Positions 1 through 64,000 of a stretch of 64,000 nucleotides of DNA are shown piece after piece. The stretch covers positions 1 to 64,000 of IMG/VR virus record IMGVR_UViG_3300015360_000042. One strand, given 5' to 3'. The translations under genes and the position numbers were made by a program. Under the pieces are notes generated by a model that did not search any database, had not been told where the DNA came from, and worked only from the letters and a program-made list of their open reading frames with translations. Position 1 is the stretch's first letter. Each line of letters opens with the position of its first letter. The DNA is from a virus.

Positions 1-90
1 CGAGTCTTCGGATGTGGCCAGGTGTACATCGAGCGAAATAAAGATACTATTTTCAATGATAAATCGTATCAGTTTTGTTTTATCAGTCAT
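1..90 (-). CDS. Partial unknown protein (N-terminus only)
   Basis: The first 30 codons of a leftward gene are visible, starting with ATG at 90 and running open off the left edge. A GGAG-type ribosome binding site lies about 6 bases upstream, inside the end of the neighbouring gene, and the start falls 2 bases after that gene's stop, which suggests coupled translation in one leftward operon. The visible residues (MTDKTKLIRF...) match no family I recognise. It is real as an expressed start; its function is unknown. Confidence 0.6.
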   Translation of the reverse strand, partial: MTDKTKLIRFIIENSIFISLDVHLATSEDS

Positions 91-91
91 T

Positions 92-541
92 TTAATTCTC
101 CTCGTTAAAAATTTCTAAAGTTATATTAATCAGATCAGCGATTTCTTGCGGGCTATAGCTCAGTGACTCGTCTGCACTAAAGTAATATTTTTCATCCGCA
201 CTTTCTTGCGAGCTACAGCGTGGATTGCATTGCACCTCATCGCAAATGTCTTCAAAAGTCATGGGTAAATCTGCCCCATTGACGCTGTCATAAAATACTT
301 CTGATAAATCTAAATCACCACATGCGTATGTAACAAAACTCTCAAACTCACTAACAGAAGTAAACTTGCTCAGGTCTGAAATTTTTAATAAAATTACACT
401 TAGCTTTATATCTTCAGGTGAATCAGATTGTGAATCATCTAGATAATCCTCAAGTCTCTCAATTATTCCTTCAGAAATTTCTTTTGAACTTTTTCTAATG
501 TAGTTTTCAATTTTTAAGTCTCTTTTTTCTATATAAGTCAT
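92..541 (-). CDS. Small acidic protein, unknown function
   Basis: A 149-residue acidic protein, rich in Asp, Glu and Ser. The N-terminal third is probably helical and charged, and the C-terminal half carries only two Cys (a CNPRC motif near residue 107), too few for an obvious zinc site. The start is well supported: a full GGAGG ribosome binding site sits 6-8 bases before the ATG at 541, and a strong sigma70-like promoter (about 589-617, leftward) lies just upstream. It is the first gene of a leftward unit diverging from the late genes, so it is probably expressed early by host RNA polymerase. I do not recognise a family; small acidic early phage proteins are often host-takeover or anti-defence factors, but nothing here proves that. 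Confidence 0.75.
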   Translation of the reverse strand: MTYIEKRDLKIENYIRKSSKEISEGIIERLEDYLDDSQSDSPEDIKLSVILLKISDLSKFTSVSEFESFVTYACGDLDLSEVFYDSVNGADLPMTFEDICDEVQCNPRCSSQESADEKYYFSADESLSYSPQEIADLINITLEIFNEEN

Positions 542-588
542 TTTAAACCTCCGAGTAACTTTGATTAGGTATATTTGTTATATAACTA

Positions 589-617
589 ATTATAGGACAA
601 TAAGTTCAAATAGTCAA
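589..617 (-). promoter_or_regulatory. Sigma70-type promoter, leftward
   Basis: Read on the minus strand, TTGACT (612-617) is followed after exactly 17 bases by TATAAT (589-594), a near-consensus bacterial sigma70 promoter. It points into the acidic gene at 541 and the partial gene beyond it. It is the best promoter in the window and marks the leftward unit as host-polymerase-driven, probably early. Confidence 0.85.
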
Positions 618-649
618 GTAAATCACTAAACTATTTTTAGGCTAACCTA

Positions 650-1468
650 TTGGATTCCAAAGGCCACTATACGCGCCTAACTGCTCACAATTGCGATAAT
701 TTACTAAAGTGCTACTATAAGTGTATGAATTTTTTAAAAAAAGGCATTCCGAAATTTTTGTGGCTTCTAAAGCCGTTTCTTCTCTGGATAGATCGTAATT
801 TGACGATTAAAGTCGCCATCAAAAAAGTGACAGGTAGAGACTATTATCAGCACCGCGACAAAATAATTAAAGGCACGGTTTTTATAACTGATTCTTTTGG
901 CCACGGTTCAAACCTAGTAAATCCTTCCAAAGGAAAACATGGCGCAATTTATTTTGGTTTTAAAATTAAATCAGCATTAGAAAACGTATTAAGAGAATTA
1001 ACTTTTTCAATTGAGAACGATACGGACACAATTCTAAAAGGTGAGAATCTTAAAAAATTTAAAAGAATTAAAGACGCCTTATTAAAGTACGAACCTAATG
1101 ACGATGTCTGTTACGTGATCGAAGCACAAGCAGAAGGCGTAATGTTAACCGACTTGATAACCTTCATGACAACTAAGGATCGATTTAAAGCGTTCACGCC
1201 CAATGTAAATGAAGATATTAAAAGTGACATAATGGCGATTGCGGCAAATTATGCATTAATTGATTTAGGCCTCGGCTACGATTATGGTTTTGAGCAGTCA
1301 GACGATACTAAATATTGTTTTGAAGTGGTCGTGGATGCCTATAAATCAGCTAACCCTAAATTAAATTTCAAACCAGAATGTGTTCTAGGTTATCAGTTTT
1401 ATCTCGCATCGGCATTTACGACCGATCCAGCAAATTGGATATTGCTATTTAGTCTTGGTGAAGATTAG
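650..1468 (+). CDS. Permuted papain-fold (YiiX/NlpC-P60-like) peptidase or amidase
   Basis: A 272-residue protein with the motif order of circularly permuted papain-fold enzymes: a His-containing strand first (GKHGAIYFG, His about residue 97) and the Cys late (YCFEVV, Cys about residue 223, preceded by YDYGF). In YiiX/YebB and permuted NlpC-P60 families these form the Cys-His catalytic pair that hydrolyses amide or ester bonds, often in cell walls. The start is uncertain: TTG at 650 gives the longest form but has only a weak AGG upstream; ATG at 725, just before a hydrophobic FLWLLKPFLLW stretch, is possible. That stretch could be a membrane anchor. Its place before the portal operon fits a lysis enzyme or a virion-associated cell-wall hydrolase. 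The fold assignment is inference from motifs only. Confidence 0.6.
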   Translation: MDSKGHYTRLTAHNCDNLLKCYYKCMNFLKKGIPKFLWLLKPFLLWIDRNLTIKVAIKKVTGRDYYQHRDKIIKGTVFITDSFGHGSNLVNPSKGKHGAIYFGFKIKSALENVLRELTFSIENDTDTILKGENLKKFKRIKDALLKYEPNDDVCYVIEAQAEGVMLTDLITFMTTKDRFKAFTPNVNEDIKSDIMAIAANYALIDLGLGYDYGFEQSDDTKYCFEVVVDAYKSANPKLNFKPECVLGYQFYLASAFTTDPANWILLFSLGED

Positions 1469-1538
1469 TATTAGGTTTGTAAAATAATAATTTTTAATTT
1501 ACACTAATGATCTACATCTTAATCATTAAAGAGAAAGT

Positions 1539-1793
1539 ATGGGCAATAAAATTTTTATCGGTGGCTTGAACTACGCAACTACTGAACAGGCATTGCTTTC
1601 AGAATTAAAGAAATATGGTGAAGTATTATCAATTCGGATCGTTACGGATAAAGAAACAGGAAAATCTAAAGGGTTTGGATTCGCAACTTTAAAATCCATT
1701 GAACAAGTCGGCCTAGTAATAAATGGTATGAACAATACTATTTTCGAAGGTCGAAGAGTTGGAGTTAAAGAAGCTATAGAAAAACAAGGATAA
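1539..1793 (+). CDS. RRM-domain RNA-binding protein
   Basis: An 84-residue protein that is essentially one RNA recognition motif. RNP2 is KIFIGGLNY (residues 4-12) and RNP1 is KGFGFATL (about residues 44-51), with the expected beta-alpha-beta spacing and a final strand VGVKEA. Such single-RRM proteins resemble bacterial Rbp and eukaryotic glycine-rich RNA-binding proteins and bind single-stranded RNA through the aromatic RNP residues, which are present here. The gene has a purine-rich ribosome binding site and ends 5 bases before the portal start, so it is probably cotranscribed with head genes. RRM proteins are uncommon in phages; a role in late mRNA stability or translation is inference. 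Confidence 0.9.
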   Translation: MGNKIFIGGLNYATTEQALLSELKKYGEVLSIRIVTDKETGKSKGFGFATLKSIEQVGLVINGMNNTIFEGRRVGVKEAIEKQG

Positions 1794-1798
1794 TCGAC

Positions 1799-3496
1799 AT
1801 GTCAATTTCATTACAAACGTCTCTCACTCAACAACTACTCCAACGCGCAACAAATAACCTACACATGACATCTCCTGAAGAAATCGCTGTAGTAGGTAAA
1901 GCTGACTACGAAAGGGCCGTCAATGAAGGTTTTTTTGATGGTCCAGATGCGAGTAGTGTAAAACAATTTCATCGTCACTATGTTCTAACGGCCTACTCAA
2001 ACATTTACAGTCGATTAACTCTGAAACTTCAGCAAATTATACGCGAGGTGGATCAAATCAGTTCGTTTTACTTAGTTGATGTCGCTTTAAATCAAATTGT
2101 TGACGATGCTCTTGCTCCTAGAATGGGTGATGAGCAAATTTTTAAATTTTCGAGTACTGATCAATTAGTCGAAAAAACATTAAACGATATGCGCGAAACG
2201 ATTAATTTGGATCAAACTATTATGAACATCGCCTCGGATCTTTGCAAGTATGGCGAGTACGTTTTAAGCACCGATATCAAAAAGGATAGCGGAGTAATTG
2301 CGCTATACGATGATTTAGATCAGGGCACCGTTATATCAATTTCAAACAATGGCGACACTGTGGCGTATTTGGCCATGGATGAACTTAGAAGAACGGTTGA
2401 AGTAAAAGAGCTGGCCGATTACATAAAATTTACTCTCGGTGGTCAGAGAGTTAAGGTGATGTTTGACGATGCCATGCACGGCATGATGCATTCAAACAAG
2501 CAACTAAGAGATTACTATAAAAAAATCCCAAGATTCTTAAGAGTCGGCAAATCAGAAATTTATCCATTTATTGGAAAATTCAAAGAACTAGAATTATTAG
2601 AGAAGATGATTCCTGCCATGAAAATTAATAAACTTTCTCAAGGTAATTTAGTCGCCCTTCCAGTGCCTGATAATTTCGATCTAGAGCAAGGTTTAAATGC
2701 CGCTAGACGAGTCGAGGGCATGGTCAATAAGAAAGTAATGGTTGATCCAACTCAAGGCGAAATTACCGTTGAAGCGATCTTGTCCACGGCCGGAAAAACT
2801 AGGGTGATACCAGTTTTTGGCGACAAGGGAAGATTAGATAAAATGGATTACAAGTCCGATGACGCAGACGATTTATTTACTAATACAAAAGAGATTCGTG
2901 AAAACATTTTGGATTCAGTAGGCGTACCGTCAGAATTAATCTATAAGTCGGACAATCTTTCCAAAACAGATATCTTGAAAAGGTATGCTAAATATCTCAG
3001 AAAATTAAAAAAACTAAGAAAGGCCTTAGCGGAAGGTTTAAAAACTATTGCAGAAATTCATTTACAAAATAAAGGCATCTCGTATGTCGCAAAAGACATT
3101 GAAGTTACTTTTGTAAACACACTAGTAGAGATTGACAACCTTGATAAACTTGAGCACGCCGACATCACATTTTCAATGCTCACCAATGCCAAAAATTTTA
3201 TGGCCGACTTGGTTGCAGAGGATTCACCATATAAAGATTTAATTGATTTAAATAAGTTCGTTATTTACTTAGAATCAAATCTCAAAACAGTAGGCCTTCA
3301 AGATGTTTTAAAAACAAAAGAAGAGGGCGGAAAATCAATTAATAAACTTGATCAGATAGGCGAGACTCCAGGTACTGATCTACCGGATGCGCCTTCTACT
3401 AAAGAAGTTCCTAAAGCAAATAAGCAACAAGAAAAATATCCAAACATACCATTCAAGGTGAACATGCCTGAAAAGAAATTAAGGAGAAGAGTGTGA
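1799..3496 (+). CDS. Portal vertex protein (T4 gp20-like)
   Basis: A 565-residue protein with the size, order and sequence character of T4-like portal proteins, which form the dodecameric ring for DNA packaging and head-tail joining. Recognisable features are the N-terminal region with Tyr/Ser-rich helices, the central stretch around GIEP-type clip and stem residues (IREN...GVPSELIYKS, about residues 365-385) and the long basic C-terminal helix (ILKRYAKYLRKLKKLRK) typical of the crown. It starts at ATG 1799, five bases after the RRM gene, and its stop overlaps the GTG of the next gene. The terminase large subunit, often upstream, is not in the window. Confidence 0.85.
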   Translation: MSISLQTSLTQQLLQRATNNLHMTSPEEIAVVGKADYERAVNEGFFDGPDASSVKQFHRHYVLTAYSNIYSRLTLKLQQIIREVDQISSFYLVDVALNQIVDDALAPRMGDEQIFKFSSTDQLVEKTLNDMRETINLDQTIMNIASDLCKYGEYVLSTDIKKDSGVIALYDDLDQGTVISISNNGDTVAYLAMDELRRTVEVKELADYIKFTLGGQRVKVMFDDAMHGMMHSNKQLRDYYKKIPRFLRVGKSEIYPFIGKFKELELLEKMIPAMKINKLSQGNLVALPVPDNFDLEQGLNAARRVEGMVNKKVMVDPTQGEITVEAILSTAGKTRVIPVFGDKGRLDKMDYKSDDADDLFTNTKEIRENILDSVGVPSELIYKSDNLSKTDILKRYAKYLRKLKKLRKALAEGLKTIAEIHLQNKGISYVAKDIEVTFVNTLVEIDNLDKLEHADITFSMLTNAKNFMADLVAEDSPYKDLIDLNKFVIYLESNLKTVGLQDVLKTKEEGGKSINKLDQIGETPGTDLPDAPSTKEVPKANKQQEKYPNIPFKVNMPEKKLRRRV

Positions 3497-4038
3497 GCAA
3501 ATTAAGAAGCGTGCTTGATAAACACAACGCTGGTACTGAAAAAGTTGAAACCTTTGCGAGAGATACCCCACGTATTAACCAATTGAAAAAATATTTGGAT
3601 ACCATCGAGGATGGCATGGGACTTATGCGTAACGGATTCATTGGCATATCAAACGCCTACGATAAAGCTGATGTTGAAGGCAAATTTAATTTAAACGCAA
3701 TTCCAAATATCGTAATTTCTGAATTAGTAGATGACTTTCGTGATTGCGTATCAGACACGTTAGTTGATATTGAGCGAAATATTTACGAATCATTAAGCGA
3801 GGGTCAACATTACTCAACTAAATTAAGACAAGTTGAGGGTTCGGCCGGAACAAGAAAAGCAAGAATGGCAATCAAAGAAGCTAAGAAAATGGTTGAGAAT
3901 TTTTTAGATACCGACCACGCCTCACCAAGTCCAGTAGGCGAATCAGATACCAAAGCACTATCAATAGCAAAAGGTAATTTAGAAGAGGCAATTAAACAAC
4001 TTCACGAAGCTAAAGTTGCAAAAAAAAGCAGGGGATAA
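3493..4038 (+). CDS. Helical head-region protein, unknown function
   Basis: A 181-residue, largely helical and charged protein that begins with GTG at 3493, overlapping the portal stop by four bases (GTGA). The overlap and the AAGGAGAAGA ribosome binding site within the portal end support this start. There are no membrane segments or recognisable motifs; the last third is rich in Lys, Ala and Glu (EAKKMVENF, EEAIKQLHEAKVAKK), suggesting a coiled coil. Genes between portal and protease in T4-like phages commonly encode prohead core components, so a core or scaffold accessory role is possible by position only. Confidence 0.75.
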   Translation: MSKLRSVLDKHNAGTEKVETFARDTPRINQLKKYLDTIEDGMGLMRNGFIGISNAYDKADVEGKFNLNAIPNIVISELVDDFRDCVSDTLVDIERNIYESLSEGQHYSTKLRQVEGSAGTRKARMAIKEAKKMVENFLDTDHASPSPVGESDTKALSIAKGNLEEAIKQLHEAKVAKKSRG

Positions 4039-4040
4039 TA

Positions 4041-4658
4041 ATGAAGTTAGCAGAAGAACTTTTAGAAGATTTGGATGAATTATCTTTTAGTGCTTCAGTA
4101 GCAGATTATATTAAGGCAATGTTGTTACAATGGGACGGTTTATCAGAAGTGGTAAAGCTTACTGGTGTCAGCTATTGCAATGCTGATAAATCCTTGGCCA
4201 TGGAGTTTGAAGATGACGAGGGCGAGACAATATTAATAGTGTTTCTGGAGATTGATAGCATACCATCTGTAGTTATTGTTGGCGAAGAAGACGAGGACGA
4301 CGAGGTTATAGACTTGACCGACATCGGCCTAAAATCTTTTGATTTTGAGAATGAGCAAATTGATAATTGGTTAACACTTCCTCTACTATTAGACATTTTA
4401 GATGGTGATGAAGATTACGAAGACGATGAGTTTGAAGAGGCATTTATTAATGTTATTCGCGGTGGAAAAAGAATTAAGAAAAAATTGAAACGAAAGAAAC
4501 GTAAAATAATGACGAGTAAGAAAAGAGCAGGAATTAGAAAGGCCACTAGATCAAGAAAAAGAGGACTTAAGAAGGCGCTTAGAAAAAGAAAAAGGTCTTT
4601 AAAAATTAGAGGTCGAATGAAGCTTAAAAGAAAATCAAACCCAAAAATGAGAGTATAG
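4041..4658 (+). CDS. Charge-polarised protein: acidic N-terminal part, strongly basic tail
   Basis: A 205-residue protein with two opposite halves. Residues 1-140 are acidic, with runs such as GEEDEDDEV and DGDEDYEDDEFEEAF; residues about 142-205 are dominated by Lys and Arg (KKKLKRKKRKI, RKATRSRKRGLKK). It starts two bases after the previous stop. The basic tail could bind DNA or an acidic scaffold, and the acidic half could self-neutralise it or mimic DNA. In T4 the slots after the portal hold charged prohead core proteins (gp67, gp68); this is a positional analogy, not a homology claim. The tail could also be a substrate of the capsid protease. Confidence 0.75.
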   Translation: MKLAEELLEDLDELSFSASVADYIKAMLLQWDGLSEVVKLTGVSYCNADKSLAMEFEDDEGETILIVFLEIDSIPSVVIVGEEDEDDEVIDLTDIGLKSFDFENEQIDNWLTLPLLLDILDGDEDYEDDEFEEAFINVIRGGKRIKKKLKRKKRKIMTSKKRAGIRKATRSRKRGLKKALRKRKRSLKIRGRMKLKRKSNPKMRV

Positions 4659-4660
4659 TT

Positions 4661-4891
4661 ATGTCGTCCACTGCCTCATCAATTAAAAAACTATGTGCGA
4701 AATTAGGTACGCAAGCCGGAAGAGAGCTTGCTAAAAATATAAACAATGAAACTCGCACCTTGCTTGTAGGTGCAATATCCATGCTATCAATGGCGAGTGG
4801 TATGTCCGATACAGAACCTCAGAGTGCGAGACTTCTTTATAGTCAGGCAAGACGCTTGATAGGGACTAAGGTGCCAGATGCCAAACGATAA
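4661..4891 (+). CDS. Small helical protein, unknown
   Basis: A 76-residue protein starting two bases after the previous stop and overlapping the next gene by 14 bases, so it sits firmly in the head-gene operon. It is Ala/Ser/Leu-rich with a central moderately hydrophobic helix (LLVGAISMLSMASGM) and a basic C-terminus. The helix is short and small-residue-rich for a true membrane span. No family recognised. Confidence 0.65.
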   Translation: MSSTASSIKKLCAKLGTQAGRELAKNINNETRTLLVGAISMLSMASGMSDTEPQSARLLYSQARRLIGTKVPDAKR

Positions 4892-5324
4892 CGATTTAGT
4901 TAAGGTTTATTTTCAACAATTAAATGAGCGAATCAACCGATTCGAAATTTTAATTAGTAAACTGTTTGATAACCAAACGGAAATGATGACTAAGTTAGAG
5001 AGAAACGTTGTATCGTTTGAAGATAGTAAGCAAAAAAATATCGCGTTTGAATCAATCCTGGAAAAGATGGGACACCACATTTCTGATATAACAAGTAAAT
5101 TAGTTTCAATGGAAAGAGATTTTAGCGGATTTCAGCGCGACGTACACGAGTTAGAAGAAGATATGACAATTGTAAAAAAACATGTTGATAAAGTTGATAG
5201 AACAATTTTTTTCTTTTCATCCTTGCCGTCGTTGGTTAAGGTTATCGTTCTATGTCTCACACTGATTACATCTGGCTATGGTTGTTATGTAATAATCAAA
5301 CCTAAAGAAGAAGTGACGAGATGA
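4878..5324 (+). CDS. Coiled-coil protein with C-terminal membrane segment
   Basis: A 148-residue protein: a long heptad-like coiled coil (about residues 8-110, ending LEEDMTIVKKHVDKVD) followed by one hydrophobic segment (LVKVIVLCLTLITSGYGCYVII, about residues 119-140) and a short charged tail. This coiled-coil-plus-C-terminal-anchor layout resembles XhlA-type holin-associated proteins, which suggests a membrane or lysis role, but the position among head genes is unusual for that. The stop overlaps the start of the interrupted methyltransferase gene (ATGA). Confidence 0.7.
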   Translation: MPNDNDLVKVYFQQLNERINRFEILISKLFDNQTEMMTKLERNVVSFEDSKQKNIAFESILEKMGHHISDITSKLVSMERDFSGFQRDVHELEEDMTIVKKHVDKVDRTIFFFSSLPSLVKVIVLCLTLITSGYGCYVIIKPKEEVTR

Positions 5325-6133
5325 CATCTTTTGAAGGATTATTTAAAATGACAAACAAAGGAGATTTGGGTTTGTCGGTGTCTCATAAAGTGAAAATCGA
5401 TCTACTGCACGGGGATTGTATTGAGCTTATGAAATCTATACCTAGTAAAAGTATAGACATGATACTGACAGACCCTCCGTAGCTTTATGGCACAACAGCT
5501 TGTAAATGGGATTCAGTTATTCCCTTTGAACCAATGTGGATTGAATTAAAAAGAATCATTAAAGATAATGGTGCAATCTGTTTATTTGGTTCTGAACCTT
5601 TTAGTTCTGCTTTGAGAATGAGTAATTTAAAAATGTTTAAGTATGATTGGGTATGGGAAAAAGAAAAGGGTACTGGATTCGCAAGGGCAAAAAAACAACC
5701 ATTAAGGAAGCACGAAATAATTTCAGTCTTTTATCAGCACCAACCATTTTACAACAGTATTGGCAATATTCTGGATAAACCCTACTCGCATACATTGCCG
5801 ATAAATAAAAGTGACTCTGATAATATTAGTGGTAGTGGATATGATGAAAATAATAAAAGAATTTACATCACATATACACACGCATCAAAGCACACAATTA
5901 TAAAAATAAGTAGAGATACAACAAGAAACTCAGTTCACCCTACTCAAAAACCCGTTCCATTATTAGAATATTTAATCAAAACCTACACATTAGAAAATGA
6001 AACAGTTTTGGATTTTACTATGGGTTCCGGTTCTACTGGTGTTGCTTGTAAGAATCTTAACCGTAGTTTTATTGGTATTGAAAAAGACGATGCTTATTTT
6101 GAAATAGCTAAAAATAGAATAAATAATGATTAA
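5321..6133 (+). pseudogene. DNA methyltransferase copy 1, interrupted by in-frame TAG
   Basis: One continuous reading frame from ATG 5321 to the stop at 6133, broken only by TAG at 5480-5482. The frame encodes the same beta-class amino-methyltransferase as the later copies: an HGDCIELMK start, catalytic TDPP(Y), a central target-recognition region, HPTQKP, and a C-terminal SAM-binding DFTMGSGSTG motif. Against copies 3 and 4 there is a 6-base insertion, GTAGCT, exactly between the codons of the DPPY motif, which both adds the stop and splits the catalytic tetrapeptide. A re-start at ATG 5534 would give a 199-residue fragment without DPPY and with no clear ribosome binding site. The remainder is intact, so the lesion looks recent, or the copy is kept as a silent donor. 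Confidence 0.85.
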
Positions 6134-6190
6134 TCTATTACATGGTGACTGTTTAGAATTAATGAAATCTATTCCTGATAAATCAATCAA
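6095..6190 (+). repeat. Methyltransferase junction repeat, first copy
   Basis: About 95 bases spanning the end of copy 1 and the start of copy 2 recur almost unchanged at 7554-7650 (end of copy 3, start of copy 4), with a more diverged version at 6844-6945. Each contains the ATGATTAA stop/start overlap. Such direct repeats let units be lost, gained or exchanged by homologous recombination. Confidence 0.85.
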
Positions 6191-6884
6191 CTTAGCAGTC
6201 ACCTCTCCACCTTATGACAATTTGAGAAATTATAATGGAACACTTGATTGGAATTTTGATATTTTTAAAGCAATTGCATTAGAGATAGCGAGAGTGCTTG
6301 AAGTGGGCGGTGTTATTGTTTGGATTGTAAATGATTCAACAATCAAGGGAAGTGAAACAGGTTCTAGTTTTAAACAAGCACTTTATTTCAAAGAAGAGTG
6401 TGGGCTTAATTTGCATGACACAATGATTTGGGAAAAGACGGGCCGAATACCTACACAGGACAGGTATTACGCGGTTACTGAGTATATGTTTATTTTCTCA
6501 AAGGGTAAGCCAAGGGCTATGAATTTCATTTGTGACCATAAAACGGTCAACGGTGGAAGGATTCAAAAAAAAGATGCTTGTATAAACAAAGGAAAGCAAA
6601 AAGAAGGGCAAGGTACTTTTATTAGAGCACATTTTTCGAGAAGATCAAATATTTGGAAAATTCATGTAGGAGAAAACTCAACAGGGCATCCAGCGGTGTT
6701 TCCTTTAAAGCTTGCTCAAGACCATATTATATCATGGTCAAATGAAGGAGATACTGTTTTAGACCCATTCATGGGAAGTGGTACAACTGGCCTCGCTTGT
6801 AAAAACCTTAACCGTAATTTTATCGGAATTGAAAAAGATGACAAATACTTTGAAATAGCTAAAAATAGAATAAATAATGATTAA
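6126..6884 (+). CDS. DNA amino-methyltransferase copy 2 (TSPPY type)
   Basis: A 252-residue SAM-dependent methyltransferase. The order is catalytic motif TSPPY (about residue 31), a variable central part, then GHPAVFP and the SAM-binding DPFMGSGTTG near the C-terminus: the beta-class arrangement of N4-cytosine and N6-adenine enzymes. TSPPY is frequent in N4-cytosine and some N6-adenine enzymes, so the modified base cannot be fixed. Its middle differs completely from copies 1, 3 and 4, but its first about 25 and last about 30 residues are almost the same as theirs, pointing to recombination at the ends. Start and upstream stop overlap in ATGATTAA. There is no restriction endonuclease nearby, so it is probably a protective orphan enzyme. 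Confidence 0.9.
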   Translation: MINLLHGDCLELMKSIPDKSINLAVTSPPYDNLRNYNGTLDWNFDIFKAIALEIARVLEVGGVIVWIVNDSTIKGSETGSSFKQALYFKEECGLNLHDTMIWEKTGRIPTQDRYYAVTEYMFIFSKGKPRAMNFICDHKTVNGGRIQKKDACINKGKQKEGQGTFIRAHFSRRSNIWKIHVGENSTGHPAVFPLKLAQDHIISWSNEGDTVLDPFMGSGTTGLACKNLNRNFIGIEKDDKYFEIAKNRINND

Positions 6885-7593
6885 TTTACTACACGGTGAT
6901 TGTTTAGAACTTATGAAAAAAATTCCAGATAAATCTATAGACATGATCTTAACTGATCCTCCTTATCAAACTACACAATGTAAGTGGGATATAATTATTC
7001 CCTTTGAACCAATGTGGATTGAATTAAAAAGAATCATTAAAGATAATGGTGCAATTTGTTTATTTGGTAGTGAACCGTTTAGTTCTGCTTTAAGAATGAG
7101 TAATTTGAAAATGTATAAATACGACTGGATATGGGACAAGGTTAAGCCTAATGGGCATTTGAACGCTAAGAAGCAACCCTTGGTTCTTAGTGAGCAGATA
7201 ATGGTTTTTGGTAATGGCAGGGTAAACTATTTACCTATTATGGAAAAAAGGGATAAAGTCAAAACTTCTAAGGTTTATTCTGTTTCCGCTGTTTACACAC
7301 ACACACAAAAGATAGACATTAACACAAGAATTTACTCACATAGATACCCTAAAAACCATATAAAGATCAGCAATGCCTCACAGAAAAACAGAACACATCC
7401 CACACAAAAACCAATTCCGTTATTAGAATATTTAATCAAAACATATACATTAGAAAATGAAACAGTTTTAGATTTTACTATGGGTTCCGGTTCCACTGGT
7501 GTTGCTTGTAAGAACTTAAATAGATCATTCATTGGTATTGAAAAAGATGACAAATACTTTGAAATAGCTAAAAATAGAATAAATAATGATTAA
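6877..7593 (+). CDS. DNA amino-methyltransferase copy 3 (TDPPY type)
   Basis: A 238-residue beta-class methyltransferase with TDPPY (about residues 27-31), a conserved early block (WIELKRIIKDNGAICLFGSEPFSSALR), a variable target-recognition part (about residues 85-170) and the SAM motif DFTMGSGSTG (about residue 210). The early and late blocks are close to identical to copies 1 and 4, while the middle differs, as expected if each copy recognises another sequence. The middle contains an (AC)6 run at 7295-7306. Start overlaps the previous stop in ATGATTAA. Likely role: modification of phage DNA against host restriction; the target is unknown. Confidence 0.9.
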   Translation: MINLLHGDCLELMKKIPDKSIDMILTDPPYQTTQCKWDIIIPFEPMWIELKRIIKDNGAICLFGSEPFSSALRMSNLKMYKYDWIWDKVKPNGHLNAKKQPLVLSEQIMVFGNGRVNYLPIMEKRDKVKTSKVYSVSAVYTHTQKIDINTRIYSHRYPKNHIKISNASQKNRTHPTQKPIPLLEYLIKTYTLENETVLDFTMGSGSTGVACKNLNRSFIGIEKDDKYFEIAKNRINND

Positions 7594-7650
7594 TCTATTA
7601 CATGGTGACTGTTTAGAATTAATGAAATCTATTCCAGATAAATCAATTGA
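7554..7650 (+). repeat. Methyltransferase junction repeat, second copy
   Basis: Near-identical partner of the repeat at 6095-6190, differing at only a few positions by eye (for example TATTTT against TACTTT and CCTG against CCAG). Recombination between the two would delete copies 2 and 3 together or swap the unit order. Confidence 0.85.
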
Positions 7651-8347
7651 TATGATCTTAACCGATCCACCCTATGGAACTACTTCATGTAAATGGGATT
7701 CAGTTATTCCATTCGATCCAATGTGGATTGAATTAAAAAGAATCATTAAAGATAATGGTGCAATTTGTTTATTTGGTTCTGAACCTTTTAGTTCACATCT
7801 TAGATTGAGTAATTTGAAAATGTTTAAATATGATTGGATTTGGAACAAAAATAGTTGTTCGGGATTTTTGAACGCAAAAGTAAAGCCAATGAATACCACA
7901 GAAATAATATCCATTTTCTCCAACGGGAAAACATCAAGTGGCAATAAAAATAATATGGTATATTATCCCCAAGGATTAAAGAAATACGAGAAGATAACAA
8001 AAAACGGAAACAAGATCGGAAAAGAAATGACAGGTGCGAGAAAGAACTCCACGCCTTCAACAACCATAGGGTATTTGCAAGAATTTACCAATTACCCTAG
8101 AAATTATTTAGAATACGGTTATCAAAAAAAAGCTGTTCATCCAACTCAAAAACCAGTTTCATTATTAGAATATTTAATCAAAACCTACACATTAGAAAAT
8201 GAAACAGTATTAGATTTTACAATGGGAAGTGGTTCTACTGGTGTTGCTTGTATTAATTTAAATAGATCATTCATTGGTATAGAAAAAGATGACAAATACT
8301 TTGAAATAGCTAAAAATAGGATTAACGAAGTCAAGGATGGAAAATGA
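7586..8347 (+). CDS. DNA amino-methyltransferase copy 4 (TDPPYGT type)
   Basis: A 253-residue beta-class methyltransferase with TDPPYGTTSCKWD (from about residue 27), the shared WIELKRIIKDNGA block, its own central region (about residues 85-185, rich in Gly, Asn and Lys) and the C-terminal SAM motif. It is the only copy whose C-terminus departs from the shared NRINND ending (it ends NRINEVKDGK), as expected for the last unit of a tandem duplication. It overlaps the previous gene by 8 bases and the next by 4 (ATGA). It retains the motifs needed for activity. Substrate sequence unknown. Confidence 0.9.
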   Translation: MINLLHGDCLELMKSIPDKSIDMILTDPPYGTTSCKWDSVIPFDPMWIELKRIIKDNGAICLFGSEPFSSHLRLSNLKMFKYDWIWNKNSCSGFLNAKVKPMNTTEIISIFSNGKTSSGNKNNMVYYPQGLKKYEKITKNGNKIGKEMTGARKNSTPSTTIGYLQEFTNYPRNYLEYGYQKKAVHPTQKPVSLLEYLIKTYTLENETVLDFTMGSGSTGVACINLNRSFIGIEKDDKYFEIAKNRINEVKDGK

Positions 8348-9051
8348 AATTTCTAAACGATTTAGATGCCAAAACTTTTCTATTAGAGATTGGCGCTTAC
8401 GATAAGGTAACAAATGCTAATAAAGGCTACGAGCCAACCGACGAAGAAATGGCCACGTTCGTAAAATCGCGATCAAAATTATCGTCTGGACTAAAAGACT
8501 ACAGAAAGGCATCAAAACAAAAAGCAAATTGGAGAAACAATAGAACAAAAATGATGAAAGGAATTAAGGCCTTCCATCGCTCTGTTGATGGTAAACGATT
8601 TCATAGAAATCTTGGGCGATTTTTGGCATCAAGGATTTCAAGATCAAAAAATGAATCATTAACTTTTTTTGAAAAAGGCGATCAGCTAAAGGCGCTTTGT
8701 TCGGCAAAACAACATTTGTTTTTAGAACTTGATTACTTCCATCAAATTGAAGAACAAATAGAATTGGAAGAAATATTTTTAGATCATTCGATCCCGTTGT
8801 TTCAGTCAATTGAAAATAAGTTATTAAATGAGGGCGATCTAGATACTGACGAATTATCTTTTTTATTAGATTTTACTGACAGAAACAACCTTTTCGCGGC
8901 ACTTTCGGAGAAACTAGCTAGACCATTTGAAGAAATTTCGAGTATGTGGCAAAATATGGAAAGCGAGTTAGAGTCAGAAAATATTGCAAAAGACGATGAT
9001 AAGTTCTATCCTACTCTAATCGATAGACTTAACGTAGCATTAGGATTTTAA
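8344..9051 (+). CDS. Head-region protein with basic helical centre, unknown
   Basis: A 235-residue protein overlapping the last methyltransferase by four bases and ending directly before the protease ATG. Residues about 50-110 are strongly basic and aromatic (KQKANWRNNRTKMMKGIKAFHRS, then GKRFHRNLGRFLASR); the rest is acidic and helical. The basic block resembles, in my memory, a segment of prohead core or head-assembly proteins of T4-related phages, but I cannot verify that. By position, between the portal region and protease, a prohead core or capsid-assembly function is the best guess. No catalytic motif is visible. Confidence 0.75.
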   Translation: MKFLNDLDAKTFLLEIGAYDKVTNANKGYEPTDEEMATFVKSRSKLSSGLKDYRKASKQKANWRNNRTKMMKGIKAFHRSVDGKRFHRNLGRFLASRISRSKNESLTFFEKGDQLKALCSAKQHLFLELDYFHQIEEQIELEEIFLDHSIPLFQSIENKLLNEGDLDTDELSFLLDFTDRNNLFAALSEKLARPFEEISSMWQNMESELESENIAKDDDKFYPTLIDRLNVALGF

Positions 9052-10416
9052 ATGGCAAAAATTTTAGATGTAATTAATCCATCAATTAAATTTGAATTGT
9101 TTGAAGATAATTCTAATGAGGTTGACGGAGTAAATATTCTCGGCAAGGTAGTTGGTCAATTTTTTTGTCCAGATGGCACATCAAGAAATGGGCGCTTTTA
9201 TCCAAAGGCGTTGTGGGAAACAGTGATCGATTCAGAAGTTGTGAAAACAGCACTATCTCGAAGATTAATGTTTGGTACAATTGGGCACGATGCAGAGTTA
9301 GGTGACAAGGGATTAAGAGAGGGAGCCGCATCTCACACCATGACAAAAATTTGGATTGAAGATAACAAAGGCATGGGCGAGGCACTGATTTTAAATACAC
9401 CAGCGGGAAGATATTTAAATACTTATCTGAGAGCAAAATGTCAGCTTTACGTTAGCTCTAGGGCCAACGGTGGATACAAAGGTAAAGTAAACGGTGTTCC
9501 ATCGGTCGATCCAGAAGGTTATGAATTAGTTGGATGGGATTTTGTTATTGACCCAGGATTTTTACAAGCAAACCCTTCACTAGCTGAAGGATATAATAAA
9601 TTGAAAGAAGAATTAAACATAGATTTTACATTAGGAGATAGTATGGACAAGACTTTGGTAGAACACATTATGAAAGAAAACACTGAACTTAAGTCAAAAG
9701 TAACTTCATTATCGAGCGAAGTGGTTGCGCTTAGGGCCAGTAATGATTCTCTTTTTGAAGAATCAAAAGATTTAAAATCTGGTCAGGAAGATTTAGATAA
9801 ATATAAAGAAGTAGGAACAGTAAAAGAAATTGAGGAACTTGTTGATGTTGCTGATAAAATGGGCAAAGAAAACGACGAACTTAAAAAAGAACAAGAAGCT
9901 TTTCTAACTTTAGGCGAGTCTTTTAATTCAATTAAAAGAGCATTAGAAGTTTCACTAGCTGTAAAAAATACGATTAAAGAAAAATTCACATCTTTAGCAA
10001 AAATTGAAGAATTTTTAGACTTATCAGAAAAGTTTGAAAAAGAAGTTTCAAGCATCGGTTCTTTAAAAGAATTAAAGCAAATTAAACAAGCTCTAGGTTT
10101 CTTACTAGCAGAAGCTGAAGAAGTTGATTTGGCAAAAGATGTTGCATCACTTTGTGCTGAAACAGGACTATCAGAAGACGAAGTAAAAGAACTATTGAAA
10201 AAACATACTGCTGAAGAAATTAAAAACATTTATCAAAAAGTGGCCGAGCGTTTTAATAAAAAGAAAATTGCTGAATCTGTAACACCTGTTACAAAAGCAG
10301 ATGATAAGTTTAAGAAGAAAAAATTCAATGAAGATGCATCTCAAAAAATTGTTCAAGATGCACCTATGAAAACACGTATTGAAAGAATGAACGAAAGATT
10401 GGCACGAACATTTTAA
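9052..10416 (+). CDS. Prohead protease fused to scaffold (T4 gp21-gp22-like)
   Basis: A 454-residue protein with two parts. Residues 1-190 match the herpesvirus/T4-type prohead serine protease fold: FxxPDGTSRNGRFYP near the N-terminus, the His motif GTIGHD (His79) and the Ser motif YVSSRANGG (Ser135/136), at the spacing usual for this family. Residues about 198-454 are a highly charged, Lys/Glu-rich coiled coil with a basic end, as in scaffolding or prohead core proteins. The protease would mature the capsid by cutting scaffold and capsid N-terminus. In T4 these are separate genes (21 and 22); here they are fused, and an internal ATG with its own ribosome binding site may release the scaffold alone. 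Confidence 0.85.
   Translation: MAKILDVINPSIKFELFEDNSNEVDGVNILGKVVGQFFCPDGTSRNGRFYPKALWETVIDSEVVKTALSRRLMFGTIGHDAELGDKGLREGAASHTMTKIWIEDNKGMGEALILNTPAGRYLNTYLRAKCQLYVSSRANGGYKGKVNGVPSVDPEGYELVGWDFVIDPGFLQANPSLAEGYNKLKEELNIDFTLGDSMDKTLVEHIMKENTELKSKVTSLSSEVVALRASNDSLFEESKDLKSGQEDLDKYKEVGTVKEIEELVDVADKMGKENDELKKEQEAFLTLGESFNSIKRALEVSLAVKNTIKEKFTSLAKIEEFLDLSEKFEKEVSSIGSLKELKQIKQALGFLLAEAEEVDLAKDVASLCAETGLSEDEVKELLKKHTAEEIKNIYQKVAERFNKKKIAESVTPVTKADDKFKKKKFNEDASQKIVQDAPMKTRIERMNERLARTF
9643..10416 (+). CDS. Probable nested scaffold protein (internal start)
   Basis: In the same frame as the protease gene, ATG 9643 is preceded by AGGAG with a 5-base spacer, a stronger site than most starts in this operon, and it falls exactly at the boundary between protease and coiled coil (MDKTLVEHIMKEN). 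Translation from here gives about 257 residues of scaffold without protease. This mirrors the lambda C/Nu3 arrangement, where a scaffold is made from an in-frame internal start so that scaffold greatly exceeds protease. The reading is inference from site strength and domain boundary. Confidence 0.65.
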   Translation: MDKTLVEHIMKENTELKSKVTSLSSEVVALRASNDSLFEESKDLKSGQEDLDKYKEVGTVKEIEELVDVADKMGKENDELKKEQEAFLTLGESFNSIKRALEVSLAVKNTIKEKFTSLAKIEEFLDLSEKFEKEVSSIGSLKELKQIKQALGFLLAEAEEVDLAKDVASLCAETGLSEDEVKELLKKHTAEEIKNIYQKVAERFNKKKIAESVTPVTKADDKFKKKKFNEDASQKIVQDAPMKTRIERMNERLARTF

Positions 10417-10495
10417 TTATCTAAATCTGACCTACACTTTAGGCTGATGACAATTATTAAAGTAAATTTACATAAACTATAATTTTGGAGAAACT

Positions 10496-11911
10496 ATGAA
10501 AGAAGCAATTTTCGAGGCCATTGATGGCCAAATGGTAGAGAGCTACTTTAAGATGTACCGTCCTCACATGGAAGTGCTAGAGAAATCTTTGCTAAACCGT
10601 GCTGTTGGGGTTACGGATCATCATCTTATTCAATTAGGTAAACAATTAGACGCGTACAGAAATTACGAAAAACTGCTTGAAAACAGCGGTTCATTAAACA
10701 CTTTAGGTGAATTACCAAAAGTTGCTTTAGACGTTATTACTGCTACTTTTGCAAACTCAATTCTTGGTGTAATCGCTACTACTCAAACTATTGATCAACA
10801 AAAACAAATTGTTTACTTCAAAAATTTGAGATCAGATTCTACTAAAGGAAATTTAACTGCAGGACAAACTATCGTTGATCCAAGATCACCTATGGTGACA
10901 CCTTCTGCGTTCGCTTCTAATGAAGTTGCCTCAGAAGTGCTTGTTGCAACTGCCGCCGCTACATTAGTCTACAACGGTACTTGTGCTATTCTTCCAGTAC
11001 GCTCGCAATTCATTTACATCTCTGTTCAAGACGATGTCACTGTTTACTGCGAAGACGTTGGACCACGCGGATCTGATAAAAACATTGGTTCTCTATTGGG
11101 TGCTGGATTAAGCGGTACAATCAACTACACAACTGGTGCTGTTGCTCTACGTTTTGCTGTTCAACCTGCTCAACCGAAATCAGTTTTTATTAAGTATCAA
11201 CAAAATTTGGAACTTGCTTCTGATCTTCCAAAAATGAATTCTTTTTTAGATCACGTTACTATCGAAGCCAAAGCATACGCTTTAAAATCAGTAATGGGTA
11301 TTTTCCAATCGTTTGCTCTTAAGAAACAATTAGGTGACTCTGCTGTAGACGATATGGCAATGGACTTAGTAAGAGAAATCAACGCAGAGATCGGTGGCGA
11401 TTTTATTCGTCAATACGACGCTCAAGCTGTTGGTAACACCAACTTTTCTTTAACTGCGCCAGTAAACGTTGCTGAGAAATTACACCGCGAATCATACGCA
11501 TTTCGTATGGCCGATGCAGAAGCTGTAATGATCGGTAATGCTGGTCGTGGAGCGATTAAAGTTATGATCGTTGGTACCGAACATGCCGCTCTAGTTCGCG
11601 GTTTAGATGGCTTTCAATTACTATCAGATGGTAATTCTCTTGGCGCTCATATTTTTGGTACTTACAAAAGTATCACTTATATTCGCGTGCCAGAGGCTTC
11701 TTTACTTGCGGCAAAAGCAGGTATCGCTCTTTACACTGGTGCGTCTCCTTTGGAGTCAGCTGGTGTTTACTCTCCGTTCATGCCTTTGACCATGGTTCAA
11801 GCTCCAGCAAATTCGTTAAATCCATTAATGGATCAACGTGTTGCCGCTACTATGGCAGGAACAAAAGTTGTTGTTCCAGCTTATGCGACTAAATTAACTA
11901 TTACGGCTTAA
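10496..11911 (+). CDS. Major capsid protein (T4 gp23-like)
   Basis: A 471-residue HK97-fold major capsid protein by length, position after protease-scaffold, and T4-like segments such as the mid-chain MVTPSAFAS region and the C-terminal MIVGTEHAALVRGL and TYIRVPEASLLA strands. It has a good GGAG ribosome binding site and a dedicated terminator after it, both fitting very high expression. The N-terminal about 60-70 residues are charged and helical, like a propeptide removed by the prohead protease; LLE (60-62) and LGE (70-72) match the L-x-E preference of T4 gp21 and are candidate cleavage points. No separate vertex-protein (gp24) paralogue is seen. Confidence 0.9.
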   Translation: MKEAIFEAIDGQMVESYFKMYRPHMEVLEKSLLNRAVGVTDHHLIQLGKQLDAYRNYEKLLENSGSLNTLGELPKVALDVITATFANSILGVIATTQTIDQQKQIVYFKNLRSDSTKGNLTAGQTIVDPRSPMVTPSAFASNEVASEVLVATAAATLVYNGTCAILPVRSQFIYISVQDDVTVYCEDVGPRGSDKNIGSLLGAGLSGTINYTTGAVALRFAVQPAQPKSVFIKYQQNLELASDLPKMNSFLDHVTIEAKAYALKSVMGIFQSFALKKQLGDSAVDDMAMDLVREINAEIGGDFIRQYDAQAVGNTNFSLTAPVNVAEKLHRESYAFRMADAEAVMIGNAGRGAIKVMIVGTEHAALVRGLDGFQLLSDGNSLGAHIFGTYKSITYIRVPEASLLAAKAGIALYTGASPLESAGVYSPFMPLTMVQAPANSLNPLMDQRVAATMAGTKVVVPAYATKLTITA

Positions 11912-11921
11912 TACGCTGTAC

Positions 11922-11957
11922 AGAAGGGAGATGAAATATTCTCCCTTCTTTTTATTT
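11922..11957 (+). terminator. Rho-independent terminator after capsid gene
   Basis: A perfect 9-base-pair stem (AGAAGGGAG / CTCCCTTCT) with a 10-base loop is followed by TTTTTATTT. It ends capsid transcription or leaves partial read-through into the next gene, whose start is just 12 bases further. Confidence 0.9.
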
Positions 11958-11968
11958 AAAGGATTGTT

Positions 11969-12364
11969 ATGAAAGTAAAATTAAAAAATTTATCAGAAGG
12001 CCAAACAACAATAAAACCAAATATTGGTGCCTATCGTCCTTTCATTAATTTAAAGGCGCACGAGGAACTAGTTATTGTTGAAAATGAGATTACAGAGTAC
12101 AGCGTGGCACTGCATGGTTTAGTTATCGCTGGTGTTTTGTCAAAAATTCTTGAAGATGAAACTGCGATAGACGATGAACCGGTAGGTATTGACGAGGTAT
12201 TGTTATTAACTGCAGTGGAGTCTCAAATTGCTATCGACGCTGTGAAAGTTGAAATAAAGTCTTTAGAGGTTGAATTTAAATCATCGACCGTAACTAAGGA
12301 ACGTAAGAAAGAAATTAAAGACGAAGTGCTATTATTAAAGCAAAAAATTAAAGCGCTTAAGTAA
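11969..12364 (+). CDS. Small neck or capsid-associated protein, unknown
   Basis: A 131-residue protein starting with ATG 11969 after an AAAGGA site immediately downstream of the capsid terminator. The N-terminal half is beta-rich (MKVKLKNLSEGQTTIKPN..., LVIVENEITEYSVALHGLVIAGVLSKI), the C-terminal half a Lys/Glu helix. The first half resembles small phage proteins that contribute beta domains to head or connector complexes, but no precise family is recognised. Another protein of similar flavour lies at 15892-16176. Confidence 0.7.
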   Translation: MKVKLKNLSEGQTTIKPNIGAYRPFINLKAHEELVIVENEITEYSVALHGLVIAGVLSKILEDETAIDDEPVGIDEVLLLTAVESQIAIDAVKVEIKSLEVEFKSSTVTKERKKEIKDEVLLLKQKIKALK

Positions 12365-12373
12365 GAGGTTTTT

Positions 12374-13054
12374 TTGAAAATACAGGAAATCTTCGATAGA
12401 ACCTTAATACGGTCTGGACAATTTGTTCTTGCGAAAAGCAAGGTAGAATTGGACATTGATAATTTTAGGGTGTTGGTCGAAGATGCACTGGCGGAATACA
12501 ATAAACATAAACCAATTGATAAAATTTATAACTTAGAATTGGTTTCTCCCAGACAATACAATTGGGATTTACACTTAGATCCTATTTTTAATCGTTCACC
12601 TGATTGGATTAGTGAATGTACTCCAATGAAGTACGGCGCGGTTTCAATATCTTCTTTCTACATGCAAAATTATTATAACCAAGAGTCTCAGTATTTAATT
12701 AACCCAACCGAGGCACCTTGGGATTATACAAAACCGCTATTAACAGTACCGTTCTCTTCAAGATATAAAATTATTGCAGTGTACAATCATACAATAGAAC
12801 AAGTCATGGATGATCAAGGTCTTCCAACAAACGATTGGGAAATTAAATCAATTTCGTCAAAAGATACTCATCTATTAAAACTAATCCAGGCCTATTTTCT
12901 TCAAGGTATAGGACGAAGTAGAAAGGCATTCACTTTAAACGATTTACCCATCATTATGGATGCCGATGCAATAGCCGCTGAGGGTAACGAACTAGAAGAA
13001 AAAACATTAGAGGGATTACGAAATTCATCTAAATTTCATTTATCAATGGGATAG
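12374..13054 (+). CDS. Putative neck/head-completion protein
   Basis: A 226-residue protein that begins with TTG at 12374 after an AAGAGG site. It opens with an amphipathic helix (IQEIFDRTLIRSG), has a Tyr/Trp/Pro-rich middle (YNLELVSPRQYNWDLHLD, EAPWDYTKP) and a C-terminal helical part. Position directly downstream of the capsid protein and the aromatic content are consistent with T4 gp13/gp14-type neck or connector proteins; sequence alone does not confirm it. Confidence 0.65.
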   Translation: MKIQEIFDRTLIRSGQFVLAKSKVELDIDNFRVLVEDALAEYNKHKPIDKIYNLELVSPRQYNWDLHLDPIFNRSPDWISECTPMKYGAVSISSFYMQNYYNQESQYLINPTEAPWDYTKPLLTVPFSSRYKIIAVYNHTIEQVMDDQGLPTNDWEIKSISSKDTHLLKLIQAYFLQGIGRSRKAFTLNDLPIIMDADAIAAEGNELEEKTLEGLRNSSKFHLSMG

Positions 13055-13125
13055 TTTGTAGCTAAAATGATTTAATGTTAAAGTATTGGATAATTAATAC
13101 AAAAACAAATAACAATGGAGCAAAT

Positions 13126-13725
13126 ATGAATAGATTAGAACTGCATATTAAAAAACTAAGTGAAGGCCTAAACGAGGACGCACAACCAGAAGTGGCCACG
13201 CCAATTGTTACTCAAGAAGTTGACACCGATGACGAGCAGTTACTTGCTTTATTAGATAAATATTTTCAAAGAGTTTCTAAGAAACCACTAGCGGTTAAAT
13301 CTGAAAAGTTACAAGAATTAATAAATCGCTTAATTAATCAAATGATTGGTATGCCTCGTGGTGAGAAAGAGGCACGAATGGCAATTAAATTAGCGATTAA
13401 GTCAGTAAACGAAGCAGAAGATGAAAAACCTAAGTCAGAAGAACCAGAAAAAAAAGTTGTTTCTGAAGATGAAGACGAAAAAGAGGTTTCGGAAGACGCT
13501 CAAGCCGCTAGAGGACACGCAAAAGATTTAATTGGCTTAAAAGAAAAAAGACGCGCGTTAGAAGATAAGATTTCTAAATTGGTTGCTAAAAAAAAAATGG
13601 AATCCGATGATAAAAAATACGCTTCACTAACTGGCCAAATTTCATCTTTACATGACGAGGCGCTAAAACTGACTGACGCAATCAAAAAAGTTTCTGCCAA
13701 AAAGAAAAAGGCCATGGAAAAATAA
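13126..13725 (+). CDS. Acidic/basic low-complexity helical protein
   Basis: I place the start at ATG 13126, preceded by GGAG, instead of the upstream in-frame start at 13075, which lacks a site. The protein is about 199 residues: residues 20-40 are Asp/Glu-rich, followed by EEPEKKVVSEDEDEKEVSED and a Lys-rich coiled coil to the end (KKVSAKKKKAMEK). The section EKLQELINRLINQMIGMPRGEKEARMAIKLAI could be a short folded helical domain; its GEKEARMAIK resembles GTRKARMAIK in the protein at 3493-4038, hinting at a shared origin. Possibly a capsid-internal or head-assembly protein. Confidence 0.7.
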   Translation: MNRLELHIKKLSEGLNEDAQPEVATPIVTQEVDTDDEQLLALLDKYFQRVSKKPLAVKSEKLQELINRLINQMIGMPRGEKEARMAIKLAIKSVNEAEDEKPKSEEPEKKVVSEDEDEKEVSEDAQAARGHAKDLIGLKEKRRALEDKISKLVAKKKMESDDKKYASLTGQISSLHDEALKLTDAIKKVSAKKKKAMEK

Positions 13726-14312
13726 TGCCAGTTTTACTAAAAGACATTAAGAAGGAGTTGGAAAAAGATCGATCGAAGGTCGGACTTAATTCAAGAGGTG
13801 AGTATAAGTTTACTCCTCCGAATATTGTTTCTAGAAAATTAGCAGATTATACCGATTTAAAGATTTCGAAATTTAACACAAATCCAAAAATCAAGTTGAA
13901 CGCAATTGACTATGTCGGAGCGGTTAGCTCTGAAACCTTAAATCGAAAATATAAGGTTACTGTTCGATTTGTGGATATGTATTTCTCAAAAGAATTGCCA
14001 TTGGATAAATCTTATACAATTGAAGATGAAATAATGAGCAACGGGATTAAAGTCAAAATCTTCTACCCGATTATACGAGCGAGCACGCAACGTGCAATGT
14101 TTAAATGTGCGTGTCAAGATTTTCGACATAGATTTGAAACAGAACTATCAGATATCGATTCATTAATAGGTAGACCGCGAGAATATACAAGAGAAACTCC
14201 TCCGTGGCCGATCGGTAGACCCTACGCAAACGTCACGCATAAAGTAGGAATCTGTAAGCACGTTAACTCAATGATAAATCATTTAAAAAGTAAAAAGTTT
14301 TTAAGAGAGTAA
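13725..14312 (+). CDS. Structural protein with SWIM-like Cys/His motif
   Basis: A 195-residue protein with a conserved-looking metal site: CACQDFRHRF at about residue 127 and GICKH at about residue 178. C-x-C-x-D-F followed by G-x-C-K-H is the SWIM zinc-finger pattern (C-x-C-x(n)-C-x-H), used for DNA or protein binding. The insert between the Cys pairs holds PPWPIGRPYANVTHK. The first 120 residues are beta-rich. It overlaps the preceding stop by one base and is surrounded by neck genes, so it is probably a virion connector or head-completion protein with structural zinc. Function is inferred. Confidence 0.7.
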   Translation: MPVLLKDIKKELEKDRSKVGLNSRGEYKFTPPNIVSRKLADYTDLKISKFNTNPKIKLNAIDYVGAVSSETLNRKYKVTVRFVDMYFSKELPLDKSYTIEDEIMSNGIKVKIFYPIIRASTQRAMFKCACQDFRHRFETELSDIDSLIGRPREYTRETPPWPIGRPYANVTHKVGICKHVNSMINHLKSKKFLRE

Positions 14313-14314
14313 AT

Positions 14315-14722
14315 ATGAGTAGCTTCTATTCAGAGATGGAAAGAATTATTAAAGCAAACGGGGCAAACGGCCTTGAGCACGCGCTATTTTACTACGGGCT
14401 GGATTTAGAATTGTATAGACCAATTAAGCGAAGTGTTTACTCAACTGTCCATGGCCGTGATTCTGGTGATCCCATTCAACTCGTAAAGACAATGAGAGGA
14501 ATCATTCAATCGGATGACTTTTTCCCATCCACAGGAAGCTTCTCTGGTAATTACAACAGCGCCTTTTTATACACAAATGACGATGGCGTTTTGGTTGGAG
14601 ACGAGATCAAGATACTTGCAGAAGATGATAAAAGACGGCACTATAAAATAACTGAAATTGAGACACTTGGTCTAACCACCGAGGTTTTTAAAAAATATAA
14701 ACTTAGCAATACCATTGCTTAA
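14315..14722 (+). CDS. Putative head-tail connector protein
   Basis: A 135-residue protein three bases after the previous stop. It has an N-terminal helix, then a compact beta-rich region ending with KRRHYKITEIETLGLTTEVFKKY. Size and place between capsid and sheath match small head-closure or connector proteins, though no specific family is recognised. It lacks transmembrane segments. Confidence 0.65.
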   Translation: MSSFYSEMERIIKANGANGLEHALFYYGLDLELYRPIKRSVYSTVHGRDSGDPIQLVKTMRGIIQSDDFFPSTGSFSGNYNSAFLYTNDDGVLVGDEIKILAEDDKRRHYKITEIETLGLTTEVFKKYKLSNTIA

Positions 14723-14735
14723 TTAAGGAGAATTT

Positions 14736-15191
14736 ATGGCCATTAAAGCACCAGCGCACTCTAAAAACGTAAGCGCGAGAACGCTACTTGAAAAGTTTAA
14801 CACTCAATTTGGTAATAAATACAAATTGACTGAAGAAGAAGAAAAAGATTTAAAAGATGCTGATAAAGAAATGAAAGAAGAAGATGAATTAGAAAAAGAC
14901 ACTGAAGAAGATATGAACGCAACAGGTGAACAACCAGTTGGTGTTGCACAAGTGATTGAAGACTTAATTGCTCAACAATTTTCTAAAGACGGCGATTCAA
15001 TGAAAGAAGCTTGCGATGGCATGGACAAACTTGTTGAAGCGATTGAAGCAGGTGATCCACAAGCTAAAGCATTCATGGAAGCCTTAGACTGTGCTACATC
15101 GGCAATGGAATTAAAAGAAGATGGTGAAGATTCTTCTTACGGTTTCAATAAAGATAAATTGGTTGAGAAAAAATTTAAAAAGAAGAAGTAA
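14736..15191 (+). CDS. Acidic Lys/Glu-rich small protein
   Basis: A 151-residue protein with a good AAGGAG site. Residues 30-70 are extremely rich in Glu, Asp and Lys (EEEEKDLKDADKEMKEEDELEKD), then a helical region (VIEDLIAQQFSKDGDSMKEACDGMDKLVEAIEAGD) and a Lys-rich tail ending FKKKK. The helical region is the only part likely to fold. Its motif-free, charge-rich nature is similar to the acidic protein at 13126-13725. Unknown function; probably made with late virion proteins. Confidence 0.7.
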   Translation: MAIKAPAHSKNVSARTLLEKFNTQFGNKYKLTEEEEKDLKDADKEMKEEDELEKDTEEDMNATGEQPVGVAQVIEDLIAQQFSKDGDSMKEACDGMDKLVEAIEAGDPQAKAFMEALDCATSAMELKEDGEDSSYGFNKDKLVEKKFKKKK

Positions 15192-15883
15192 TGTCTACAG
15201 GCCCAAATTATTCAAATAGTCAGCACGACGTTATCACCACTGTTAGTCATTTTGAAGTAGAGTTTGAAAAAATGATACTTGAAGAAATGCCTAACATTGG
15301 TGTCATTTACGATGAGGAGCTAACCTACGAATCGGGGCTAAGATCCTATATTGCAAAAATGAATTACACGCAGGGGCACATAATAACTGAACCGTTATTT
15401 ATTTATAATCGAACGGTGATGCGCGATTCTTTAAATCCACCATCAAAAAGGTTAAATAACTTTAACGCAGTAATGAAGGTTGACAATAAAGCAGTTAGCT
15501 ATGCTGTAAGTCATTCTGAATTCGATATACAATTTATGTATATTTCAAAATCAGTTGAATTAATGGAAAAATTTGAAGTGGTTTATTCAAGTGAAGAAGG
15601 TATCTCAAGCTCAAAACAATTAGTTGTGCCCATTGGCCCACTAGGTGACTTCAAGTATTTTTTAACTTGGAACGAATTAACTGAAAAGATAATCAATCGT
15701 GAGGATTCGGCCTATAAGGCAATAATTGGAAGTGTGATTGTTAGAGGAATGTTTTTTACATTTAGAAGTACATCAGAAATTATTAAACAGATTAATGCCA
15801 AAATTTACGCATCTAATGATATTCTAAATAAATCAAAAGATGAACTATTAAACGGACCAGACGGAATTATTATTCCAACATAA
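15191..15883 (+). CDS. Putative tail-completion or neck protein
   Basis: A 230-residue, mainly beta protein with no low complexity, overlapping the previous stop by one base and placed two genes before the sheath. This is where T4-like phages carry the tail terminator/sheath stabiliser (gp15) or neck proteins. The sequence shows no motif that confirms it. Tyr-rich segments (SYAVSHSEFDIQFMYIS) and a helical end suggest a globular structural protein. Confidence 0.65.
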   Translation: MSTGPNYSNSQHDVITTVSHFEVEFEKMILEEMPNIGVIYDEELTYESGLRSYIAKMNYTQGHIITEPLFIYNRTVMRDSLNPPSKRLNNFNAVMKVDNKAVSYAVSHSEFDIQFMYISKSVELMEKFEVVYSSEEGISSSKQLVVPIGPLGDFKYFLTWNELTEKIINREDSAYKAIIGSVIVRGMFFTFRSTSEIIKQINAKIYASNDILNKSKDELLNGPDGIIIPT

Positions 15884-15891
15884 GGATATGT

Positions 15892-16176
15892 ATGTCAAAA
15901 AATAAAATTAAGCTTGAAGTTGTAGAGGGTAATATCGGTGATACTAGCGAAATTGAAAAAATAAAGTTAGAATCATTTAAGGAATTAGTAAAAGAAGGAA
16001 ACTCTTCCGCATTAACGGAAGTCAATCCATTGTTACTTTTATCTAGCGCCGACCATAACATACATGTTAAAGTTGGTAAAAATACAATAATCGTTCCTCC
16101 AAGAGGAATGGTAAAAGTGTCTGATTCAACAGAGCTTGGTGTATTGCCAGTGGGTATCGTCTCTAGACCTGTGTAG
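15892..16176 (+). CDS. Small structural protein, unknown
   Basis: A 94-residue protein with an N-terminal charged helix and a C-terminal beta hairpin region (HNIHVKVGKNTIIVPPRGMVKV...LGVLPVGIVSRPV). The hydrophobic, Pro/Gly-rich end resembles short beta domains in phage decoration and neck proteins, and is similar in style to the start of the protein at 11969. Start at ATG 15892 after AAGGAT. It is the last gene before the sheath promoter-containing gap of 60 bases. Confidence 0.65.
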   Translation: MSKNKIKLEVVEGNIGDTSEIEKIKLESFKELVKEGNSSALTEVNPLLLLSSADHNIHVKVGKNTIIVPPRGMVKVSDSTELGVLPVGIVSRPV

Positions 16177-16236
16177 TCAATTAGTTAAAGTCAATTTTAA
16201 AAAATTTTTTAATTAGTTAAATTATATGGAGGTCAT

Positions 16237-17826
16237 ATGGGTGGAGCCGCGGCGGTAAGATTACAGGAAATCGATCTTTCTACCAGAGTCGCTTCTTTTG
16301 CTGGTGTTTACGGAGCAATTTGTATCCCATCAAAAAAGGGCGATATCTCTAAAGCAACTTTAGTGACAAACGATGCACAACTTTTAAGCCGCTATACACC
16401 AGACTCAAGTGTTGCTGTTGGCTATGATTTATCGCATTTTTCGGCACTAGCGTTTCTGGAAAAATCAAACAAATTATGGGTTAAGCGAGTAGCAAATAGT
16501 GCGCACTTCGCCGGTTGTGTAATTCAACAATCAGCGGCTGTTGGCGCAAATGCTTTTTTCGGTGGATCAGAGAATATGACAGATCCATCGGCCAGAGTTT
16601 TTGGTGCTGATGAATTATTTATTCTTCACAGTGCTAATGAAGGTGCGTGGGGGAACAATATTAGAATTAAAATTCTAACTACTACTGCAATCCCATTACT
16701 AACAGAGCCGAACGCTTTTAAAATTGAAGTATATAAATCAACCAACCTTTCTACGCCTCTTGAAACTTTTATTGTTTCTAGAGTACAAGGCCAAAAAGAC
16801 GGTCGCGGAAGAAACATGTTTATTGAAGACGTACTATTGGCGTCTGCTTACATTAGAGCTAGATCAAATATTTTAATTAGTGATGTTACTTTACCAAAAG
16901 TTCAACTAACAGCATTGGCCCTTGCAGATGGTATCGATGGATCGGCCGTGACCGATTCTAATATGGTTGCCAGTGCAAATGTTTTTTTAAACAAAGATGC
17001 TTATCCTGTTACTATTCTAATGGATGGTGGATACGCAATACCGGCATATCAGGTGGCGTTAGATTTAATTGCAAACACTCGTCAAGATTGTATTGCGATT
17101 CTTTCAACTCCGTATTCTGATCAAGTTAGCGCATCTTATATGGCCGACCTTGTGGACTATAGAAAAACCGACTTGAACTTAAACAGTTCGTACTCGGCCC
17201 TCTATGCTCCTCACTTACAAATTCAAGATAAATTTAACGATAGAAAATTATGGATTTCACCAGATGGACATGTGGCGGCGAATGTTTCATTCTCTGCTAA
17301 TAACTACGAAATTTGGTATCCTTCAGCAGGTTTTAAACGCGGAATTTTAAACGTACTAGATTTACGCGTGATTTTTACAGCTGGTGAATTGGATGAATTA
17401 GTAAACGCAGGAATCAATCCAATCAGATTTTTTTCTGGTCGAGGAATTGTTGTTTGGGGTCAGAAAACTTTATTGAATAGAGAATCAGCTTTAAATAGAT
17501 TGAATGTTCGTTTGATGTTAATCGTTATCGAACCAGCAATTAAGGATTTATTAGAAAATTTTCTATTCGAATTAAATGACGATTCAACAAGATCAATCAT
17601 TGAAGTTAAAATTGAGTCTTACCTTGATACAATTAAGGCAAGAAAAGGTGTAACTGATTTCGATGTGGTATGTGATGAAACAAATAATTCTGCAGAAGAC
17701 ATTGATGCAAACAGATTAAATGTTGATGTGTATATTAAACCAACTTACTCAGTAGAAGAAATTCCTTTGAGAATAGTTATCACGCCATCGAACATTAGTT
17801 TCAGTGACGCCGCTGGTGCAATTTAA
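16237..17826 (+). CDS. Contractile tail sheath protein (gp18-like)
   Basis: A 529-residue tail sheath subunit. The N-terminus is typical (GGAAAVRLQEIDLSTRVASFAGVYGA) and the C-terminal domain shows the conserved sheath pattern: WYPSAGFKRGILN, the NAGINPIRFFSGRGIVVWGQKTL stretch (about residues 390-415), then LNRLNVRLMLIVIEPAIK and the final SVEEIPLRIVI strand used for intersubunit linkage. The sheath polymerises around the tube and contracts to drive it into the cell. A GGAGG site precedes ATG 16237, and a 60-base AT-rich gap upstream may hold a promoter. Confidence 0.95.
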   Translation: MGGAAAVRLQEIDLSTRVASFAGVYGAICIPSKKGDISKATLVTNDAQLLSRYTPDSSVAVGYDLSHFSALAFLEKSNKLWVKRVANSAHFAGCVIQQSAAVGANAFFGGSENMTDPSARVFGADELFILHSANEGAWGNNIRIKILTTTAIPLLTEPNAFKIEVYKSTNLSTPLETFIVSRVQGQKDGRGRNMFIEDVLLASAYIRARSNILISDVTLPKVQLTALALADGIDGSAVTDSNMVASANVFLNKDAYPVTILMDGGYAIPAYQVALDLIANTRQDCIAILSTPYSDQVSASYMADLVDYRKTDLNLNSSYSALYAPHLQIQDKFNDRKLWISPDGHVAANVSFSANNYEIWYPSAGFKRGILNVLDLRVIFTAGELDELVNAGINPIRFFSGRGIVVWGQKTLLNRESALNRLNVRLMLIVIEPAIKDLLENFLFELNDDSTRSIIEVKIESYLDTIKARKGVTDFDVVCDETNNSAEDIDANRLNVDVYIKPTYSVEEIPLRIVITPSNISFSDAAGAI

Positions 17827-17838
17827 TAGGGAGAATTT

Positions 17839-18369
17839 ATGGCTAAAATAAATATGGACCAACTAAGAGCGCTTCCAGACTACGCCCAGATGACGAAGTG
17901 GAATGTAACTTTTGTTACATTGCCAGTAATCGGACTTCTTGGATTTCCGTTGTCTGAGGCGTTAAATTTAAGATGTGAGAGTATTGAATTTCCAAAAGCA
18001 TCAAACCAAAAATTTGAAGTAATGACACGCGGTCATAAAACGCTTCACAGCGGTATTATGGACTACGGTAACACAATGACACTAACCTTTATTGAAACTG
18101 TGGATAACACTGTTTTCAAGCTAATCAAGGCGTGGCGCGAAGTGTGTTGGTCAACTCGTCAAGGGCGAGCTTTCAGTAAGAAAGATATTGAGGCAACGAT
18201 TTTGATTGAGCTATTAGACAATCAAGATAATACACGAGCTAAATATACTGTGTATGGTTGCTTTTATGAAAGTGATGATTCGGGTACTGGAGATGCTTCT
18301 AGTTCAGATGCTATCAAACCAACTTTGACTCTTTCTTACGATTTCTATACAGATTCGCCTTTAGTTTAA
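17839..18369 (+). CDS. Tail tube protein (gp19-like)
   Basis: A 176-residue tail tube subunit following the sheath by 12 bases. It shows the gp19-type layout: short N-terminal arm, WNVTFVTLPVIGLL strand, CESIEFPKAS, then the YGNTMTLTFIETVDN strand pair and a long helix before FSKKDIEATILIELLD. Hexamers stack to form the inner tube through which DNA passes. High expression is suggested by a GGGAG site and by the terminator directly after it. Confidence 0.9.
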   Translation: MAKINMDQLRALPDYAQMTKWNVTFVTLPVIGLLGFPLSEALNLRCESIEFPKASNQKFEVMTRGHKTLHSGIMDYGNTMTLTFIETVDNTVFKLIKAWREVCWSTRQGRAFSKKDIEATILIELLDNQDNTRAKYTVYGCFYESDDSGTGDASSSDAIKPTLTLSYDFYTDSPLV

Positions 18370-18378
18370 TTTTTAATG

Positions 18379-18412
18379 GAGTTCTTGGTTTTCCAAGGAC
18401 TCTTTCTCTTTT
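18379..18412 (+). terminator. Rho-independent terminator after tube gene
   Basis: A 10-base-pair stem (GAGTTCTTGG / CCAAGGACTC, one G-T pair) with a TTTT loop is followed by TTTCTCTTTT. It closes the sheath-tube transcript, separating those abundant proteins from low-copy baseplate genes. Confidence 0.85.
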
Positions 18413-18453
18413 CAAAATTCAATCACTAAGCTAACCTTATATAAAGAGGACTT

Positions 18454-19113
18454 ATGCCATTTGGTTTACCCAACGTAGAGCAAACAATATCAAATTTTTT
18501 AGAAGGTAAGCGTGGCATTACCCTTCAGCGCTCTGTAGATTTTGATGCAAAATATTTATGGCTAGTAGAGTTTACCGATTCATTGGCATCACCTCCAGCA
18601 CCGTTTGATCAATTTTTTCCAGTAAACGACATCACTATTCCAATGGCAATTGCCGAAGCCGGAACAATTGATTTACCAAATACAACAATGAAATATCCAT
18701 CGAGACAACAATCTAAAGATATGAATATGTCGTTTTATGACGATACTAGAAAAACATTAATGAGATACTTTAAAGATTGGATTGAATTAGATATTCACAA
18801 TGATGGTCAGGGTATCTCAGGATTAAAAGATAATCATCCTTGCGTAAGGCCTGATTCATTTAATAATATTAGAAATGTTTCTCCTGTTAGAGAGATGAGA
18901 GTGGCTTTTCTTGATGCATGGAAAGATGAGATGCATACAATGACTTATTGGATTTTCCCAGAAGGCAATCTAGATTTCAATGGGGCAAATACTTCGGATG
19001 CGCAAATGTACACAATGTCGTTTAGCATTGTGGCCGAGAAGACTGGGACGGCAACTAAATTGAGTTTATTAAGCGTACAAAACGCATTAGAAACAATAGG
19101 AAGATTTTTTTAA
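18454..19113 (+). CDS. Tube-like baseplate or tail-end protein
   Basis: A 219-residue protein with features of the tail-tube fold: DAKYLWLVEFTD strand, ITIPMAIAEAGTIDLPNTTMKYP, SKDMNMSFYDDTRKTLMRYFKDW (strand then helix as in tube proteins) and a final MYTMSFSIVAEK strand. Larger than the tube protein and outside its transcription unit, it may be a hub/tube initiator equivalent to T4 gp54/gp48 or a tail-terminal tube-like ring. Start ATG 18454 follows AAAGAGGA. Function by fold resemblance only. Confidence 0.7.
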   Translation: MPFGLPNVEQTISNFLEGKRGITLQRSVDFDAKYLWLVEFTDSLASPPAPFDQFFPVNDITIPMAIAEAGTIDLPNTTMKYPSRQQSKDMNMSFYDDTRKTLMRYFKDWIELDIHNDGQGISGLKDNHPCVRPDSFNNIRNVSPVREMRVAFLDAWKDEMHTMTYWIFPEGNLDFNGANTSDAQMYTMSFSIVAEKTGTATKLSLLSVQNALETIGRFF

Positions 19114-19122
19114 GGAGAAGTC

Positions 19123-19908
19123 ATGGAAAGTCAAAATTTACTACCGTTCATGGAAATCGAATGTAAACATTTACCGAGCAGAGGATTACCGTATCCAATT
19201 GATTCAGTTTTAAAATACCGAACGTACACTCATGGTGAAGTGCGACAGGTATCTGTTTCTAAACCGACGATTGCAACTCTACTGCAAAATATTTTAGCAG
19301 GTGTTAAATCCGATACGGTTGATATCAATAAATTAACAATTATTGATGCATTTTACATTGGTATTCTAAGAAAGGTATCAACACTAAATGGTATGCAGTT
19401 TGAGTTGCCGTTCGAATGTGAATCATGCGGACATAAATCAAAAGAAATTTATAGTGAAAAAGATATTGAGTTTAACGATATCTCATCAGATGTGACGGCC
19501 TTGCCAATCAGAGTAAAACTAAACGGTAAAGAATGTAAATTTAGTCCACTAACTGTTAAGGCATTCCTTGATTTAGAAAGCGGAAGATATTCAAAATTCG
19601 TTAAAAACTCAAAAGCAAATGCTACAGCGGTTGAGGCACTGCAAATTGAGAATCTAGAGTTTAAAGACGCTTATGATTTGTTATTTAATCTAACCTCACA
19701 TGATGACATTGCGGATTTGGAAGATGTTGATAAACTATTAAAGCACGATCTAAAGCCTCTTATTGCAATTTGTAGTAACACGCTAGAAGACGGATCTGTT
19801 TGTTCTTTTAAGAACGAATTGAGAATCGAGGGGAGAGACGCATTAATCATGCCCTTTCGTGGAACCCAGGGACTTAATCGAGATAGAATTCGGTTTGGCG
19901 CTGAATAA
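19123..19908 (+). CDS. Baseplate hub assembly protein (T4 gp26-like) with zinc ribbon
   Basis: A 261-residue protein resembling the T4 baseplate hub/assembly family: N-terminal KHLPSRGLPYP, a helical part (THGEVRQVSVSKPTIATLLQNILAG), then CESCGHK (about residue 100) and CSNTLEDGSVCSF (about residue 227), four Cys that would complete one zinc ribbon. Such proteins assist hub or tail assembly in the cytoplasm. It ends 104 bases before the tape measure gene, a place normally taken by tail assembly chaperones, and its last codons overlap another open frame that continues to the tape measure start. Confidence 0.75.
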   Translation: MESQNLLPFMEIECKHLPSRGLPYPIDSVLKYRTYTHGEVRQVSVSKPTIATLLQNILAGVKSDTVDINKLTIIDAFYIGILRKVSTLNGMQFELPFECESCGHKSKEIYSEKDIEFNDISSDVTALPIRVKLNGKECKFSPLTVKAFLDLESGRYSKFVKNSKANATAVEALQIENLEFKDAYDLLFNLTSHDDIADLEDVDKLLKHDLKPLIAICSNTLEDGSVCSFKNELRIEGRDALIMPFRGTQGLNRDRIRFGAE

Positions 19909-20020
19909 GATTGTCGATACCTATCATGTGCAATTACTTGAGTTCGTTCACGTACTGGAATTGCATCATAAGGTACAGGCCTATTTAAAAAAGGTATCTG
20001 AGGAAAATAAAAATGGATAA
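19853..20020 (+). CDS. Hidden tail-chaperone-like frame (possible +1 frameshift product)
   Basis: In the +1 frame relative to the gp26-like gene, the frame is open from 19847 to a TAA at 20018-20020 that overlaps the tape measure ATG (20013). It has no ATG. It reads VEPRDLIEIEFGLALNKIV from GTG 19859 and then a helical, Leu/His/Lys-rich stretch: 53 plausible residues filling the only large gap in the operon. No ribosome binding site sits at the right distance from the GTG. The upstream gene has CCC TTT at 19852-19857; a slip to CCT TTC would fuse the two frames. Fused chaperones made by frameshift immediately before the tape measure gene are well known in tailed phages. The alternative is a small separate gp51-like gene starting at GTG. 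Confidence 0.6.
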   Translation, partial: PFVEPRDLIEIEFGLALNKIVDTYHVQLLEFVHVLELHHKVQAYLKKVSEENKNG

Positions 20021-21971
20021 AAATAAAGAGGCCGTGGAAATTCTTAAGGACATCAAGGATGCCAAGGACGATATCAAGAGTAAAGAATTTCTATCCGCGA
20101 TGGTCGGCTATTTAAAAGACATTAGAGGTTTCACTCAAGATAATTTACTGGAAGAATTGATACACACTGAAAACGAAGACAAAATGTCTAAGGTAATTTT
20201 AGATATTCAAGATGATATTTCTTTTGGGTTTAAAGACTTGTCTAAACAAATTTCAAAACTTGGTCTATTTTCAGGTAAGAAAGAAGATGTTATTGTGAAC
20301 GTCGCAAAACCCTCTAGTGTGTATAACGAGCTAATGGCCCTCAATGCTGAAGATCAAATTGAGTACTTGTCTAATTTAAATTCAAACACTAGTGATATTC
20401 TCACGCTACTAAGAGGCGCAAATAATCTTAAATCAGTTGGCGCGGTAACTACAAATAGCAAGAGTAATAAATCTAAGGGTAAGGAAGGTTTTTTTGAAAA
20501 AATTGCAGGTGGCATTGTAGGATTTTTAGGTCGTATCGCAAATAGTAACGTGCCAGCAACCGTTGAAAAGTCCTCTGGTTCAAATAGTGATCTCATGTTA
20601 GTCAACGCTCAAGATCAAGTTTATTACTTATCTAATTTGAATTCAAGCACCGATGAAATGCTTGCAATAATGAGAAATGAAAGTAAACCCGTACCCTCTA
20701 GTACTGGTGCCTCTAGTGTTTCTAGCGCAGTGATAACTAAAAAGGAAGATAACAATAAAGGCTTTTTTGGCGGAATTGCAGACAGCATTTTAGAATTTTT
20801 AGGTCTTACATCTTTAACACGATACGCAAAATCATACATTGAGCCAATATTTGCTTGGCTATTTAAACCCGTTAAATTGTTTGGAACCATGCTCATGGAT
20901 TTTGCGAGCAAGCAATTTACAAAAATAATGACCGCAATTTTTAACAGTAAACCAATGATTTATTTAATAGAAAAACTATTTACAACGAAAATAGGCGCTT
21001 TCTTTTTAAATTTGTTTTCAAAACTTTCTCCGTTCGTAAAAGGCTTCTCTAAATTTATTCCAATAATTGGGCAAATAGTAATGATTATTACAAGCGTTAT
21101 TGATGCCGTCTCTGCGTTTGGAAAAATGGAAGAAATATCTGGTAAAGTAAAAAGTACCATGACACTACTTGAAAAAATAAGCGTGGGGCTTGCTGGTATT
21201 ATATCTCTTGGGATTTTTGATGCTAAGAAAATTTATAAAGTCATCATGTCTATAAATAAGTTAGTTGAAGATATTTACAATTCATTTATGGCCGCATTCC
21301 CAAAAAGTGTTAAGGCCGGCCTAGAGTCTGTAATGAGCGGACTATTTAATAAAGATAAAGGATTATTCGGGTTCATTCTCAGAGGTATTGAAGAGATAAT
21401 TAACGACTTATCCGATGGTAAATTTCTTAAAGCTTTATGGAAAGCGTTGTTGTATTTACCAAAAGTTGTAATTGACTCCATCGGTAATATTTTAGACACA
21501 ATGTTTAAAAAATCTTTTGGAAAAGATGCGAAGGATCTCATTGTAACACCTATTGTAAATATGTTTACCACTCTTATACAAGCAGTAATGGATGCAATGT
21601 CGTCCATGCTCAGACAAGTGCCAATGATTGGCAATTCGATGGCCGATGCTATTGATAAACTAAGAGCAGGGACTCAAAAACCAAATGCGATAGTTGGTAA
21701 CACGAATGATGTAAATTACGCCAATAAACCAACAACGATGAGCAATATTCAACCGTCTCAACCATCGGCAATGCCCGCCAATTTAAAAATGGGAAACACT
21801 ACCGATCTAATGATTAAAGCATCGCCAAAACAAAAAATCACAGTTAATCAACCTCCGATAAGCGTAAACGTAACGCCAGCGCAGACCAAGCCAATTGCAA
21901 TACCACAACGTTCAGCGGGTTCAGAACTAATGTTTAGTATTGAGAGACTAACTGCTAGACCTGCAAGCTAG
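20013..21971 (+). CDS. Tail length tape measure protein (gp29-like)
   Basis: A 652-residue protein with the usual tape measure makeup: helical charged N-terminal part, two direct internal repeats (ALNAEDQIEYLSNLNS at about 110 and LVNAQDQVYYLSNLNS at about 197, each followed by a linker and a GFFxxIAxxIxxFLG segment), hydrophobic central segments (FIPIIGQIVMIITSVIDAV, about 347-367; ISVGLAGIISLGIF, about 389-403) and a Pro/Asn/Ser-rich end. It sets tail length and is probably ejected or inserted in the membrane on infection. At roughly 0.15 nm per residue it would suit a tail near 100 nm, an estimate only. Confidence 0.85.
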   Translation: MDKNKEAVEILKDIKDAKDDIKSKEFLSAMVGYLKDIRGFTQDNLLEELIHTENEDKMSKVILDIQDDISFGFKDLSKQISKLGLFSGKKEDVIVNVAKPSSVYNELMALNAEDQIEYLSNLNSNTSDILTLLRGANNLKSVGAVTTNSKSNKSKGKEGFFEKIAGGIVGFLGRIANSNVPATVEKSSGSNSDLMLVNAQDQVYYLSNLNSSTDEMLAIMRNESKPVPSSTGASSVSSAVITKKEDNNKGFFGGIADSILEFLGLTSLTRYAKSYIEPIFAWLFKPVKLFGTMLMDFASKQFTKIMTAIFNSKPMIYLIEKLFTTKIGAFFLNLFSKLSPFVKGFSKFIPIIGQIVMIITSVIDAVSAFGKMEEISGKVKSTMTLLEKISVGLAGIISLGIFDAKKIYKVIMSINKLVEDIYNSFMAAFPKSVKAGLESVMSGLFNKDKGLFGFILRGIEEIINDLSDGKFLKALWKALLYLPKVVIDSIGNILDTMFKKSFGKDAKDLIVTPIVNMFTTLIQAVMDAMSSMLRQVPMIGNSMADAIDKLRAGTQKPNAIVGNTNDVNYANKPTTMSNIQPSQPSAMPANLKMGNTTDLMIKASPKQKITVNQPPISVNVTPAQTKPIAIPQRSAGSELMFSIERLTARPAS

Positions 21972-21979
21972 GAGAACAA

Positions 21980-22732
21980 ATGTCTACTAATTTTTTAACA
22001 GATTTAGAAAAGCAATCACTCGCAGGGAATAATAAATCTACCGATAAATATTCTTTTTTATTGACTGGCCTAAAGGACGATCAATTTATCAGCGGTGTTA
22101 TGCAAAACGCATTAAGTTTTGGCGGATCAAATTCTTTCACATCAAAAGGCGCAGAGCTAAGAGATCGTCCAGTTGTCGGTGGTGCATACAGTGCAATGGA
22201 TAAAGTAAATCAAGTAAGAGGCGTACGTTTTTCCGGTCACTCAATGTTTTCACAAGGTGAGATGACTGATCTTTGGACCGATTCTAATAAACCAAGTTTT
22301 AGTATTTCTTTTACTTTACTAGCGCATACTGCGCAAGAGGCCGTAAGAAACCAAGCAAAAGTTCTAGCGCTTCAATCGGCCGTCTTACCTGTTGGAGGTG
22401 GCTCACTGTTGACCGCACCTCTGGGATATAAAGGTAACGGATCTGGAACATTAGAATTGGCCGTCGGTGTTTGGTTTAAGGCACCAAAATTAATTATGCA
22501 CAGTCTTACAGCAAGCGCAGATAGACAAGTAATGTACAATGGCGGGAATCCGCTTTCTTGGACAATTTCTATGGATCTTCAACCTTATCGTATGATTACC
22601 ATTTCAGATTTTGAAAAATATTTTATTGTTCCAAAAATTGCTATCGCAGGAGCAGAGAACAAGTTGTCTCAAGAAGATCAGAAAACGTTGTTTAGTCGCG
22701 CAACTGAAAAAGCAAAATCATTTTTCGCATAG
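21980..22732 (+). CDS. Baseplate tail-tube protein (gp48/gp54-like)
   Basis: A 250-residue protein directly after the tape measure, the position of T4 gp48-gp54, which cap the hub and start tube growth. It includes tube-like strands (YSFLLTGLKDDQ, SFSISFTLLAHTAQEAVRNQ, PLSWTISMDLQPYRMI) around a Gly-rich loop and the KAPKLIMHSLTASADR segment. The start has a good AGGAG site. It and the protein at 18454 could be the paired gp48/gp54 equivalents. Confidence 0.7.
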   Translation: MSTNFLTDLEKQSLAGNNKSTDKYSFLLTGLKDDQFISGVMQNALSFGGSNSFTSKGAELRDRPVVGGAYSAMDKVNQVRGVRFSGHSMFSQGEMTDLWTDSNKPSFSISFTLLAHTAQEAVRNQAKVLALQSAVLPVGGGSLLTAPLGYKGNGSGTLELAVGVWFKAPKLIMHSLTASADRQVMYNGGNPLSWTISMDLQPYRMITISDFEKYFIVPKIAIAGAENKLSQEDQKTLFSRATEKAKSFFA

Positions 22733-22740
22733 AGGATTAT

Positions 22741-23094
22741 ATGGTCGCTGAATTATTTTTTTTAAATTTGGATCGTGAGTTCTTAGAGCGTTTTGAATTG
22801 GAGCGTTTTTTAAATTTTGATGTCGATAACTATGATCCATTAAATAGCGCTATACTAAACGAACTAACTGATTTAAAAAAAAGCGGTAGGTTTATAGTAC
22901 AAGGTGAGACAAGTCGCCCAGATAATATATCACATAAAGTTTACGGTGATGTTCAATATTGGTGGGTAATAATGTTTTATAACAATATTACCGACGTAAA
23001 TGATATTGTCACTGGCCTAGAATTAAACTACCCTTCATTAACAGACCTGGAACAATATTATTTTAAATTAAAATCGAGACAACCAAGTGCTTAG
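22741..23094 (+). CDS. Baseplate wedge protein (gp53-like, LysM-type fold)
   Basis: A 117-residue protein with the gp53 signature: RPDNISHKVYGDVQYWWVIMFYNNI (about residues 60-84), a LysM-like segment that links wedges to the hub, followed by the LTDLEQYY helix. Length and place between the tube-initiator and hub genes fit the family. It overlaps the hub gene by 8 bases. Structural, no catalytic role. Confidence 0.85.
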   Translation: MVAELFFLNLDREFLERFELERFLNFDVDNYDPLNSAILNELTDLKKSGRFIVQGETSRPDNISHKVYGDVQYWWVIMFYNNITDVNDIVTGLELNYPSLTDLEQYYFKLKSRQPSA

Positions 23095-24217
23095 ATTTAG
23101 TAACACTTTTGCATTAGAATTATCAATAAACGGTGTAACCGACTTTATTAAAGAAGTCCAAGACCTTTTCGAGTTCTCAATATCAGAATATTCCGGTTGT
23201 AGACTACCTACATTTAATATCTCTTTCATCTCAGATAACGATAATATTTTAAAATTTTTAAACGAGGGTAATATTATTCTCGCTTCTTATGGTAAGGACA
23301 TCGATACACTAGAAACGACAAGTCTCGTTCTATCTACATTAAACACTAGTAAAGAAGGCGACACTCGAAGAATGTACGCAATCTCAGGTTTTGCAATTAA
23401 TTTAGGCTATATTCAAAATAACAATTTAGTAATTTCAAGTAAAAAATCTGGAATCGAAGTAGCAATTGAAGTAGCAAAAAGAAATTTCAAAAAAATTGAT
23501 TCAAATATTACAAAGTCGGAAGACTCACAATATTGGATTCAACCAAACACAACAGATAGACATTTCATAAATCATTTAATAATGCGTTCTGATTTAAAGG
23601 ATTCTTTTGCTTGCGGTGCCATATTGGCCAATGGTGTGTTTATTCTAAGAGATATTAAAAAATTAATTAAGGACGAGGTAAAGTGGAAGTTTATTAAACA
23701 CGCCAATAACAAAAACGAAATTGATTACTCACCGGATGCCTCCTTACAGCTTAGTCCTATCTATTATAATTTTTGGACAGGATACGAAAAGGGACAAGTG
23801 GTAATTGATTTTGAAACTGGAGAGCAATCAACAGTTTCATCTAAATTTATTCCCATATTGGCCATTTCAAAAGAACAAGATAAAGATCCATCAATTACTA
23901 AAAAGTACGACGAAACATCTTTTCAAAATGATTCTGTACATGCCAATTTTTTTAAATCGTATAAACAAAATCTAACGTATTTAACCCAGTTATCTAAAGT
24001 TGAAATTCAAGTTGATTTTCAAAATTTTTACAGAGCGATTAAACCCTTGGACCTTTGTTTTTTTGCTCAACCAGACAACACTAACCCAGCGGGGTCTAAT
24101 GAGTTTACTTCTGGTGTTTATATCGCGACGAGAGTAACTAAATCAATTCAAAATAAAAAACTAATTACTACCGTTTTATTAAATAGAGAGGCCTTAAACT
24201 CGGCAAGGAACGCATAA
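23087..24217 (+). CDS. Baseplate hub protein (gp27-like)
   Basis: A 376-residue protein starting with GTG 23087 inside the end of gp53. It has the hub-ring pattern: N-terminal tube-like barrel (ALELSINGVTDFIKEVQDLFEFSISEY), a middle domain with the FINHLIMRSDL helix and ILRDIKKLIKDEVKWKF, and a C-terminal barrel (VEIQVDFQNFYRAIKPLDLCFF...VTKSIQNKKLITTVLLNREA). This is the gp27/gpD-like organisation that forms the trimeric hub holding the spike. The stop overlaps the spike start by one base. Confidence 0.8.
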   Translation: MLRFSNTFALELSINGVTDFIKEVQDLFEFSISEYSGCRLPTFNISFISDNDNILKFLNEGNIILASYGKDIDTLETTSLVLSTLNTSKEGDTRRMYAISGFAINLGYIQNNNLVISSKKSGIEVAIEVAKRNFKKIDSNITKSEDSQYWIQPNTTDRHFINHLIMRSDLKDSFACGAILANGVFILRDIKKLIKDEVKWKFIKHANNKNEIDYSPDASLQLSPIYYNFWTGYEKGQVVIDFETGEQSTVSSKFIPILAISKEQDKDPSITKKYDETSFQNDSVHANFFKSYKQNLTYLTQLSKVEIQVDFQNFYRAIKPLDLCFFAQPDNTNPAGSNEFTSGVYIATRVTKSIQNKKLITTVLLNREALNSARNA

Positions 24218-25017
24218 TGTTATTAGATCCATCTGAGTTTTTTACATCACCTGATCCAACAGAAAAAACCCGATACTACGTTGGAACAGTTGTTAATGAC
24301 AACGATCCTAAAAAATTAGGCAGGGTAAAAGTTTCAATACCGGAAATTTATGGCGAAGCAGATACGGATAAGCTTCCATGGGTTAGTTCAATTGGTAACC
24401 CAAAAACTTTTAAAACTCCAAACATGGGTAGTAAATTAATAATATTTTTTCCATTCGGAATGGCCTACTTTCCTTTCAGTCTTGGTTATTGGCATTTCAC
24501 ATCAACACACTCAACGTATTTTGATGCTGATTATCCAAACACATTTGGAATAGATGACTCGTTTAAGGTAAAATTTAATAAGGTAGATAAAAGCTTCGAA
24601 TTACTAAATCCAGACGGTGCATATTTTAAAATTAAACCAGATGGTGGCTTAGAGTTTAACGCGCTAATGGTTTGCAAATTTATTACGGGTGATAACTTTG
24701 AAATTGAGTCAACTAAAAAAATAAAACTAACATCGACAGAAGATACCGAAATTAATTCATCTCAAAAAGTAAAAATAGACGGTACTGGTGGATTAGAGTT
24801 CACTACCGACGGCGAAGCAAAATTTAAAGGTACGGCAAAAACAGAAGTTGGAGATAGTGGATCAATAACTATGGTAAACGGTCAGACGGTTTTAATTGCC
24901 GGTGGCGGTACTAGTGTTGCTGTACTAGGCGCGACCTGTATCGGAGTTGGTAATTTAGGTATTCCCGTCATGTCCACAATCATACAAGGCAGTTCAAAAG
25001 TTTTTGCACCATTATAG
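24217..25017 (+). CDS. Baseplate spike protein (gp5/gpV-like, no lysozyme domain)
   Basis: A 266-residue protein with an N-terminal OB domain (YYVGTVVNDNDPKKLGRVKVSIPEIYGE, about residues 20-50; SKLIIFFPFGM) followed by a beta-helix-like repeat region (GDNFEIESTKKIKLTSTEDTEINSS..., about 155-230) that would form the trimeric spike. Unlike T4 gp5 there is no lysozyme domain between them and no C-terminal PAAR tip is seen; a separate tip protein or hydrolase would be needed. It follows the hub gene, as expected. Confidence 0.85.
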   Translation: MLLDPSEFFTSPDPTEKTRYYVGTVVNDNDPKKLGRVKVSIPEIYGEADTDKLPWVSSIGNPKTFKTPNMGSKLIIFFPFGMAYFPFSLGYWHFTSTHSTYFDADYPNTFGIDDSFKVKFNKVDKSFELLNPDGAYFKIKPDGGLEFNALMVCKFITGDNFEIESTKKIKLTSTEDTEINSSQKVKIDGTGGLEFTTDGEAKFKGTAKTEVGDSGSITMVNGQTVLIAGGGTSVAVLGATCIGVGNLGIPVMSTIIQGSSKVFAPL

Positions 25018-25023
25018 GATTTT

Positions 25024-26454
25024 ATGGCATTAGTTTTTTCTACATCACAAATTCAATCAATCAGTAAAGACGCTTTATTGCTTCCAGCTATTATCAATGC
25101 GCCAGATACAGGACTTATTGATCAAAGAGCAAAGTCAGTTATAACAAAAGACAACCTTTTAATTACCGATAACAATAACAAGGTTTATTCCGATTTCTAT
25201 GAAGATACTCAATTACGTTATCATAATGAATTAGTTTTATTAAATAATGTGCAGAAAACTAATTATCCAGACGCTGATCTTGTTTCTGGTGGTAATGGTG
25301 TCGGCGGACATTTCCCAACAGCACCGGCATGGGTGAATATGCCTCCGAAATTGATAGATTCGTTAAACGGTCTACCAACAAACACTTTAGGAAATAACTT
25401 AGAAGCATTTCATACAAACAGATTCGACAATGAAATAACATTATTAAAAACGGGCTTTAATGATTCGGCCTATAATCTGGTGGGCACAATCGCGGGCACC
25501 GTCTTCACTGGTGCGAACGTTACAGGCCTAGTGATAAATCAAAGAATTTTATTAGTCGATGGGACAAATAACTTCATTGGCCTAATTACCGCAATTGATA
25601 TTATTTTATTTACCTTTGATTTTACGATTATATACGGAGCAGGATTTACAGGTGCCGCAACCGCAATAGGATCTTTTTCTGGATTTAATAATAGTCAAAG
25701 AGGAGGATTCTCTACACTCGTACCAAACACTAATATTTATAATGCAATGACCGCGAATATTGTTACCTACGAATCATCATGGAAAGCATACGTTTTAAAT
25801 TTAAAAACCATTATTGATTTGAACACTGATTTATCTCCAAGGAAATCATCAAACCAAACGGCCTCTGGAGATTGCAATACGGCCTTAATTGCGCTCTCAG
25901 CTTGGGAGGCCTTATCTAATACTGGTGTAAGTGGAAAATACGTGGACGCGTCAATAGCACCGCTACTAACAATGATTACAACTAGAGTAACTTTCACTAC
26001 GAATCGCATTATAGGAATCGCAACCAATGTTGGTTCAGTGGCACAAAATCCCGATGGTTCGTACACGACTAGCGGTGCCTATGGTGAACTTTTTAAAAAT
26101 ATTGATTTAAGAGTTAATCGCGCATCCGGTTCATTGAGCGCTTACGTTAATTCTTTCCTAGCAGTAACATTTTTTGATCAAAAAATTGCTAGTGCAAACG
26201 CTCAACTTGCGCAATACCTTAATACTTTTGCAATAAGTAAAATTTCAAGCGATACTACTATTGGACAAGGTATATTTATTGTTGACACTGTCTCTGGATT
26301 GATAAACGGTGATACGGTTTACGTTATGGATAATGAATCCTTAGTTTACACCAGAAGCATTTCATCAATCATAGGTTTTTCAATAACATTAAATACAACA
26401 ATCCCAGCGATACTCTTAACCTCTAAATTGTGTAGAATTGTAAAACAAAAATAA
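25024..26454 (+). CDS. Baseplate-associated structural protein, unknown
   Basis: A 476-residue Thr/Asn/Ser/Ile-rich protein without low complexity, lying between spike and gp25 genes and followed by gp25 after one base. The first 130 residues are mixed helix and loop; the middle is helical (NTNIYNAMTANIVTYESSWKAYVLNLKTIID); the last 60 hold a small beta module (GQGIFIVDTVSGLINGDTVYVMDN) with a similar one near residue 165 (GLVINQRILLVDGTNN). No family recognised. By position it could be a spike-tip, wedge or baseplate accessory component. Confidence 0.7.
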   Translation: MALVFSTSQIQSISKDALLLPAIINAPDTGLIDQRAKSVITKDNLLITDNNNKVYSDFYEDTQLRYHNELVLLNNVQKTNYPDADLVSGGNGVGGHFPTAPAWVNMPPKLIDSLNGLPTNTLGNNLEAFHTNRFDNEITLLKTGFNDSAYNLVGTIAGTVFTGANVTGLVINQRILLVDGTNNFIGLITAIDIILFTFDFTIIYGAGFTGAATAIGSFSGFNNSQRGGFSTLVPNTNIYNAMTANIVTYESSWKAYVLNLKTIIDLNTDLSPRKSSNQTASGDCNTALIALSAWEALSNTGVSGKYVDASIAPLLTMITTRVTFTTNRIIGIATNVGSVAQNPDGSYTTSGAYGELFKNIDLRVNRASGSLSAYVNSFLAVTFFDQKIASANAQLAQYLNTFAISKISSDTTIGQGIFIVDTVSGLINGDTVYVMDNESLVYTRSISSIIGFSITLNTTIPAILLTSKLCRIVKQK

Positions 26455-26455
26455 T

Positions 26456-26824
26456 ATGGCATTTTACCAAGATATAAACGAACACACTCCGACAATAAAG
26501 CCTATGGTAAAGGACGCGAAAGCTGTTGCCCAATGGTTGTCATCTTTACTAATGACGGGAAAAGGTGAGGTACTATTTAAACCAGATTACGGTTTTGATG
26601 CCTACTCATTTATTTTTGAATTAATGACCGAGGGTGGTGCAAGTGCTTTGTTTAGCGAAATACAAAGAATTGTTGAGGAGTACGACCCAGAGGTCTTAAT
26701 TGATGGTGGGGCGTCATCCGTTGTAGGGATTCCAGAGAATAACGCATATATTGTTGACTTGGCGTTTACAATCAAAGGTTTTTCTGAAAATGTTTTTAAT
26801 GTACCACTAATTTTTAAAGCATAG
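26456..26824 (+). CDS. Baseplate wedge protein (gp25/gpW-like)
   Basis: A 122-residue member of the gp25/GpW lysozyme-like structural family, by size and motifs: AVAQWLSSLLMTGKGEVLFKPDYGFD near the N-terminus (the xxR/KPdfG pattern), the central helix ASALFSEIQRIVEEYDPEV and the ending NNAYIVDLAFTIKG. It initiates sheath assembly at the baseplate. It stands next to the gp6-like gene as in nearly all contractile systems. Confidence 0.9.
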   Translation: MAFYQDINEHTPTIKPMVKDAKAVAQWLSSLLMTGKGEVLFKPDYGFDAYSFIFELMTEGGASALFSEIQRIVEEYDPEVLIDGGASSVVGIPENNAYIVDLAFTIKGFSENVFNVPLIFKA

Positions 26825-26831
26825 GTTTAAC

Positions 26832-28763
26832 ATGAGTTTTATTATTAATCCCGCATCAATTAATCACGCATCAATTAGACAAGACTTAGTGAATTTTTTA
26901 GCTGTTCAAGCAGACGCGACAAAGTGGTCACCGTTTTTTGAATCAACGACAGGACAAAATTTAATTGATTTAATGAGCGGTCTTGCGGCTTTTTTTCAAT
27001 ATCAAACGATTACTGCAAGACGTGAGGCCTATATTCAATTCTCCAAAAACAGATCGTCACTTCTTGGTGCGGCAAACTTTCTAGGGTATTCCGCCTTTCG
27101 CGGAAGAAACGCTATTGTTTCTTTAACCATTATACCAGCAACGACAGGAACATGGCCAAAATGGTATGAACTTGGAACAGTTAAAGATAGAAAATTAATT
27201 TTATTAAGTGAGACGATACACAATATCGGTGTGCCTGTAACCGTTTTAGTCGCAATTGGTGAAATCGAAATCGAAACAATACTCTCGCCAAATACGAATT
27301 TAAATGTTTTTAAATTTACTCAAAAGAACGTATCCGAAGATATTAGGGTGTACTTTTCATCAACGGAAGTCGCAATTAGTAAAGAGATTGAAGATTTATT
27401 GGATGGTAAAGTCGTTTGCTTATCAAACTCATTCGGATCGGTCGATGTAAAATATTTAAATCAACTTTCATTCATAAATCGCTATACTACCGGCACGGCA
27501 ATTAATTTACATTGGATAGATTTAAAGGATACCGATTTTACTTTAAATGATTTGGCCCTTTATATTAGTGAAGGCACATTAACTGTCTCGTCTTTAAACA
27601 CTGTATTTACTCTACCAGAAGGTGACGATGAAATACGAGTGAACGCTCCATTAAGAAGCGAAACAAAATCGGCCGTTAGAGGACGACAAGATCAACCTAA
27701 AATAATTAAGCGCCTTGATACTAGAATTATATCTGCATCTGGTGAAGATGTTTCAGCCGCTATAATGAGAATCTATTGCGTCTTATTAAATGATCTAAGA
27801 TTTAATGATGCTGAGAAACTAACAATTATTTCGTCATTTGAACCGTTTCGACCGCACGGTTTGCTACCTCCAATTATTTCTGCGGCAACAAGATTTAAAA
27901 CACAATTAAATATTACATACAAGCCAGTTGTTGGTGCGGTTGGAAATATTCAAACAATTATTAATGCAAAATTGGCCACTTTAAATTTAAAATTAGGTCA
28001 GACACTTGATACTGATTTACTTGAACAATTTTTAGAAGATCAAGATTTTATTAAAATTGCTAGAGTATCGTTAAAAGGGTCAACCTTTTTGCCAACATTC
28101 GCCTACGAATTAGGCGAGCTTGTTACACCAACGGTTATAAATGGAAAAGTGTATCGTGTATTTTCTTTGCTATCATTTAGTGGTGTAACACAACCAATAT
28201 GGCCGATTGTTGCTGACGCTACTATTAACGATGGTGATATTCAATGGAAAGCAATCCCTAAGACAGAGCTAGCAGGTATTAGTGCATGGGCGGCGTCAAC
28301 TGCATATACGATCGGAGCAATCGTTAAACCATCCGTAGTTAATAATTTTGTTTATGAAGCGGTGATAGAGTTTAGAAAGTCGTTAGGTACGCAACCAACA
28401 TGGCCTCCGTTAGCAGGCGCTCAACCAGAAGACCTTATAGGATCGTTTGTTAAAGACGGCGATATTTTATGGCAAGCACGTCCACAAGAAGGCACACCTC
28501 CTGTGTGGCTTGCAAATACTCATTATGAAAAAGGTTATAGAGTTAAGGCCACAAATCAAATTTCTTCGGACACAGTGGCAGTAATGTTTGAAGTTTACGC
28601 CTACTTGGGTCAAACTAGTACTGAACCAATATGGCCAGTGACGGTTAATAACACAATTAATTCCGGCAATATAAAATTTGTTTGTCTTGATCCAGAAGGT
28701 GTCATTTTTGAATTATCAAAAGGACAGTATTGGAATCTTAGTGCGACTCCGGTAATAATTTAA
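26832..28763 (+). CDS. Baseplate wedge protein (gp6/J-like) with three CBM-like modules
   Basis: A 643-residue baseplate J-family protein. The N-terminal 410 residues carry the family marks: DLMSGLAAFFQYQTITARREAYI, LGYSAFRGR, VRGRQDQPKIIKRLD, and the domain with KTQLNITYKPVVGAVGNIQTIINAKLA before a LeuGlu-rich helix. Residues about 421-476, 486-552 and 558-623 are three tandem modules with the pattern W-x-A-x-T-x-Y-x-x-G...Y...G-x-x-x-P-x-WP...DG-x-x-W, a beta module common in phage fibres and chitin or glycan-binding proteins. Their presence at the end of a wedge protein is unusual and suggests surface attachment by the baseplate. Confidence 0.85.
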   Translation: MSFIINPASINHASIRQDLVNFLAVQADATKWSPFFESTTGQNLIDLMSGLAAFFQYQTITARREAYIQFSKNRSSLLGAANFLGYSAFRGRNAIVSLTIIPATTGTWPKWYELGTVKDRKLILLSETIHNIGVPVTVLVAIGEIEIETILSPNTNLNVFKFTQKNVSEDIRVYFSSTEVAISKEIEDLLDGKVVCLSNSFGSVDVKYLNQLSFINRYTTGTAINLHWIDLKDTDFTLNDLALYISEGTLTVSSLNTVFTLPEGDDEIRVNAPLRSETKSAVRGRQDQPKIIKRLDTRIISASGEDVSAAIMRIYCVLLNDLRFNDAEKLTIISSFEPFRPHGLLPPIISAATRFKTQLNITYKPVVGAVGNIQTIINAKLATLNLKLGQTLDTDLLEQFLEDQDFIKIARVSLKGSTFLPTFAYELGELVTPTVINGKVYRVFSLLSFSGVTQPIWPIVADATINDGDIQWKAIPKTELAGISAWAASTAYTIGAIVKPSVVNNFVYEAVIEFRKSLGTQPTWPPLAGAQPEDLIGSFVKDGDILWQARPQEGTPPVWLANTHYEKGYRVKATNQISSDTVAVMFEVYAYLGQTSTEPIWPVTVNNTINSGNIKFVCLDPEGVIFELSKGQYWNLSATPVII

Positions 28764-29359
28764 TGCAAGTACAAGAAGTCGATAAATTTTTGGCCGAGTA
28801 CAAGAAGGACAAAGAGCTTTGGATTAAAGTTACTGCAATGATGAGAGAGATCCTCATTGATTCCGTTAATGAATTAAAAGATGTAAAATATAAATTCACT
28901 GACCCGTCGCAATTAAACAATGACGTAATTAAGGAAATTTTAGTTGAGCAGGGTTTTAAATACATTGTATCTGTTATGGATACAATCGTAGGTTTTGATT
29001 TTAAAACAATGGTTTCTTTCGTTGATTTAATAAACCAATTGAAAGGGACACGAAAAGGTTTAGAATTAGTTTTAAAACTTATGGGGTTTGATTCAATCAT
29101 TGTAGAATGGTGGGAGCAAGTACCAAAAGCAGAGCCTTGGACTTATGAAATTATTATAATTGTTGATAATTCGTACGTGCCGGATATTTTTTCAACTTTA
29201 AACTACGTTAAAGAATTTTCTGACAATTACGTAATTGCTAAGGTCGGTAATATTGATGTACGGTTTAGTTCACCAGAATTTGCGATAACTGTTCCATTAT
29301 TAGGTGGTTTTTTTACTGGACACTATACAGGACGAGCATTACAACGGCTTAATCCTTGA
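28763..29359 (+). CDS. P2 gpI-like tail protein
   Basis: A 198-residue protein overlapping the stop of the gp6-like gene by one base. It contains the P2 tail protein I hallmark: NQLKGTRKGLELVLKLMGF followed by EWWEQ (about residues 92-117), and a YEIIIIVDN strand after it. In P2 and Mu this protein sits between J and the fibre gene and joins the wedge to the tail fibre; gene order here (gp25, J, I, fibre) is the P2 order. It supports the next gene being the fibre. Confidence 0.85.
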   Translation: MQVQEVDKFLAEYKKDKELWIKVTAMMREILIDSVNELKDVKYKFTDPSQLNNDVIKEILVEQGFKYIVSVMDTIVGFDFKTMVSFVDLINQLKGTRKGLELVLKLMGFDSIIVEWWEQVPKAEPWTYEIIIIVDNSYVPDIFSTLNYVKEFSDNYVIAKVGNIDVRFSSPEFAITVPLLGGFFTGHYTGRALQRLNP

Positions 29360-29383
29360 CTTGATACTTTAGTATTGTAAACT
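29356..29383 (+). promoter_or_regulatory. Candidate sigma70-like promoter before large fibre gene
   Basis: TTGACT (29356-29361) is followed after 16 bases by TAAACT (29378-29383), 25 bases before the fibre ATG. It overlaps the end of the gpI-like gene. The -10 is imperfect; it may also bind a phage-modified polymerase. Confidence 0.45.
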
Positions 29384-29408
29384 TTTTAATAAATTCGAGG
29401 AAGAATAT

Positions 29409-32400
29409 ATGGCTATTGCAGGTTTATTTACGTCCGTCGGTATCTCAAAATGTATTGATGCCCAAAATAATCAAGGTTTTAAAATACACCCATTATCTTT
29501 TGGTGTGAGTAGAGACTACAGTTTGTTTTCTAATGCATTGGTAGCTCCGAACGCTGGCCAATGGTTTACTGATACCATCTCAGCAAGAGTAGTTGTGGAC
29601 TTAAACACAGTTAAAGTTGTTTGTACCGTGCCTCCAGGATCTTCACTGCTTGCCGATAATATTAAAGAAGTTTACTTATATGCAAAAGATAGTTTGAATG
29701 TTGATTTTTTATTAGCATTTGGGCAATCCTCAGAAATTATTCGATACGATCCGACTGGAACAATTACTTTAGAACTACAATTGTCACTTGCCGATGTTGA
29801 TCTAAGCTCAATTTTCGTTTTCAATAATACTAAAGCAACCGAATTAGCAGAGCACATTATTGATGTAAATGCTCATCCTGAAATTTCAGAGACATTATCT
29901 AAACACGGTATCTTTTTACCGTTGGGCGCTTATCCATTCGAGAGAACAGGTCAGCAAACTGAATTTCCAGTAAACTTCGATGGCACTAAAGCAACTTTCA
30001 CACACGATAGCGTAATCTGGACGGCCACTTACAATGGTACTGAACTAAATACCGAAACAATTATTTTCAATGGTGCTAGAACAAACGATGTAGTTAGGGC
30101 CGATTTTAATGCATTAAATTATCCAAATACAGTAGAGCATAACGGTTCAGGTGTTGGGATTTCAGCGGCGTCTACAAAAACATTGGCAGGTGGAACATAT
30201 ATCGTTCAAGATAAAGACATCGTCTATAAAGACGTTGATGGCACATACAAGCGTGCGCTTGCTGACGGTACAATTAAATCTCGCGTGGCGGGTATTGCTA
30301 GGATTGTCACTAAGTCAGTTTTGACTAGAGGTGTAGTAGATATTAATACAGGTTTCGCAATTAGTGCTCCGGTTTACTTATCTGGTAGCGCACCAGGTGC
30401 ATTAGTCTCTTTCGATACAAACATAAATCTTGGTTTATGTTTAGGTAATTTTGTTTTATTTACTGGTTTCGGTGGCGATATTACCGCAAATGTTACACAA
30501 GATTTTGATGCGGTCGTTTCAGATGTACCAGGCCTTGGGCAGTACGCTAGAACACAAGACGCTATCAACGTTGTACCAACAGACGGTAGAATTTTAATTA
30601 ACAAATTAGAACTAGTAAAAGAAACTATCGATACACTAAGTAAAAATCTATCAATCGTTGTCGGCGGGTCCAACAAAGGTTGGAAGAAATTTGCTGGTGT
30701 TAGCACACAGTTTAAAATAAACTTCGCGGCCGTTCCAACTCAAGGTTCATGGCGAATAGAATGGGAATCACAAGAAACGACTGATCTTGCTTTCAATGCG
30801 TCCGCAGGAACGATTCAAACAGCGTTTAACTTATTTAGCGGTCATAATGGTGTAACGATTACTGGAAATTATACAATTGGTTTCACTGTTGCATTCAATG
30901 ATTTGGATACCTACACGCTACCAACATTTAACTTTACAGGGTTAAACGAAGTTCAAAGATTTAATTTTTCAAATATTCCAGACAACGGGACAATTACCTT
31001 TCAAAAAGATGCGAGCAATACTTTAAACTTTCCATGGGATGATGACGCCTCAGATTTAAAAATTGCGTTAGAGGCGTTACCAACTATTTCAAATATCGCT
31101 GTGACAGGATCTTTTGGTGCTGGTTTTTTCCAAATTGAGTTTCAAGGTGGATGGCTTCAAGATGGGCTAAAAGATCAATCTCTAATTTCTGTTTTTCAAA
31201 CCGCTTTATCTTTAGGTGCGTCTGTAACAAATGTAAACGGTACAACAATCATTCCGATTAATGCGCTAGTTATTCAACAAGGTAAAGCGAAAGCATCGAA
31301 CTTGTTTAACGGAACTACGCCAATCGCTATATCGACGCTATTCTTACAAGAAGGTCTTCCAGTAGGCGAACAAAGATTAATGAACGTAACTTCATCAAAA
31401 TTATCTATTAGCGGTATGGGTAAAATTGAAGATTTCGAAGAAGGTATCGTACTAGGAAATACCTCAACTAAAATTGTATTTTCAGGTTATTTTGTAAATA
31501 CAAATAAAAAAATATTAACTAATAGTAAATTGGCCGGTGTTGATTATTTAATTGAAGTACCAGAGTTTGCAAGAGATGTAATTTCGCAATTTAAAATTTC
31601 CGAACATCCTACACTTAAAAAAAGAATTATTATTTCATCGGGTAAACAATTTTTACCTAACGGCATCACTTTAAATAATCAAGTTCAAAATTCGTTAGTA
31701 GATTTTGCTGGTGCTCAAATTGATTTTAGTACGGGTGTTATCTATGAAGCAGACGGTGTAACATCTCTGGGTTCATCGTTTACTCCAGCTGTAATCACTG
31801 CAGATCAATTCAGATGGGTATCAATTAACTTATTTCCGTTAAGCACTAACGCCGATAAATCAATAAAACTAGGTCTTAATGTTGTGTATGCTACTGTTGA
31901 TGGTTCAACTCCAACACTCGCGGAGAAAGCAACATTTGGAGATATCCCAATTGGTTGTATTTGTATTAAGGGTGCACTAGGTAAAAAAGAAAAAACAAAA
32001 ATCAGAACAGTAAAAGATACGAACGATTCTTTGAAAGGTAAGACGTTAAAAGTTTATCATCCGTCTGAATCAGTAGCTTTTTGGTTCAGCGATCCCTCAC
32101 TTGATAATTTTACAACAACACATACAACAGCGGTTGTAGGTACTAACGCTGACACACTAAATACTACAGACAAAAAAATTGTAGCGTTTAAAATGGTAAT
32201 TGGTTCGACTAAAATTGTTGACCACGTAGCTTTATATTTAAAGAAGCAAGGGCTACCTACTGGAACCATGAGTGTTCGAATTTTAAATAATAATTCAGGT
32301 CAACCAGATACGGCTTCAGTAGTTGTAAATGGAGTTGGAACAATTAATTTAACTTCAATACCTGCAAATTTTTCATCATACGTTTTATTTCCTATGGCAT

Positions 32401-35400
32401 CACAACAAACACTTGTTGCAGGTACTTATTGGGTAGAACTAGATGCTTCTGGTTACACATACAGTGCCGGTAATTTTTTAGATTTTAATTCTCAAGCATC
32501 GGCGGCGGGTGAAATATTTAACAGAAGTGGTGCGCCTTGGCTTACTGATTACGGAAATAGACAAGGCCACGCGCTATTTATTGATAAAATTAAAGGTTAC
32601 CCAGCGCTTGCCTTAACAACTACTAGAGAAGTTGAAATCACTTCCTTAGTCACTAATGATTTTCATACTGTTGTAGCAACTAAATTAAATACTTTTATCG
32701 ACGCAGACGTTCGTTTTGTAAGTACAGTAGCAACTAACGTGGTTGAAGTTGAAAATACTACATTAGGAAACGTTTCACACATCGATGTCGGTGATACTGG
32801 ATTTTTTACAACATTAATTGTCGATGGTACTGATACAGATGTAACGGGATTGGAAGATATCACAAATGATTTTGTACAACAATTATCTGGTGGCATTGGT
32901 GGTTCTGGTGCTTACACCGTTTATGGTACAATCGCTCTGCCAGTAGTTGTAGTGCCGGCCACAGGTGTCGTGTCTACTCGCGCACAAAGACAAATGCACA
33001 TTATTAAATCAAACGGCGGTGCAGTAAACATTTCAGCAAATCCAAAAATTAATGCTGGTTCAAAAATTGGGCAAGAATTATTATTAGTCGGTGGTTCTGA
33101 CACAGATTTTATATTATTAACAGATGGTAATGGTGTAAAATTAAATGGGACTAAAAAATTAAAATTAAACCAAACCGTTCTATTAGTTTGGGATGGTACG
33201 AATTGGGTTAATGGCGATCAAGCCGATGCCGCTGGTTCATCTGGTGGTGTTGATTTATTGGATCTAGATTATAAAGCAATTATTATTGATGACTTCAAAG
33301 ATATATCGGATGCAAATGGTACAATTGATATCTCAGCAAATAAGACCAATGCAACAATTTTTGACGGAACAAACGGTTTATACAAATTAAGCTACGACGC
33401 ATCTAAAACAATAACTGGTACAGGATTAAACATGGTGCTTTCTTCTGCGCCATCATTCACTATTAAAAAAGGTGATGTATTAATAATTGGTGAGGAAGTA
33501 AAAGAAATTGATATAGTAACGAGTCAATTAATTTTTTCAATCTTATCAGCGTTCACTACAAATCCAACTGCGTTAGCATGTACTGTATCGCAAGCTGTTC
33601 ATACTAAAGATTTAAACGATGTTAACGATGGTGGTTCTGGTTTAAAATTTAGTCAGATATTTAGTACAACTATTGATAAATTACTAGTTATGTACGCCGA
33701 CACATTAACATTAAATGACTCGATACCAGACTTGGGCGTTAGAAATATAGGCTACTCTGTTGCGTCTGTTGCAAGCACTTGGTTAAACAAAAGAACGCAA
33801 TCACAAATAAATGACACACAATACAGTGTTAGTCCGTTAACAAACACATCAAGTATATTTGTACTATTTTTCGCTAATAAAACATCCGGTACAGGAACAG
33901 TTAATTTACTAGATATGACTGTGGCCTTTCACAGAAGAGAGTCATCTGTTTTAATACCCACACAATCGGTGGCATACACTAGAAACTCTTTTTCACAAAA
34001 TTGTGTACATACACTATTTGGCGGAAAAAGCAGACTAGCGTTAAACTTTGCGATACCGATGGGCGACAACGCAAAACCAAACGGTCAACCTGTAGTGGTT
34101 CATATAGACGGTAAAAAAATACCTTTGCGTGTCGTTGGTTTAACAGATGATACGCAAGCGTATTTCACATTTATAAACGCATCTTTAATTGAATTGGATA
34201 TTGATTATACAAACAGCGGTTTAGAAATAATGGTAGAAGTTGTTCAATCTATTGTTGATCAATCCACAACAAATACAGGAAGAATTTTAGAATTAGAAAA
34301 TTATCATAAAGAGATAAAAGACCTAGATCGAGTTGTTGAGGTAATGATGGCCGTGCCTTACACGAATATTGTAAATCGCGCTCAAGTGCGAAATCCAAAA
34401 TTAGATTTAGGCACTAAGTTTGGATTGAATAGATTTCAATTCACAAGTATTTTTAACATATCAAACGAATTAGGCCCTGTAGGTCAAGAAGTTTTTGGCG
34501 TAATGGGAGATCAAGTAAACGATGTGAGATTTGTTGGCCAGTGGAGTTCTGATATTGTTGATCTTCATTTAAACAATGGGCCAGAATACCCAGCGGTCAG
34601 TAATGCAGGTGTAGGCTATATTGAAATTTTCTTTTATGGAAAAGGTTTAGTATTACTATTGCCTAATCTAATAGCATCTGGTGGAAATAATAATACTGAT
34701 TTAAGAGTTTCGATTGATGGCGGAAGTGAGGGCGCGGATGTTACTCCTACCGCTGTTTTTTCTGAGAATCGTAATTACAGACAAAATATACCGCTAGTCG
34801 TAGCCTCTGGATTGGCAATGGATTTTCACACCGTAAGAATTAGAAAAGCCACAACAGGTACAGCAACAGAATTTGGAGTACTGGGTTATACAGTAATCGG
34901 CCCAAACACTATGCAAGTTGATCAGGGCACATATTTTTCTAATGGGAAAGTTTACACATTAAATTCTTTGGCCACATTAAACTTCAAAACAATTTTTGAA
35001 ACAGGTGCAATCGGCACGAAAGGTGGAAGAGTACTTGTTTATCTAAAACCAGATGGGACAATTGGAAAAGCAATCACACCTACGGATGTAAATGTTTTAT
35101 CATTTACGAGCACGGATCACGCAAACGAAGAAATAGTTGATGAGTTATATTATAATTCTTTTGCATCGGGAAGAACCGACGATTTGGCCAGTGAGCTTGG
35201 TGCAGTATCAAATAAGCATTTTACTAAATCAGATGGATTGACTGCAATGTACGGTCTTAATTTGGAGGTGTATCACTTAAACACTTCCACATCTAGCGAG
35301 TCTTATGGTGTCGCTACTGGTGCGTCTACTCAACCAGTGCATTTTACTTTTAAAGGTACTGGGTTTGATTTAAAGATTGTTGATAACACTACAAACGCAT

Positions 35401-36623
35401 CACACGATACACTAAATAAACGAGTACACATTTATGTAGACGATGTTTTATTAGGCCAAACACAAAACACTTCTTTACAAATCGGCGGTATTCGAATTGA
35501 AAAAATTGTATCTGGATTAAAATATGGCACGCACACAGTTAGAATGGTGCCACTCACTACTCAAATTACATGGTCTTGGGTTTTTATAAGCGCATTAATT
35601 TACGCACCTAAAAAACCTTCTATCGCATCAAACTTTCTAGCATTAGACGAGTATTGTATATTAGGTGATTTTTTAGCAAACACTACCGAAGGCGCAATGA
35701 AAATTTCAGAGGGTGTATTGAGAAGACATTCGTCACGCGATTTTTTATACGCTCAAGGTACAACTGGTTCTGTTGATTGGCTAATCAACATGACATCAGC
35801 ATTACGATGTAATGGTGCATACATTGAAACAGATAGATTAAACGCTTATTTAGAAACGCTTTTTCACGGTGTTGGTTTTGATTTTAGATTTGGTAATATT
35901 GCATCCGCTATGACGCTAACATTTACAGTAAATAATTTAGCGTTGAATGTTACAAATTTCCCAAGTTTAGCATCTTCAATATATGCGACCAATGGATCGT
36001 TCAATACATCAACTGGCGTATTAACTTTTTCTGCGGGGTCATCCGGCGAGAGTAAGGGTTTAGTGATTACCGGACTACCTTTAGACTCGTATAAAATACG
36101 AGTGCAATCAAACACTGCTTCGGCTCTATGGCAGTTTGAAGCATTAGATGTAATTTCTTCAATAGATTTTACATCTTATAGTAAGATCATTAATCAAAAC
36201 GAAGCGGCATTAGGAAATAGGCCAATTAATCAATTAAGAAAATTTACAAATGATTATAAAGTAATTAGAAGATTTTATGAGGCACGCGGTTCGTCCGGTA
36301 CATGGTCAACAACAGTAACAGCGCCAATTCAAGTTAAAGAAATGAATATCATGGTTGAATCAGAAGGTGAATGGTTTGATATTCAATTTAAGGGTAGAGT
36401 TTCTTGGAGTGCAAGTGCCGCATTTGGTATTTATGTAAACAATAAGCGCGTTCATTATTTAGATGGTGGCAATGCCGCGAATACAGAACAAAGTTTGTCT
36501 TTATTCAAAGAAGTTTTTCTATCAAAAGGAAAACATCTTATTGAAGTTAAATCCTCTGTTGGATCTGGTACGCTTATATTTTACACAAGCTCAAGAATGT
36601 TAACAGCTAAGAATAGGATATAA
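29409..36623 (+). CDS. Giant tail fibre protein (2404 residues)
   Basis: The largest gene in the window. The N-terminus has a P2/T4-like fibre attachment domain (GFKIHPLSFGVSRDY, EVYLYAKDSLNVDFLLAFGQ; about residues 25-160). Residues about 430-615 hold two tandem beta modules sharing the FNASAGTIQTAFN / DDDASDLKIALEALP pattern. Residues about 880-1035 look like a galactose-binding-type beta sandwich (IVDHVALYLKKQGLPTGT). The C-terminal about 720 residues contain three lectin-like modules, each from an FxGxGF/L strand to a GLxxxxHTVRI strand (about 1740-1810, 1977-2045, 2150-2230), and a final beta tip. It probably forms or carries the long fibre that finds the host. A cleaved or multi-segment fibre is possible. 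The start has GAGGAAG. Confidence 0.85.
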   Translation: MAIAGLFTSVGISKCIDAQNNQGFKIHPLSFGVSRDYSLFSNALVAPNAGQWFTDTISARVVVDLNTVKVVCTVPPGSSLLADNIKEVYLYAKDSLNVDFLLAFGQSSEIIRYDPTGTITLELQLSLADVDLSSIFVFNNTKATELAEHIIDVNAHPEISETLSKHGIFLPLGAYPFERTGQQTEFPVNFDGTKATFTHDSVIWTATYNGTELNTETIIFNGARTNDVVRADFNALNYPNTVEHNGSGVGISAASTKTLAGGTYIVQDKDIVYKDVDGTYKRALADGTIKSRVAGIARIVTKSVLTRGVVDINTGFAISAPVYLSGSAPGALVSFDTNINLGLCLGNFVLFTGFGGDITANVTQDFDAVVSDVPGLGQYARTQDAINVVPTDGRILINKLELVKETIDTLSKNLSIVVGGSNKGWKKFAGVSTQFKINFAAVPTQGSWRIEWESQETTDLAFNASAGTIQTAFNLFSGHNGVTITGNYTIGFTVAFNDLDTYTLPTFNFTGLNEVQRFNFSNIPDNGTITFQKDASNTLNFPWDDDASDLKIALEALPTISNIAVTGSFGAGFFQIEFQGGWLQDGLKDQSLISVFQTALSLGASVTNVNGTTIIPINALVIQQGKAKASNLFNGTTPIAISTLFLQEGLPVGEQRLMNVTSSKLSISGMGKIEDFEEGIVLGNTSTKIVFSGYFVNTNKKILTNSKLAGVDYLIEVPEFARDVISQFKISEHPTLKKRIIISSGKQFLPNGITLNNQVQNSLVDFAGAQIDFSTGVIYEADGVTSLGSSFTPAVITADQFRWVSINLFPLSTNADKSIKLGLNVVYATVDGSTPTLAEKATFGDIPIGCICIKGALGKKEKTKIRTVKDTNDSLKGKTLKVYHPSESVAFWFSDPSLDNFTTTHTTAVVGTNADTLNTTDKKIVAFKMVIGSTKIVDHVALYLKKQGLPTGTMSVRILNNNSGQPDTASVVVNGVGTINLTSIPANFSSYVLFPMASQQTLVAGTYWVELDASGYTYSAGNFLDFNSQASAAGEIFNRSGAPWLTDYGNRQGHALFIDKIKGYPALALTTTREVEITSLVTNDFHTVVATKLNTFIDADVRFVSTVATNVVEVENTTLGNVSHIDVGDTGFFTTLIVDGTDTDVTGLEDITNDFVQQLSGGIGGSGAYTVYGTIALPVVVVPATGVVSTRAQRQMHIIKSNGGAVNISANPKINAGSKIGQELLLVGGSDTDFILLTDGNGVKLNGTKKLKLNQTVLLVWDGTNWVNGDQADAAGSSGGVDLLDLDYKAIIIDDFKDISDANGTIDISANKTNATIFDGTNGLYKLSYDASKTITGTGLNMVLSSAPSFTIKKGDVLIIGEEVKEIDIVTSQLIFSILSAFTTNPTALACTVSQAVHTKDLNDVNDGGSGLKFSQIFSTTIDKLLVMYADTLTLNDSIPDLGVRNIGYSVASVASTWLNKRTQSQINDTQYSVSPLTNTSSIFVLFFANKTSGTGTVNLLDMTVAFHRRESSVLIPTQSVAYTRNSFSQNCVHTLFGGKSRLALNFAIPMGDNAKPNGQPVVVHIDGKKIPLRVVGLTDDTQAYFTFINASLIELDIDYTNSGLEIMVEVVQSIVDQSTTNTGRILELENYHKEIKDLDRVVEVMMAVPYTNIVNRAQVRNPKLDLGTKFGLNRFQFTSIFNISNELGPVGQEVFGVMGDQVNDVRFVGQWSSDIVDLHLNNGPEYPAVSNAGVGYIEIFFYGKGLVLLLPNLIASGGNNNTDLRVSIDGGSEGADVTPTAVFSENRNYRQNIPLVVASGLAMDFHTVRIRKATTGTATEFGVLGYTVIGPNTMQVDQGTYFSNGKVYTLNSLATLNFKTIFETGAIGTKGGRVLVYLKPDGTIGKAITPTDVNVLSFTSTDHANEEIVDELYYNSFASGRTDDLASELGAVSNKHFTKSDGLTAMYGLNLEVYHLNTSTSSESYGVATGASTQPVHFTFKGTGFDLKIVDNTTNASHDTLNKRVHIYVDDVLLGQTQNTSLQIGGIRIEKIVSGLKYGTHTVRMVPLTTQITWSWVFISALIYAPKKPSIASNFLALDEYCILGDFLANTTEGAMKISEGVLRRHSSRDFLYAQGTTGSVDWLINMTSALRCNGAYIETDRLNAYLETLFHGVGFDFRFGNIASAMTLTFTVNNLALNVTNFPSLASSIYATNGSFNTSTGVLTFSAGSSGESKGLVITGLPLDSYKIRVQSNTASALWQFEALDVISSIDFTSYSKIINQNEAALGNRPINQLRKFTNDYKVIRRFYEARGSSGTWSTTVTAPIQVKEMNIMVESEGEWFDIQFKGRVSWSASAAFGIYVNNKRVHYLDGGNAANTEQSLSLFKEVFLSKGKHLIEVKSSVGSGTLIFYTSSRMLTAKNRI

Positions 36624-36642
36624 AATTTTAAAAAACACAAAC

Positions 36643-36670
36643 TTGATATAAGGATTTTTTATGTTAAAAT
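36643..36670 (+). promoter_or_regulatory. Candidate promoter before second fibre gene
   Basis: TTGATA (36643-36648) and TAAAAT (36665-36670) are separated by 16 bases in a 78-base AT-rich gap. An inverted repeat (GGATTTTTT 36652-36660 and AAAAAATCC 36682-36690) spans the -10 and could act as an operator or leader hairpin. No U-tract follows, so it is not a standard terminator. Confidence 0.45.
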
Positions 36671-36701
36671 TTATTATCTTTAAAAAATCCAAAGGCAACA
36701 A

Positions 36702-39269
36702 ATGGTAGCAAGCAGAAAAGCATCGTCTAAAGGTTTTATCGTAACACCTACGGATTCAGATGCCAGAAATTTTGGTAATCCAGTATCTAAAAAAGTGCAG
36801 TTAGCTGACGCAATAGATGGTCAAGTAGTAATTAACCTACCGTTTTCAATTGGCCAAGACGTAGAGCAGAAAAAACAATTCGAATTGGTTATTGATGGAA
36901 AGGAGTACCCTGAAAGTGAGTATTCGTTTAGCGGTATATCGAATAACTTTTCATCCACTGTTTTATTAAATCAACCTTTAAGTATTGGTCAATCTATTGT
37001 TGTTAAAGCGCTGGGGTACTACTTTGACAAATTTAACACTGCGTCTCAAGTAAACGCAAAATTAATTACTGATATAAACGAACCACATTTAATGGCGTTA
37101 TCAGGAGCAAATTCCTTTATTAAAAAGAATTTTATAAACGCCGTGTTTACACAAATTTTAAACAGAGCAAAAGTTTTAGACGATACAACAAATTTAAAAT
37201 CTTTATCAGGTGTTGAAACTATAAAAGTTAGATCACTCAACAGATTAACTAAAGAAGTAGGGCCTATAGGTGAAATCGTTTACGATATAAGTAATAAAGA
37301 TTCACGTGTAAGACTCGTTGGATCTGGTTGGATTCAACCATCGGACACTAACGGCAACAGAGCAAAAACTATTATTGTAAACAACTTTTCAGAAATTACA
37401 TTTTACGGAACAGGTTTGTCCATTCAAGGGCCTTATACGAATAGCTCTTGCGATATACGAGCAACGACCGACAATGGTGTCGAAGGTGCAAATTTAATTC
37501 CTACGTCTCTAAGCGCAGTACTAGGTGCTAGAAACTATGAACCGAATATAATACTGCCCGTAGTAACTGGTTTAGCTCTTAATTGGCACACTGTAAAAAT
37601 TAGAAACAACGCGGTAGCAGGCTTTGATATTGCGGCATTTAGAATTTTAAATGCAAGAACGGATTTAGCTATTTTAAGTGGTGAGGCTTTTTACGGTGCG
37701 AAAAAAGAAACACTAAACGGTTTATCCACTACAGCTTATAATGCAAGTGTGGCAGGCGTTCGTGGTGCTAGAGTTGTAAAATATTTAAAAGATACAATTA
37801 TTTCTCAATCAGTAACTGAAACAGAGAGTGCCAGTGCTTTTTTAATTAATACCGATCATACAAACGAAGAAGAATATAGAAGAGTAAATTTTAGAGAGTT
37901 TGGGAGTCAAAGAGGTGACGACTTTAGTGCGCTTGGTGCAGGTTCAACAACACGCGTGTTTACATTAGAAGATAACTTAACAACTTTATTTGGTGTATCA
38001 ATAGACTCATCCTCTAATGCTGTTAGGCTTGTAGATGATAGCACGGGTATGCTATCAATTACGTTTTATGGCACGGGTTTAGATATGCTTTGGTTCACTG
38101 ACAATGTCAGTACAAATACAAATGCTAATGCGTACACGGTAACGGTAGATGGCACTTTGGTTGGTAACTTACCTCAAGCATCGGTGGCCTCTGAATTATT
38201 TTTACCAACGACTAGAAGACTTTGCTCCGGTTTACCTCTAGGCACACATGTTGTTAAGATATCTAGAAATGTTGCAGATTCTTGGACTCTGCATATTTCA
38301 GACTTTATTTTTTATCAACCTAAAAAACCTACGATCCCAGTTGGCGCAATTGAGGTAAACGATTATTGTGTTAACGCAAATTACATTGAATCAAGTCTAC
38401 CAGACAGTGGATATATAGGTGTAGGTGTTTTACGAAGACAAGTATCTGCTAGCGAATCAATTTTTGTTGGCACATGGGCACAAAACGGACTAGATGCACT
38501 AAACAACGCTGGTAGTAGTGTTCGCTCAGTTACTGTAAGCGACTACACCGAGTATAGATTTTTTGGTACAGGATTTGAGTGGCGCTCTATCGTTCAAGCA
38601 CTGGCCAATAATTGTACGATAGCCGTTGATGGTGTCTCAAATTTTACAGCATCTAATAGTCCATTTTGGTCTGGTTCTTTAGCTACTTCATTTTCTCAAG
38701 TCGGTACTGGTGCGGCGTGGTCGGCCACTACCGGAATTTTATCAGGTACAAACCCTCACGGTGCCGCTAATATTAAGATAAAAATAACTGGTCTAAATCT
38801 TGGATTTCACACTATTAGATTTACGCAGAATGGTGCGTCTGGTGGGCTTTATGTGGATTCCTTAGATGTTATTTGTCCGGTGCATTCTGTTTCAAAAACG
38901 TCTAAATCTTTTGATAGTATTTTAGATACCCGAAATTTCTTACCATTTAAAAATGCAGATATTGATTTAAGTAAAGTAAAAGCTTGGGTTTCATACGATG
39001 GTGCCAATGAGCGAATACTCTCCTCTTCAAATATTGCGGGTGTTTTAAAGGTCGCTACCGGAGCATGGATAGTATTTTTTGAAAAGGGCTTCAAGAGCAA
39101 AGACTATGTAATGAGTGGGTCGTCCAATACACAAGGTTGGGGTTTCAACGGTCACTTAACTTATTTAAGAGCGCCTAGCATGACGTCTGTTTCAATAGTG
39201 GATACAGGTGGCACATTTCAAAATACTCCATGGGATGCAACATTCTCTGGTGAGTTAGAAGAGGAATAA
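36702..39269 (+). CDS. Second tail fibre protein, paralogue of the giant fibre C-terminus
   Basis: An 855-residue fibre protein. Residues about 40-110 resemble residues about 1545-1630 of the giant fibre (IDGKEYPE... against IDGKKIPL...), and from about 180 onwards it follows the giant fibre's last part: GPIGEIVYDISNKDSRVRLVG, three FYGTGL...GLxLxxHTVKI lectin-like modules (about 233-300, 453-515, 620-700) and a linker TDHTNEEEYRRVNF. The final domain (KAWVSYDGANERI, about residue 760 onward) is the receptor-binding tip type seen on many phage fibres. It ends one base before the third fibre gene. Likely a distal segment or an alternative adhesin. Confidence 0.8.
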   Translation: MVASRKASSKGFIVTPTDSDARNFGNPVSKKVQLADAIDGQVVINLPFSIGQDVEQKKQFELVIDGKEYPESEYSFSGISNNFSSTVLLNQPLSIGQSIVVKALGYYFDKFNTASQVNAKLITDINEPHLMALSGANSFIKKNFINAVFTQILNRAKVLDDTTNLKSLSGVETIKVRSLNRLTKEVGPIGEIVYDISNKDSRVRLVGSGWIQPSDTNGNRAKTIIVNNFSEITFYGTGLSIQGPYTNSSCDIRATTDNGVEGANLIPTSLSAVLGARNYEPNIILPVVTGLALNWHTVKIRNNAVAGFDIAAFRILNARTDLAILSGEAFYGAKKETLNGLSTTAYNASVAGVRGARVVKYLKDTIISQSVTETESASAFLINTDHTNEEEYRRVNFREFGSQRGDDFSALGAGSTTRVFTLEDNLTTLFGVSIDSSSNAVRLVDDSTGMLSITFYGTGLDMLWFTDNVSTNTNANAYTVTVDGTLVGNLPQASVASELFLPTTRRLCSGLPLGTHVVKISRNVADSWTLHISDFIFYQPKKPTIPVGAIEVNDYCVNANYIESSLPDSGYIGVGVLRRQVSASESIFVGTWAQNGLDALNNAGSSVRSVTVSDYTEYRFFGTGFEWRSIVQALANNCTIAVDGVSNFTASNSPFWSGSLATSFSQVGTGAAWSATTGILSGTNPHGAANIKIKITGLNLGFHTIRFTQNGASGGLYVDSLDVICPVHSVSKTSKSFDSILDTRNFLPFKNADIDLSKVKAWVSYDGANERILSSSNIAGVLKVATGAWIVFFEKGFKSKDYVMSGSSNTQGWGFNGHLTYLRAPSMTSVSIVDTGGTFQNTPWDATFSGELEEE

Positions 39270-39270
39270 T

Positions 39271-41457
39271 ATGTTAGCTAATTATAATCAAGAAGTTACA
39301 CTGAAAACATTTAACAACTTTATAGCTGTTAATTACGTTGCGTCTACACTAACTGAAATTCAAAATCGTTCTAAAATTTTAGATGATTCAAAAAATTTAA
39401 AATGCTTAATCGGCTTTGAAAAAATAGAAGTAATCGGTGTAACTTTAAAAATAAACGAGTTTGGCCCTTTGGGTGAAAATGTTTATGAAGCATCTAATAA
39501 AGATACGCGAGTAAGATTTGTTGGTTTATGGAATAATTTTTCAGACACAAACGGTGTCGGAGCTATTTCAACAAAAATAGGAAACTTTATAGAGGTCGAA
39601 TTTTACGGAACAGGTTTAACGGCCTTAGTAAACTACGACGCAAATCCGTTAGATGTGCGAGTTAAGATAGATGTAGGTGTCGAAGGTGCAAACATTGTTG
39701 CCGCGAATAATTCAAGCGTAATATCTACGAGATCGTTATCTGCTAATCAACCAATGTTTTTAACAAACGGCCTATCACTTGGTTGGCATAAAGTGAGAAT
39801 AAGACACAACTCAACACACAATTTTCGTGTTCACGGATTTAATATTATAAACGATAGACAAAATATTTTAGTAACAGCCGGAAAAGGTTACGTCGGTCAT
39901 ATATTACAAAATTTGGCTGTTGCAACGACCACGCCTTTCAATGCTGGTGTATCTGGGACTAAAGGCGCAAGAATTGTAAAATATTTAAAAGATACAGTTG
40001 TTTCACAATCAGTTAATGAATCACCGGCCGCACCTTCGTATTTAACAAATACCAATCATGCAAACGAAGAAGAAGTGCGTCGAGTTAATTGGCGAGAGTA
40101 CGGAAATAATAGAAACGACGATTTTTCGGCTGTCTCCGGTGCTGGTGGTGTAACCCGAACTTGGGTTAAGAGTGATAACTCACACGCGTTATTTGGTGCA
40201 ACAATTGCGGAATATTCTTCTGTAACTCCATCTGGTGTACGTTTTTTGGCCAATGGAAACTCACTAATGTATCATTTTGTAGGCACTGGTTTAGATATAA
40301 TTAAGCACGGTGTTACTGCGACAGTCGATCCAACAGAAGTTTTTATTGATGGTTACTCAATTGGTTTTTTAAATGCGACTAACGCCAATGATCGATATGT
40401 CGTTGAAAGAATTTGCTCTGGTCTTCCCGCTGGTGTGCACACAGTTAAGTTTTTATTTAACGGTTCAGATCAAGGTGATTTTGGTTTTATAGATTTTATC
40501 TCATACCAAATATCAAAACCTGTTATCCCATACGGTGCATTGGAATTATGTGATTACTTATTAAATGCCAATTTCATTTTAAATACTATTGCTGTCAATG
40601 GTCTAATTGGTTTGTCCGCTACATCGGAAGGTGTCATTAGAAAATTTGCGAGAAAAGAGCTTAGTTATTTTGGTTCATGGGCGTACTCTCCTGATACAGG
40701 CCAAATCGGTGGAGCACAAGTTTATTCAACCGTGATTGGCGATTATTATGAGTTCGAATTTTATGGTACGGGATTTGTATTTCGTGGAGAAACTGCTGGC
40801 GGTTCTTGTTTGGACGCGAGAGTTAGTATTGATGGATCAACTAATTTGTCAGCATTAACATTTACCGGCTACGGAGGAATGAGTGTAGTTAATCAAGCAA
40901 TAGGACAAATAGAAATTCGTGACGCAGGTGGTTTTAGAGGAGCAGGATTAGCAATAAGTGGTCTATCACTTGGTTGGCACAGAGTTAGAATAACAGGAAA
41001 CGATGCAAACTTTTTTTATGCAGACGCTTTTGATTTAATTTGTCCCATTTACTCAATTGATAAAGCAATGAAGAAGAGTGAATCATTAAAAATTAATCAA
41101 GAATTTACGCCTGTTAAAAAAGAAATTACACCTCTACCAACGATGCAAAATGCCAAGGCGTGGGTAATTTTTGACGGCCCAACAGGTAAGATTGTAAAAT
41201 CGCATAACGTAAGCGGTGTATTAAATATCTCAACTGGCCAGTGGAAAGTATTTTTTACAAAACCTTTCAAAGATAAAGATTATGTAATGGTAACATCTGC
41301 TGGGGAAGGTGATTCGTCCATTGCATCTGCTAACGCATACGACGGTATATTCAAAAATCCAAACTCCATTCAAATTGCTCAACATAATAGCGCGGGAACA
41401 TTGATTAGTGCAGGTGCTCCTAGTTTAGTTTTTTTCGGAGAACTTTACGATGAATAA
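39271..41457 (+). CDS. Third tail fibre protein, truncated paralogue of the second
   Basis: A 728-residue fibre protein collinear with the second one but lacking its first about 135 residues; it opens at the equivalent of NAVFTQILNRAKVLDD (here NYVASTLTEIQNRSKILDD). It has the same three modules (about 111-175, 334-395, 496-575), the shared KGARIVKYLKDT..SQSV segment and the same tip type (KAWVIFDGPTGKI, about residue 627 onward) with diverged loops. It follows by one base and is probably made from the same mRNA. Without an attachment domain it may bind the other fibre proteins as a distal part. Confidence 0.8.
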   Translation: MLANYNQEVTLKTFNNFIAVNYVASTLTEIQNRSKILDDSKNLKCLIGFEKIEVIGVTLKINEFGPLGENVYEASNKDTRVRFVGLWNNFSDTNGVGAISTKIGNFIEVEFYGTGLTALVNYDANPLDVRVKIDVGVEGANIVAANNSSVISTRSLSANQPMFLTNGLSLGWHKVRIRHNSTHNFRVHGFNIINDRQNILVTAGKGYVGHILQNLAVATTTPFNAGVSGTKGARIVKYLKDTVVSQSVNESPAAPSYLTNTNHANEEEVRRVNWREYGNNRNDDFSAVSGAGGVTRTWVKSDNSHALFGATIAEYSSVTPSGVRFLANGNSLMYHFVGTGLDIIKHGVTATVDPTEVFIDGYSIGFLNATNANDRYVVERICSGLPAGVHTVKFLFNGSDQGDFGFIDFISYQISKPVIPYGALELCDYLLNANFILNTIAVNGLIGLSATSEGVIRKFARKELSYFGSWAYSPDTGQIGGAQVYSTVIGDYYEFEFYGTGFVFRGETAGGSCLDARVSIDGSTNLSALTFTGYGGMSVVNQAIGQIEIRDAGGFRGAGLAISGLSLGWHRVRITGNDANFFYADAFDLICPIYSIDKAMKKSESLKINQEFTPVKKEITPLPTMQNAKAWVIFDGPTGKIVKSHNVSGVLNISTGQWKVFFTKPFKDKDYVMVTSAGEGDSSIASANAYDGIFKNPNSIQIAQHNSAGTLISAGAPSLVFFGELYDE

Positions 41458-41469
41458 GGAAATTAATTT

Positions 41470-41928
41470 ATGATTTACATAATCCAAAAACCAGACGCGA
41501 CTTATACAACTATGGACGTTGTCGATACATTTCCGCAGTTACCAAATGGGTACACAATTGTCGGTAGTGAGTCGGATCATCCTGAAATTGTAGCATCAAT
41601 TGAATTCGGTAATTTTAAAGTTACTCAAATACTAACGGCATATAATTTAATGAATTCAGAAATTTTTACACAAATGTACAGCGTCTATAAAACAACTAGA
41701 AGTGACTCTGCAATGGCCACGCAAGAGACTTGGAAGTTAATGTTACAATACCCGGCCGAATTTGCAGTAATTGAATTAATAGACGATTTAACTAATAATT
41801 TAGATACCGAGCAAAAGATTTTAGATTACGCGAATTTAAAACTATTACAATCAAAAGACTACGCAATTTATAGACTTAATAGAATCAAGCAATTTAGAAT
41901 AGAGCGAGAACAAATTATAAACTCATAG
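41470..41928 (+). CDS. Possible fibre assembly or accessory protein
   Basis: A 152-residue protein directly after the fibres. The first 45 residues are beta-like (IIQKPDATYTTMDVVDTFPQLPNGYTIVG), the rest helical with a charged C-terminus (LNRIKQFRIEREQ). Small proteins in this place are often fibre chaperones; the sequence shows no motif that proves it. Start ATG 41470 after AAGGAA. Confidence 0.65.
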   Translation: MIYIIQKPDATYTTMDVVDTFPQLPNGYTIVGSESDHPEIVASIEFGNFKVTQILTAYNLMNSEIFTQMYSVYKTTRSDSAMATQETWKLMLQYPAEFAVIELIDDLTNNLDTEQKILDYANLKLLQSKDYAIYRLNRIKQFRIEREQIINS

Positions 41929-41934
41929 GTAATT

Positions 41935-42015
41935 ATGGCAGTAGCTTTACCAGCAAGAATTGAATTTATTCGCATACAAACGGCGGCTAACGCTGAAAGT
42001 GTTTACGCGTCATGA
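41935..42015 (+). CDS. Very small ORF (26 residues) bridging two operon genes
   Basis: ATG 41935 to TGA 42013-42015, encoding MAVALPARIEFIRIQTAANA and six more residues. It starts six bases after the preceding stop and its stop overlaps the next ATG as ATGA, exactly the spacing typical of real genes here. The ribosome binding site is weak (AGG). It could be a translated coupling peptide, or the remnant N-terminus of a larger decayed gene. Confidence 0.4.
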   Translation: MAVALPARIEFIRIQTAANAESVYAS

Positions 42016-42833
42016 TAGTAGCGATACTTAAAAACAACGAAGTGATTCAAGTAATAGAGTTTGAGACTGAAGAATCTTTGGTTGCGCTAGCGACTATCAA
42101 TGAAATGATAATTGATATAACTTTTCACAATCCATTACCGACCATTGGGTGGGTGTTACAAGGAAATACACTAGTGGGAGGGTCACAAGGTTTCCCTAAA
42201 ATTAATAAGTGGCTTGCAGGCAATAAACCAATTGACACACATCTTTCTCCTATTCGAGTTAACTATATAACAGGGCTTGATATTAAACTTCATCGTAAAT
42301 CAATTATTGTAAAGGGTGAGTGTAGGTCAGAAGAGTTTTATGAAAACTACAACGGAGTTACTTACTCAAATTTAATTGTTAAAGAGGATCATGTCTTTCT
42401 ACGAGATGCGCTCGGGTTTGCTATCAAAAGAGAAACACTTGTCACTTGGTACAACAATGATGGACAACCAAATCAACTAACAAAGCCTATCCCAAAGTTT
42501 TATAGTAGTACTGAACAAATTGAAGAAGGAAAAACAAGAAGGGCCAATTTAATTAACGGGCTTCAAATGCCTACGATTGGTCTTATCTCTATCGCTATTC
42601 TTGGATCTATAAACGCGACGATGGCAGTAATTCTTGAGGGTAGAAGATTTCTTGCTGATTACAAATTAGAGTTTGATGTTTTTATAAGTGAGTCAAACAA
42701 AGCAATGCTTGACTGCTTCATAAATCCTAATAACCCTAGATATGTATCAGCGTCAAACTATACTTGGATAGATGCTATGACTCCTTATGGTGTCACTATT
42801 AGAAACTATCTATACAATGAAATGAATATTTAA
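42012..42833 (+). CDS. Fibre-region structural protein, unknown
   Basis: A 273-residue protein with an N-terminal beta part (IVAILKNNEVIQVIEFETEESLVALATINE) and a Trp/Tyr-containing centre; residues about 185-205 (GLQMPTIGLISIAILGSINATMAVILEGRRF) contain a hydrophobic helix that is more likely core packing than a membrane span. The GWVLQGNTLV segment resembles a short fibre-chaperone or adhesin element. No family recognised. Overlaps the small ORF before it by four bases. Confidence 0.65.
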   Translation: MIVAILKNNEVIQVIEFETEESLVALATINEMIIDITFHNPLPTIGWVLQGNTLVGGSQGFPKINKWLAGNKPIDTHLSPIRVNYITGLDIKLHRKSIIVKGECRSEEFYENYNGVTYSNLIVKEDHVFLRDALGFAIKRETLVTWYNNDGQPNQLTKPIPKFYSSTEQIEEGKTRRANLINGLQMPTIGLISIAILGSINATMAVILEGRRFLADYKLEFDVFISESNKAMLDCFINPNNPRYVSASNYTWIDAMTPYGVTIRNYLYNEMNI

Positions 42834-42844
42834 GAGGAATAATT

Positions 42845-44923
42845 ATGGCAATCTTAAAAACTATTACCGCAGACATTCAAGAAAGTGTTGTAAGCGTGTA
42901 CGATCAAACCAAGACGACTATAGCTGGGTTTACCTATGCTCAAGTCATTAACGGTGTTACTGTGCTTGCTCCTCCGTTAGTTAAATGGGTGGATATTTTT
43001 ATTGACTCTGGAGAGACAGTAACTTACGCAAGTTTAACTTCCAATGGAAGATTGTTTTGTATGACAGCGCCTTCTGGTGGTCTTGCACGAATTTTGTGCT
43101 TTGATTTTAACCTCATGACGGGAGTTGCCGCTTATCGAGGTAAAATTTCTGTTTCTTTACCAAGCGTAGCGTCAACCACTCATACTGTAAGAGGGTTTAG
43201 AGCAGACGATTCAAACGTAAATGAAATAAAAATATTTTTTGCTACTTCTGGATCAGTGACAATCAATGGTGGAACGTTTGTAGCAAATAAAATTGCCATT
43301 GCGGATTTCGCCCCTGTGGGTTTTCCTACTATCGGTTTTGCAGTAGGCAGTAACACTCGTGGTATTTATTTTTTGCAAGATCCTTTTGCTGTAGGTGCCG
43401 GACAACTTAATATTGCATCGGCCGGAATGGCCATCGATAGTGTCTCTCAAAAACTTTACATACATAACGGTAACGCAGCTACCCATCAATATTTTGTCTA
43501 CGACTACTCAATTGCACCAAATTGTCCTCAATCAATAGTAACTATTTCTATTGCAGTTCCCGCAGTTGTTTCTCTTACGGCCCACGGGCTCAACAATAAC
43601 GATCAAGTCGCGTTCACTACAACAGGTGCTTTGCCAACGGGTATATCAGTTGGGACAGTTTATTTTGTAAGAAACGCTACTGCTAACACTTACGAAATAT
43701 CTGCCACATCGGGAGGCGGAGCGATTACAACTACGGGCACACAATCTGGCGTTCATTCAGCATCAAGAGCATTCGGTATTTCAACTGCAAACTTTTCATT
43801 TAAAACAGGAAACTTGCCCTTATTAACAGGTGCTCTTCTTATCAATAACTCCGAAGCTTACATGACTCCGGGCCATTCAATAAATTCAGGTTCTCCATGC
43901 TTGTTCTTTGCTACAAACAACGCATTGTACATTGGTAAAGTATCTGATCTTACCTCTCTTTCAACATCTTGGAATTCACTGATTACTTCAAATCTTCTTG
44001 GGTCAGTAAACCAAGTGGTGGCACCAACGGCGATAAACGCTACATGGAATCATTCTTTAGATAGAGCAGTGTTTATTACATCGGTTACCAAAATGATTGC
44101 TAAGAAAATTGTCAATAATCAATATGAAGATATCTTTGGTGTTTTGAATAATGATTACCTTGAGGGCGTCTTGCCTTCAAACGTGATCACACAATTTGGA
44201 GCGATTACTGTTACGGAGTTCGCGAGTTCAAACGGTTGGACATTTTTACTTGGTTCCTCTGTCGGTCAACGTGGATTACTTGCCCTTAACTCTGGTGCTA
44301 GTTATAGAGCGGGTACTACCTATATTATTACTAAAGTTATTGATACCCCAAACACTCTTCAATACGCTGTAGTGGATATTTCCACACAACTTGCCGCGTT
44401 CAGTGGCTCGTCACGGATATCTTATAGAACTTCAGGCTTTGGATCGGCGTCTGGTGGATGGATTTTACTCCCAGCTAACAACCTTTTAAGCGCAATACTT
44501 CCAGTAGCGCAAATTCAATTTAAAATCGAGTTTAACCCAAGCGACATTAGCTGTAACAACATGCCAGCAATCATCGAAGTGTATCTTTCTCTATTGGAGT
44601 CTTTTGCCATATCCGACAATTGGTCGGCATCGGTGGCCAACTCTTCTCAACCGTCAGCTTCTCCATTCTATGCGGCCTTCAGACTAGCTAAGACATACGC
44701 CACCATTGTACCAAAAATATTTGTAACAGTAGTGGATGACAGTGGCGCAGTCTCAAGATACGACACGGTTACAAATGCGGCGCTATTTAATTATTCAACG
44801 AATAATGGAACAACATGGAACGCTCTGGGAATAATACCAAACACAGCGCTTACAACAGAGTTGCGACTTAACATTGTGTCTCCTAGTGGCAATCCGATTA
44901 CTTGTGGAATTTTGGAGTATTAA
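42845..44923 (+). CDS. Fibre/tail surface protein with phage Ig-like-type beta module
   Basis: A 692-residue Ser/Thr/Ala-rich beta protein. Residues about 228-315 carry a module widespread in phage fibre proteins: VTISIAVPAVVSLTAHGLNNNDQVAFTT and GALPTGISVGTVYFVRNATANTYEIS with SGGGAITTTGTQ. The flanking regions look like beta-propeller or sandwich strands (RLFCMTAPSGGLARILCFDFN). Probably a virion surface or adhesin protein attached near the fibres. AGAGGA site before ATG 42845. Confidence 0.7.
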   Translation: MAILKTITADIQESVVSVYDQTKTTIAGFTYAQVINGVTVLAPPLVKWVDIFIDSGETVTYASLTSNGRLFCMTAPSGGLARILCFDFNLMTGVAAYRGKISVSLPSVASTTHTVRGFRADDSNVNEIKIFFATSGSVTINGGTFVANKIAIADFAPVGFPTIGFAVGSNTRGIYFLQDPFAVGAGQLNIASAGMAIDSVSQKLYIHNGNAATHQYFVYDYSIAPNCPQSIVTISIAVPAVVSLTAHGLNNNDQVAFTTTGALPTGISVGTVYFVRNATANTYEISATSGGGAITTTGTQSGVHSASRAFGISTANFSFKTGNLPLLTGALLINNSEAYMTPGHSINSGSPCLFFATNNALYIGKVSDLTSLSTSWNSLITSNLLGSVNQVVAPTAINATWNHSLDRAVFITSVTKMIAKKIVNNQYEDIFGVLNNDYLEGVLPSNVITQFGAITVTEFASSNGWTFLLGSSVGQRGLLALNSGASYRAGTTYIITKVIDTPNTLQYAVVDISTQLAAFSGSSRISYRTSGFGSASGGWILLPANNLLSAILPVAQIQFKIEFNPSDISCNNMPAIIEVYLSLLESFAISDNWSASVANSSQPSASPFYAAFRLAKTYATIVPKIFVTVVDDSGAVSRYDTVTNAALFNYSTNNGTTWNALGIIPNTALTTELRLNIVSPSGNPITCGILEY

Positions 44924-44926
44924 TTT

Positions 44927-45571
44927 ATGCCTAACAATATTTACTTTAAAAATGTTGCATACAATAAGTCTCCGTCGGCATGTCAGCTAGACAGTACGCC
45001 GCCTACGTTTTCAGGTGTACAATCTCTTACCCCAAATGCCGATGGAACAATTACGGTTAATTGGAACACAGCTACCGATCTGTCCTCTCCAATTTACTAT
45101 GAAGTTTTTATTGCGCTTGGAAGTGTACCAGCTTCAAATCTTTTTGCTCTTAACCCTACTAGAATTATTCGTGGAGCAATTACAACACGAGTTGGGTTAT
45201 TGCATGATCAAGCAACGTATTTGCTAAACGGTCAAATTTATACAATAGGTGTAAGGGCCAGAGATGGCGTAGGAAATTTAAATACAAATACGTCCATATT
45301 AACAACAACAGCAATTGGTTCGGGAAATCTTGCAAGTGTGTTTCAAACTATTTCAACTTCGCTTACTGCGGCGAGTACTAATTTTGATTCGAACTTAGTC
45401 ACACTAGATAGTGAGATAACAGCACTAAGCACAAACGTAACAGATATGGAGCAAATAGTCCTTGATATCAAAAATTCAGCGTCCTCCGATATTTCTGTTA
45501 TAATTGAAGATGAAGACGAAATACAAATTATAATTGAAGATGAAGACGAAATACAAGTTACAATTGAGTAA
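44927..45571 (+). CDS. FnIII-like protein with acidic tandem-repeat end
   Basis: A 214-residue protein with three parts: a fibronectin-III-like beta domain (PPTFSGVQSLTPNADGTITVNW ... YTIGVRARDGVGN, about residues 25-120), a helical trimer-like segment (ASVFQTISTSLTAASTNFDSNLVTLDSEI, about 130-180), and a C-terminus made of a 10-residue repeat IIIEDEDEIQ (two exact copies plus a partial third). FnIII domains are common on virion surfaces. The acidic repeat could bind cations or a partner. Starts three bases after the previous gene. Confidence 0.7.
   Translation: MPNNIYFKNVAYNKSPSACQLDSTPPTFSGVQSLTPNADGTITVNWNTATDLSSPIYYEVFIALGSVPASNLFALNPTRIIRGAITTRVGLLHDQATYLLNGQIYTIGVRARDGVGNLNTNTSILTTTAIGSGNLASVFQTISTSLTAASTNFDSNLVTLDSEITALSTNVTDMEQIVLDIKNSASSDISVIIEDEDEIQIIIEDEDEIQVTIE
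45501..45560 (+). repeat. 30-base in-frame tandem repeat
   Basis: Two copies of a 30-base unit (TAATTGAAGATGAAGACGAA core) lie head to tail at 45501-45530 and 45531-45560, with only the last bases of the second unit changed, then a partial third copy to the stop. In-frame slippage would lengthen or shorten the acidic end by 10 residues at a time. Confidence 0.85.
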
Positions 45572-45588
45572 ATTAAAATAGGAAGTGT

Positions 45589-46164
45589 ATGACAAAAAGA
45601 TTAATAATTCCAAGAGGCGCAGACAAATCATTCATAGCCGTTCTTAGAAATAGTGCGGGCGATCCTATTTCATTAGCGAATGCCGTGCTTATCCAGGTAG
45701 TTTTTGATAACGCAGACAGGACAAAATTAACATTGAGCAATGTTGTTAAGCCTGAGACATTTGCGTCAATATTGTACGGTGGAGTACGTTTTACCGCGAT
45801 TACATCCGGTATTACTGGTAACGCAATTGTTTTAGCTTTTGATGGTGTTGCTACTATAACTGCAGTTGTCCTAGCTTGGAACACAGCGAATCCTTCAAAC
45901 ACGATATCGCATAATGGAGTAGGCACTGTTGTATTGTCGCTAGGCTCAGCGCAATTAACAAACGGCTATAGTTCGTATTCACCTATCGCAATTTATGGAA
46001 ATGTTATCCTTGGCAAAATACGAGTGGTCATAACTGAAACTGAGGCCAGTCTTTTAAAAGCAGGATTAAATCAATCAGCAAGATTTATTATCGACGACGG
46101 AATAAACACAGGCGGGATCAGAGCGATTGGGTTTTTGGCCGGCCTAGTTGACGTAACTGCGTAA
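45589..46164 (+). CDS. Beta-rich virion protein, unknown
   Basis: A 191-residue protein beginning LIIPRGADKSFIAVLRNSAGDPISLANAVLIQVVFDNADRTKL, which has the form of N-terminal baseplate/fibre beta domains that handle attachment (rxxDxxfxvxlxdxxGxpxxLtgatxxxxxr). The middle adds a GNAIVLAFDGVATITAVVLAWN module, a pattern often repeated in phage fibres. The last gene of the structural block, followed by a terminator. It is probably a small virion appendage subunit. Confidence 0.7.
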   Translation: MTKRLIIPRGADKSFIAVLRNSAGDPISLANAVLIQVVFDNADRTKLTLSNVVKPETFASILYGGVRFTAITSGITGNAIVLAFDGVATITAVVLAWNTANPSNTISHNGVGTVVLSLGSAQLTNGYSSYSPIAIYGNVILGKIRVVITETEASLLKAGLNQSARFIIDDGINTGGIRAIGFLAGLVDVTA

Positions 46165-46205
46165 TAGTATCAAAATATAATTAGCGATCGTGAAAAACGT
46201 TAACG

Positions 46206-46247
46206 GGTTTGAATAATCAAGGATGATAACTTCAAACCTTTTCTTTT
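46206..46247 (+). terminator. Rho-independent terminator ending structural block
   Basis: An 8-base-pair stem (GGTTTGAA 46206-46213 / TTCAAACC 46231-46238) with a 17-base loop is followed by TTTTCTTTT. It separates the virion genes from the small downstream genes. Confidence 0.7.
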
Positions 46248-46304
46248 AATTCAATCAAAAATGTTATATTACAACACTCAACAATACTAAAATTGAGGAG
46301 TTTT

Positions 46305-46652
46305 ATGGCCAAAAAATTGAAAACATTAGTGAGTGAAGAAACCAAACTAGAAACCGAAGTAGAAACCAAGCAAGCATGTCTCACAGAGAAGGAGCTAATC
46401 TTCTTTTACGAAATAGATAAGCGAATACAAGAACTTCAAAATAAAAAAATCGAGCAGGCAAAAAAGATCATGTTAAAGTCGGGTCCAACCTCTGGGCACC
46501 TTAGAATTGACGGTCTAGAAAAGCCCTACGTTCGCGTAAAATTGAAAGATAACGCTAACGCCTTCTCAATGGACGAGTGTGCGTATAGAACCGCTAGATT
46601 TAGCCGATACGAGGTCGAAATAAGCGCCTTGAAAAACGAACCGAAAGACTAA
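46305..46652 (+). CDS. Small charged helical protein, unknown
   Basis: I place the start at ATG 46305, behind GAGGAG, and not at the TTG 12 bases upstream that lies in the ribosome binding site. About 115 residues: a Lys/Glu/Thr-rich beginning (KTLVSEETKLETEVETKQ), a coiled-coil helix (FFYEIDKRIQELQNKKIEQAKKIML) and a beta-like end (HLRIDGLEKPYVRVKLKDNANAFSMDECA). No family recognised. A weak TATATT -10-like box lies at 46265-46270. Confidence 0.65.
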   Translation: MAKKLKTLVSEETKLETEVETKQACLTEKELIFFYEIDKRIQELQNKKIEQAKKIMLKSGPTSGHLRIDGLEKPYVRVKLKDNANAFSMDECAYRTARFSRYEVEISALKNEPKD

Positions 46653-46672
46653 TAGTTAGTGTAGTATTTTAA

Positions 46673-46701
46673 TTGACTATTGCCACCAGTTAGCTTAAAA
46701 T
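46673..46701 (+). promoter_or_regulatory. Sigma70-like promoter before HTH-like gene
   Basis: TTGACT (46673-46678) and TAAAAT (46696-46701) are separated by 17 bases and lie 18 bases before the ATG at 46719. Good match; it would transcribe the gene separately from the structural block. Confidence 0.6.
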
Positions 46702-46718
46702 CGAGTTAAGAGGTGGCA

Positions 46719-47366
46719 ATGATCTTAAATAAAGCTTATTTATATAAAGACACACTTTATGTACTAATTAAAAGTACACACTACAAGAATCATAAAAAAT
46801 ATTTTAGATGCATTAAAATTAAGTCGGACGGCTTGCTCGGTAAAGAATTTATCGTGCGAGCAATTAAAAACAATTTTAAAAACGTGCCAAAAGCAAAAAT
46901 ACAAATCTCAGTGGATCTTCCGGCAATAGACCTCCAAAAAATACGATATAGAAATGTTATAGACTCCGCTCTGCAGTTTGTTTCGACGTATAAGAAGTGC
47001 AACAAGCGATCAATTGAGGCAAAACGACTACAAGTGGAAATTGCAAAATTGGCCTACGGTGTGTGCTCCATATACAACACCGCTGAGGGTAGAAATTACA
47101 ATCTGAGAGATTTTGCTAAGAGCATTAAATTAAAAAGAAGCACGACTCTTTACGGTTGGGTTTACAACTATCTTCTGACGCAATTTACGAGCGTTAAATA
47201 TAGTGCATTAAAGCGCGTATCAGATACGACTCTAGTTTCGGTAATAAACAATTATCAAAAGTTTTATTCGTCGATAATTGGATTCTCAACTAGACTTGAT
47301 AGCTTAATTCAACACGATATTAATTGTTACACCAAGGAAATTTACAGCAGACAAGTGAGCAGTTAA
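46719..47366 (+). CDS. Basic protein with possible helix-turn-helix, unknown
   Basis: ATG 46719 is chosen because an AAGAGG site precedes it; the GTG at 46713 would lie inside that site. About 215 residues, strongly basic, with the segment NYNLRDFAKSIKLKRSTTLYGWVYNYL (about residues 125-152), which has helix-turn-helix spacing, so DNA binding is plausible. The first 60 residues look beta-rich. It has its own promoter and sits at the end of the late arm. It may be a regulator; that is inference from charge and one motif. Confidence 0.6.
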   Translation: MILNKAYLYKDTLYVLIKSTHYKNHKKYFRCIKIKSDGLLGKEFIVRAIKNNFKNVPKAKIQISVDLPAIDLQKIRYRNVIDSALQFVSTYKKCNKRSIEAKRLQVEIAKLAYGVCSIYNTAEGRNYNLRDFAKSIKLKRSTTLYGWVYNYLLTQFTSVKYSALKRVSDTTLVSVINNYQKFYSSIIGFSTRLDSLIQHDINCYTKEIYSRQVSS

Positions 47367-47378
47367 TTAAGAATTGTA

Positions 47379-47430
47379 TTTACATTAAATGTAAAATGTT
47401 TTTATATTACCGTTGGCCAATAACGGCCAA
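47379..47430 (+). promoter_or_regulatory. Promoter with palindromic and repeated operator-like elements
   Basis: TTTACA (47379-47384) and TATATT (47403-47408) form a plausible promoter with an 18-base spacer. The -35 lies in a perfect palindrome TTTACAT-TAA-ATGTAAA (47379-47395). Downstream, TTGGCC and GGCCAA (47413-47418, 47425-47430) form a second inverted repeat, and GGCCAAT occurs twice 10 bases apart. The leader leads to the lysine-rich mini gene. The symmetry suggests binding by a dimeric regulator. Confidence 0.5.
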
Positions 47431-47448
47431 TCTAACATTGGAGAGTAT

Positions 47449-47541
47449 ATGGCCAAAGCATTAAAAAAAGTTGCTAAAAAAGCATCTAAAAAAGTTTCTG
47501 CAAAGAAATCTGCTAAAAAAGCATCTAAGAAAACAACTTAG
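47449..47541 (+). CDS. Lysine-rich histone-H1-tail-like mini protein (30 residues)
   Basis: A 30-codon gene with a clear TTGGAG ribosome binding site before ATG 47449. The protein, MAKALKKVAKKASKKVSAKK plus ten residues of the same type, consists almost only of Lys, Ala, Ser, Val and Thr in AKK/SKK repeats, like the C-terminal tail of eukaryotic histone H1 or bacterial H1-like proteins. It should bind DNA or RNA nonspecifically and be unstructured on its own. It has its own promoter and is followed by a hairpin, so it is a separate transcription unit. Possible roles are DNA condensation, packaging or nucleoid disruption; none is shown. Confidence 0.75.
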   Translation: MAKALKKVAKKASKKVSAKKSAKKASKKTT

Positions 47542-47546
47542 TTTTT

Positions 47547-47565
47547 AGGGGTCTTGAAGGCCCCT
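47547..47565 (+). terminator. Hairpin at the convergence of the two arms
   Basis: AGGGGTC (47547-47553) pairs with GGCCCCT (47559-47565, one G-T pair) over a TTGAA loop, 5 bases after the mini gene stop and 3 bases before the stop of the leftward block. Neither side has a strong U-tract (rightward GATTTAATCATTT, leftward AAAAAC), so it may act weakly in both directions or protect 3' ends. Confidence 0.6.
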
Positions 47566-47568
47566 GAT

Positions 47569-47874
47569 TTAATCATTTAAATAATTTTCAAACAACTGAT
47601 CATTTAGATATTCATAAATCCATAGATAAGAATTTGAATGCGTCATTTTTAACTCTAAGATTGAATTTTTTGAATCAATGAACGTCGATAGTATTTCGTG
47701 CGTGCCAATATCAGTAATTACAATATTATAATCATTAAAAAATATCTCTGCATTCTCGCTGACATTAAAGATTTCAGCAAACCTCTTTAATTTATCGCCC
47801 TCAAGCCTTTTAACACTCTTCACTTCTGAGTTGATGGTGTCTTTAAGAATATTTAAAATGTCTTTAAAATGCAT
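47569..47874 (-). CDS. Small unknown protein, end of replication block
   Basis: A 101-residue protein with an acidic, mixed helical and beta composition (LKDTINSEVKSVKRLEGDKLKRFAEIFNV, IVITDIGTHEILSTFIDS). It starts exactly where the upstream gene ends (ATG at 47874, previous stop beginning at 47877), so it is coupled to it. No family recognised. It is the last leftward gene before the convergence hairpin. Confidence 0.7.
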   Translation of the reverse strand: MHFKDILNILKDTINSEVKSVKRLEGDKLKRFAEIFNVSENAEIFFNDYNIVITDIGTHEILSTFIDSKNSILELKMTHSNSYLWIYEYLNDQLFENYLND

Positions 47875-48747
47875 TTAAGTCCAGTCAATTTCTGTTTTAC
47901 TAAATAGTTGTTTAAATATTTTTAACCACAACTGCAAATACGTCAAGTTATCCGTTATGATTCTGGTCAGCATTGGATCGTTTAATTGCTCCAATCTTCC
48001 CGCCAAGCGAGTATCGGTTCCATGGTCGATCAACACTAGATTAGGATCTAAATTTATGTCAGCGTCGAATTTTGGTAAATTAACAACGTCCCAAAATAAT
48101 CGCTTTTGATAATGCTCACACTCTTTTGCTTTTAATAATTTTGATATTACTTCCTCGAATACATCGTAGTCCTTGCCGTGGCGTTCAAGCATTTTATTAT
48201 TAAACACATCGCTCTCGATATCACCATTAATAAAAAAGTACTCAAACTCAAAAGAGTTATCAATCGATATGTAAGCACCAGACCAAAACGATTTAAGACA
48301 TTGCATAAGTTTCGTTCGAACTGTTGGAGTACGTTGTTGAAGCGGTAGCATATTTAATAATAATATTATAATTGGACTTAAGCTTGTGCCAGAACACAAA
48401 TCTCGGTTACAGCAATAAAAATGGTCATTCATATATAGCACTTGTGAACCGCATTGATTGCAATTCGCATTAATTTCCGTATTACCAGATGTCAGCTTTT
48501 GGAAATTTACATTTGTCAATTGTCCCTTAGTGCTTTCGGTTGTTGTTATGTTAAAAACATCGCCTAATTTAAATTTGTGATCTAAAAACTCCTTTGAGTC
48601 TTTAAATAGAAACGTGCCGCCCTCTTTAACACCAAATTGAATCACAGGTAGTGTTATTCCAGATCCATCGTTTTGAAAAAAACAATTATCTAAGGATACA
48701 CCAAGTAGAAAGTGTTGTTTTTCATTATTTATAATTTCAATAGTCAT
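47875..48747 (-). CDS. OB-fold/zinc-ribbon protein, ligase C-terminus-like
   Basis: A 290-residue protein. Residues about 30-90 have an OB-like order of strands; residues about 95-120 are a zinc ribbon (CNQCG ... FYCCNRDLCSG) of the type found in NAD-dependent DNA ligases and other nucleic acid enzymes; the rest is helical without an obvious catalytic site. No adenylation-domain KxDG motif is present, so it is not a whole ligase. Next to recombination genes and a cold-shock protein, a DNA- or RNA-binding role is likely. Overlaps the next gene upstream by four bases. Confidence 0.65.
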   Translation of the reverse strand: MTIEIINNEKQHFLLGVSLDNCFFQNDGSGITLPVIQFGVKEGGTFLFKDSKEFLDHKFKLGDVFNITTTESTKGQLTNVNFQKLTSGNTEINANCNQCGSQVLYMNDHFYCCNRDLCSGTSLSPIIILLLNMLPLQQRTPTVRTKLMQCLKSFWSGAYISIDNSFEFEYFFINGDIESDVFNNKMLERHGKDYDVFEEVISKLLKAKECEHYQKRLFWDVVNLPKFDADINLDPNLVLIDHGTDTRLAGRLEQLNDPMLTRIITDNLTYLQLWLKIFKQLFSKTEIDWT

Positions 48748-49001
48748 TGAATTATTTCCAAGTTTTTCGCCTTAAAGCCTTTAACGCCTTTGTGAAGATC
48801 AAACTCTACAACTTGTCCTTCTTGTAATTTTTTAAATTGGTCCTGCCACGATACGTTTGGTTGTATATCTTTAAAATGAATAAACGCATCTTTATTTCTG
48901 TATCTAAAATCCTCGTCTGATATCTTAATAAACCCAAAAGATTTAGTTACATTGTACGCAGTTACTGTTCCTCTAACTCGAATTTCTAAATTTTCAATCA
49001 T
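48744..49001 (-). CDS. Cold-shock-domain nucleic acid-binding protein
   Basis: An 85-residue single cold-shock domain: RGTVTAYNVTKSFGFIKI with the RNP1-like KSFGFI, RNP2-like DAFIHF after it, then LQEGQVVEFDLHKGVKGFKAKNLEII. The insertion SDEDFRYRNK between the strands is longer than in CspA. Such domains bind single-stranded RNA or DNA and act as chaperones. It overlaps both neighbours by four bases (ATGA), so it is translated together with the resolvase and OB/zinc-ribbon protein. Confidence 0.9.
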   Translation of the reverse strand: MIENLEIRVRGTVTAYNVTKSFGFIKISDEDFRYRNKDAFIHFKDIQPNVSWQDQFKKLQEGQVVEFDLHKGVKGFKAKNLEIIQ

Positions 49002-49498
49002 AATCCCTTCTTATATCCATATAGTGCAATTAATGCCGCATCGATGTATCCGTCATGAGGAACCTTACTTCTAGTTGAGGCAAGAAAGGTTTCTTCTGGA
49101 AATAGTCTGCTAGCTGTTATTAGTGCTATTTTCTTATTATCTTTTCTACCATCTTTTTTGAGATACATTTTAGTACCGAGACAAATTACTCCCTGCCAAG
49201 TTTTCGGAATAACCGATGTGACTGGTATGCCAAGTAGTGATCCAATTGCTCGAATAACGGCCACCTGACTTCCAATACTTATTGCCGCTGATTTTGAATA
49301 TCCAAAAAATCCAGCAAACTTTTCAGTTACAATATGACATGTGCCTTTAGTTTTTAACTTTAATAGTGTTGAAGAAATTTTTCTGTAATTAACTTCGTCT
49401 CCACCAATTAGCGGCATTATTTCCTTATGCACAATTTTACCGCGCGTGATGACAACTATTGCCCCTTTTTTTCCAGGGTCTATTCCAATGTAAAACAC
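48998..49498 (-). CDS. RuvC-like Holliday junction resolvase
   Basis: A 166-residue RNase H-fold nuclease of the RuvC type. The order of acidic catalytic sites is visible: FYIGIDPGKKG (Asp7) at the N-terminus, VTEKFAGF (Glu about 59) and HDGYIDAALIALYGY (about residues 148-162) at the end. It resolves branched DNA before packaging, a job done by endonuclease VII in T4. It starts with GTG at 49498. In the same operon as recombination genes. Confidence 0.9.
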   Translation of the reverse strand: MFYIGIDPGKKGAIVVITRGKIVHKEIMPLIGGDEVNYRKISSTLLKLKTKGTCHIVTEKFAGFFGYSKSAAISIGSQVAVIRAIGSLLGIPVTSVIPKTWQGVICLGTKMYLKKDGRKDNKKIALITASRLFPEETFLASTRSKVPHDGYIDAALIALYGYKKGL

Positions 49499-49507
49499 TA
49501 CCCACCT

Positions 49508-51556
49508 CTAAGTTAATTCAATACTACTTGTTTTGTCTTGGTGTCTTGTAATCTTCAAAATGTTAGGGATAGAATTTTTTATCTCAACATCATGGGAAAT
49601 TAGAAAGACTTGTTTAAATCCAAGCTTCTTAGTTAGTAATTGAATCACAGACGCGACTATTGATCTACGAAAAAATTTATCAAAAGCGCTATCAACCTCA
49701 TCTAAAAATATCATATCTAATTTTGCCTTACCTTGATTTCTTTTTAATAGTGAAAGGGCCAGTCGTACAGCGTAAGAGATTAAAACCTTGCCACCACCGC
49801 TATCCGAATCGAAATCGGCCTCTGTTGCGCCTTCCATAATTTTTAAACTTAATTCGTCCTTTCTTTGTTTCATTCTTGGTTCATTACATTCGGTGCACTC
49901 CGATCCTCTAAATCCTTTCGGGTAAACAAAACCGCAATGACAAATTGGTTCCATCTTTGCTATCTCTTTATCTGGTGAAAATGAAACAGAGAAGTCGGTA
50001 TCTAAATTTGTTAATACAAAATTAATGTTATCCTCAACAGCTTGAAACTCGTTTTCAATCTCATCAGCTGGGATACCGTTCTTACCGAACATTAGGCAAA
50101 TATAATTTAAATCCGCAAGTGCGGCCCTTTGCTTTTCATTAATTATATTCAAACTTGTTATTTTCTCTAGTGTCTTTTTTGCTTGTGTTTTCTTCTCCAC
50201 GATAGCACCGATGTCTCTTTGTGCTCTAGCGATCTTGTTGTTTACCTCATCCAAATTAAATTGTGTGCTACTAGCAATCTCGTGTAATGCGTTTGAAGAA
50301 ACTTCTTTAGTTTCTTTTGTTTTTTGTAGTGCATGTTCAGCGTTATCCAAATCTTCGGATTTAAAGTTTAAAGAATCCGCTTCTTTTTTTAACATTTGTA
50401 GTCTTTGCTGAAACCGATCGAATTGAATTTTTGCTGTTGCGGCTTTGTTACTCTCATTTGCTAATTGTTCTAATTTGCTGATATCTTTATCAAGTATTTC
50501 AGATTTGACCTCTGTGTCTTTAATGGTCGATGTGGATACCGTAATTAAATCGCATGACGATTCCAAAATAGGGCACATACCTTTACCAGATTTTAGTTTC
50601 CTAAGTTGGTTTTCTAATGTTGTTTTGGCATTTAATTTTGCACCTAAATTCTTTTGATTTTCATTTTTCTTGGTTTCATCAAAACATGCGGCAAGTTCAG
50701 TAATTTCATCCATTGCCAATTTTGTAGTTTTATAGTCCGACCTTAATTCTTTAATTCTATTAAACGTTGTTCTAAGTCCATTTACCTTTTGAGTATCATC
50801 TTTTAATTTTTTATCGTAGTCTTTGATATCTTTTTCTTGAATTGTTATTTTCTTATTTAATAACGAAAGTTCCTCTTCAATCGTTTCCTTTGACGCGGTT
50901 AATGAGCTAAGTCCCTTTTTTAGAATATTAAGCTCATTTACAAAATTGTCCTCTGGTACTAAAGAGTTATTTAGCGCTTTAACTGTTATATCGTTTTCAT
51001 TAATTAATGATTTTAATGAATCTCTATCCTCTTTTGCTAGGCCTTCTTTTACTTTCCAGTGATCATTTCTCATCCATTTCATTAAGAATTGCGTCTTCTC
51101 AGTTGGCGACATTCCCATGAATCCATGAATTTCTGATTGTTGAAAAAAATTAGTTAATAAAATATCCTCGGATGAATCTATTCCAAATAGATCATTGATG
51201 GCCTTTTGCGCCTCTCGTGTCTTTTCAATCCAATCAACGCTTAATGATCTTTCATTGCTAGCGGTACAACCTCTTTTAATTTTATACGACTTACCATCGT
51301 CGTCTTTATAGATGCCAATAACCTGCATCATAGTTTCTCCATGATGAATAAGTTTTAAAGCTGATTTTGTTCTCGTGTATCCTGTAAGATTATATAGAAT
51401 GGATTCAAGTGCGAGACTTTTACCTCCTCTATTTGATCGCTCTGGATCATCTTCGTATTCAGCAAGTACACCAATTATATCTTTGTCCTTGAATCTGATT
51501 TGGTGCTTACCTTTAAAGATACCAAAATTTAATATTTCTATGGCTGATAAATACAT
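49508..51556 (-). CDS. Recombination nuclease ATPase subunit (gp46/SbcC/Rad50-like)
   Basis: A 682-residue SMC-type ATPase. The Walker A is in DDPERSNRGGKSLALESIL (about residues 36-55), slightly unusual as NRGGKS. A Q-loop (NFFQQSEIHGFM, about 136), two long coiled coils with a Cys-containing hook (GKGMCPILESSC, about 322-333), a signature DSGGGKVLISYAVRLALSLL (about 605) and Walker B DMIFLDEVDSAFDK follow. An extra Cys cluster (CHCG ... CTEC) precedes the signature, probably a zinc ribbon. With the subunit encoded next to it, it processes DNA ends for recombination-dependent replication. Confidence 0.95.
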   Translation of the reverse strand: MYLSAIEILNFGIFKGKHQIRFKDKDIIGVLAEYEDDPERSNRGGKSLALESILYNLTGYTRTKSALKLIHHGETMMQVIGIYKDDDGKSYKIKRGCTASNERSLSVDWIEKTREAQKAINDLFGIDSSEDILLTNFFQQSEIHGFMGMSPTEKTQFLMKWMRNDHWKVKEGLAKEDRDSLKSLINENDITVKALNNSLVPEDNFVNELNILKKGLSSLTASKETIEEELSLLNKKITIQEKDIKDYDKKLKDDTQKVNGLRTTFNRIKELRSDYKTTKLAMDEITELAACFDETKKNENQKNLGAKLNAKTTLENQLRKLKSGKGMCPILESSCDLITVSTSTIKDTEVKSEILDKDISKLEQLANESNKAATAKIQFDRFQQRLQMLKKEADSLNFKSEDLDNAEHALQKTKETKEVSSNALHEIASSTQFNLDEVNNKIARAQRDIGAIVEKKTQAKKTLEKITSLNIINEKQRAALADLNYICLMFGKNGIPADEIENEFQAVEDNINFVLTNLDTDFSVSFSPDKEIAKMEPICHCGFVYPKGFRGSECTECNEPRMKQRKDELSLKIMEGATEADFDSDSGGGKVLISYAVRLALSLLKRNQGKAKLDMIFLDEVDSAFDKFFRRSIVASVIQLLTKKLGFKQVFLISHDVEIKNSIPNILKITRHQDKTSSIELT

Positions 51557-52777
51557 TTATTCCCCTAAGTATTTTAACGTTTTTTCGTAGATACGATTGG
51601 CCCTTTCATTGTCATTTTTTAAATTTGCTTTTAAATAAATTTTAACACTATCTTTTGGGTCTAAATTTATTTTTTGATTTTCTGATCTTACAATCTTTTT
51701 AGAAATAACCCTTGGTATAATTGGCTTAACATTACATTTAAGTAAGCGACTCCATTTTCCGCGAATGGCCTCCCAATCGTATGAATTATTTTCTGGGTTA
51801 GTGGTTATATTAAATTTTACCATCGGGGTATCGTCTGAAAATTGTGTAGCAATTTCCCAAAATTGTTTAACCTCGTCTATTTCAAAGAAGTCTTTAGTCG
51901 CTTCAATCAGATTGATATCTAATTGTAAAAACGGAACACACTTTGATTTTATATATTCAATCGTATCTGGTTTACTAATTTGGCCGTTAATATGAATGAC
52001 GGCGTAATACTTTTCAGACGTTTCACCAAAACCGCAGTAAAGTGGATTTCCAATTATATTAATGTTTCCAATCTTTGCTCTTGTATGTAAATGTCCTTGT
52101 ATTATTGTCGGGAGATTAACGCCCTCAATCTCAGTTACGAAACACTTCGGTAAATAAGCCTCTGATTTTCTTAATAGATTTTCTTCACTTCCAGGGTGTG
52201 CTCCACGAACATTTAAATGTGAAAAGACGTAGTGCTGGCCAATGCCGATTCTTTTTACAATGGCCCTACATTTTGTCTCAATGTACGTTTGTGTATCCGT
52301 AATCTCAAGAAACCGCATTTTCCTGTGATTGCTCTCAAGTACTGCTTTGGTTATATGAGGTAAGAACGTAAAGTGTAGATCGCCACAATCGTTTGTTGTA
52401 ATTTTTAAAGATGCGATATCGTCAATTAGTTTTATAGTTGGATATCCTACTTTGGCCTTCTTAATAAATGAAAGACACGATAACCTAACAGGATCGGCAA
52501 CCGATTCATGATTACCGACGATAATGTATGTGTCCAATTCGTTTTGCTTAATCTTGTTTAACACTGTAAAAAAAGACGAAATTGTTTTTTCAGATGGCGA
52601 GTTATTGTTAAAGATATCTCCACCAAGCACTAAAATAACTTGGTGATTTTCTTTCTTAAACTCAACTGCCTTATCAACAACATCCAGAGTTATTCTTAAA
52701 ATTTCTGGATTTCTATCAACTTCGTCTGTTTTTAGTTCAAAATGTAAGTCGGAAGTCCAAACAACTTTAAGTGCCAT
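51557..52777 (-). CDS. Recombination nuclease subunit (gp47/SbcD/Mre11-like)
   Basis: A calcineurin-like nuclease of about 406 residues. I place the start at ATG 52777 (MALKVVWTSDLHFE), which follows a GGAGCGGAG site, not at the longer ORF start inside the RecA gene. The phosphoesterase motifs are present in order: SDLHF (D-x-H), VLGGDIF, VGNHES, and QGHLHT. It partners the Rad50-like protein, whose gene follows with no spacer. The C-terminal about 90 residues are basic and probably contact the partner's coiled coil. Confidence 0.95.
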   Translation of the reverse strand: MALKVVWTSDLHFELKTDEVDRNPEILRITLDVVDKAVEFKKENHQVILVLGGDIFNNNSPSEKTISSFFTVLNKIKQNELDTYIIVGNHESVADPVRLSCLSFIKKAKVGYPTIKLIDDIASLKITTNDCGDLHFTFLPHITKAVLESNHRKMRFLEITDTQTYIETKCRAIVKRIGIGQHYVFSHLNVRGAHPGSEENLLRKSEAYLPKCFVTEIEGVNLPTIIQGHLHTRAKIGNINIIGNPLYCGFGETSEKYYAVIHINGQISKPDTIEYIKSKCVPFLQLDINLIEATKDFFEIDEVKQFWEIATQFSDDTPMVKFNITTNPENNSYDWEAIRGKWSRLLKCNVKPIIPRVISKKIVRSENQKINLDPKDSVKIYLKANLKNDNERANRIYEKTLKYLGE

Positions 52778-52778
52778 A

Positions 52779-53930
52779 TTACTCCGCTCCTTCTGTATCT
52801 TCGATTGCTTCCTCGACCAAATCATCGCTATCAATCTCGCCGACCATGATTGGTTGAATGATTTTTGGTTCCGCATCTATTAGGTCTGAAATGGTGGCGT
52901 ACACCGCACCTGTTTCGATTGAGGTATATCGTGGAGCGGCTCTTTTATTTTCTCTAATAGTTTCGATGCTAATTCGATTGTGATTTAGTAGTAGTTCGTC
53001 CACGCCTTTAAATGGATCGATACCTTTGCTAAATAAAGTTTGAACCATTGCCTTTTGAAATGGTGCTACGTGCCGATTTTTAATCGCGTGCCATTCGGCC
53101 CTAATACCAACTTGCATTTCTATTTCTTTCTTAACTGTGCTGTGTACTTTCTTATTTAATTTTTTTGCTGTTCTGCCTCTAATTCGTTGTGTACACCAAA
53201 ATTTTATAACCTCTTCGCCTAAGGTATAAGTAGGATTACCAAAAACTACGCCCTTCTTTGTTCGTGTTTGATTGATTAAGATCAGTGTCGCGCCGTATGT
53301 ATCCAAATCACCAACGAACTTCTCAATTGATTGAGAAAATTTTAAGTTTTTTTGCATTGCCGCGTATCCTTTTGGGTCGGCCCCTTCCTCGTAGCCCTTC
53401 ATTACATCGCGTGTTTGTAATGATGGAAAAGAATCCAATCCAATTAATATTGGCGCTGTCTTATCTTTTTTTCTAATTGATAAAATGTATTTTAACATTA
53501 GTGGAAATAAGTTTTCAATAATGCGCTCCTTTGTAATAGCAAAGGTGCCATTCATTGAGATTTTATTTGCTAGCGCAATATTTTTTGAAAATGCTCTTTC
53601 ACCATCTTGTAGCAAAGCGTATCCGCCCATTGCTTGTACCGATGAGATTAATTCGTATAGTAAATAGCTTTTTCCCACCATGCTATCGCCTGAAACCTCT
53701 ATAAACTTTCCACCTAAAATACCACCTGTAATAAAATTTAAAGCATGACTTTTAAATGGGATAATATATGGTACGTCTGATAAATCATTAGTATCTGACA
53801 TGATCTCAAACTCGAAATCTTTTAAATCAGCTTCTAACGAATCAATAACGGCCTTAGAACGGTCTTGAGTCTTCATCGTCTGTGTCTTCTTTTTGATTGC
53901 TTCTGGTGCTTTGTTTTTTACCTTTACCAT
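52779..53930 (-). CDS. RecA/UvsX-family recombinase
   Basis: The start is placed at ATG 53930, behind AGGAGAAGG, giving about 383 residues. The RecA core is clear: Walker A GDSMVGKS (about residues 80-87), the E-containing strand ALLQDGERAF, Walker B-like PILIGLDSFPSL and the L1/L2 region with GATLILINQTRTKKG, VFGNPTYTLGEEVIKFWC. It promotes strand exchange and recombination-dependent replication, like T4 UvsX. The C-terminus is acidic (EIDSDDLVEEAIEDTEGAE), as often seen in recombinases. Its end is one base from the Mre11-like start. Confidence 0.95.
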   Translation of the reverse strand: MVKVKNKAPEAIKKKTQTMKTQDRSKAVIDSLEADLKDFEFEIMSDTNDLSDVPYIIPFKSHALNFITGGILGGKFIEVSGDSMVGKSYLLYELISSVQAMGGYALLQDGERAFSKNIALANKISMNGTFAITKERIIENLFPLMLKYILSIRKKDKTAPILIGLDSFPSLQTRDVMKGYEEGADPKGYAAMQKNLKFSQSIEKFVGDLDTYGATLILINQTRTKKGVVFGNPTYTLGEEVIKFWCTQRIRGRTAKKLNKKVHSTVKKEIEMQVGIRAEWHAIKNRHVAPFQKAMVQTLFSKGIDPFKGVDELLLNHNRISIETIRENKRAAPRYTSIETGAVYATISDLIDAEPKIIQPIMVGEIDSDDLVEEAIEDTEGAE

Positions 53931-55977
53931 TTTCCTTCTCCTTCTCGTAATTAATAAAAAATTCTTTAACATTTTGATCTCTTTTTTCGTTTGTTAATTG
54001 AAATCCGCAATGATTTGAATCATTAGTTGCTCCTGCGTAAGCGAAATTTTGCATGGACATAAACGGCGAGCTAATAGTTTCAAACCGTCCAAGTTGTCCT
54101 TCGATTGCGGATAAATACAATTGATGTTTGGGTCTAGTAATGGCAACGTAGAATATTCTATGTTCCTCAAGTACGTCTTCCGCTCTATAAAATGGATACG
54201 TCTTATTAGAAATGCCGACTACGAACACATGCTCAAACTCTCGTCCCTTTGCTTTATGAATACTCATTAATTGAACTAAATCATCGCTCTCGTCATTATC
54301 TTTTAAATCCTTCGTGCGCATCTCCATGGCATCAATGAATTCTAAGAAATCTTCTAAATCGCTAAATTTCTCGGCCGTTGTTCTAATAGAGTCGAGATTC
54401 ATAATTAAATCGCTATCTAATTCATTGTCTTGATTCTCTTTCTCTACGAATTTTTCATAACCCATGTCTTTTAAAATATAGTTTATTAAATCGCAAACCT
54501 TAGAGCCAGATTGATATCTGCTTTGACCTGTTGAGATATCTTTCAATAGTCTAGTTAAGCCGTTTATTGCGTATTCCGATAGCGGTGATCTATGGTCGTC
54601 AACTACGTCAGTGAGCGCGGAATAAAATGAACCACCCTGCGTATCCTTAACTTTTGAAATGTGCATGAATACATCATTACTTATGTAGCGTACTGGCTTA
54701 TTTGCAATCCGTTGTAGCATTGTCTTATTCATTTTCTCTGGCCTTAAAAACAGAGCTAGGTAGGTTAAAATATCTTGAACTTCTTTTTTTCTATAGAAAC
54801 TTGTTTCGATATATGTTTTATATTTAATATTTGCAAATACTAGCTCCAATTCAATTTGTTGTGATAGTGAGTGTGCTCTATAAATTACAGCAATCTCACT
54901 TGGATTTACGCCAGATTTTATCAGTGAGTTTATTTTATCCGCAATAGTAATTGCCTCTTCACCATCGCTTTTGCTTCTATAGTAAATGACTTGTTCACCA
55001 ATCGGGTTATCTGTTACAGCTGGCGCACCGAGTAGCTCAGGATAATGAGTCATGAACTTGTTTGAGTTTTCAACAATCGCCTTAGTTGATCTATAGTTTT
55101 TTGGGAGATCAATAATCTTTGCATTGTAGTGTTTAATGAAGTTTGGAATATTGGAAACATTGGCCCCTGCAAAAGCAAATATAGATTGTCTTCTGTCTCC
55201 AATGATTGTTACGTTTCTTGATTGCGCCAATTCATAAATAATTTTAAAGTTTAATGTTGACGTATCTTGTGCCTCGTCCACAAGTAAATGTTCTATTTTT
55301 GAAGTGTAGTCGTTTTTAAAAATTTCGTATGCAGGTAGTGTCATTACTTTATACGCACCTAATAAAATATCAGCAAAATCTATTTTATTAAATTTAAGAC
55401 AGGCCTTATTATACTCTTCCCAAGTAGCCGCAACACAACACACGTATGGGTAACGACTTGGTTCACCAGCTTTTTGAACTTGCGTATCAAACTGTATTTC
55501 TTTTTTATACTGCGCTAAATCGTTTCCCATTACTTTTTGAAAACCGATATCCTTTAAATGTGTAACAACCGCTTTATTACTCAAGCCAATTTTTTTAGCA
55601 TGTAACAGAAGTGGCATCATATAGAAAATAGGATTAGATAAAATAGATGGCATTGAATAATAAGGGTCGATACTTAATCGACCACCTTTAAAAATTTTAT
55701 AAGCTAAAGAATGAATAGTGCTAATTCTTAACTTTTCGGTGACTTCTTTGCCTATTATTTTAGTTAGTCTGTCTTTGATTTCCTCTGCCGCCTTTTTAGT
55801 TAATGTACACGCAACTATTCTGCTTGGTTTAATATTTTTTTCTTTTAGTAGATATAGAATTTTTGTAACGAGTGTTTTTGTTTTGCCAACACCCGCAGAG
55901 GATAATACGGCCAGCGGTCCGTCGTTATATAGGACAACAGCTTTTTGATGTTCGTTTAATTCTTTTAGATATTCCAT
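53854..55977 (-). CDS. UvrD/Rep-family (superfamily 1) DNA helicase
   Basis: About 707 residues from ATG 55977 (MEYLKELNEHQ), with GGAAA just before it; a TTG 12 bases upstream is the longer option. All SF1A motifs are visible: Q-motif NEHQKAVV, Walker A SAGVGKTKTLV, motif II HLLVDEAQDTS, motif III IGDRRQSIFAFAGAN, motif IV LPKNYRS, motif V SIHKAKGREFEHVFVVG and motif VI YVAITRPKHQLYL. Likely a 3'-5' replication or recombination helicase taking the place of T4 Dda. Its C-terminal tail is charged, and its end overlaps the RecA start by about 77 bases, unusually long for this genome. Confidence 0.9.
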   Translation of the reverse strand: MEYLKELNEHQKAVVLYNDGPLAVLSSAGVGKTKTLVTKILYLLKEKNIKPSRIVACTLTKKAAEEIKDRLTKIIGKEVTEKLRISTIHSLAYKIFKGGRLSIDPYYSMPSILSNPIFYMMPLLLHAKKIGLSNKAVVTHLKDIGFQKVMGNDLAQYKKEIQFDTQVQKAGEPSRYPYVCCVAATWEEYNKACLKFNKIDFADILLGAYKVMTLPAYEIFKNDYTSKIEHLLVDEAQDTSTLNFKIIYELAQSRNVTIIGDRRQSIFAFAGANVSNIPNFIKHYNAKIIDLPKNYRSTKAIVENSNKFMTHYPELLGAPAVTDNPIGEQVIYYRSKSDGEEAITIADKINSLIKSGVNPSEIAVIYRAHSLSQQIELELVFANIKYKTYIETSFYRKKEVQDILTYLALFLRPEKMNKTMLQRIANKPVRYISNDVFMHISKVKDTQGGSFYSALTDVVDDHRSPLSEYAINGLTRLLKDISTGQSRYQSGSKVCDLINYILKDMGYEKFVEKENQDNELDSDLIMNLDSIRTTAEKFSDLEDFLEFIDAMEMRTKDLKDNDESDDLVQLMSIHKAKGREFEHVFVVGISNKTYPFYRAEDVLEEHRIFYVAITRPKHQLYLSAIEGQLGRFETISSPFMSMQNFAYAGATNDSNHCGFQLTNEKRDQNVKEFFINYEKEKENGKGKKQSTRSNQKEDTDDEDSRPF

Positions 55978-55993
55978 TTCAATTTCCAATTAG

Positions 55994-56019
55994 GCCCGAC
56001 AAGAGTTAACTCATCGGGC
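55994..56019 (-). promoter_or_regulatory. Hairpin between SSB and helicase genes
   Basis: On the minus strand GCCCGA and TCGGGC form a stem enclosing a GAGTTAACTC palindrome. It begins 10 bases after the SSB stop and no U-tract follows. It may attenuate or process the mRNA so that SSB is made in excess of helicase, as happens downstream of T4 gene 32. Confidence 0.5.
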
Positions 56020-56028
56020 GATTATAGT

Positions 56029-57159
56029 TTACTTACGTCTTAGCGCGGTTGCTTGCTTAGTTAAAAATTTACCTTTAACTGGTACTTTTTTAACGTTCTC
56101 TTCTTCTAAATCTTCTTCTTCTAAATCTTCTTCACCTAACTCTTCCTCAAACTCTTCTTCTTCCACAACTTTAACAGCCGTTTTCTTAGTTAAAACTTTA
56201 CCTTTAACTGGTGCTTTTTTAACTTCCTCTTCCTCAAACTCTTCTTCCAAATCTTCCTCTAACTCTTCTTCTTCCACAACTTTAACGGTTGTTTTCTTAG
56301 TTAAAACTTTACCTTTAACTGGTACTTTTTTAACTTCGATTTGCTCAATATCCTCATCTAGTTCTTCATCTAACGCTTGTTCTTCTTCTTCTAGAACCTC
56401 TTCCTCAATTGTTTCATCATCAATTGAATCAGCTGTTAATTCAGACACATCAATTTTATATTTATCTCTTGCAACCTTTGATAAATATTCTTTGATTTCT
56501 AAAAGTTTCGCATCGTCACATCTAACTTGTAGGCCAGATAACGGCTTCAGTTTTGAGGCCAAAGATTCCATTTCTTCATCGGATAAATCCAAGCTCGCAG
56601 TTTCAGAAAGAAACTTAGCTGTATAACGCACGCTAATTCCAGACGCGCCATTTGATTTAACCTGAAGAATCCGTCCATCAGCGAAGTCACAGATACTTGT
56701 TAAATCTTCACCAACATCAACAAGTTCGTCGATAATTGTTTGCTCAACTGTTCCAGAAAGAGCATAGACTTGTGGGCCAACGTCCAGGTTATCTAAATCT
56801 AGAACATTAATGTTCATTTTTTTAGTCGGCAACCACTCTTTGTAAAACGTTTTTAATCCCTCATCTTTACTTTTTGAATACTTCTCTCTAATTTTCCATC
56901 CGATTTCTGCAATATGATTGGTGTTATTAAATACTTCTGGTGCGCCTGTTCTAAACTTTAATTGCTTACCCGAACCAAAAATTAAGTATTCATTTGTTAC
57001 AAAAAATACTGCCTCTTTAACATCCACGGGTGGAAGAACTAATAAGCGTGCCTTAAGTTTTCCCTTCATGGAAAATTTAGCAAATCCCGCTTTCTCATTT
57101 TGTTTTTTAAGCATTTCTGTTGATGCTTTTGACTTTAATACGAACGTTGGTTTACTCAT
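56029..57159 (-). CDS. Single-stranded DNA-binding protein (gp32-like) with repeated tail
   Basis: A 376-residue protein. Residues 1-230 have the look of the T4 gp32 core (LLVLPPVDVKEAVFFVTNEYLIFGSGKQ, EIGWKIREKYSKSK, WLPTKKMNINVLDLDN and a DFADGRILQVKSNGASG strand), preceded by a short basic arm. Residues about 245-376 are a tail made of three alternating basic and acidic units, each VKKxPVKGKxLTKxxT plus a Glu-rich run. Acidic tails of SSBs recruit replication proteins; the interleaved basic repeats are unusual. It starts 8 bases inside the end of the upstream gene. Confidence 0.8.
   Translation of the reverse strand: MSKPTFVLKSKASTEMLKKQNEKAGFAKFSMKGKLKARLLVLPPVDVKEAVFFVTNEYLIFGSGKQLKFRTGAPEVFNNTNHIAEIGWKIREKYSKSKDEGLKTFYKEWLPTKKMNINVLDLDNLDVGPQVYALSGTVEQTIIDELVDVGEDLTSICDFADGRILQVKSNGASGISVRYTAKFLSETASLDLSDEEMESLASKLKPLSGLQVRCDDAKLLEIKEYLSKVARDKYKIDVSELTADSIDDETIEEEVLEEEEQALDEELDEDIEQIEVKKVPVKGKVLTKKTTVKVVEEEELEEDLEEEFEEEEVKKAPVKGKVLTKKTAVKVVEEEEFEEELGEEDLEEEDLEEENVKKVPVKGKFLTKQATALRRK
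56040..56340 (-). repeat. Threefold DNA repeat encoding the SSB tail
   Basis: The block encoding KKxPVKGKxLTK occurs three times (around 56060-56100, 56180-56225 and 56290-56335), separated by Glu-coding stretches of variable length. The copies are very similar at DNA level and could change number by recombination. Confidence 0.8.
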
Positions 57160-57580
57160 GATCCCTCCTTACAGGTGTTATTTGAGTGTTGATAGTTTTT
57201 GTTTCTTGTCTGATATTATTTGCTAAAGTAATTAGCATGTCTGTTTTAACGTGCAAAGCATCTAGCTTTATTTTTGAGAAACTAAGAACGATTTTTAATT
57301 GATGTAGACTCTCTTTAAGTTCGATGACCTCCATATTTGTTTTAACTAAATCCCTAATGTATGTTTCGGACAAAGCACCTTTTACTTGCTTGTACTTCAC
57401 GCGAAAATGATTAGATAGTTTTGCCTCAACTAGCTCCAACTGATTTGATGTTTTCTCAAACTCCATTTTAGCAGTGGTCACTTTCATACCAAATTGATAA
57501 ATCAAAGTTGCTTGTTTAGATAGCTCATCGTTAATTTTTGTTTTGTTTATTTTAAGAAATTCGTTAAATTTTATTTTCAT
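57152..57580 (-). CDS. Coiled-coil protein before SSB gene, unknown
   Basis: A 142-residue, almost wholly helical, Lys/Glu/Leu/Asn-rich protein with heptad character throughout (ATLIYQFGMKVTTAKMEFEKTSNQLELVEAKLSNHF, LKIVLSFSKIKLDALHVKTDML). No Cys and no membrane span. Its last codons overlap the SSB start by 8 bases, so SSB translation is probably coupled to it. The upstream 70-base gap may hold a promoter. Function unknown; a replication accessory or clamp-like partner is possible by context only. Confidence 0.7.
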   Translation of the reverse strand: MKIKFNEFLKINKTKINDELSKQATLIYQFGMKVTTAKMEFEKTSNQLELVEAKLSNHFRVKYKQVKGALSETYIRDLVKTNMEVIELKESLHQLKIVLSFSKIKLDALHVKTDMLITLANNIRQETKTINTQITPVRRDHE

Positions 57581-57650
57581 ATTTCCATTTCCAATTCTAA
57601 TTTCAATTCTTAATATTTAATAATAAAGTATCTAATCAATCAAGAAATAT

Positions 57651-60299
57651 TTAGGAGTATTTCACCTTTTCCGAGTACCAACACGACGCGTAAAAATCAT
57701 GGTCTATTTTCAATAATAATTCAGATTTTTTACCCTTATTTAAAATAGTCGGCATCACACTTTGAATAATGTCACCGATTCTTTTTACCTCGGATTTATG
57801 GCACTCACCAACAACACCGTCGTGAATGAACATTAACGCACGTGCTTGTATATTTTGTTGCTTAATACTATCCATAAGCCTGAGAATTGCAGGTTCAAAT
57901 ACTTCATGTGCGCCGCCTTGAACGGGCGTATTCATCGCTTGTCTGCCAATCTCTTCTTTAAGATTTTTTGAGATCCACACATTCTCTCCAAATTTTGAAT
58001 TAAGAAAATCCGTGGCCATTCCAAATCGTCGCTTTCTGCCAGATGGTAGAGATATGAAGCCTTTAGTTAATGCCTCTTTTACTTTCTCATCCCTCCAATG
58101 TTTTAATTGTGGGTATAGCGAGAAGTACGCATCAATCATATCTTGCGCCTTATCAATTGTTATTTTAAATTCCTCCGCATATGACGAGGCCATTTTTCCA
58201 TAATTTAAACCAAATCCGATCATCTTTGCTTGTGTTCTTAAATTGGTAAACTTGTATAAAATGTCTGGATCTAATTTGTCTTTAGATATTTTTCCTTTGC
58301 CAATACATTCTAAAAATTGTTCATACGACACTGACTTATCAATCGTCCCTAGTGTGTGACCTAAGTTAACTGCGTTAAAAGCATGAATGTCCGGTAGCGT
58401 CTTTAAATTTGAAATTAAATTCATATCCTCAGATAAGGCGGCAACAATATATTGTTCCAAGGCAACAAAATCTGCCTCAAACAAAACCCAATTGTTGTCG
58501 GTTGGTAAGATTACATTTCTTGAATTTGGAAGGCCCTTAACCGGACGTGGCCAAACTTGAAGGGAAGGCGAATTGCACGTATGTCTACTCGTTCTCGCTG
58601 TGTGTAGATTAAAATTGGCGTGAATCCTATTATCAAGATCAAGATATTTTACGAAACCACCTTTTCCGTTTTTACCATCTACATACGTCCCTTTAATTTT
58701 TGATAGCTTTTTAAAATTTAAAATTACTTGCGGTAACGCTGAATACTTTTTAAATTTTGTAAATTTTAATAAAGCTGTCTCATTTGTTGAGTATCCCGTC
58801 TTGTTCCTTTTAATTTTTAATTTTTCAAACGGGTAATGATTCTCAATCATATACGTTAAAATTTGTTTTGGAGAATTAGGATTGAAAGCATCAATTGATG
58901 TCAACTTGTCTAGTACAAGTTGTAATTCTTCAAACTTTTTTGTAATAATTTTTGATGTGTCCAAAAGTAGTTTTTTATCTATCTTTACCCCAACATATTC
59001 GGATTCCATAATATGTTTTAATATTGGCATTTTTTGCTTCATTAAATGCTCAGTCATTCCTTCTCTTTTTATTTCTTTGACTTGTTGTTCGAATAACCTG
59101 AAGGCCCCGCTACAATCGAAACCTAAATATTGCTCCATTAGTGGAGGCGGAATAAATTGATAAGTTCGACGTTTCTTAACATCCTTACTAACGTACTTCC
59201 ATAGCTCAGTATCGTATGGGCCAAAATTAATATCTCTTCGTTCAAGGCAATAATTTAGTGAATGTGTTACGTTCTCATCAATTAATGAATCCGCAATTAG
59301 CGTATCCCATTTAAAATTTTTAATCGGCATTCCGTTGAATAACAAAAACTTTAAATCAAATTTTCCGTTATGAAATATGAAGGATAAGTTATCAAAACTA
59401 TTTACTGTCTTGATCGCTGTGTGAATACTTTTATGATGCTGTTTGGTAAATTTGTTTATTTCGACTCCGCGACTTATCTCTTGCTTTGTCCATTTTTCAC
59501 TGTGCGCCTTTTTATATTGTTCTAAAAACAATATATGAGTTAAATTTTTATTAAACGCAAAGCCCGCGTTTATTATCTTATGCCTAAAGAAATCAAACCC
59601 AGTAGTCTCTAAATCCGATGCACAGTACTTTTGCTCTCTTGCAATTTCAACGAATTCATTTAATGCGGTTAGAGTTAGAATGGTATTTACTTTAGGTGTC
59701 AATAGTGGAGGAATTTCGCCCGTGGCTAAATACGCTTTGGCCTTTCCAAAATGATGAATAATATCTCCTGACACCTCCCATTTTTTTAGTGAAGAGGAGA
59801 GTGAGAAAGTTGGCAATAATTTTGTTTCAAACTTTATTAGCCTAGTATTGCCGGCCGCCTCTACTTCGTAACTAAAATCAAAATCAATAAAGTGTCCGGC
59901 AAAATCGGCCAAGCTTTTTTTACCTGTCAACATTTGATGTGCAGTCTTTCCCATTGTTAAAATGAGTCTAGGCTTGTGCTCCATTACCTCAGATAATAAA
60001 TACTCGCGGCACATTTCAATGTGTTGTCCCTTAACATCGGACGCTTGCTTTGGCGTACACTTAATCGCTGATGTAAAAAAAACCTCACTAAACTTAATTC
60101 CTACCTTATCTAAAAAATAGTTTAATTTCGCACCAGTATCACCCGATGCAACCATATCTCTAAGATTATCAAAATAAGTTGGGTAATCTTGAACGATCAT
60201 TAATTTTGTACGTGATGAGTGCGCACCACGACCAAACAATAAAGTTGTCTTACATCCAGAGCTTAAACTACATTTTGTGCATCTTTTATCGTATTCCAT
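57651..60299 (-). CDS. Family A DNA polymerase with N-terminal UDG-like domain and 3'-5' exonuclease
   Basis: An 882-residue replicative polymerase. Residues 1-190 resemble iron-sulfur uracil-DNA glycosylases: Cys7, Cys10, Cys81 and Cys97 have the spacing of 4Fe-4S ligands, but the usual GEAPG/E active-site motif is replaced by VQDYPTYFDN, so it may be inactive. The exonuclease domain has DLETTG (about 228), HNGKFD (about 308) and YLGFD (about 390). The polymerase motifs are A DFVALEQ (about 610), B RTQAKMIGFGLNYG (about 687-700) and C IHDGVVGE (about 825), with Gly in the place of the usual Glu after His-Asp. UDG-PolA fusions are known in some large phages; it replaces T4's family B enzyme. 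Confidence 0.9.
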   Translation of the reverse strand: MEYDKRCTKCSLSSGCKTTLLFGRGAHSSRTKLMIVQDYPTYFDNLRDMVASGDTGAKLNYFLDKVGIKFSEVFFTSAIKCTPKQASDVKGQHIEMCREYLLSEVMEHKPRLILTMGKTAHQMLTGKKSLADFAGHFIDFDFSYEVEAAGNTRLIKFETKLLPTFSLSSSLKKWEVSGDIIHHFGKAKAYLATGEIPPLLTPKVNTILTLTALNEFVEIAREQKYCASDLETTGFDFFRHKIINAGFAFNKNLTHILFLEQYKKAHSEKWTKQEISRGVEINKFTKQHHKSIHTAIKTVNSFDNLSFIFHNGKFDLKFLLFNGMPIKNFKWDTLIADSLIDENVTHSLNYCLERRDINFGPYDTELWKYVSKDVKKRRTYQFIPPPLMEQYLGFDCSGAFRLFEQQVKEIKREGMTEHLMKQKMPILKHIMESEYVGVKIDKKLLLDTSKIITKKFEELQLVLDKLTSIDAFNPNSPKQILTYMIENHYPFEKLKIKRNKTGYSTNETALLKFTKFKKYSALPQVILNFKKLSKIKGTYVDGKNGKGGFVKYLDLDNRIHANFNLHTARTSRHTCNSPSLQVWPRPVKGLPNSRNVILPTDNNWVLFEADFVALEQYIVAALSEDMNLISNLKTLPDIHAFNAVNLGHTLGTIDKSVSYEQFLECIGKGKISKDKLDPDILYKFTNLRTQAKMIGFGLNYGKMASSYAEEFKITIDKAQDMIDAYFSLYPQLKHWRDEKVKEALTKGFISLPSGRKRRFGMATDFLNSKFGENVWISKNLKEEIGRQAMNTPVQGGAHEVFEPAILRLMDSIKQQNIQARALMFIHDGVVGECHKSEVKRIGDIIQSVMPTILNKGKKSELLLKIDHDFYASCWYSEKVKYS

Positions 60300-60547
60300 T
60301 AATGCGCCAAGTTTTGTAAATCAATATTTTGCTTAAATGTCGATTCAGTTATTTGTGCCACAGAAAGCTTCTCACTGGTCAAGTTTTTAAAAATAAGCGT
60401 GGTGTTATGATTTATACTAATTCTTAACACCTGACCAACCATTGCTAGTTTTCGTGCACGATCAATTCTTTTTAAAATCTCTAAAATTTGCTCCTCGTTC
60501 GATTCAATTTCAAATACTAGTTCTGATTCTAAATTTGTATTTACCAT
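60299..60547 (-). CDS. Small unknown protein before polymerase
   Basis: An 82-residue protein whose stop overlaps the polymerase ATG by one base, so it is coupled to it. Residues 10-40 are an acidic helix (LVFEIESNEEQILEILKRIDRARKLAMVG); the rest is beta-like. No family recognised. Perhaps a replisome accessory. Confidence 0.7.
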   Translation of the reverse strand: MVNTNLESELVFEIESNEEQILEILKRIDRARKLAMVGQVLRISINHNTTLIFKNLTSEKLSVAQITESTFKQNIDLQNLAH

Positions 60548-60553
60548 ATAATC

Positions 60554-60973
60554 CTATTTAAACCTGTTTACTTTTTTTGGTGTATCAAAAGATAGTTCAC
60601 TGCCAGATGTTAATTCCACTTCTTGAACTTCTGATTCTTCCTTAACCTCAATGCCAAGAATATTCGCGACTTTTCTTAAATTGGATTGGTTATTTAGAAA
60701 TTGATCGACTTCAAAGCGAATAAATATTTCACGCTCATTTAGTCTGTCTCTTACTATTGTTTCTAATTTTTTAATGGTTTCTGTGATATCTTCAATAGGA
60801 TATAGTTTTGTTGTCATGGATTCATTCAAACAAACTTTTTTATCCAAATTATTAATTGTTTTGACTGTGACAGAGATACCAAATTTATGACTCTCGTACT
60901 CACCAATATTTACTGTTCGCTCCTCCCAATACGTTATAGTGTTTGGTTGGATGCCTTCATTTTTAGTTTCCAT
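60554..60973 (-). CDS. Small unknown protein in replication operon
   Basis: A 139-residue protein with beta-like N-terminal half (TYWEERTVNIGEYESHKFGISVTVKTIN) and helix afterwards (DITETIKKLETIVRDRLNEREIFIRFEV); it ends with an acidic-basic tail. The first part resembles small phage proteins with a single-stranded DNA-binding-like layout (NxxYExxKfgxxv), as seen in several phage replication clusters, but I cannot name the family. Start ATG 60973. Confidence 0.7.
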   Translation of the reverse strand: METKNEGIQPNTITYWEERTVNIGEYESHKFGISVTVKTINNLDKKVCLNESMTTKLYPIEDITETIKKLETIVRDRLNEREIFIRFEVDQFLNNQSNLRKVANILGIEVKEESEVQEVELTSGSELSFDTPKKVNRFK

Positions 60974-60985
60974 TTTTATTTCCCT

Positions 60986-62821
60986 TTAAAATCGTTTTTT
61001 AGTTTTATGCGCCTCGTACCGCTTTCTCTCTTTTGCATTCATTAGTTTTACAAATTCACCTCCTCTATCAATAAATAACGAACGTCTACCTAACATGGCC
61101 AACCAAGACTTACCACCTTCTACCCACCTTCCGGTAACTAAAAACTCAGTCCTGCCACTCATTGCGCCCTCTCGTATTCCCATCGCTTCTTCTTCTTCTG
61201 TTAAGTCGCCATCGTTTGCTTGTCTATGCATTAAAATAATTAAATCAGCATCTTGAAATATGGAGGCTGACCCTTTTAAATCTTCATTTCTAATCGGTTT
61301 ATTCGTATTAGTTTTCCTTGGATGCGCAATCAAAATTAAAGTAATGTTTAAATTCTCGGCCAAAATTTTAAACGCTTGAGTTGCTTTATCAATTAACGTT
61401 TTTTCATCATCTCCACGGCAAAGAAAGTGAAGGTTATCAAAAACAAAAACTTTTAAATTATGTCTTTGGACCATTTCAGTAATTTTTTCAACAACTTTAT
61501 CTAATTCCAAATCACCCATTTGTGGGTAATATGTAAAAATTAATTTGTTTTGTCTTCGCATTAAGTAATTCAATCGATCGAAATCTTCTGGTTCAACGGC
61601 ATCAAAAGAATGATAACCTTGTAAATTCATACCAATCCACTTCTCAGCTAACCGTTCTTCGCGCATTTCGCACGAATACATACCGCTTGCAATACTGTAG
61701 GCCTTTGCCCAGTAGTCTAACAAATTCATTGCAAAAGTACTCTTTCCAGCTTTTGGTTTAGCGCATAAAACAACAAGATGGCCTTGCTTTAGTGCGCCAG
61801 TAACTCTTTGCAATCTTGGCCAAGGAAAAGATAGTCCTGACTCTTCAACCTCTTCACTATTAATTTTCTTACGCGCCAATGCAATTGATGTACTTAAATT
61901 ATTTACACCATGAACTTGATATTGTGTGGCGTCTGATTTCAGTTTATTAAAATCACTTAGGGTGTATTTTTTAATAAAATCATTGGGATCTTTAACGTCT
62001 TCCGGTAACGTCATTACATAGCATCTTCCCATGCCAAGACGTTTAGCTAATTTTTCTGCGCCTTCCATTCCGGCCGTATCATTATCTAGTAATAAATAAA
62101 TCTTTTTAAATCTTAGAAGTCTATCGTACCAAGCATCTTTAAATGACCCAGCACCGGCCGTTAATCCTATAACATTTTCAGCACCAAGTACCCAAACTGA
62201 GATTGTATCAATTTCGGATTCTGTAATAATAATTTCGTCGTAATCTAAATTAAAAATCGCACAATCGTTATATAAGACGGTGGCCCCGCCTTTTTCTCTT
62301 CTCCATTTGAATTTCTTTTCAACATTGGGATCGAGTGAACGATATTTTATGTTCACGCACTTACCATCTTTAATATGGGGAATCGCTAGATGCTCTCCAC
62401 AATTTTTACCATTCAATATCGATGTTGCGCCCAATTTAAAATGTATAATGGCGGCTTTAGTTATATTTCTTTCTTGTGTTAAATACTTATACGTTTTGAA
62501 CTTTGATGTACGTCTAATGTTTTTACAAAAAGGTAAATGAATATTTGGATTAATGGTGCATTTTTCTTCTTGCGCATCTCTGGCCAATTTCTCTGATGTT
62601 TTAATTGTTGATTTATTATTTAAAGCAAACACAAACGAACTTAGTTTTTTACCACCACTAGAGCAATTAAAACAATGCCAATGATTGTTCTCCTTACTTA
62701 AACCTAATCGCTCGCTAGTATCGGAACAAAGAAAACAATTCATTTGAAAATGTGTATCTGTTTCTCTGAACTTTACTTCAAACTTATTTAATAAATCTAA
62801 AACATTTACTTCTTCAGACAT
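60986..62821 (-). CDS. Bifunctional primase-helicase (T7 gp4-like)
   Basis: A 611-residue fusion. The N-terminal zinc ribbon has CFLCSD and HCFNCSSGG (about residues 25-55); the TOPRIM primase domain shows ITESEIDTIS (about 200), GLTAGAGS and LLLDNDTAG (about 245); the C-terminal DnaB-type helicase has CAKPKAGKSTFA (Walker A, about 355), VFVFDNLHFLC (Walker B-like), LILIAHPRK and the C-terminal RxG region. It unwinds the fork and makes primers, the organisation of T7 gp4 and not of T4, which uses two genes (41 and 61). It overlaps the upstream gene by 8 bases. Confidence 0.95.
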   Translation of the reverse strand: MSEEVNVLDLLNKFEVKFRETDTHFQMNCFLCSDTSERLGLSKENNHWHCFNCSSGGKKLSSFVFALNNKSTIKTSEKLARDAQEEKCTINPNIHLPFCKNIRRTSKFKTYKYLTQERNITKAAIIHFKLGATSILNGKNCGEHLAIPHIKDGKCVNIKYRSLDPNVEKKFKWRREKGGATVLYNDCAIFNLDYDEIIITESEIDTISVWVLGAENVIGLTAGAGSFKDAWYDRLLRFKKIYLLLDNDTAGMEGAEKLAKRLGMGRCYVMTLPEDVKDPNDFIKKYTLSDFNKLKSDATQYQVHGVNNLSTSIALARKKINSEEVEESGLSFPWPRLQRVTGALKQGHLVVLCAKPKAGKSTFAMNLLDYWAKAYSIASGMYSCEMREERLAEKWIGMNLQGYHSFDAVEPEDFDRLNYLMRRQNKLIFTYYPQMGDLELDKVVEKITEMVQRHNLKVFVFDNLHFLCRGDDEKTLIDKATQAFKILAENLNITLILIAHPRKTNTNKPIRNEDLKGSASIFQDADLIILMHRQANDGDLTEEEEAMGIREGAMSGRTEFLVTGRWVEGGKSWLAMLGRRSLFIDRGGEFVKLMNAKERKRYEAHKTKKRF

Positions 62822-63542
62822 TTACTTCATTTCTCAGTTTACTTATGTAATCCGAAATCCTTTTATCCATTACTCGACCGCGCCTAAGTATCATAAAATC
62901 TCTACAATATACTGCTTGTTGCATGGTGGCCGTTTCGTCCTTTATGTTATTAAAGAATTTTATATATCTTTCGTTAGTAGTTAAAGTTAATTCTTTCTCT
63001 TCATCGGTAATAAACAAGCGTTTAAATTCTTTATTTTTGTTGATCTTCTCCAATTTTGTTTTATGCAAAAATGTTTGATAACTATGATATCGCTCAATGG
63101 CCAAGTTAGTGTGTAACGCACCTAATGGTGGAAATTGTTTTAAATATCCGAACCCATGGATTTGGGCCTGAATGTAGTGATTGAAATTTTTTTCCTTTAA
63201 TTCATAGCAAATTTTTACTGCTTTTAAGAATGACGTAAACTCTTTTGATGCATGGTCTATTTTATATTTCACTTGTCTATTTTGGAATTCACTTTTTAAT
63301 GTGTAAAAACACTTCATCATAAACTCACCGTCAATAACTAATTGCGACGGCAATTGATTGGTTAATACGTTTTTGAATTTATTAACAATTCTCTCAGCTA
63401 AACTTGGCGATAGAAAATCAATAATTAGGTCGCCTAAGATTTTATTATCAATCAATATAAAATCTTCAAAGCAATATCTAATAAGTGTTTTATTGCCTTT
63501 TACTTTAAAGTCAATGCTATCTCTTATATCTGCAATTTTCAT
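62814..63542 (-). CDS. Unknown protein upstream of primase-helicase
   Basis: A 242-residue, mostly helical, Lys- and aromatic-rich protein (FTSFLKAVKICYELKEKNFNHYIQAQIHGFGYLKQFPPLG) without recognisable motifs. Its stop lies 8 bases inside the primase-helicase start. By position it might be a helicase loader or priming partner, but nothing in the sequence proves that. A terminator sits before it, so it begins a new transcript or depends on read-through. Confidence 0.7.
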   Translation of the reverse strand: MKIADIRDSIDFKVKGNKTLIRYCFEDFILIDNKILGDLIIDFLSPSLAERIVNKFKNVLTNQLPSQLVIDGEFMMKCFYTLKSEFQNRQVKYKIDHASKEFTSFLKAVKICYELKEKNFNHYIQAQIHGFGYLKQFPPLGALHTNLAIERYHSYQTFLHKTKLEKINKNKEFKRLFITDEEKELTLTTNERYIKFFNNIKDETATMQQAVYCRDFMILRRGRVMDKRISDYISKLRNEVNV

Positions 63543-63557
63543 TTCTTATTCCATTTT

Positions 63558-63588
63558 AAAAATGGGCACTACTTTTTACATAGTGCCC
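63558..63588 (-). terminator. Rho-independent terminator, leftward
   Basis: On the minus strand an 8-base-pair perfect stem (GGGCACTA / TAGTGCCC) with a 9-base loop is followed by ATTTTTA. It ends the transcript of the acidic gene at 63616-63978, 16 bases before the next leftward ATG. Confidence 0.85.
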
Positions 63589-63615
63589 TCTTTGAGATTG
63601 AATCAGGAGGCGACC

Positions 63616-63978
63616 CTAATCAACCTCGAAGTTAATTTCTTCTTCTTCAAGATCCAAATCATCAACGTCTAAATCAATATCATCAATTGAATCCAAGTCT
63701 AAATCGGTATCGGAGTTATCCTCTTCAGCAATTTCAACTTTTTTGACCTTCTTTTCTTTACTTACTTTTTGAACCTTCTTTTTGAACTTCTTATCATTAC
63801 TAACTTCTTCAAAAACTTCTTCGACCTCAACGGCTGATTCATCACTGCTTGCATTGATTAAATCATCAACTGCTTCATTAACAAGCTTGCGCATTTCATT
63901 AATATTTTTTGACTTATTTAAAATAGTTTTCTTTAGGCCCCATTTAGCAATAACAGCGTTTAAATCCTTAACTTCCAT
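63616..63978 (-). CDS. Acidic-tailed small protein, separately terminated
   Basis: A 120-residue protein with a helical N-terminal part (VKDLNAVIAKWGLKKTILNKSKNINEMRKLVNEAVDDLI), a Lys-rich middle (KKFKKKVQKVSKEKKVKK) and an extremely acidic C-terminus (DTDLDLDSIDDIDLDVDD and more). The strong terminator after it suggests high expression. The layout of basic then acidic stretches resembles the tail of the SSB encoded at 56029. The acidic end could mimic DNA or attract basic partners. No family recognised. Confidence 0.7.
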   Translation of the reverse strand: MEVKDLNAVIAKWGLKKTILNKSKNINEMRKLVNEAVDDLINASSDESAVEVEEVFEEVSNDKKFKKKVQKVSKEKKVKKVEIAEEDNSDTDLDLDSIDDIDLDVDDLDLEEEEINFEVD

Positions 63979-64000
63979 TTGATTGATTTCATTTTCCGAT

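Follow-up and report, generated by a model that had tools for sequence, protein, structure and literature searches.

In this study we describe four consecutive DNA methyltransferase frames (positions 5,321-8,347, plus strand) within the head operon of a T4-like phage. The window analysed comprises positions 1-64,000 of the 66,425-base IMG/VR record IMGVR_UViG_3300015360_000042. We consider it likely, with a probability of roughly 60%, that these frames form an orphan beta-class array which arose through duplication and recombination, drew on a phage-wide pool of target recognition domains (TRDs), and would methylate several motifs against restriction. The anatomy of the array, its shared junctions, the mosaic make-up of the family, one TRD transfer elsewhere and the lack of such an array in the compared relatives are read from sequence.

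The frames follow one another as copy 1 (5,321-6,133), copy 2 (6,126-6,884), copy 3 (6,877-7,593) and copy 4 (7,586-8,347), all on the plus strand. PF01555 matches copies 2, 3 and 4, as well as the part of copy 1 located after its stop (5,534-6,130), with scores of 111-157 bits against a curated cut-off of 26.7, and the tandem methyltransferases recognised by the first-pass annotation are thus confirmed in all copies. The intact copies are 238-253 residues long. Copies 3 and 4 carry a DPPY motif, while copy 1 has a 24-residue N-terminal extension ahead of the conserved start. The core of copy 2 is TSPPY, and its end sequences are those of the other copies over approximately the first 20 and last 37 residues, as initially noticed. 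Copies 1-3 end in ND and copy 4 has its own C-terminal tail, EVKDGK.

On the same strand, the array is bordered by a coiled-coil-like gene (4,878-5,324) and by a conserved gene that precedes the prohead protease (8,344-9,051). Portal (1799, Portal_T4), protease (9052, Peptidase_S77) and capsid (10496, Gp23) genes around the array verify its location among head genes. No restriction enzyme was matched by either neighbour in NCBIfam, nor by the 4878 gene in Pfam; the res gene that accompanies mod in Type III restriction-modification systems was not found at these two neighbours. The position among head genes suggests late expression of the array. There is no enrichment of the T4 late-promoter motif TATAAATA (6 occurrences against 8.9 expected), promoter-like sites occur at shuffle level (42 versus 44.5), and terminator-like sites number 10 versus 6.5 in shuffles (sd 2.7). 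An absent ribosome-binding match was considered as a mark of coupling and is a weak sign, since 28 of the 59 listed genes also have none.

Copy 1 is at present interrupted. Alignment of the copies reveals two extra codons, TAG CTT (5,480-5,485, plus strand), inside motif IV, which reads DPP-stop-L-Y with the in-frame TAG at 5,480-5,482. The frame and the shared ends attributed to this copy are present, but the gene is not intact. Readthrough of a recoded TAG is unsupported because TAG is a normal stop that ends 12 of the 59 listed genes of the window, and ARAGORN detected no tRNA gene in these 64 kb.

The variable centres are the TRDs of beta-class methyltransferases. In this class, motif IV (DPPY/SPPY) is N-terminal, the TRD is in the middle, and motifs X and I are C-terminal. 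The copies display this order, as read from their alignment, in agreement with alignments to CcrM and to the DpnA chain and with a structure model of copy 4 (pLDDT 90.4). This model matches M.BceJIV, CcrM, MboIIA, M1.HpyAVI and RsrI at Z scores of 23-25.5. The variable region sits at the TRD position of the class, which supports the earlier view of the centres as target-recognition parts. Their coordinates on the plus strand are 5,657-5,935 in copy 1 (from segment lengths), 6,438-6,683 in copy 2, 7,135-7,395 in copy 3 and 7,844-8,137 in copy 4. Indeed, these central parts are unrelated: BLASTP among the four aligns only stretches of 17-25 residues, all inside their first 34 residues. Among the matches listed, the best outside TRD matches of the window copies have 39-77% protein identity, with 77% for copy 2 (L083), 49% for copy 3 (L048) and 55% for copy 4 (L007).

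Recombination moves TRDs between conserved ends, as seen in genes of other phages. A pool of such genes was collected with peptide patterns taken from the window copies, with up to 80 loci per scan, and its figures apply among the matches listed; alignment-based parsing kept 149 of 154 sequences, where an earlier regex parsing kept 60 of 154. TRDs are unrelated in 86 of the 90 pool pairs whose two ends are both 80-90% identical (among the matches listed; pairs are not independent of one another), and copies 1, 3 and 4 likewise combine conserved flanks with unrelated TRDs, the pattern expected of TRD movement. One clear transfer involves L161 and L048, two phages other than that of the window. 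Their TRDs agree at 253 of 258 bases (98%) and their ends at 211 of 258 and 137 of 186 bases (74-82%; Fisher p 2e-15 for TRD versus ends), with a dS of 0.063 for the TRD versus 0.84 for the N end. This pair thus has one TRD in two different frames, with breakpoints in the sequence, a situation not seen for the window copies. Among the matches listed, only 2 of the 47 pairs with related TRDs pass a filter that requires the TRD to be clearly closer than the ends, and in the L015/L022 pair it is the ends that are more alike. Because like-ended, unlike-centred genes recur in many other phages, the recognition part seems to be passed between phages like a cassette, which probably serves the evasion of bacterial restriction.

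The locus itself was compared in relatives, where changes in copy number and swapped centres had been anticipated. Among the matches listed, none of the 12 loci with both an 8344-type gene and a capsid gene matches copies 2-4; swapped centres at the locus are not observable in these relatives because the array is missing in all 12, and the anticipated pattern has no counterpart there. In L082, L279, L281 and L283 the 4878 homologue is directly followed by the 8344 homologue. Relatives were sought by capsid alignment (at least 80 kept); the capsid protein alone gave one, the 8344 gene gave 12 pattern matches of which none was confirmed, and a megablast search of phages with the first 25 kb returned no match. 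Among 60 family genes with their 120 neighbour proteins, terminase is the commonest recognised neighbour gene, the leading terminase PHROG being matched by 15 of the 120. These neighbours, which we also count in favour of the array model, and the breakage of copy 1 with no visible loss of the other copies, would fit a different purpose for the genes, as a packaging mark, as regulators of late genes or as passenger methyltransferases. We find this rather unlikely: a constant motif would be expected of a mark for packaging or regulation, yet the TRD is the varying part, and relatives do without these genes.

The N and C ends are common to copies 1, 3 and 4. Their reported near-identity holds for the proteins, which are close (71 of 79 and 57 of 60 aligned residues agree between copies 3 and 4), but the DNA is only 81-85% identical at the N end and 86-90% at the C end in global alignments (80-84% and 84-89% by blastn), with a dS of 0.57-1.5. 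Among the matches listed, the nearest relative is a sibling copy for five of the eight ends and a gene of another phage for the other three, namely the N end of copy 3, that of copy 4 and the C end of copy 2. Given this DNA divergence, and with three of eight ends nearest to other phages, the bulk of the end similarity is mostly a family trait, and no proof of exchange inside the phage. Recent homogenisation of whole ends within the array was rejected on the same dS values and on the outside genes that rival siblings at these three ends. The claim that recombination swaps recognition regions is therefore upheld for the family, through the 86 of 90 pairs (among the matches listed) and the L161/L048 transfer, but not for recent swaps among the four copies.

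Only short junction stretches look like recent copies. As first observed, the same overlap recurs at every junction: ATGATTAA, 8 bases, in three identical instances on the plus strand (6,126-6,133 between copies 1 and 2, 6,877-6,884 between copies 2 and 3, 7,586-7,593 between copies 3 and 4). Junctions 1/2 and 3/4 are identical over 28 bases before and 50 after the ATG, or 78 exact bases, junctions 2/3 and 3/4 over 49 before and 9 after, and copies 2 and 4 agree at 59 of their first 60 bases. In line with the swapping cassette proposed by the first-pass annotation, the tandem copies could recombine together during infection, giving new combinations of ends and TRDs. The junction stretches and the start of copies 2 and 4 argue for such an active cassette, as do one significant run-permutation test of six (copies 3/4, C end, p 0.0025), the grouping of copies 3 and 4 in the C-end tree (support 92) and the mean end identity, by which copies 1, 3 and 4 are each closest to a sibling by a small margin among the matches listed. 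We nevertheless judge it improbable in view of the dS between ends and of the three ends that are nearest to other phages. In trees of the ends, monophyly of copies 1, 3 and 4 is not rejected (AU p 0.42-0.58); the C-end search was incomplete, since the unconstrained tree came out worse than the constrained one, and the end trees do not decide between single and several origins of the copies. An assembly artefact, with a wrong order or number of copies in a metagenome record whose junction stretches are plausible assembler jump sites, is very unlikely, as exact junction repeats reach 78 bases at most and the contigs L023, L265 and L098 likewise hold tandem copies whose ends are shared.

We thus favour an orphan beta-class methyltransferase array that would have entered the head operon as additional genes. 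It may have grown by tandem duplication, or by unequal recombination copying a C-end/N-end junction, with TRDs drawn from the phage-wide pool and the conserved N and C ends serving as putative homology arms for TRD replacement. Translation of the array genes would run in series with that of the head genes; copies 2-4 are predicted to be active and to methylate different motifs, and the methyl marks could shield newly made phage DNA when subsequent hosts restrict it. Counting against the array model are the broken copy 1, the clear TRD transfer being elsewhere, the old bulk of the ends, the end trees that fit one origin or several, the mere 2 of 47 pairs passing the filter among the matches listed, the L015/L022 pair and the lack of late-promoter enrichment. 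If the model is true, a part of all phages draws on one TRD bank, carried within shared end sequences and at times arranged in tandem, which would help in predicting phages able to cross restriction barriers and would offer naturally occurring TRD transfers from which methyltransferase specificity could be better understood. More tentatively, and with a rather low probability, tandem orphan methyltransferase arrays might be self-renewing specificity banks, in which TRDs captured from phages infecting the same cell land at the conserved ends, the number of copies shifts through unequal crossing-over, and defunct copies like copy 1 stay on as donors. They would then constitute a heritable modification repertoire, updated by phages much as bacteria update hsdS or mod.

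The array differs from an inversion cassette of the shufflon or hsdS type, as no inverted repeats frame the centres; the only two inverted pairs in 4,800-9,000 are weak (70% and 74%) and do not frame them. Titles and abstract openings among the literature matches listed contain no description of such a tandem phage array, and no overlapping array was found in the stretches examined of Polaribacter phage P12002L, Psychrobacter phage D'Alembert and Vibrio phage vB_VnaS-L3, which have annotated methyltransferase genes and were chosen for two or three match places. Among the closest counterparts are the tandem sets of L023, L265 and L098, with adjacent or overlapping copies and shared ends; in L023 and L098, as here, a TSPPY core and a DPPY/DVPY core are joined to similar C ends. 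Unlike the window, these sets have two or three copies, other junctions and other neighbours, and the second and third copies of L098 resemble each other from end to end (74%). CcrM, MboIIA, RsrI, M.BceJIV and M1.HpyAVI have the fold of copy 4, and CcrM and the DpnA-type M1.HpyAVI also share sequence motifs at both ends with the phage copies; these enzymes are single genes, whereas the copies described here are arrayed and differ in their TRDs. Through the multispecific methyltransferases found in temperate Bacillus phages (PMC12707154), a phage gains several specificities at once, as protection against several restriction systems. Those enzymes carry several TRDs in one polypeptide and are C5-cytosine enzymes according to a title cited there, whereas here each frame has one centre, with stops between frames, and the class is beta. 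Finally, PMC3983042 and PMC3077401 describe TRD domain movement in the Type III Mod and Type I S genes of Helicobacter pylori, where, as here, the TRD is replaced and the flanks are kept, with recombination at sequences of conserved methyltransferase motifs (PMC3983042). In contrast to Mod and S, the enzymes reported here are short orphan phage proteins, in tandem in a head operon and with no restriction gene recognised beside them. TRD movement as such is already known.

Four DNA methyltransferase frames follow one another on the + strand in the head operon of a phage whose portal, protease and capsid genes mark it as T4-like. Its IMG/VR virus record is 66,425 bases long, and its capsid protein shares 40% identity with the one encoded by Rhizobium phage RHph_TM39. 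Copies 1 (5321-6133, read across an internal stop), 2 (6126-6884), 3 (6877-7593) and 4 (7586-8347) are flanked upstream by a coiled-coil-like gene (4878-5324) and downstream by a conserved gene (8344-9051) that precedes the prohead protease. PF01555 matches copies 2, 3 and 4 and the portion of copy 1 downstream of its stop, and every adjacent pair overlaps by ATGATTAA, which confirms the consecutive frames and identical overlaps described in the first-pass annotation. The overlaps by themselves suggest that translation of the copies may be coupled. All four lack a ribosome-binding match, a weak mark since 28 of the 59 listed window genes also have none. Copy 1 reads DPP-stop-LYGTT where copy 3 has DPPYQTT and copy 4 DPPYGTT; TAG is an ordinary stop here, ending 12 of the 59 listed genes. 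If translation is coupled, the stop in copy 1 may reduce the output of copies 2-4.

A structure model of copy 4 that used 72 family members is confident (pLDDT 90.4), except for residues 31-38, which are poor. Its best structural matches are the beta-class enzymes M.BceJIV, CcrM, MboIIA, M1.HpyAVI and RsrI (Z 23-25.5), with N4-cytosine enzymes such as PvuII close behind (Z 22), so the fold cannot tell the methylated base. Beta-class enzymes carry N-terminal motifs IV-VIII, then the recognition domain, then C-terminal motifs X and I. The variable centres of the copies are located at the position of this target recognition domain (TRD; residues 87-184 in copy 4). Copy 2 has, as had been claimed, a TSPPY motif and a core unlike the others.

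Only the junctions between copies look recently shared. Junctions 1/2 and 3/4 are identical over 28 bases before the ATG and 50 after it, junctions 2/3 and 3/4 have 49 bases before and 9 after in common, and 59 of the first 60 bases are the same in copies 2 and 4. Copies 1-3 end in RINND, a sequence that corresponds to the following start region in a different reading frame; copy 4 has a C-terminal tail of its own. Unequal recombination that copied a junction would produce both the shared stretches and the RINND ends. A pattern scan of viral contigs for this junction type returned three contigs, none with the fusion.

Previously described as nearly identical, the ends shared by copies 1, 3 and 4 are close in protein (copies 3 and 4 share 71/79 residues at the N end and 57/60 at the C end) but not in DNA, where identity is 81-85% (N) and 86-90% (C) and dS is 0.57-1.5. 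They are only weakly special to this array. When the eight window ends were compared by blastn with a pool of family methyltransferases from other phages, five were nearest to a sibling copy (copy 1 at both ends, copy 2 at the N end, copies 3 and 4 at the C end) and three to another phage: the copy 3 N end to locus L010 (88% over 234 bases; copy 4 reaches 84%), the copy 4 N end to L014 (86%; copy 3 reaches 84%) and the copy 2 C end to L010 (92%, against 85%). The head genes of the window phage have no match in L010 or L014. By mean end identity each copy is narrowly nearest to a sibling; ranked on the less similar of their two ends, sibling pairs come 7th, 26th and 55th among 11,018 pairs. Copies 3 and 4 cluster in the C-end tree (support 92), and the end trees are compatible with one origin or several for the window copies.

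Within the family, the sequence comparisons show that TRD exchange is real. We could divide 149 of 154 DPPY-type sequences into the two ends and the TRD between them; 146 of the 149 come from IMG/VR loci and the other three are window copies. The resulting pairs are not independent of one another, and patterns from the window copies were used to gather the pool. In 90 of 11,026 pairs the lower end identity is 80-90%; the TRDs are unrelated (normalised score <0.25) in 86 of them, four score 0.25-0.5 and none above 0.5. In all eight pairs with ends at least 90% identical the TRDs are alike, indicating that whole genes spread too. The clearest transfer is between loci L161 and L048, whose TRDs agree at 253/258 bases and whose ends agree at 211/258 and 137/186 (p 2e-15); dS is 0.063 for the TRD and 0.84 for the N end, and is saturated for the C end. 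In sliding windows of 20 codons along the aligned frames, identity climbs to 93-98% from about codon 61 and drops from about codon 171, which places the transfer edges near the TRD borders. L144/L146 (TRD 97%, N 92%, C 80%) and L044/L056 (88%, 81%, 73%) are weaker cases, L015/L022 points in the opposite direction, and a filter for TRDs clearly closer than the ends retained 2 of 47 pairs with related TRDs. The proposed swapping of recognition regions stands family-wide, but no window copy takes part in any of these TRD-closer cases; the copy 3 TRD is nearest to that of L048 at 49% protein identity, and best matches for copies 1, 2 and 4 reach 39%, 77% and 55%.

Other arrangements of family genes were also seen. 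A further methyltransferase, split in two overlapping frames (L146:14961-15730), lies on contig IMGVR_UViG_3300028048_000072, which is also the source of methyltransferases L146 and L161, of which one is a TRD-transfer partner. A 4.3-kb contig holds two more (L011:2-268 and L011:3264-3995) roughly 3 kb from each other and separated by other genes.

Comparison of the same locus in related phages, suggested earlier as a way to follow copy number and swapped centres, covered 48 loci: 44 of the 80 kept from a capsid alignment, plus four named phages. The capsid gene and a homologue of gene 8344-9051 are both present in 12 (13 with L155, where the match falls in the protease frame). Within the stretch compared, none of these 12 matches copies 2-4, leaving no array to compare; the 48 loci give a single match, a weak fragment at one edge of L311. 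In L082, L279, L281 and L283 the coiled-coil gene homologue runs straight into the 8344-9051 homologue, leaving an empty site. Since the array is missing from relatives and such sites exist, it would most simply be an insertion in the lineage of the window phage. These relatives are distant (best capsid identity 66%). Elsewhere in the window, a small RRM-type RNA-binding protein gene (1539-1793; NF058537, E 5e-21, under the curated cut-off) lies between the portal gene and a gene with a weak YiiX-type papain-like enzyme match (650-1468; E 8.8e-6, under cut-off); both are also matched in L082, L279, L280 and L283, the RRM gene in the same order.

Among 268 loci, of which some share a contig, there are ten groups of methyltransferase frames separated by less than 300 bases, and four (the window, L023, L265 and L098) have clearly shared ends. 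L265 contains a pair of DPPY-like genes whose ends are 82% and 76% alike and whose centres do not match. The three L098 genes are a 442-residue DPPY type and two of TSPPY type; over 206 bases of C end, copies 1/2 are 93% and copies 1/3 86% alike, and copies 2 and 3 are alike over their whole length. Just ahead of this set, two similar frames lie side by side, both with tails of glycine-rich repeats (L098:4452-5303). L023 pairs a TSPPY with a DVPY copy, the first ending in a near copy of the upstream gene's tail, as a tandem duplication would make. One L107 pair is 70-74% alike in both halves.

Because specificity is the part that varies, protection against restriction seems the likeliest use of the array. 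We surveyed 60 of 127 eligible family methyltransferases, taking from either side a single large frame no more than 400 bases away. The leading terminase PHROG matches 15 of the 120 neighbour proteins and, in Pfam, Terminase_6N matches 10 and Terminase_3 7, all as raw counts; terminase neighbours would fit late genes. Promoter evidence for late expression was looked for and none was found.

In the published work, passages of PMC3983042 describe TRD movement by recombination at conserved motifs in Type III genes, those of PMC12707154 Bacillus phages with several TRDs within one enzyme, and those of PMC10477858 widespread methylation of gut phages by phage enzymes; the passages of PMC10333322 contain nothing on TRD exchange. 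Among the papers listed, titles and abstract openings revealed none on tandem phage methyltransferase arrays of this kind. TRD movement itself is known, and we would file the array locus as a variant of it.
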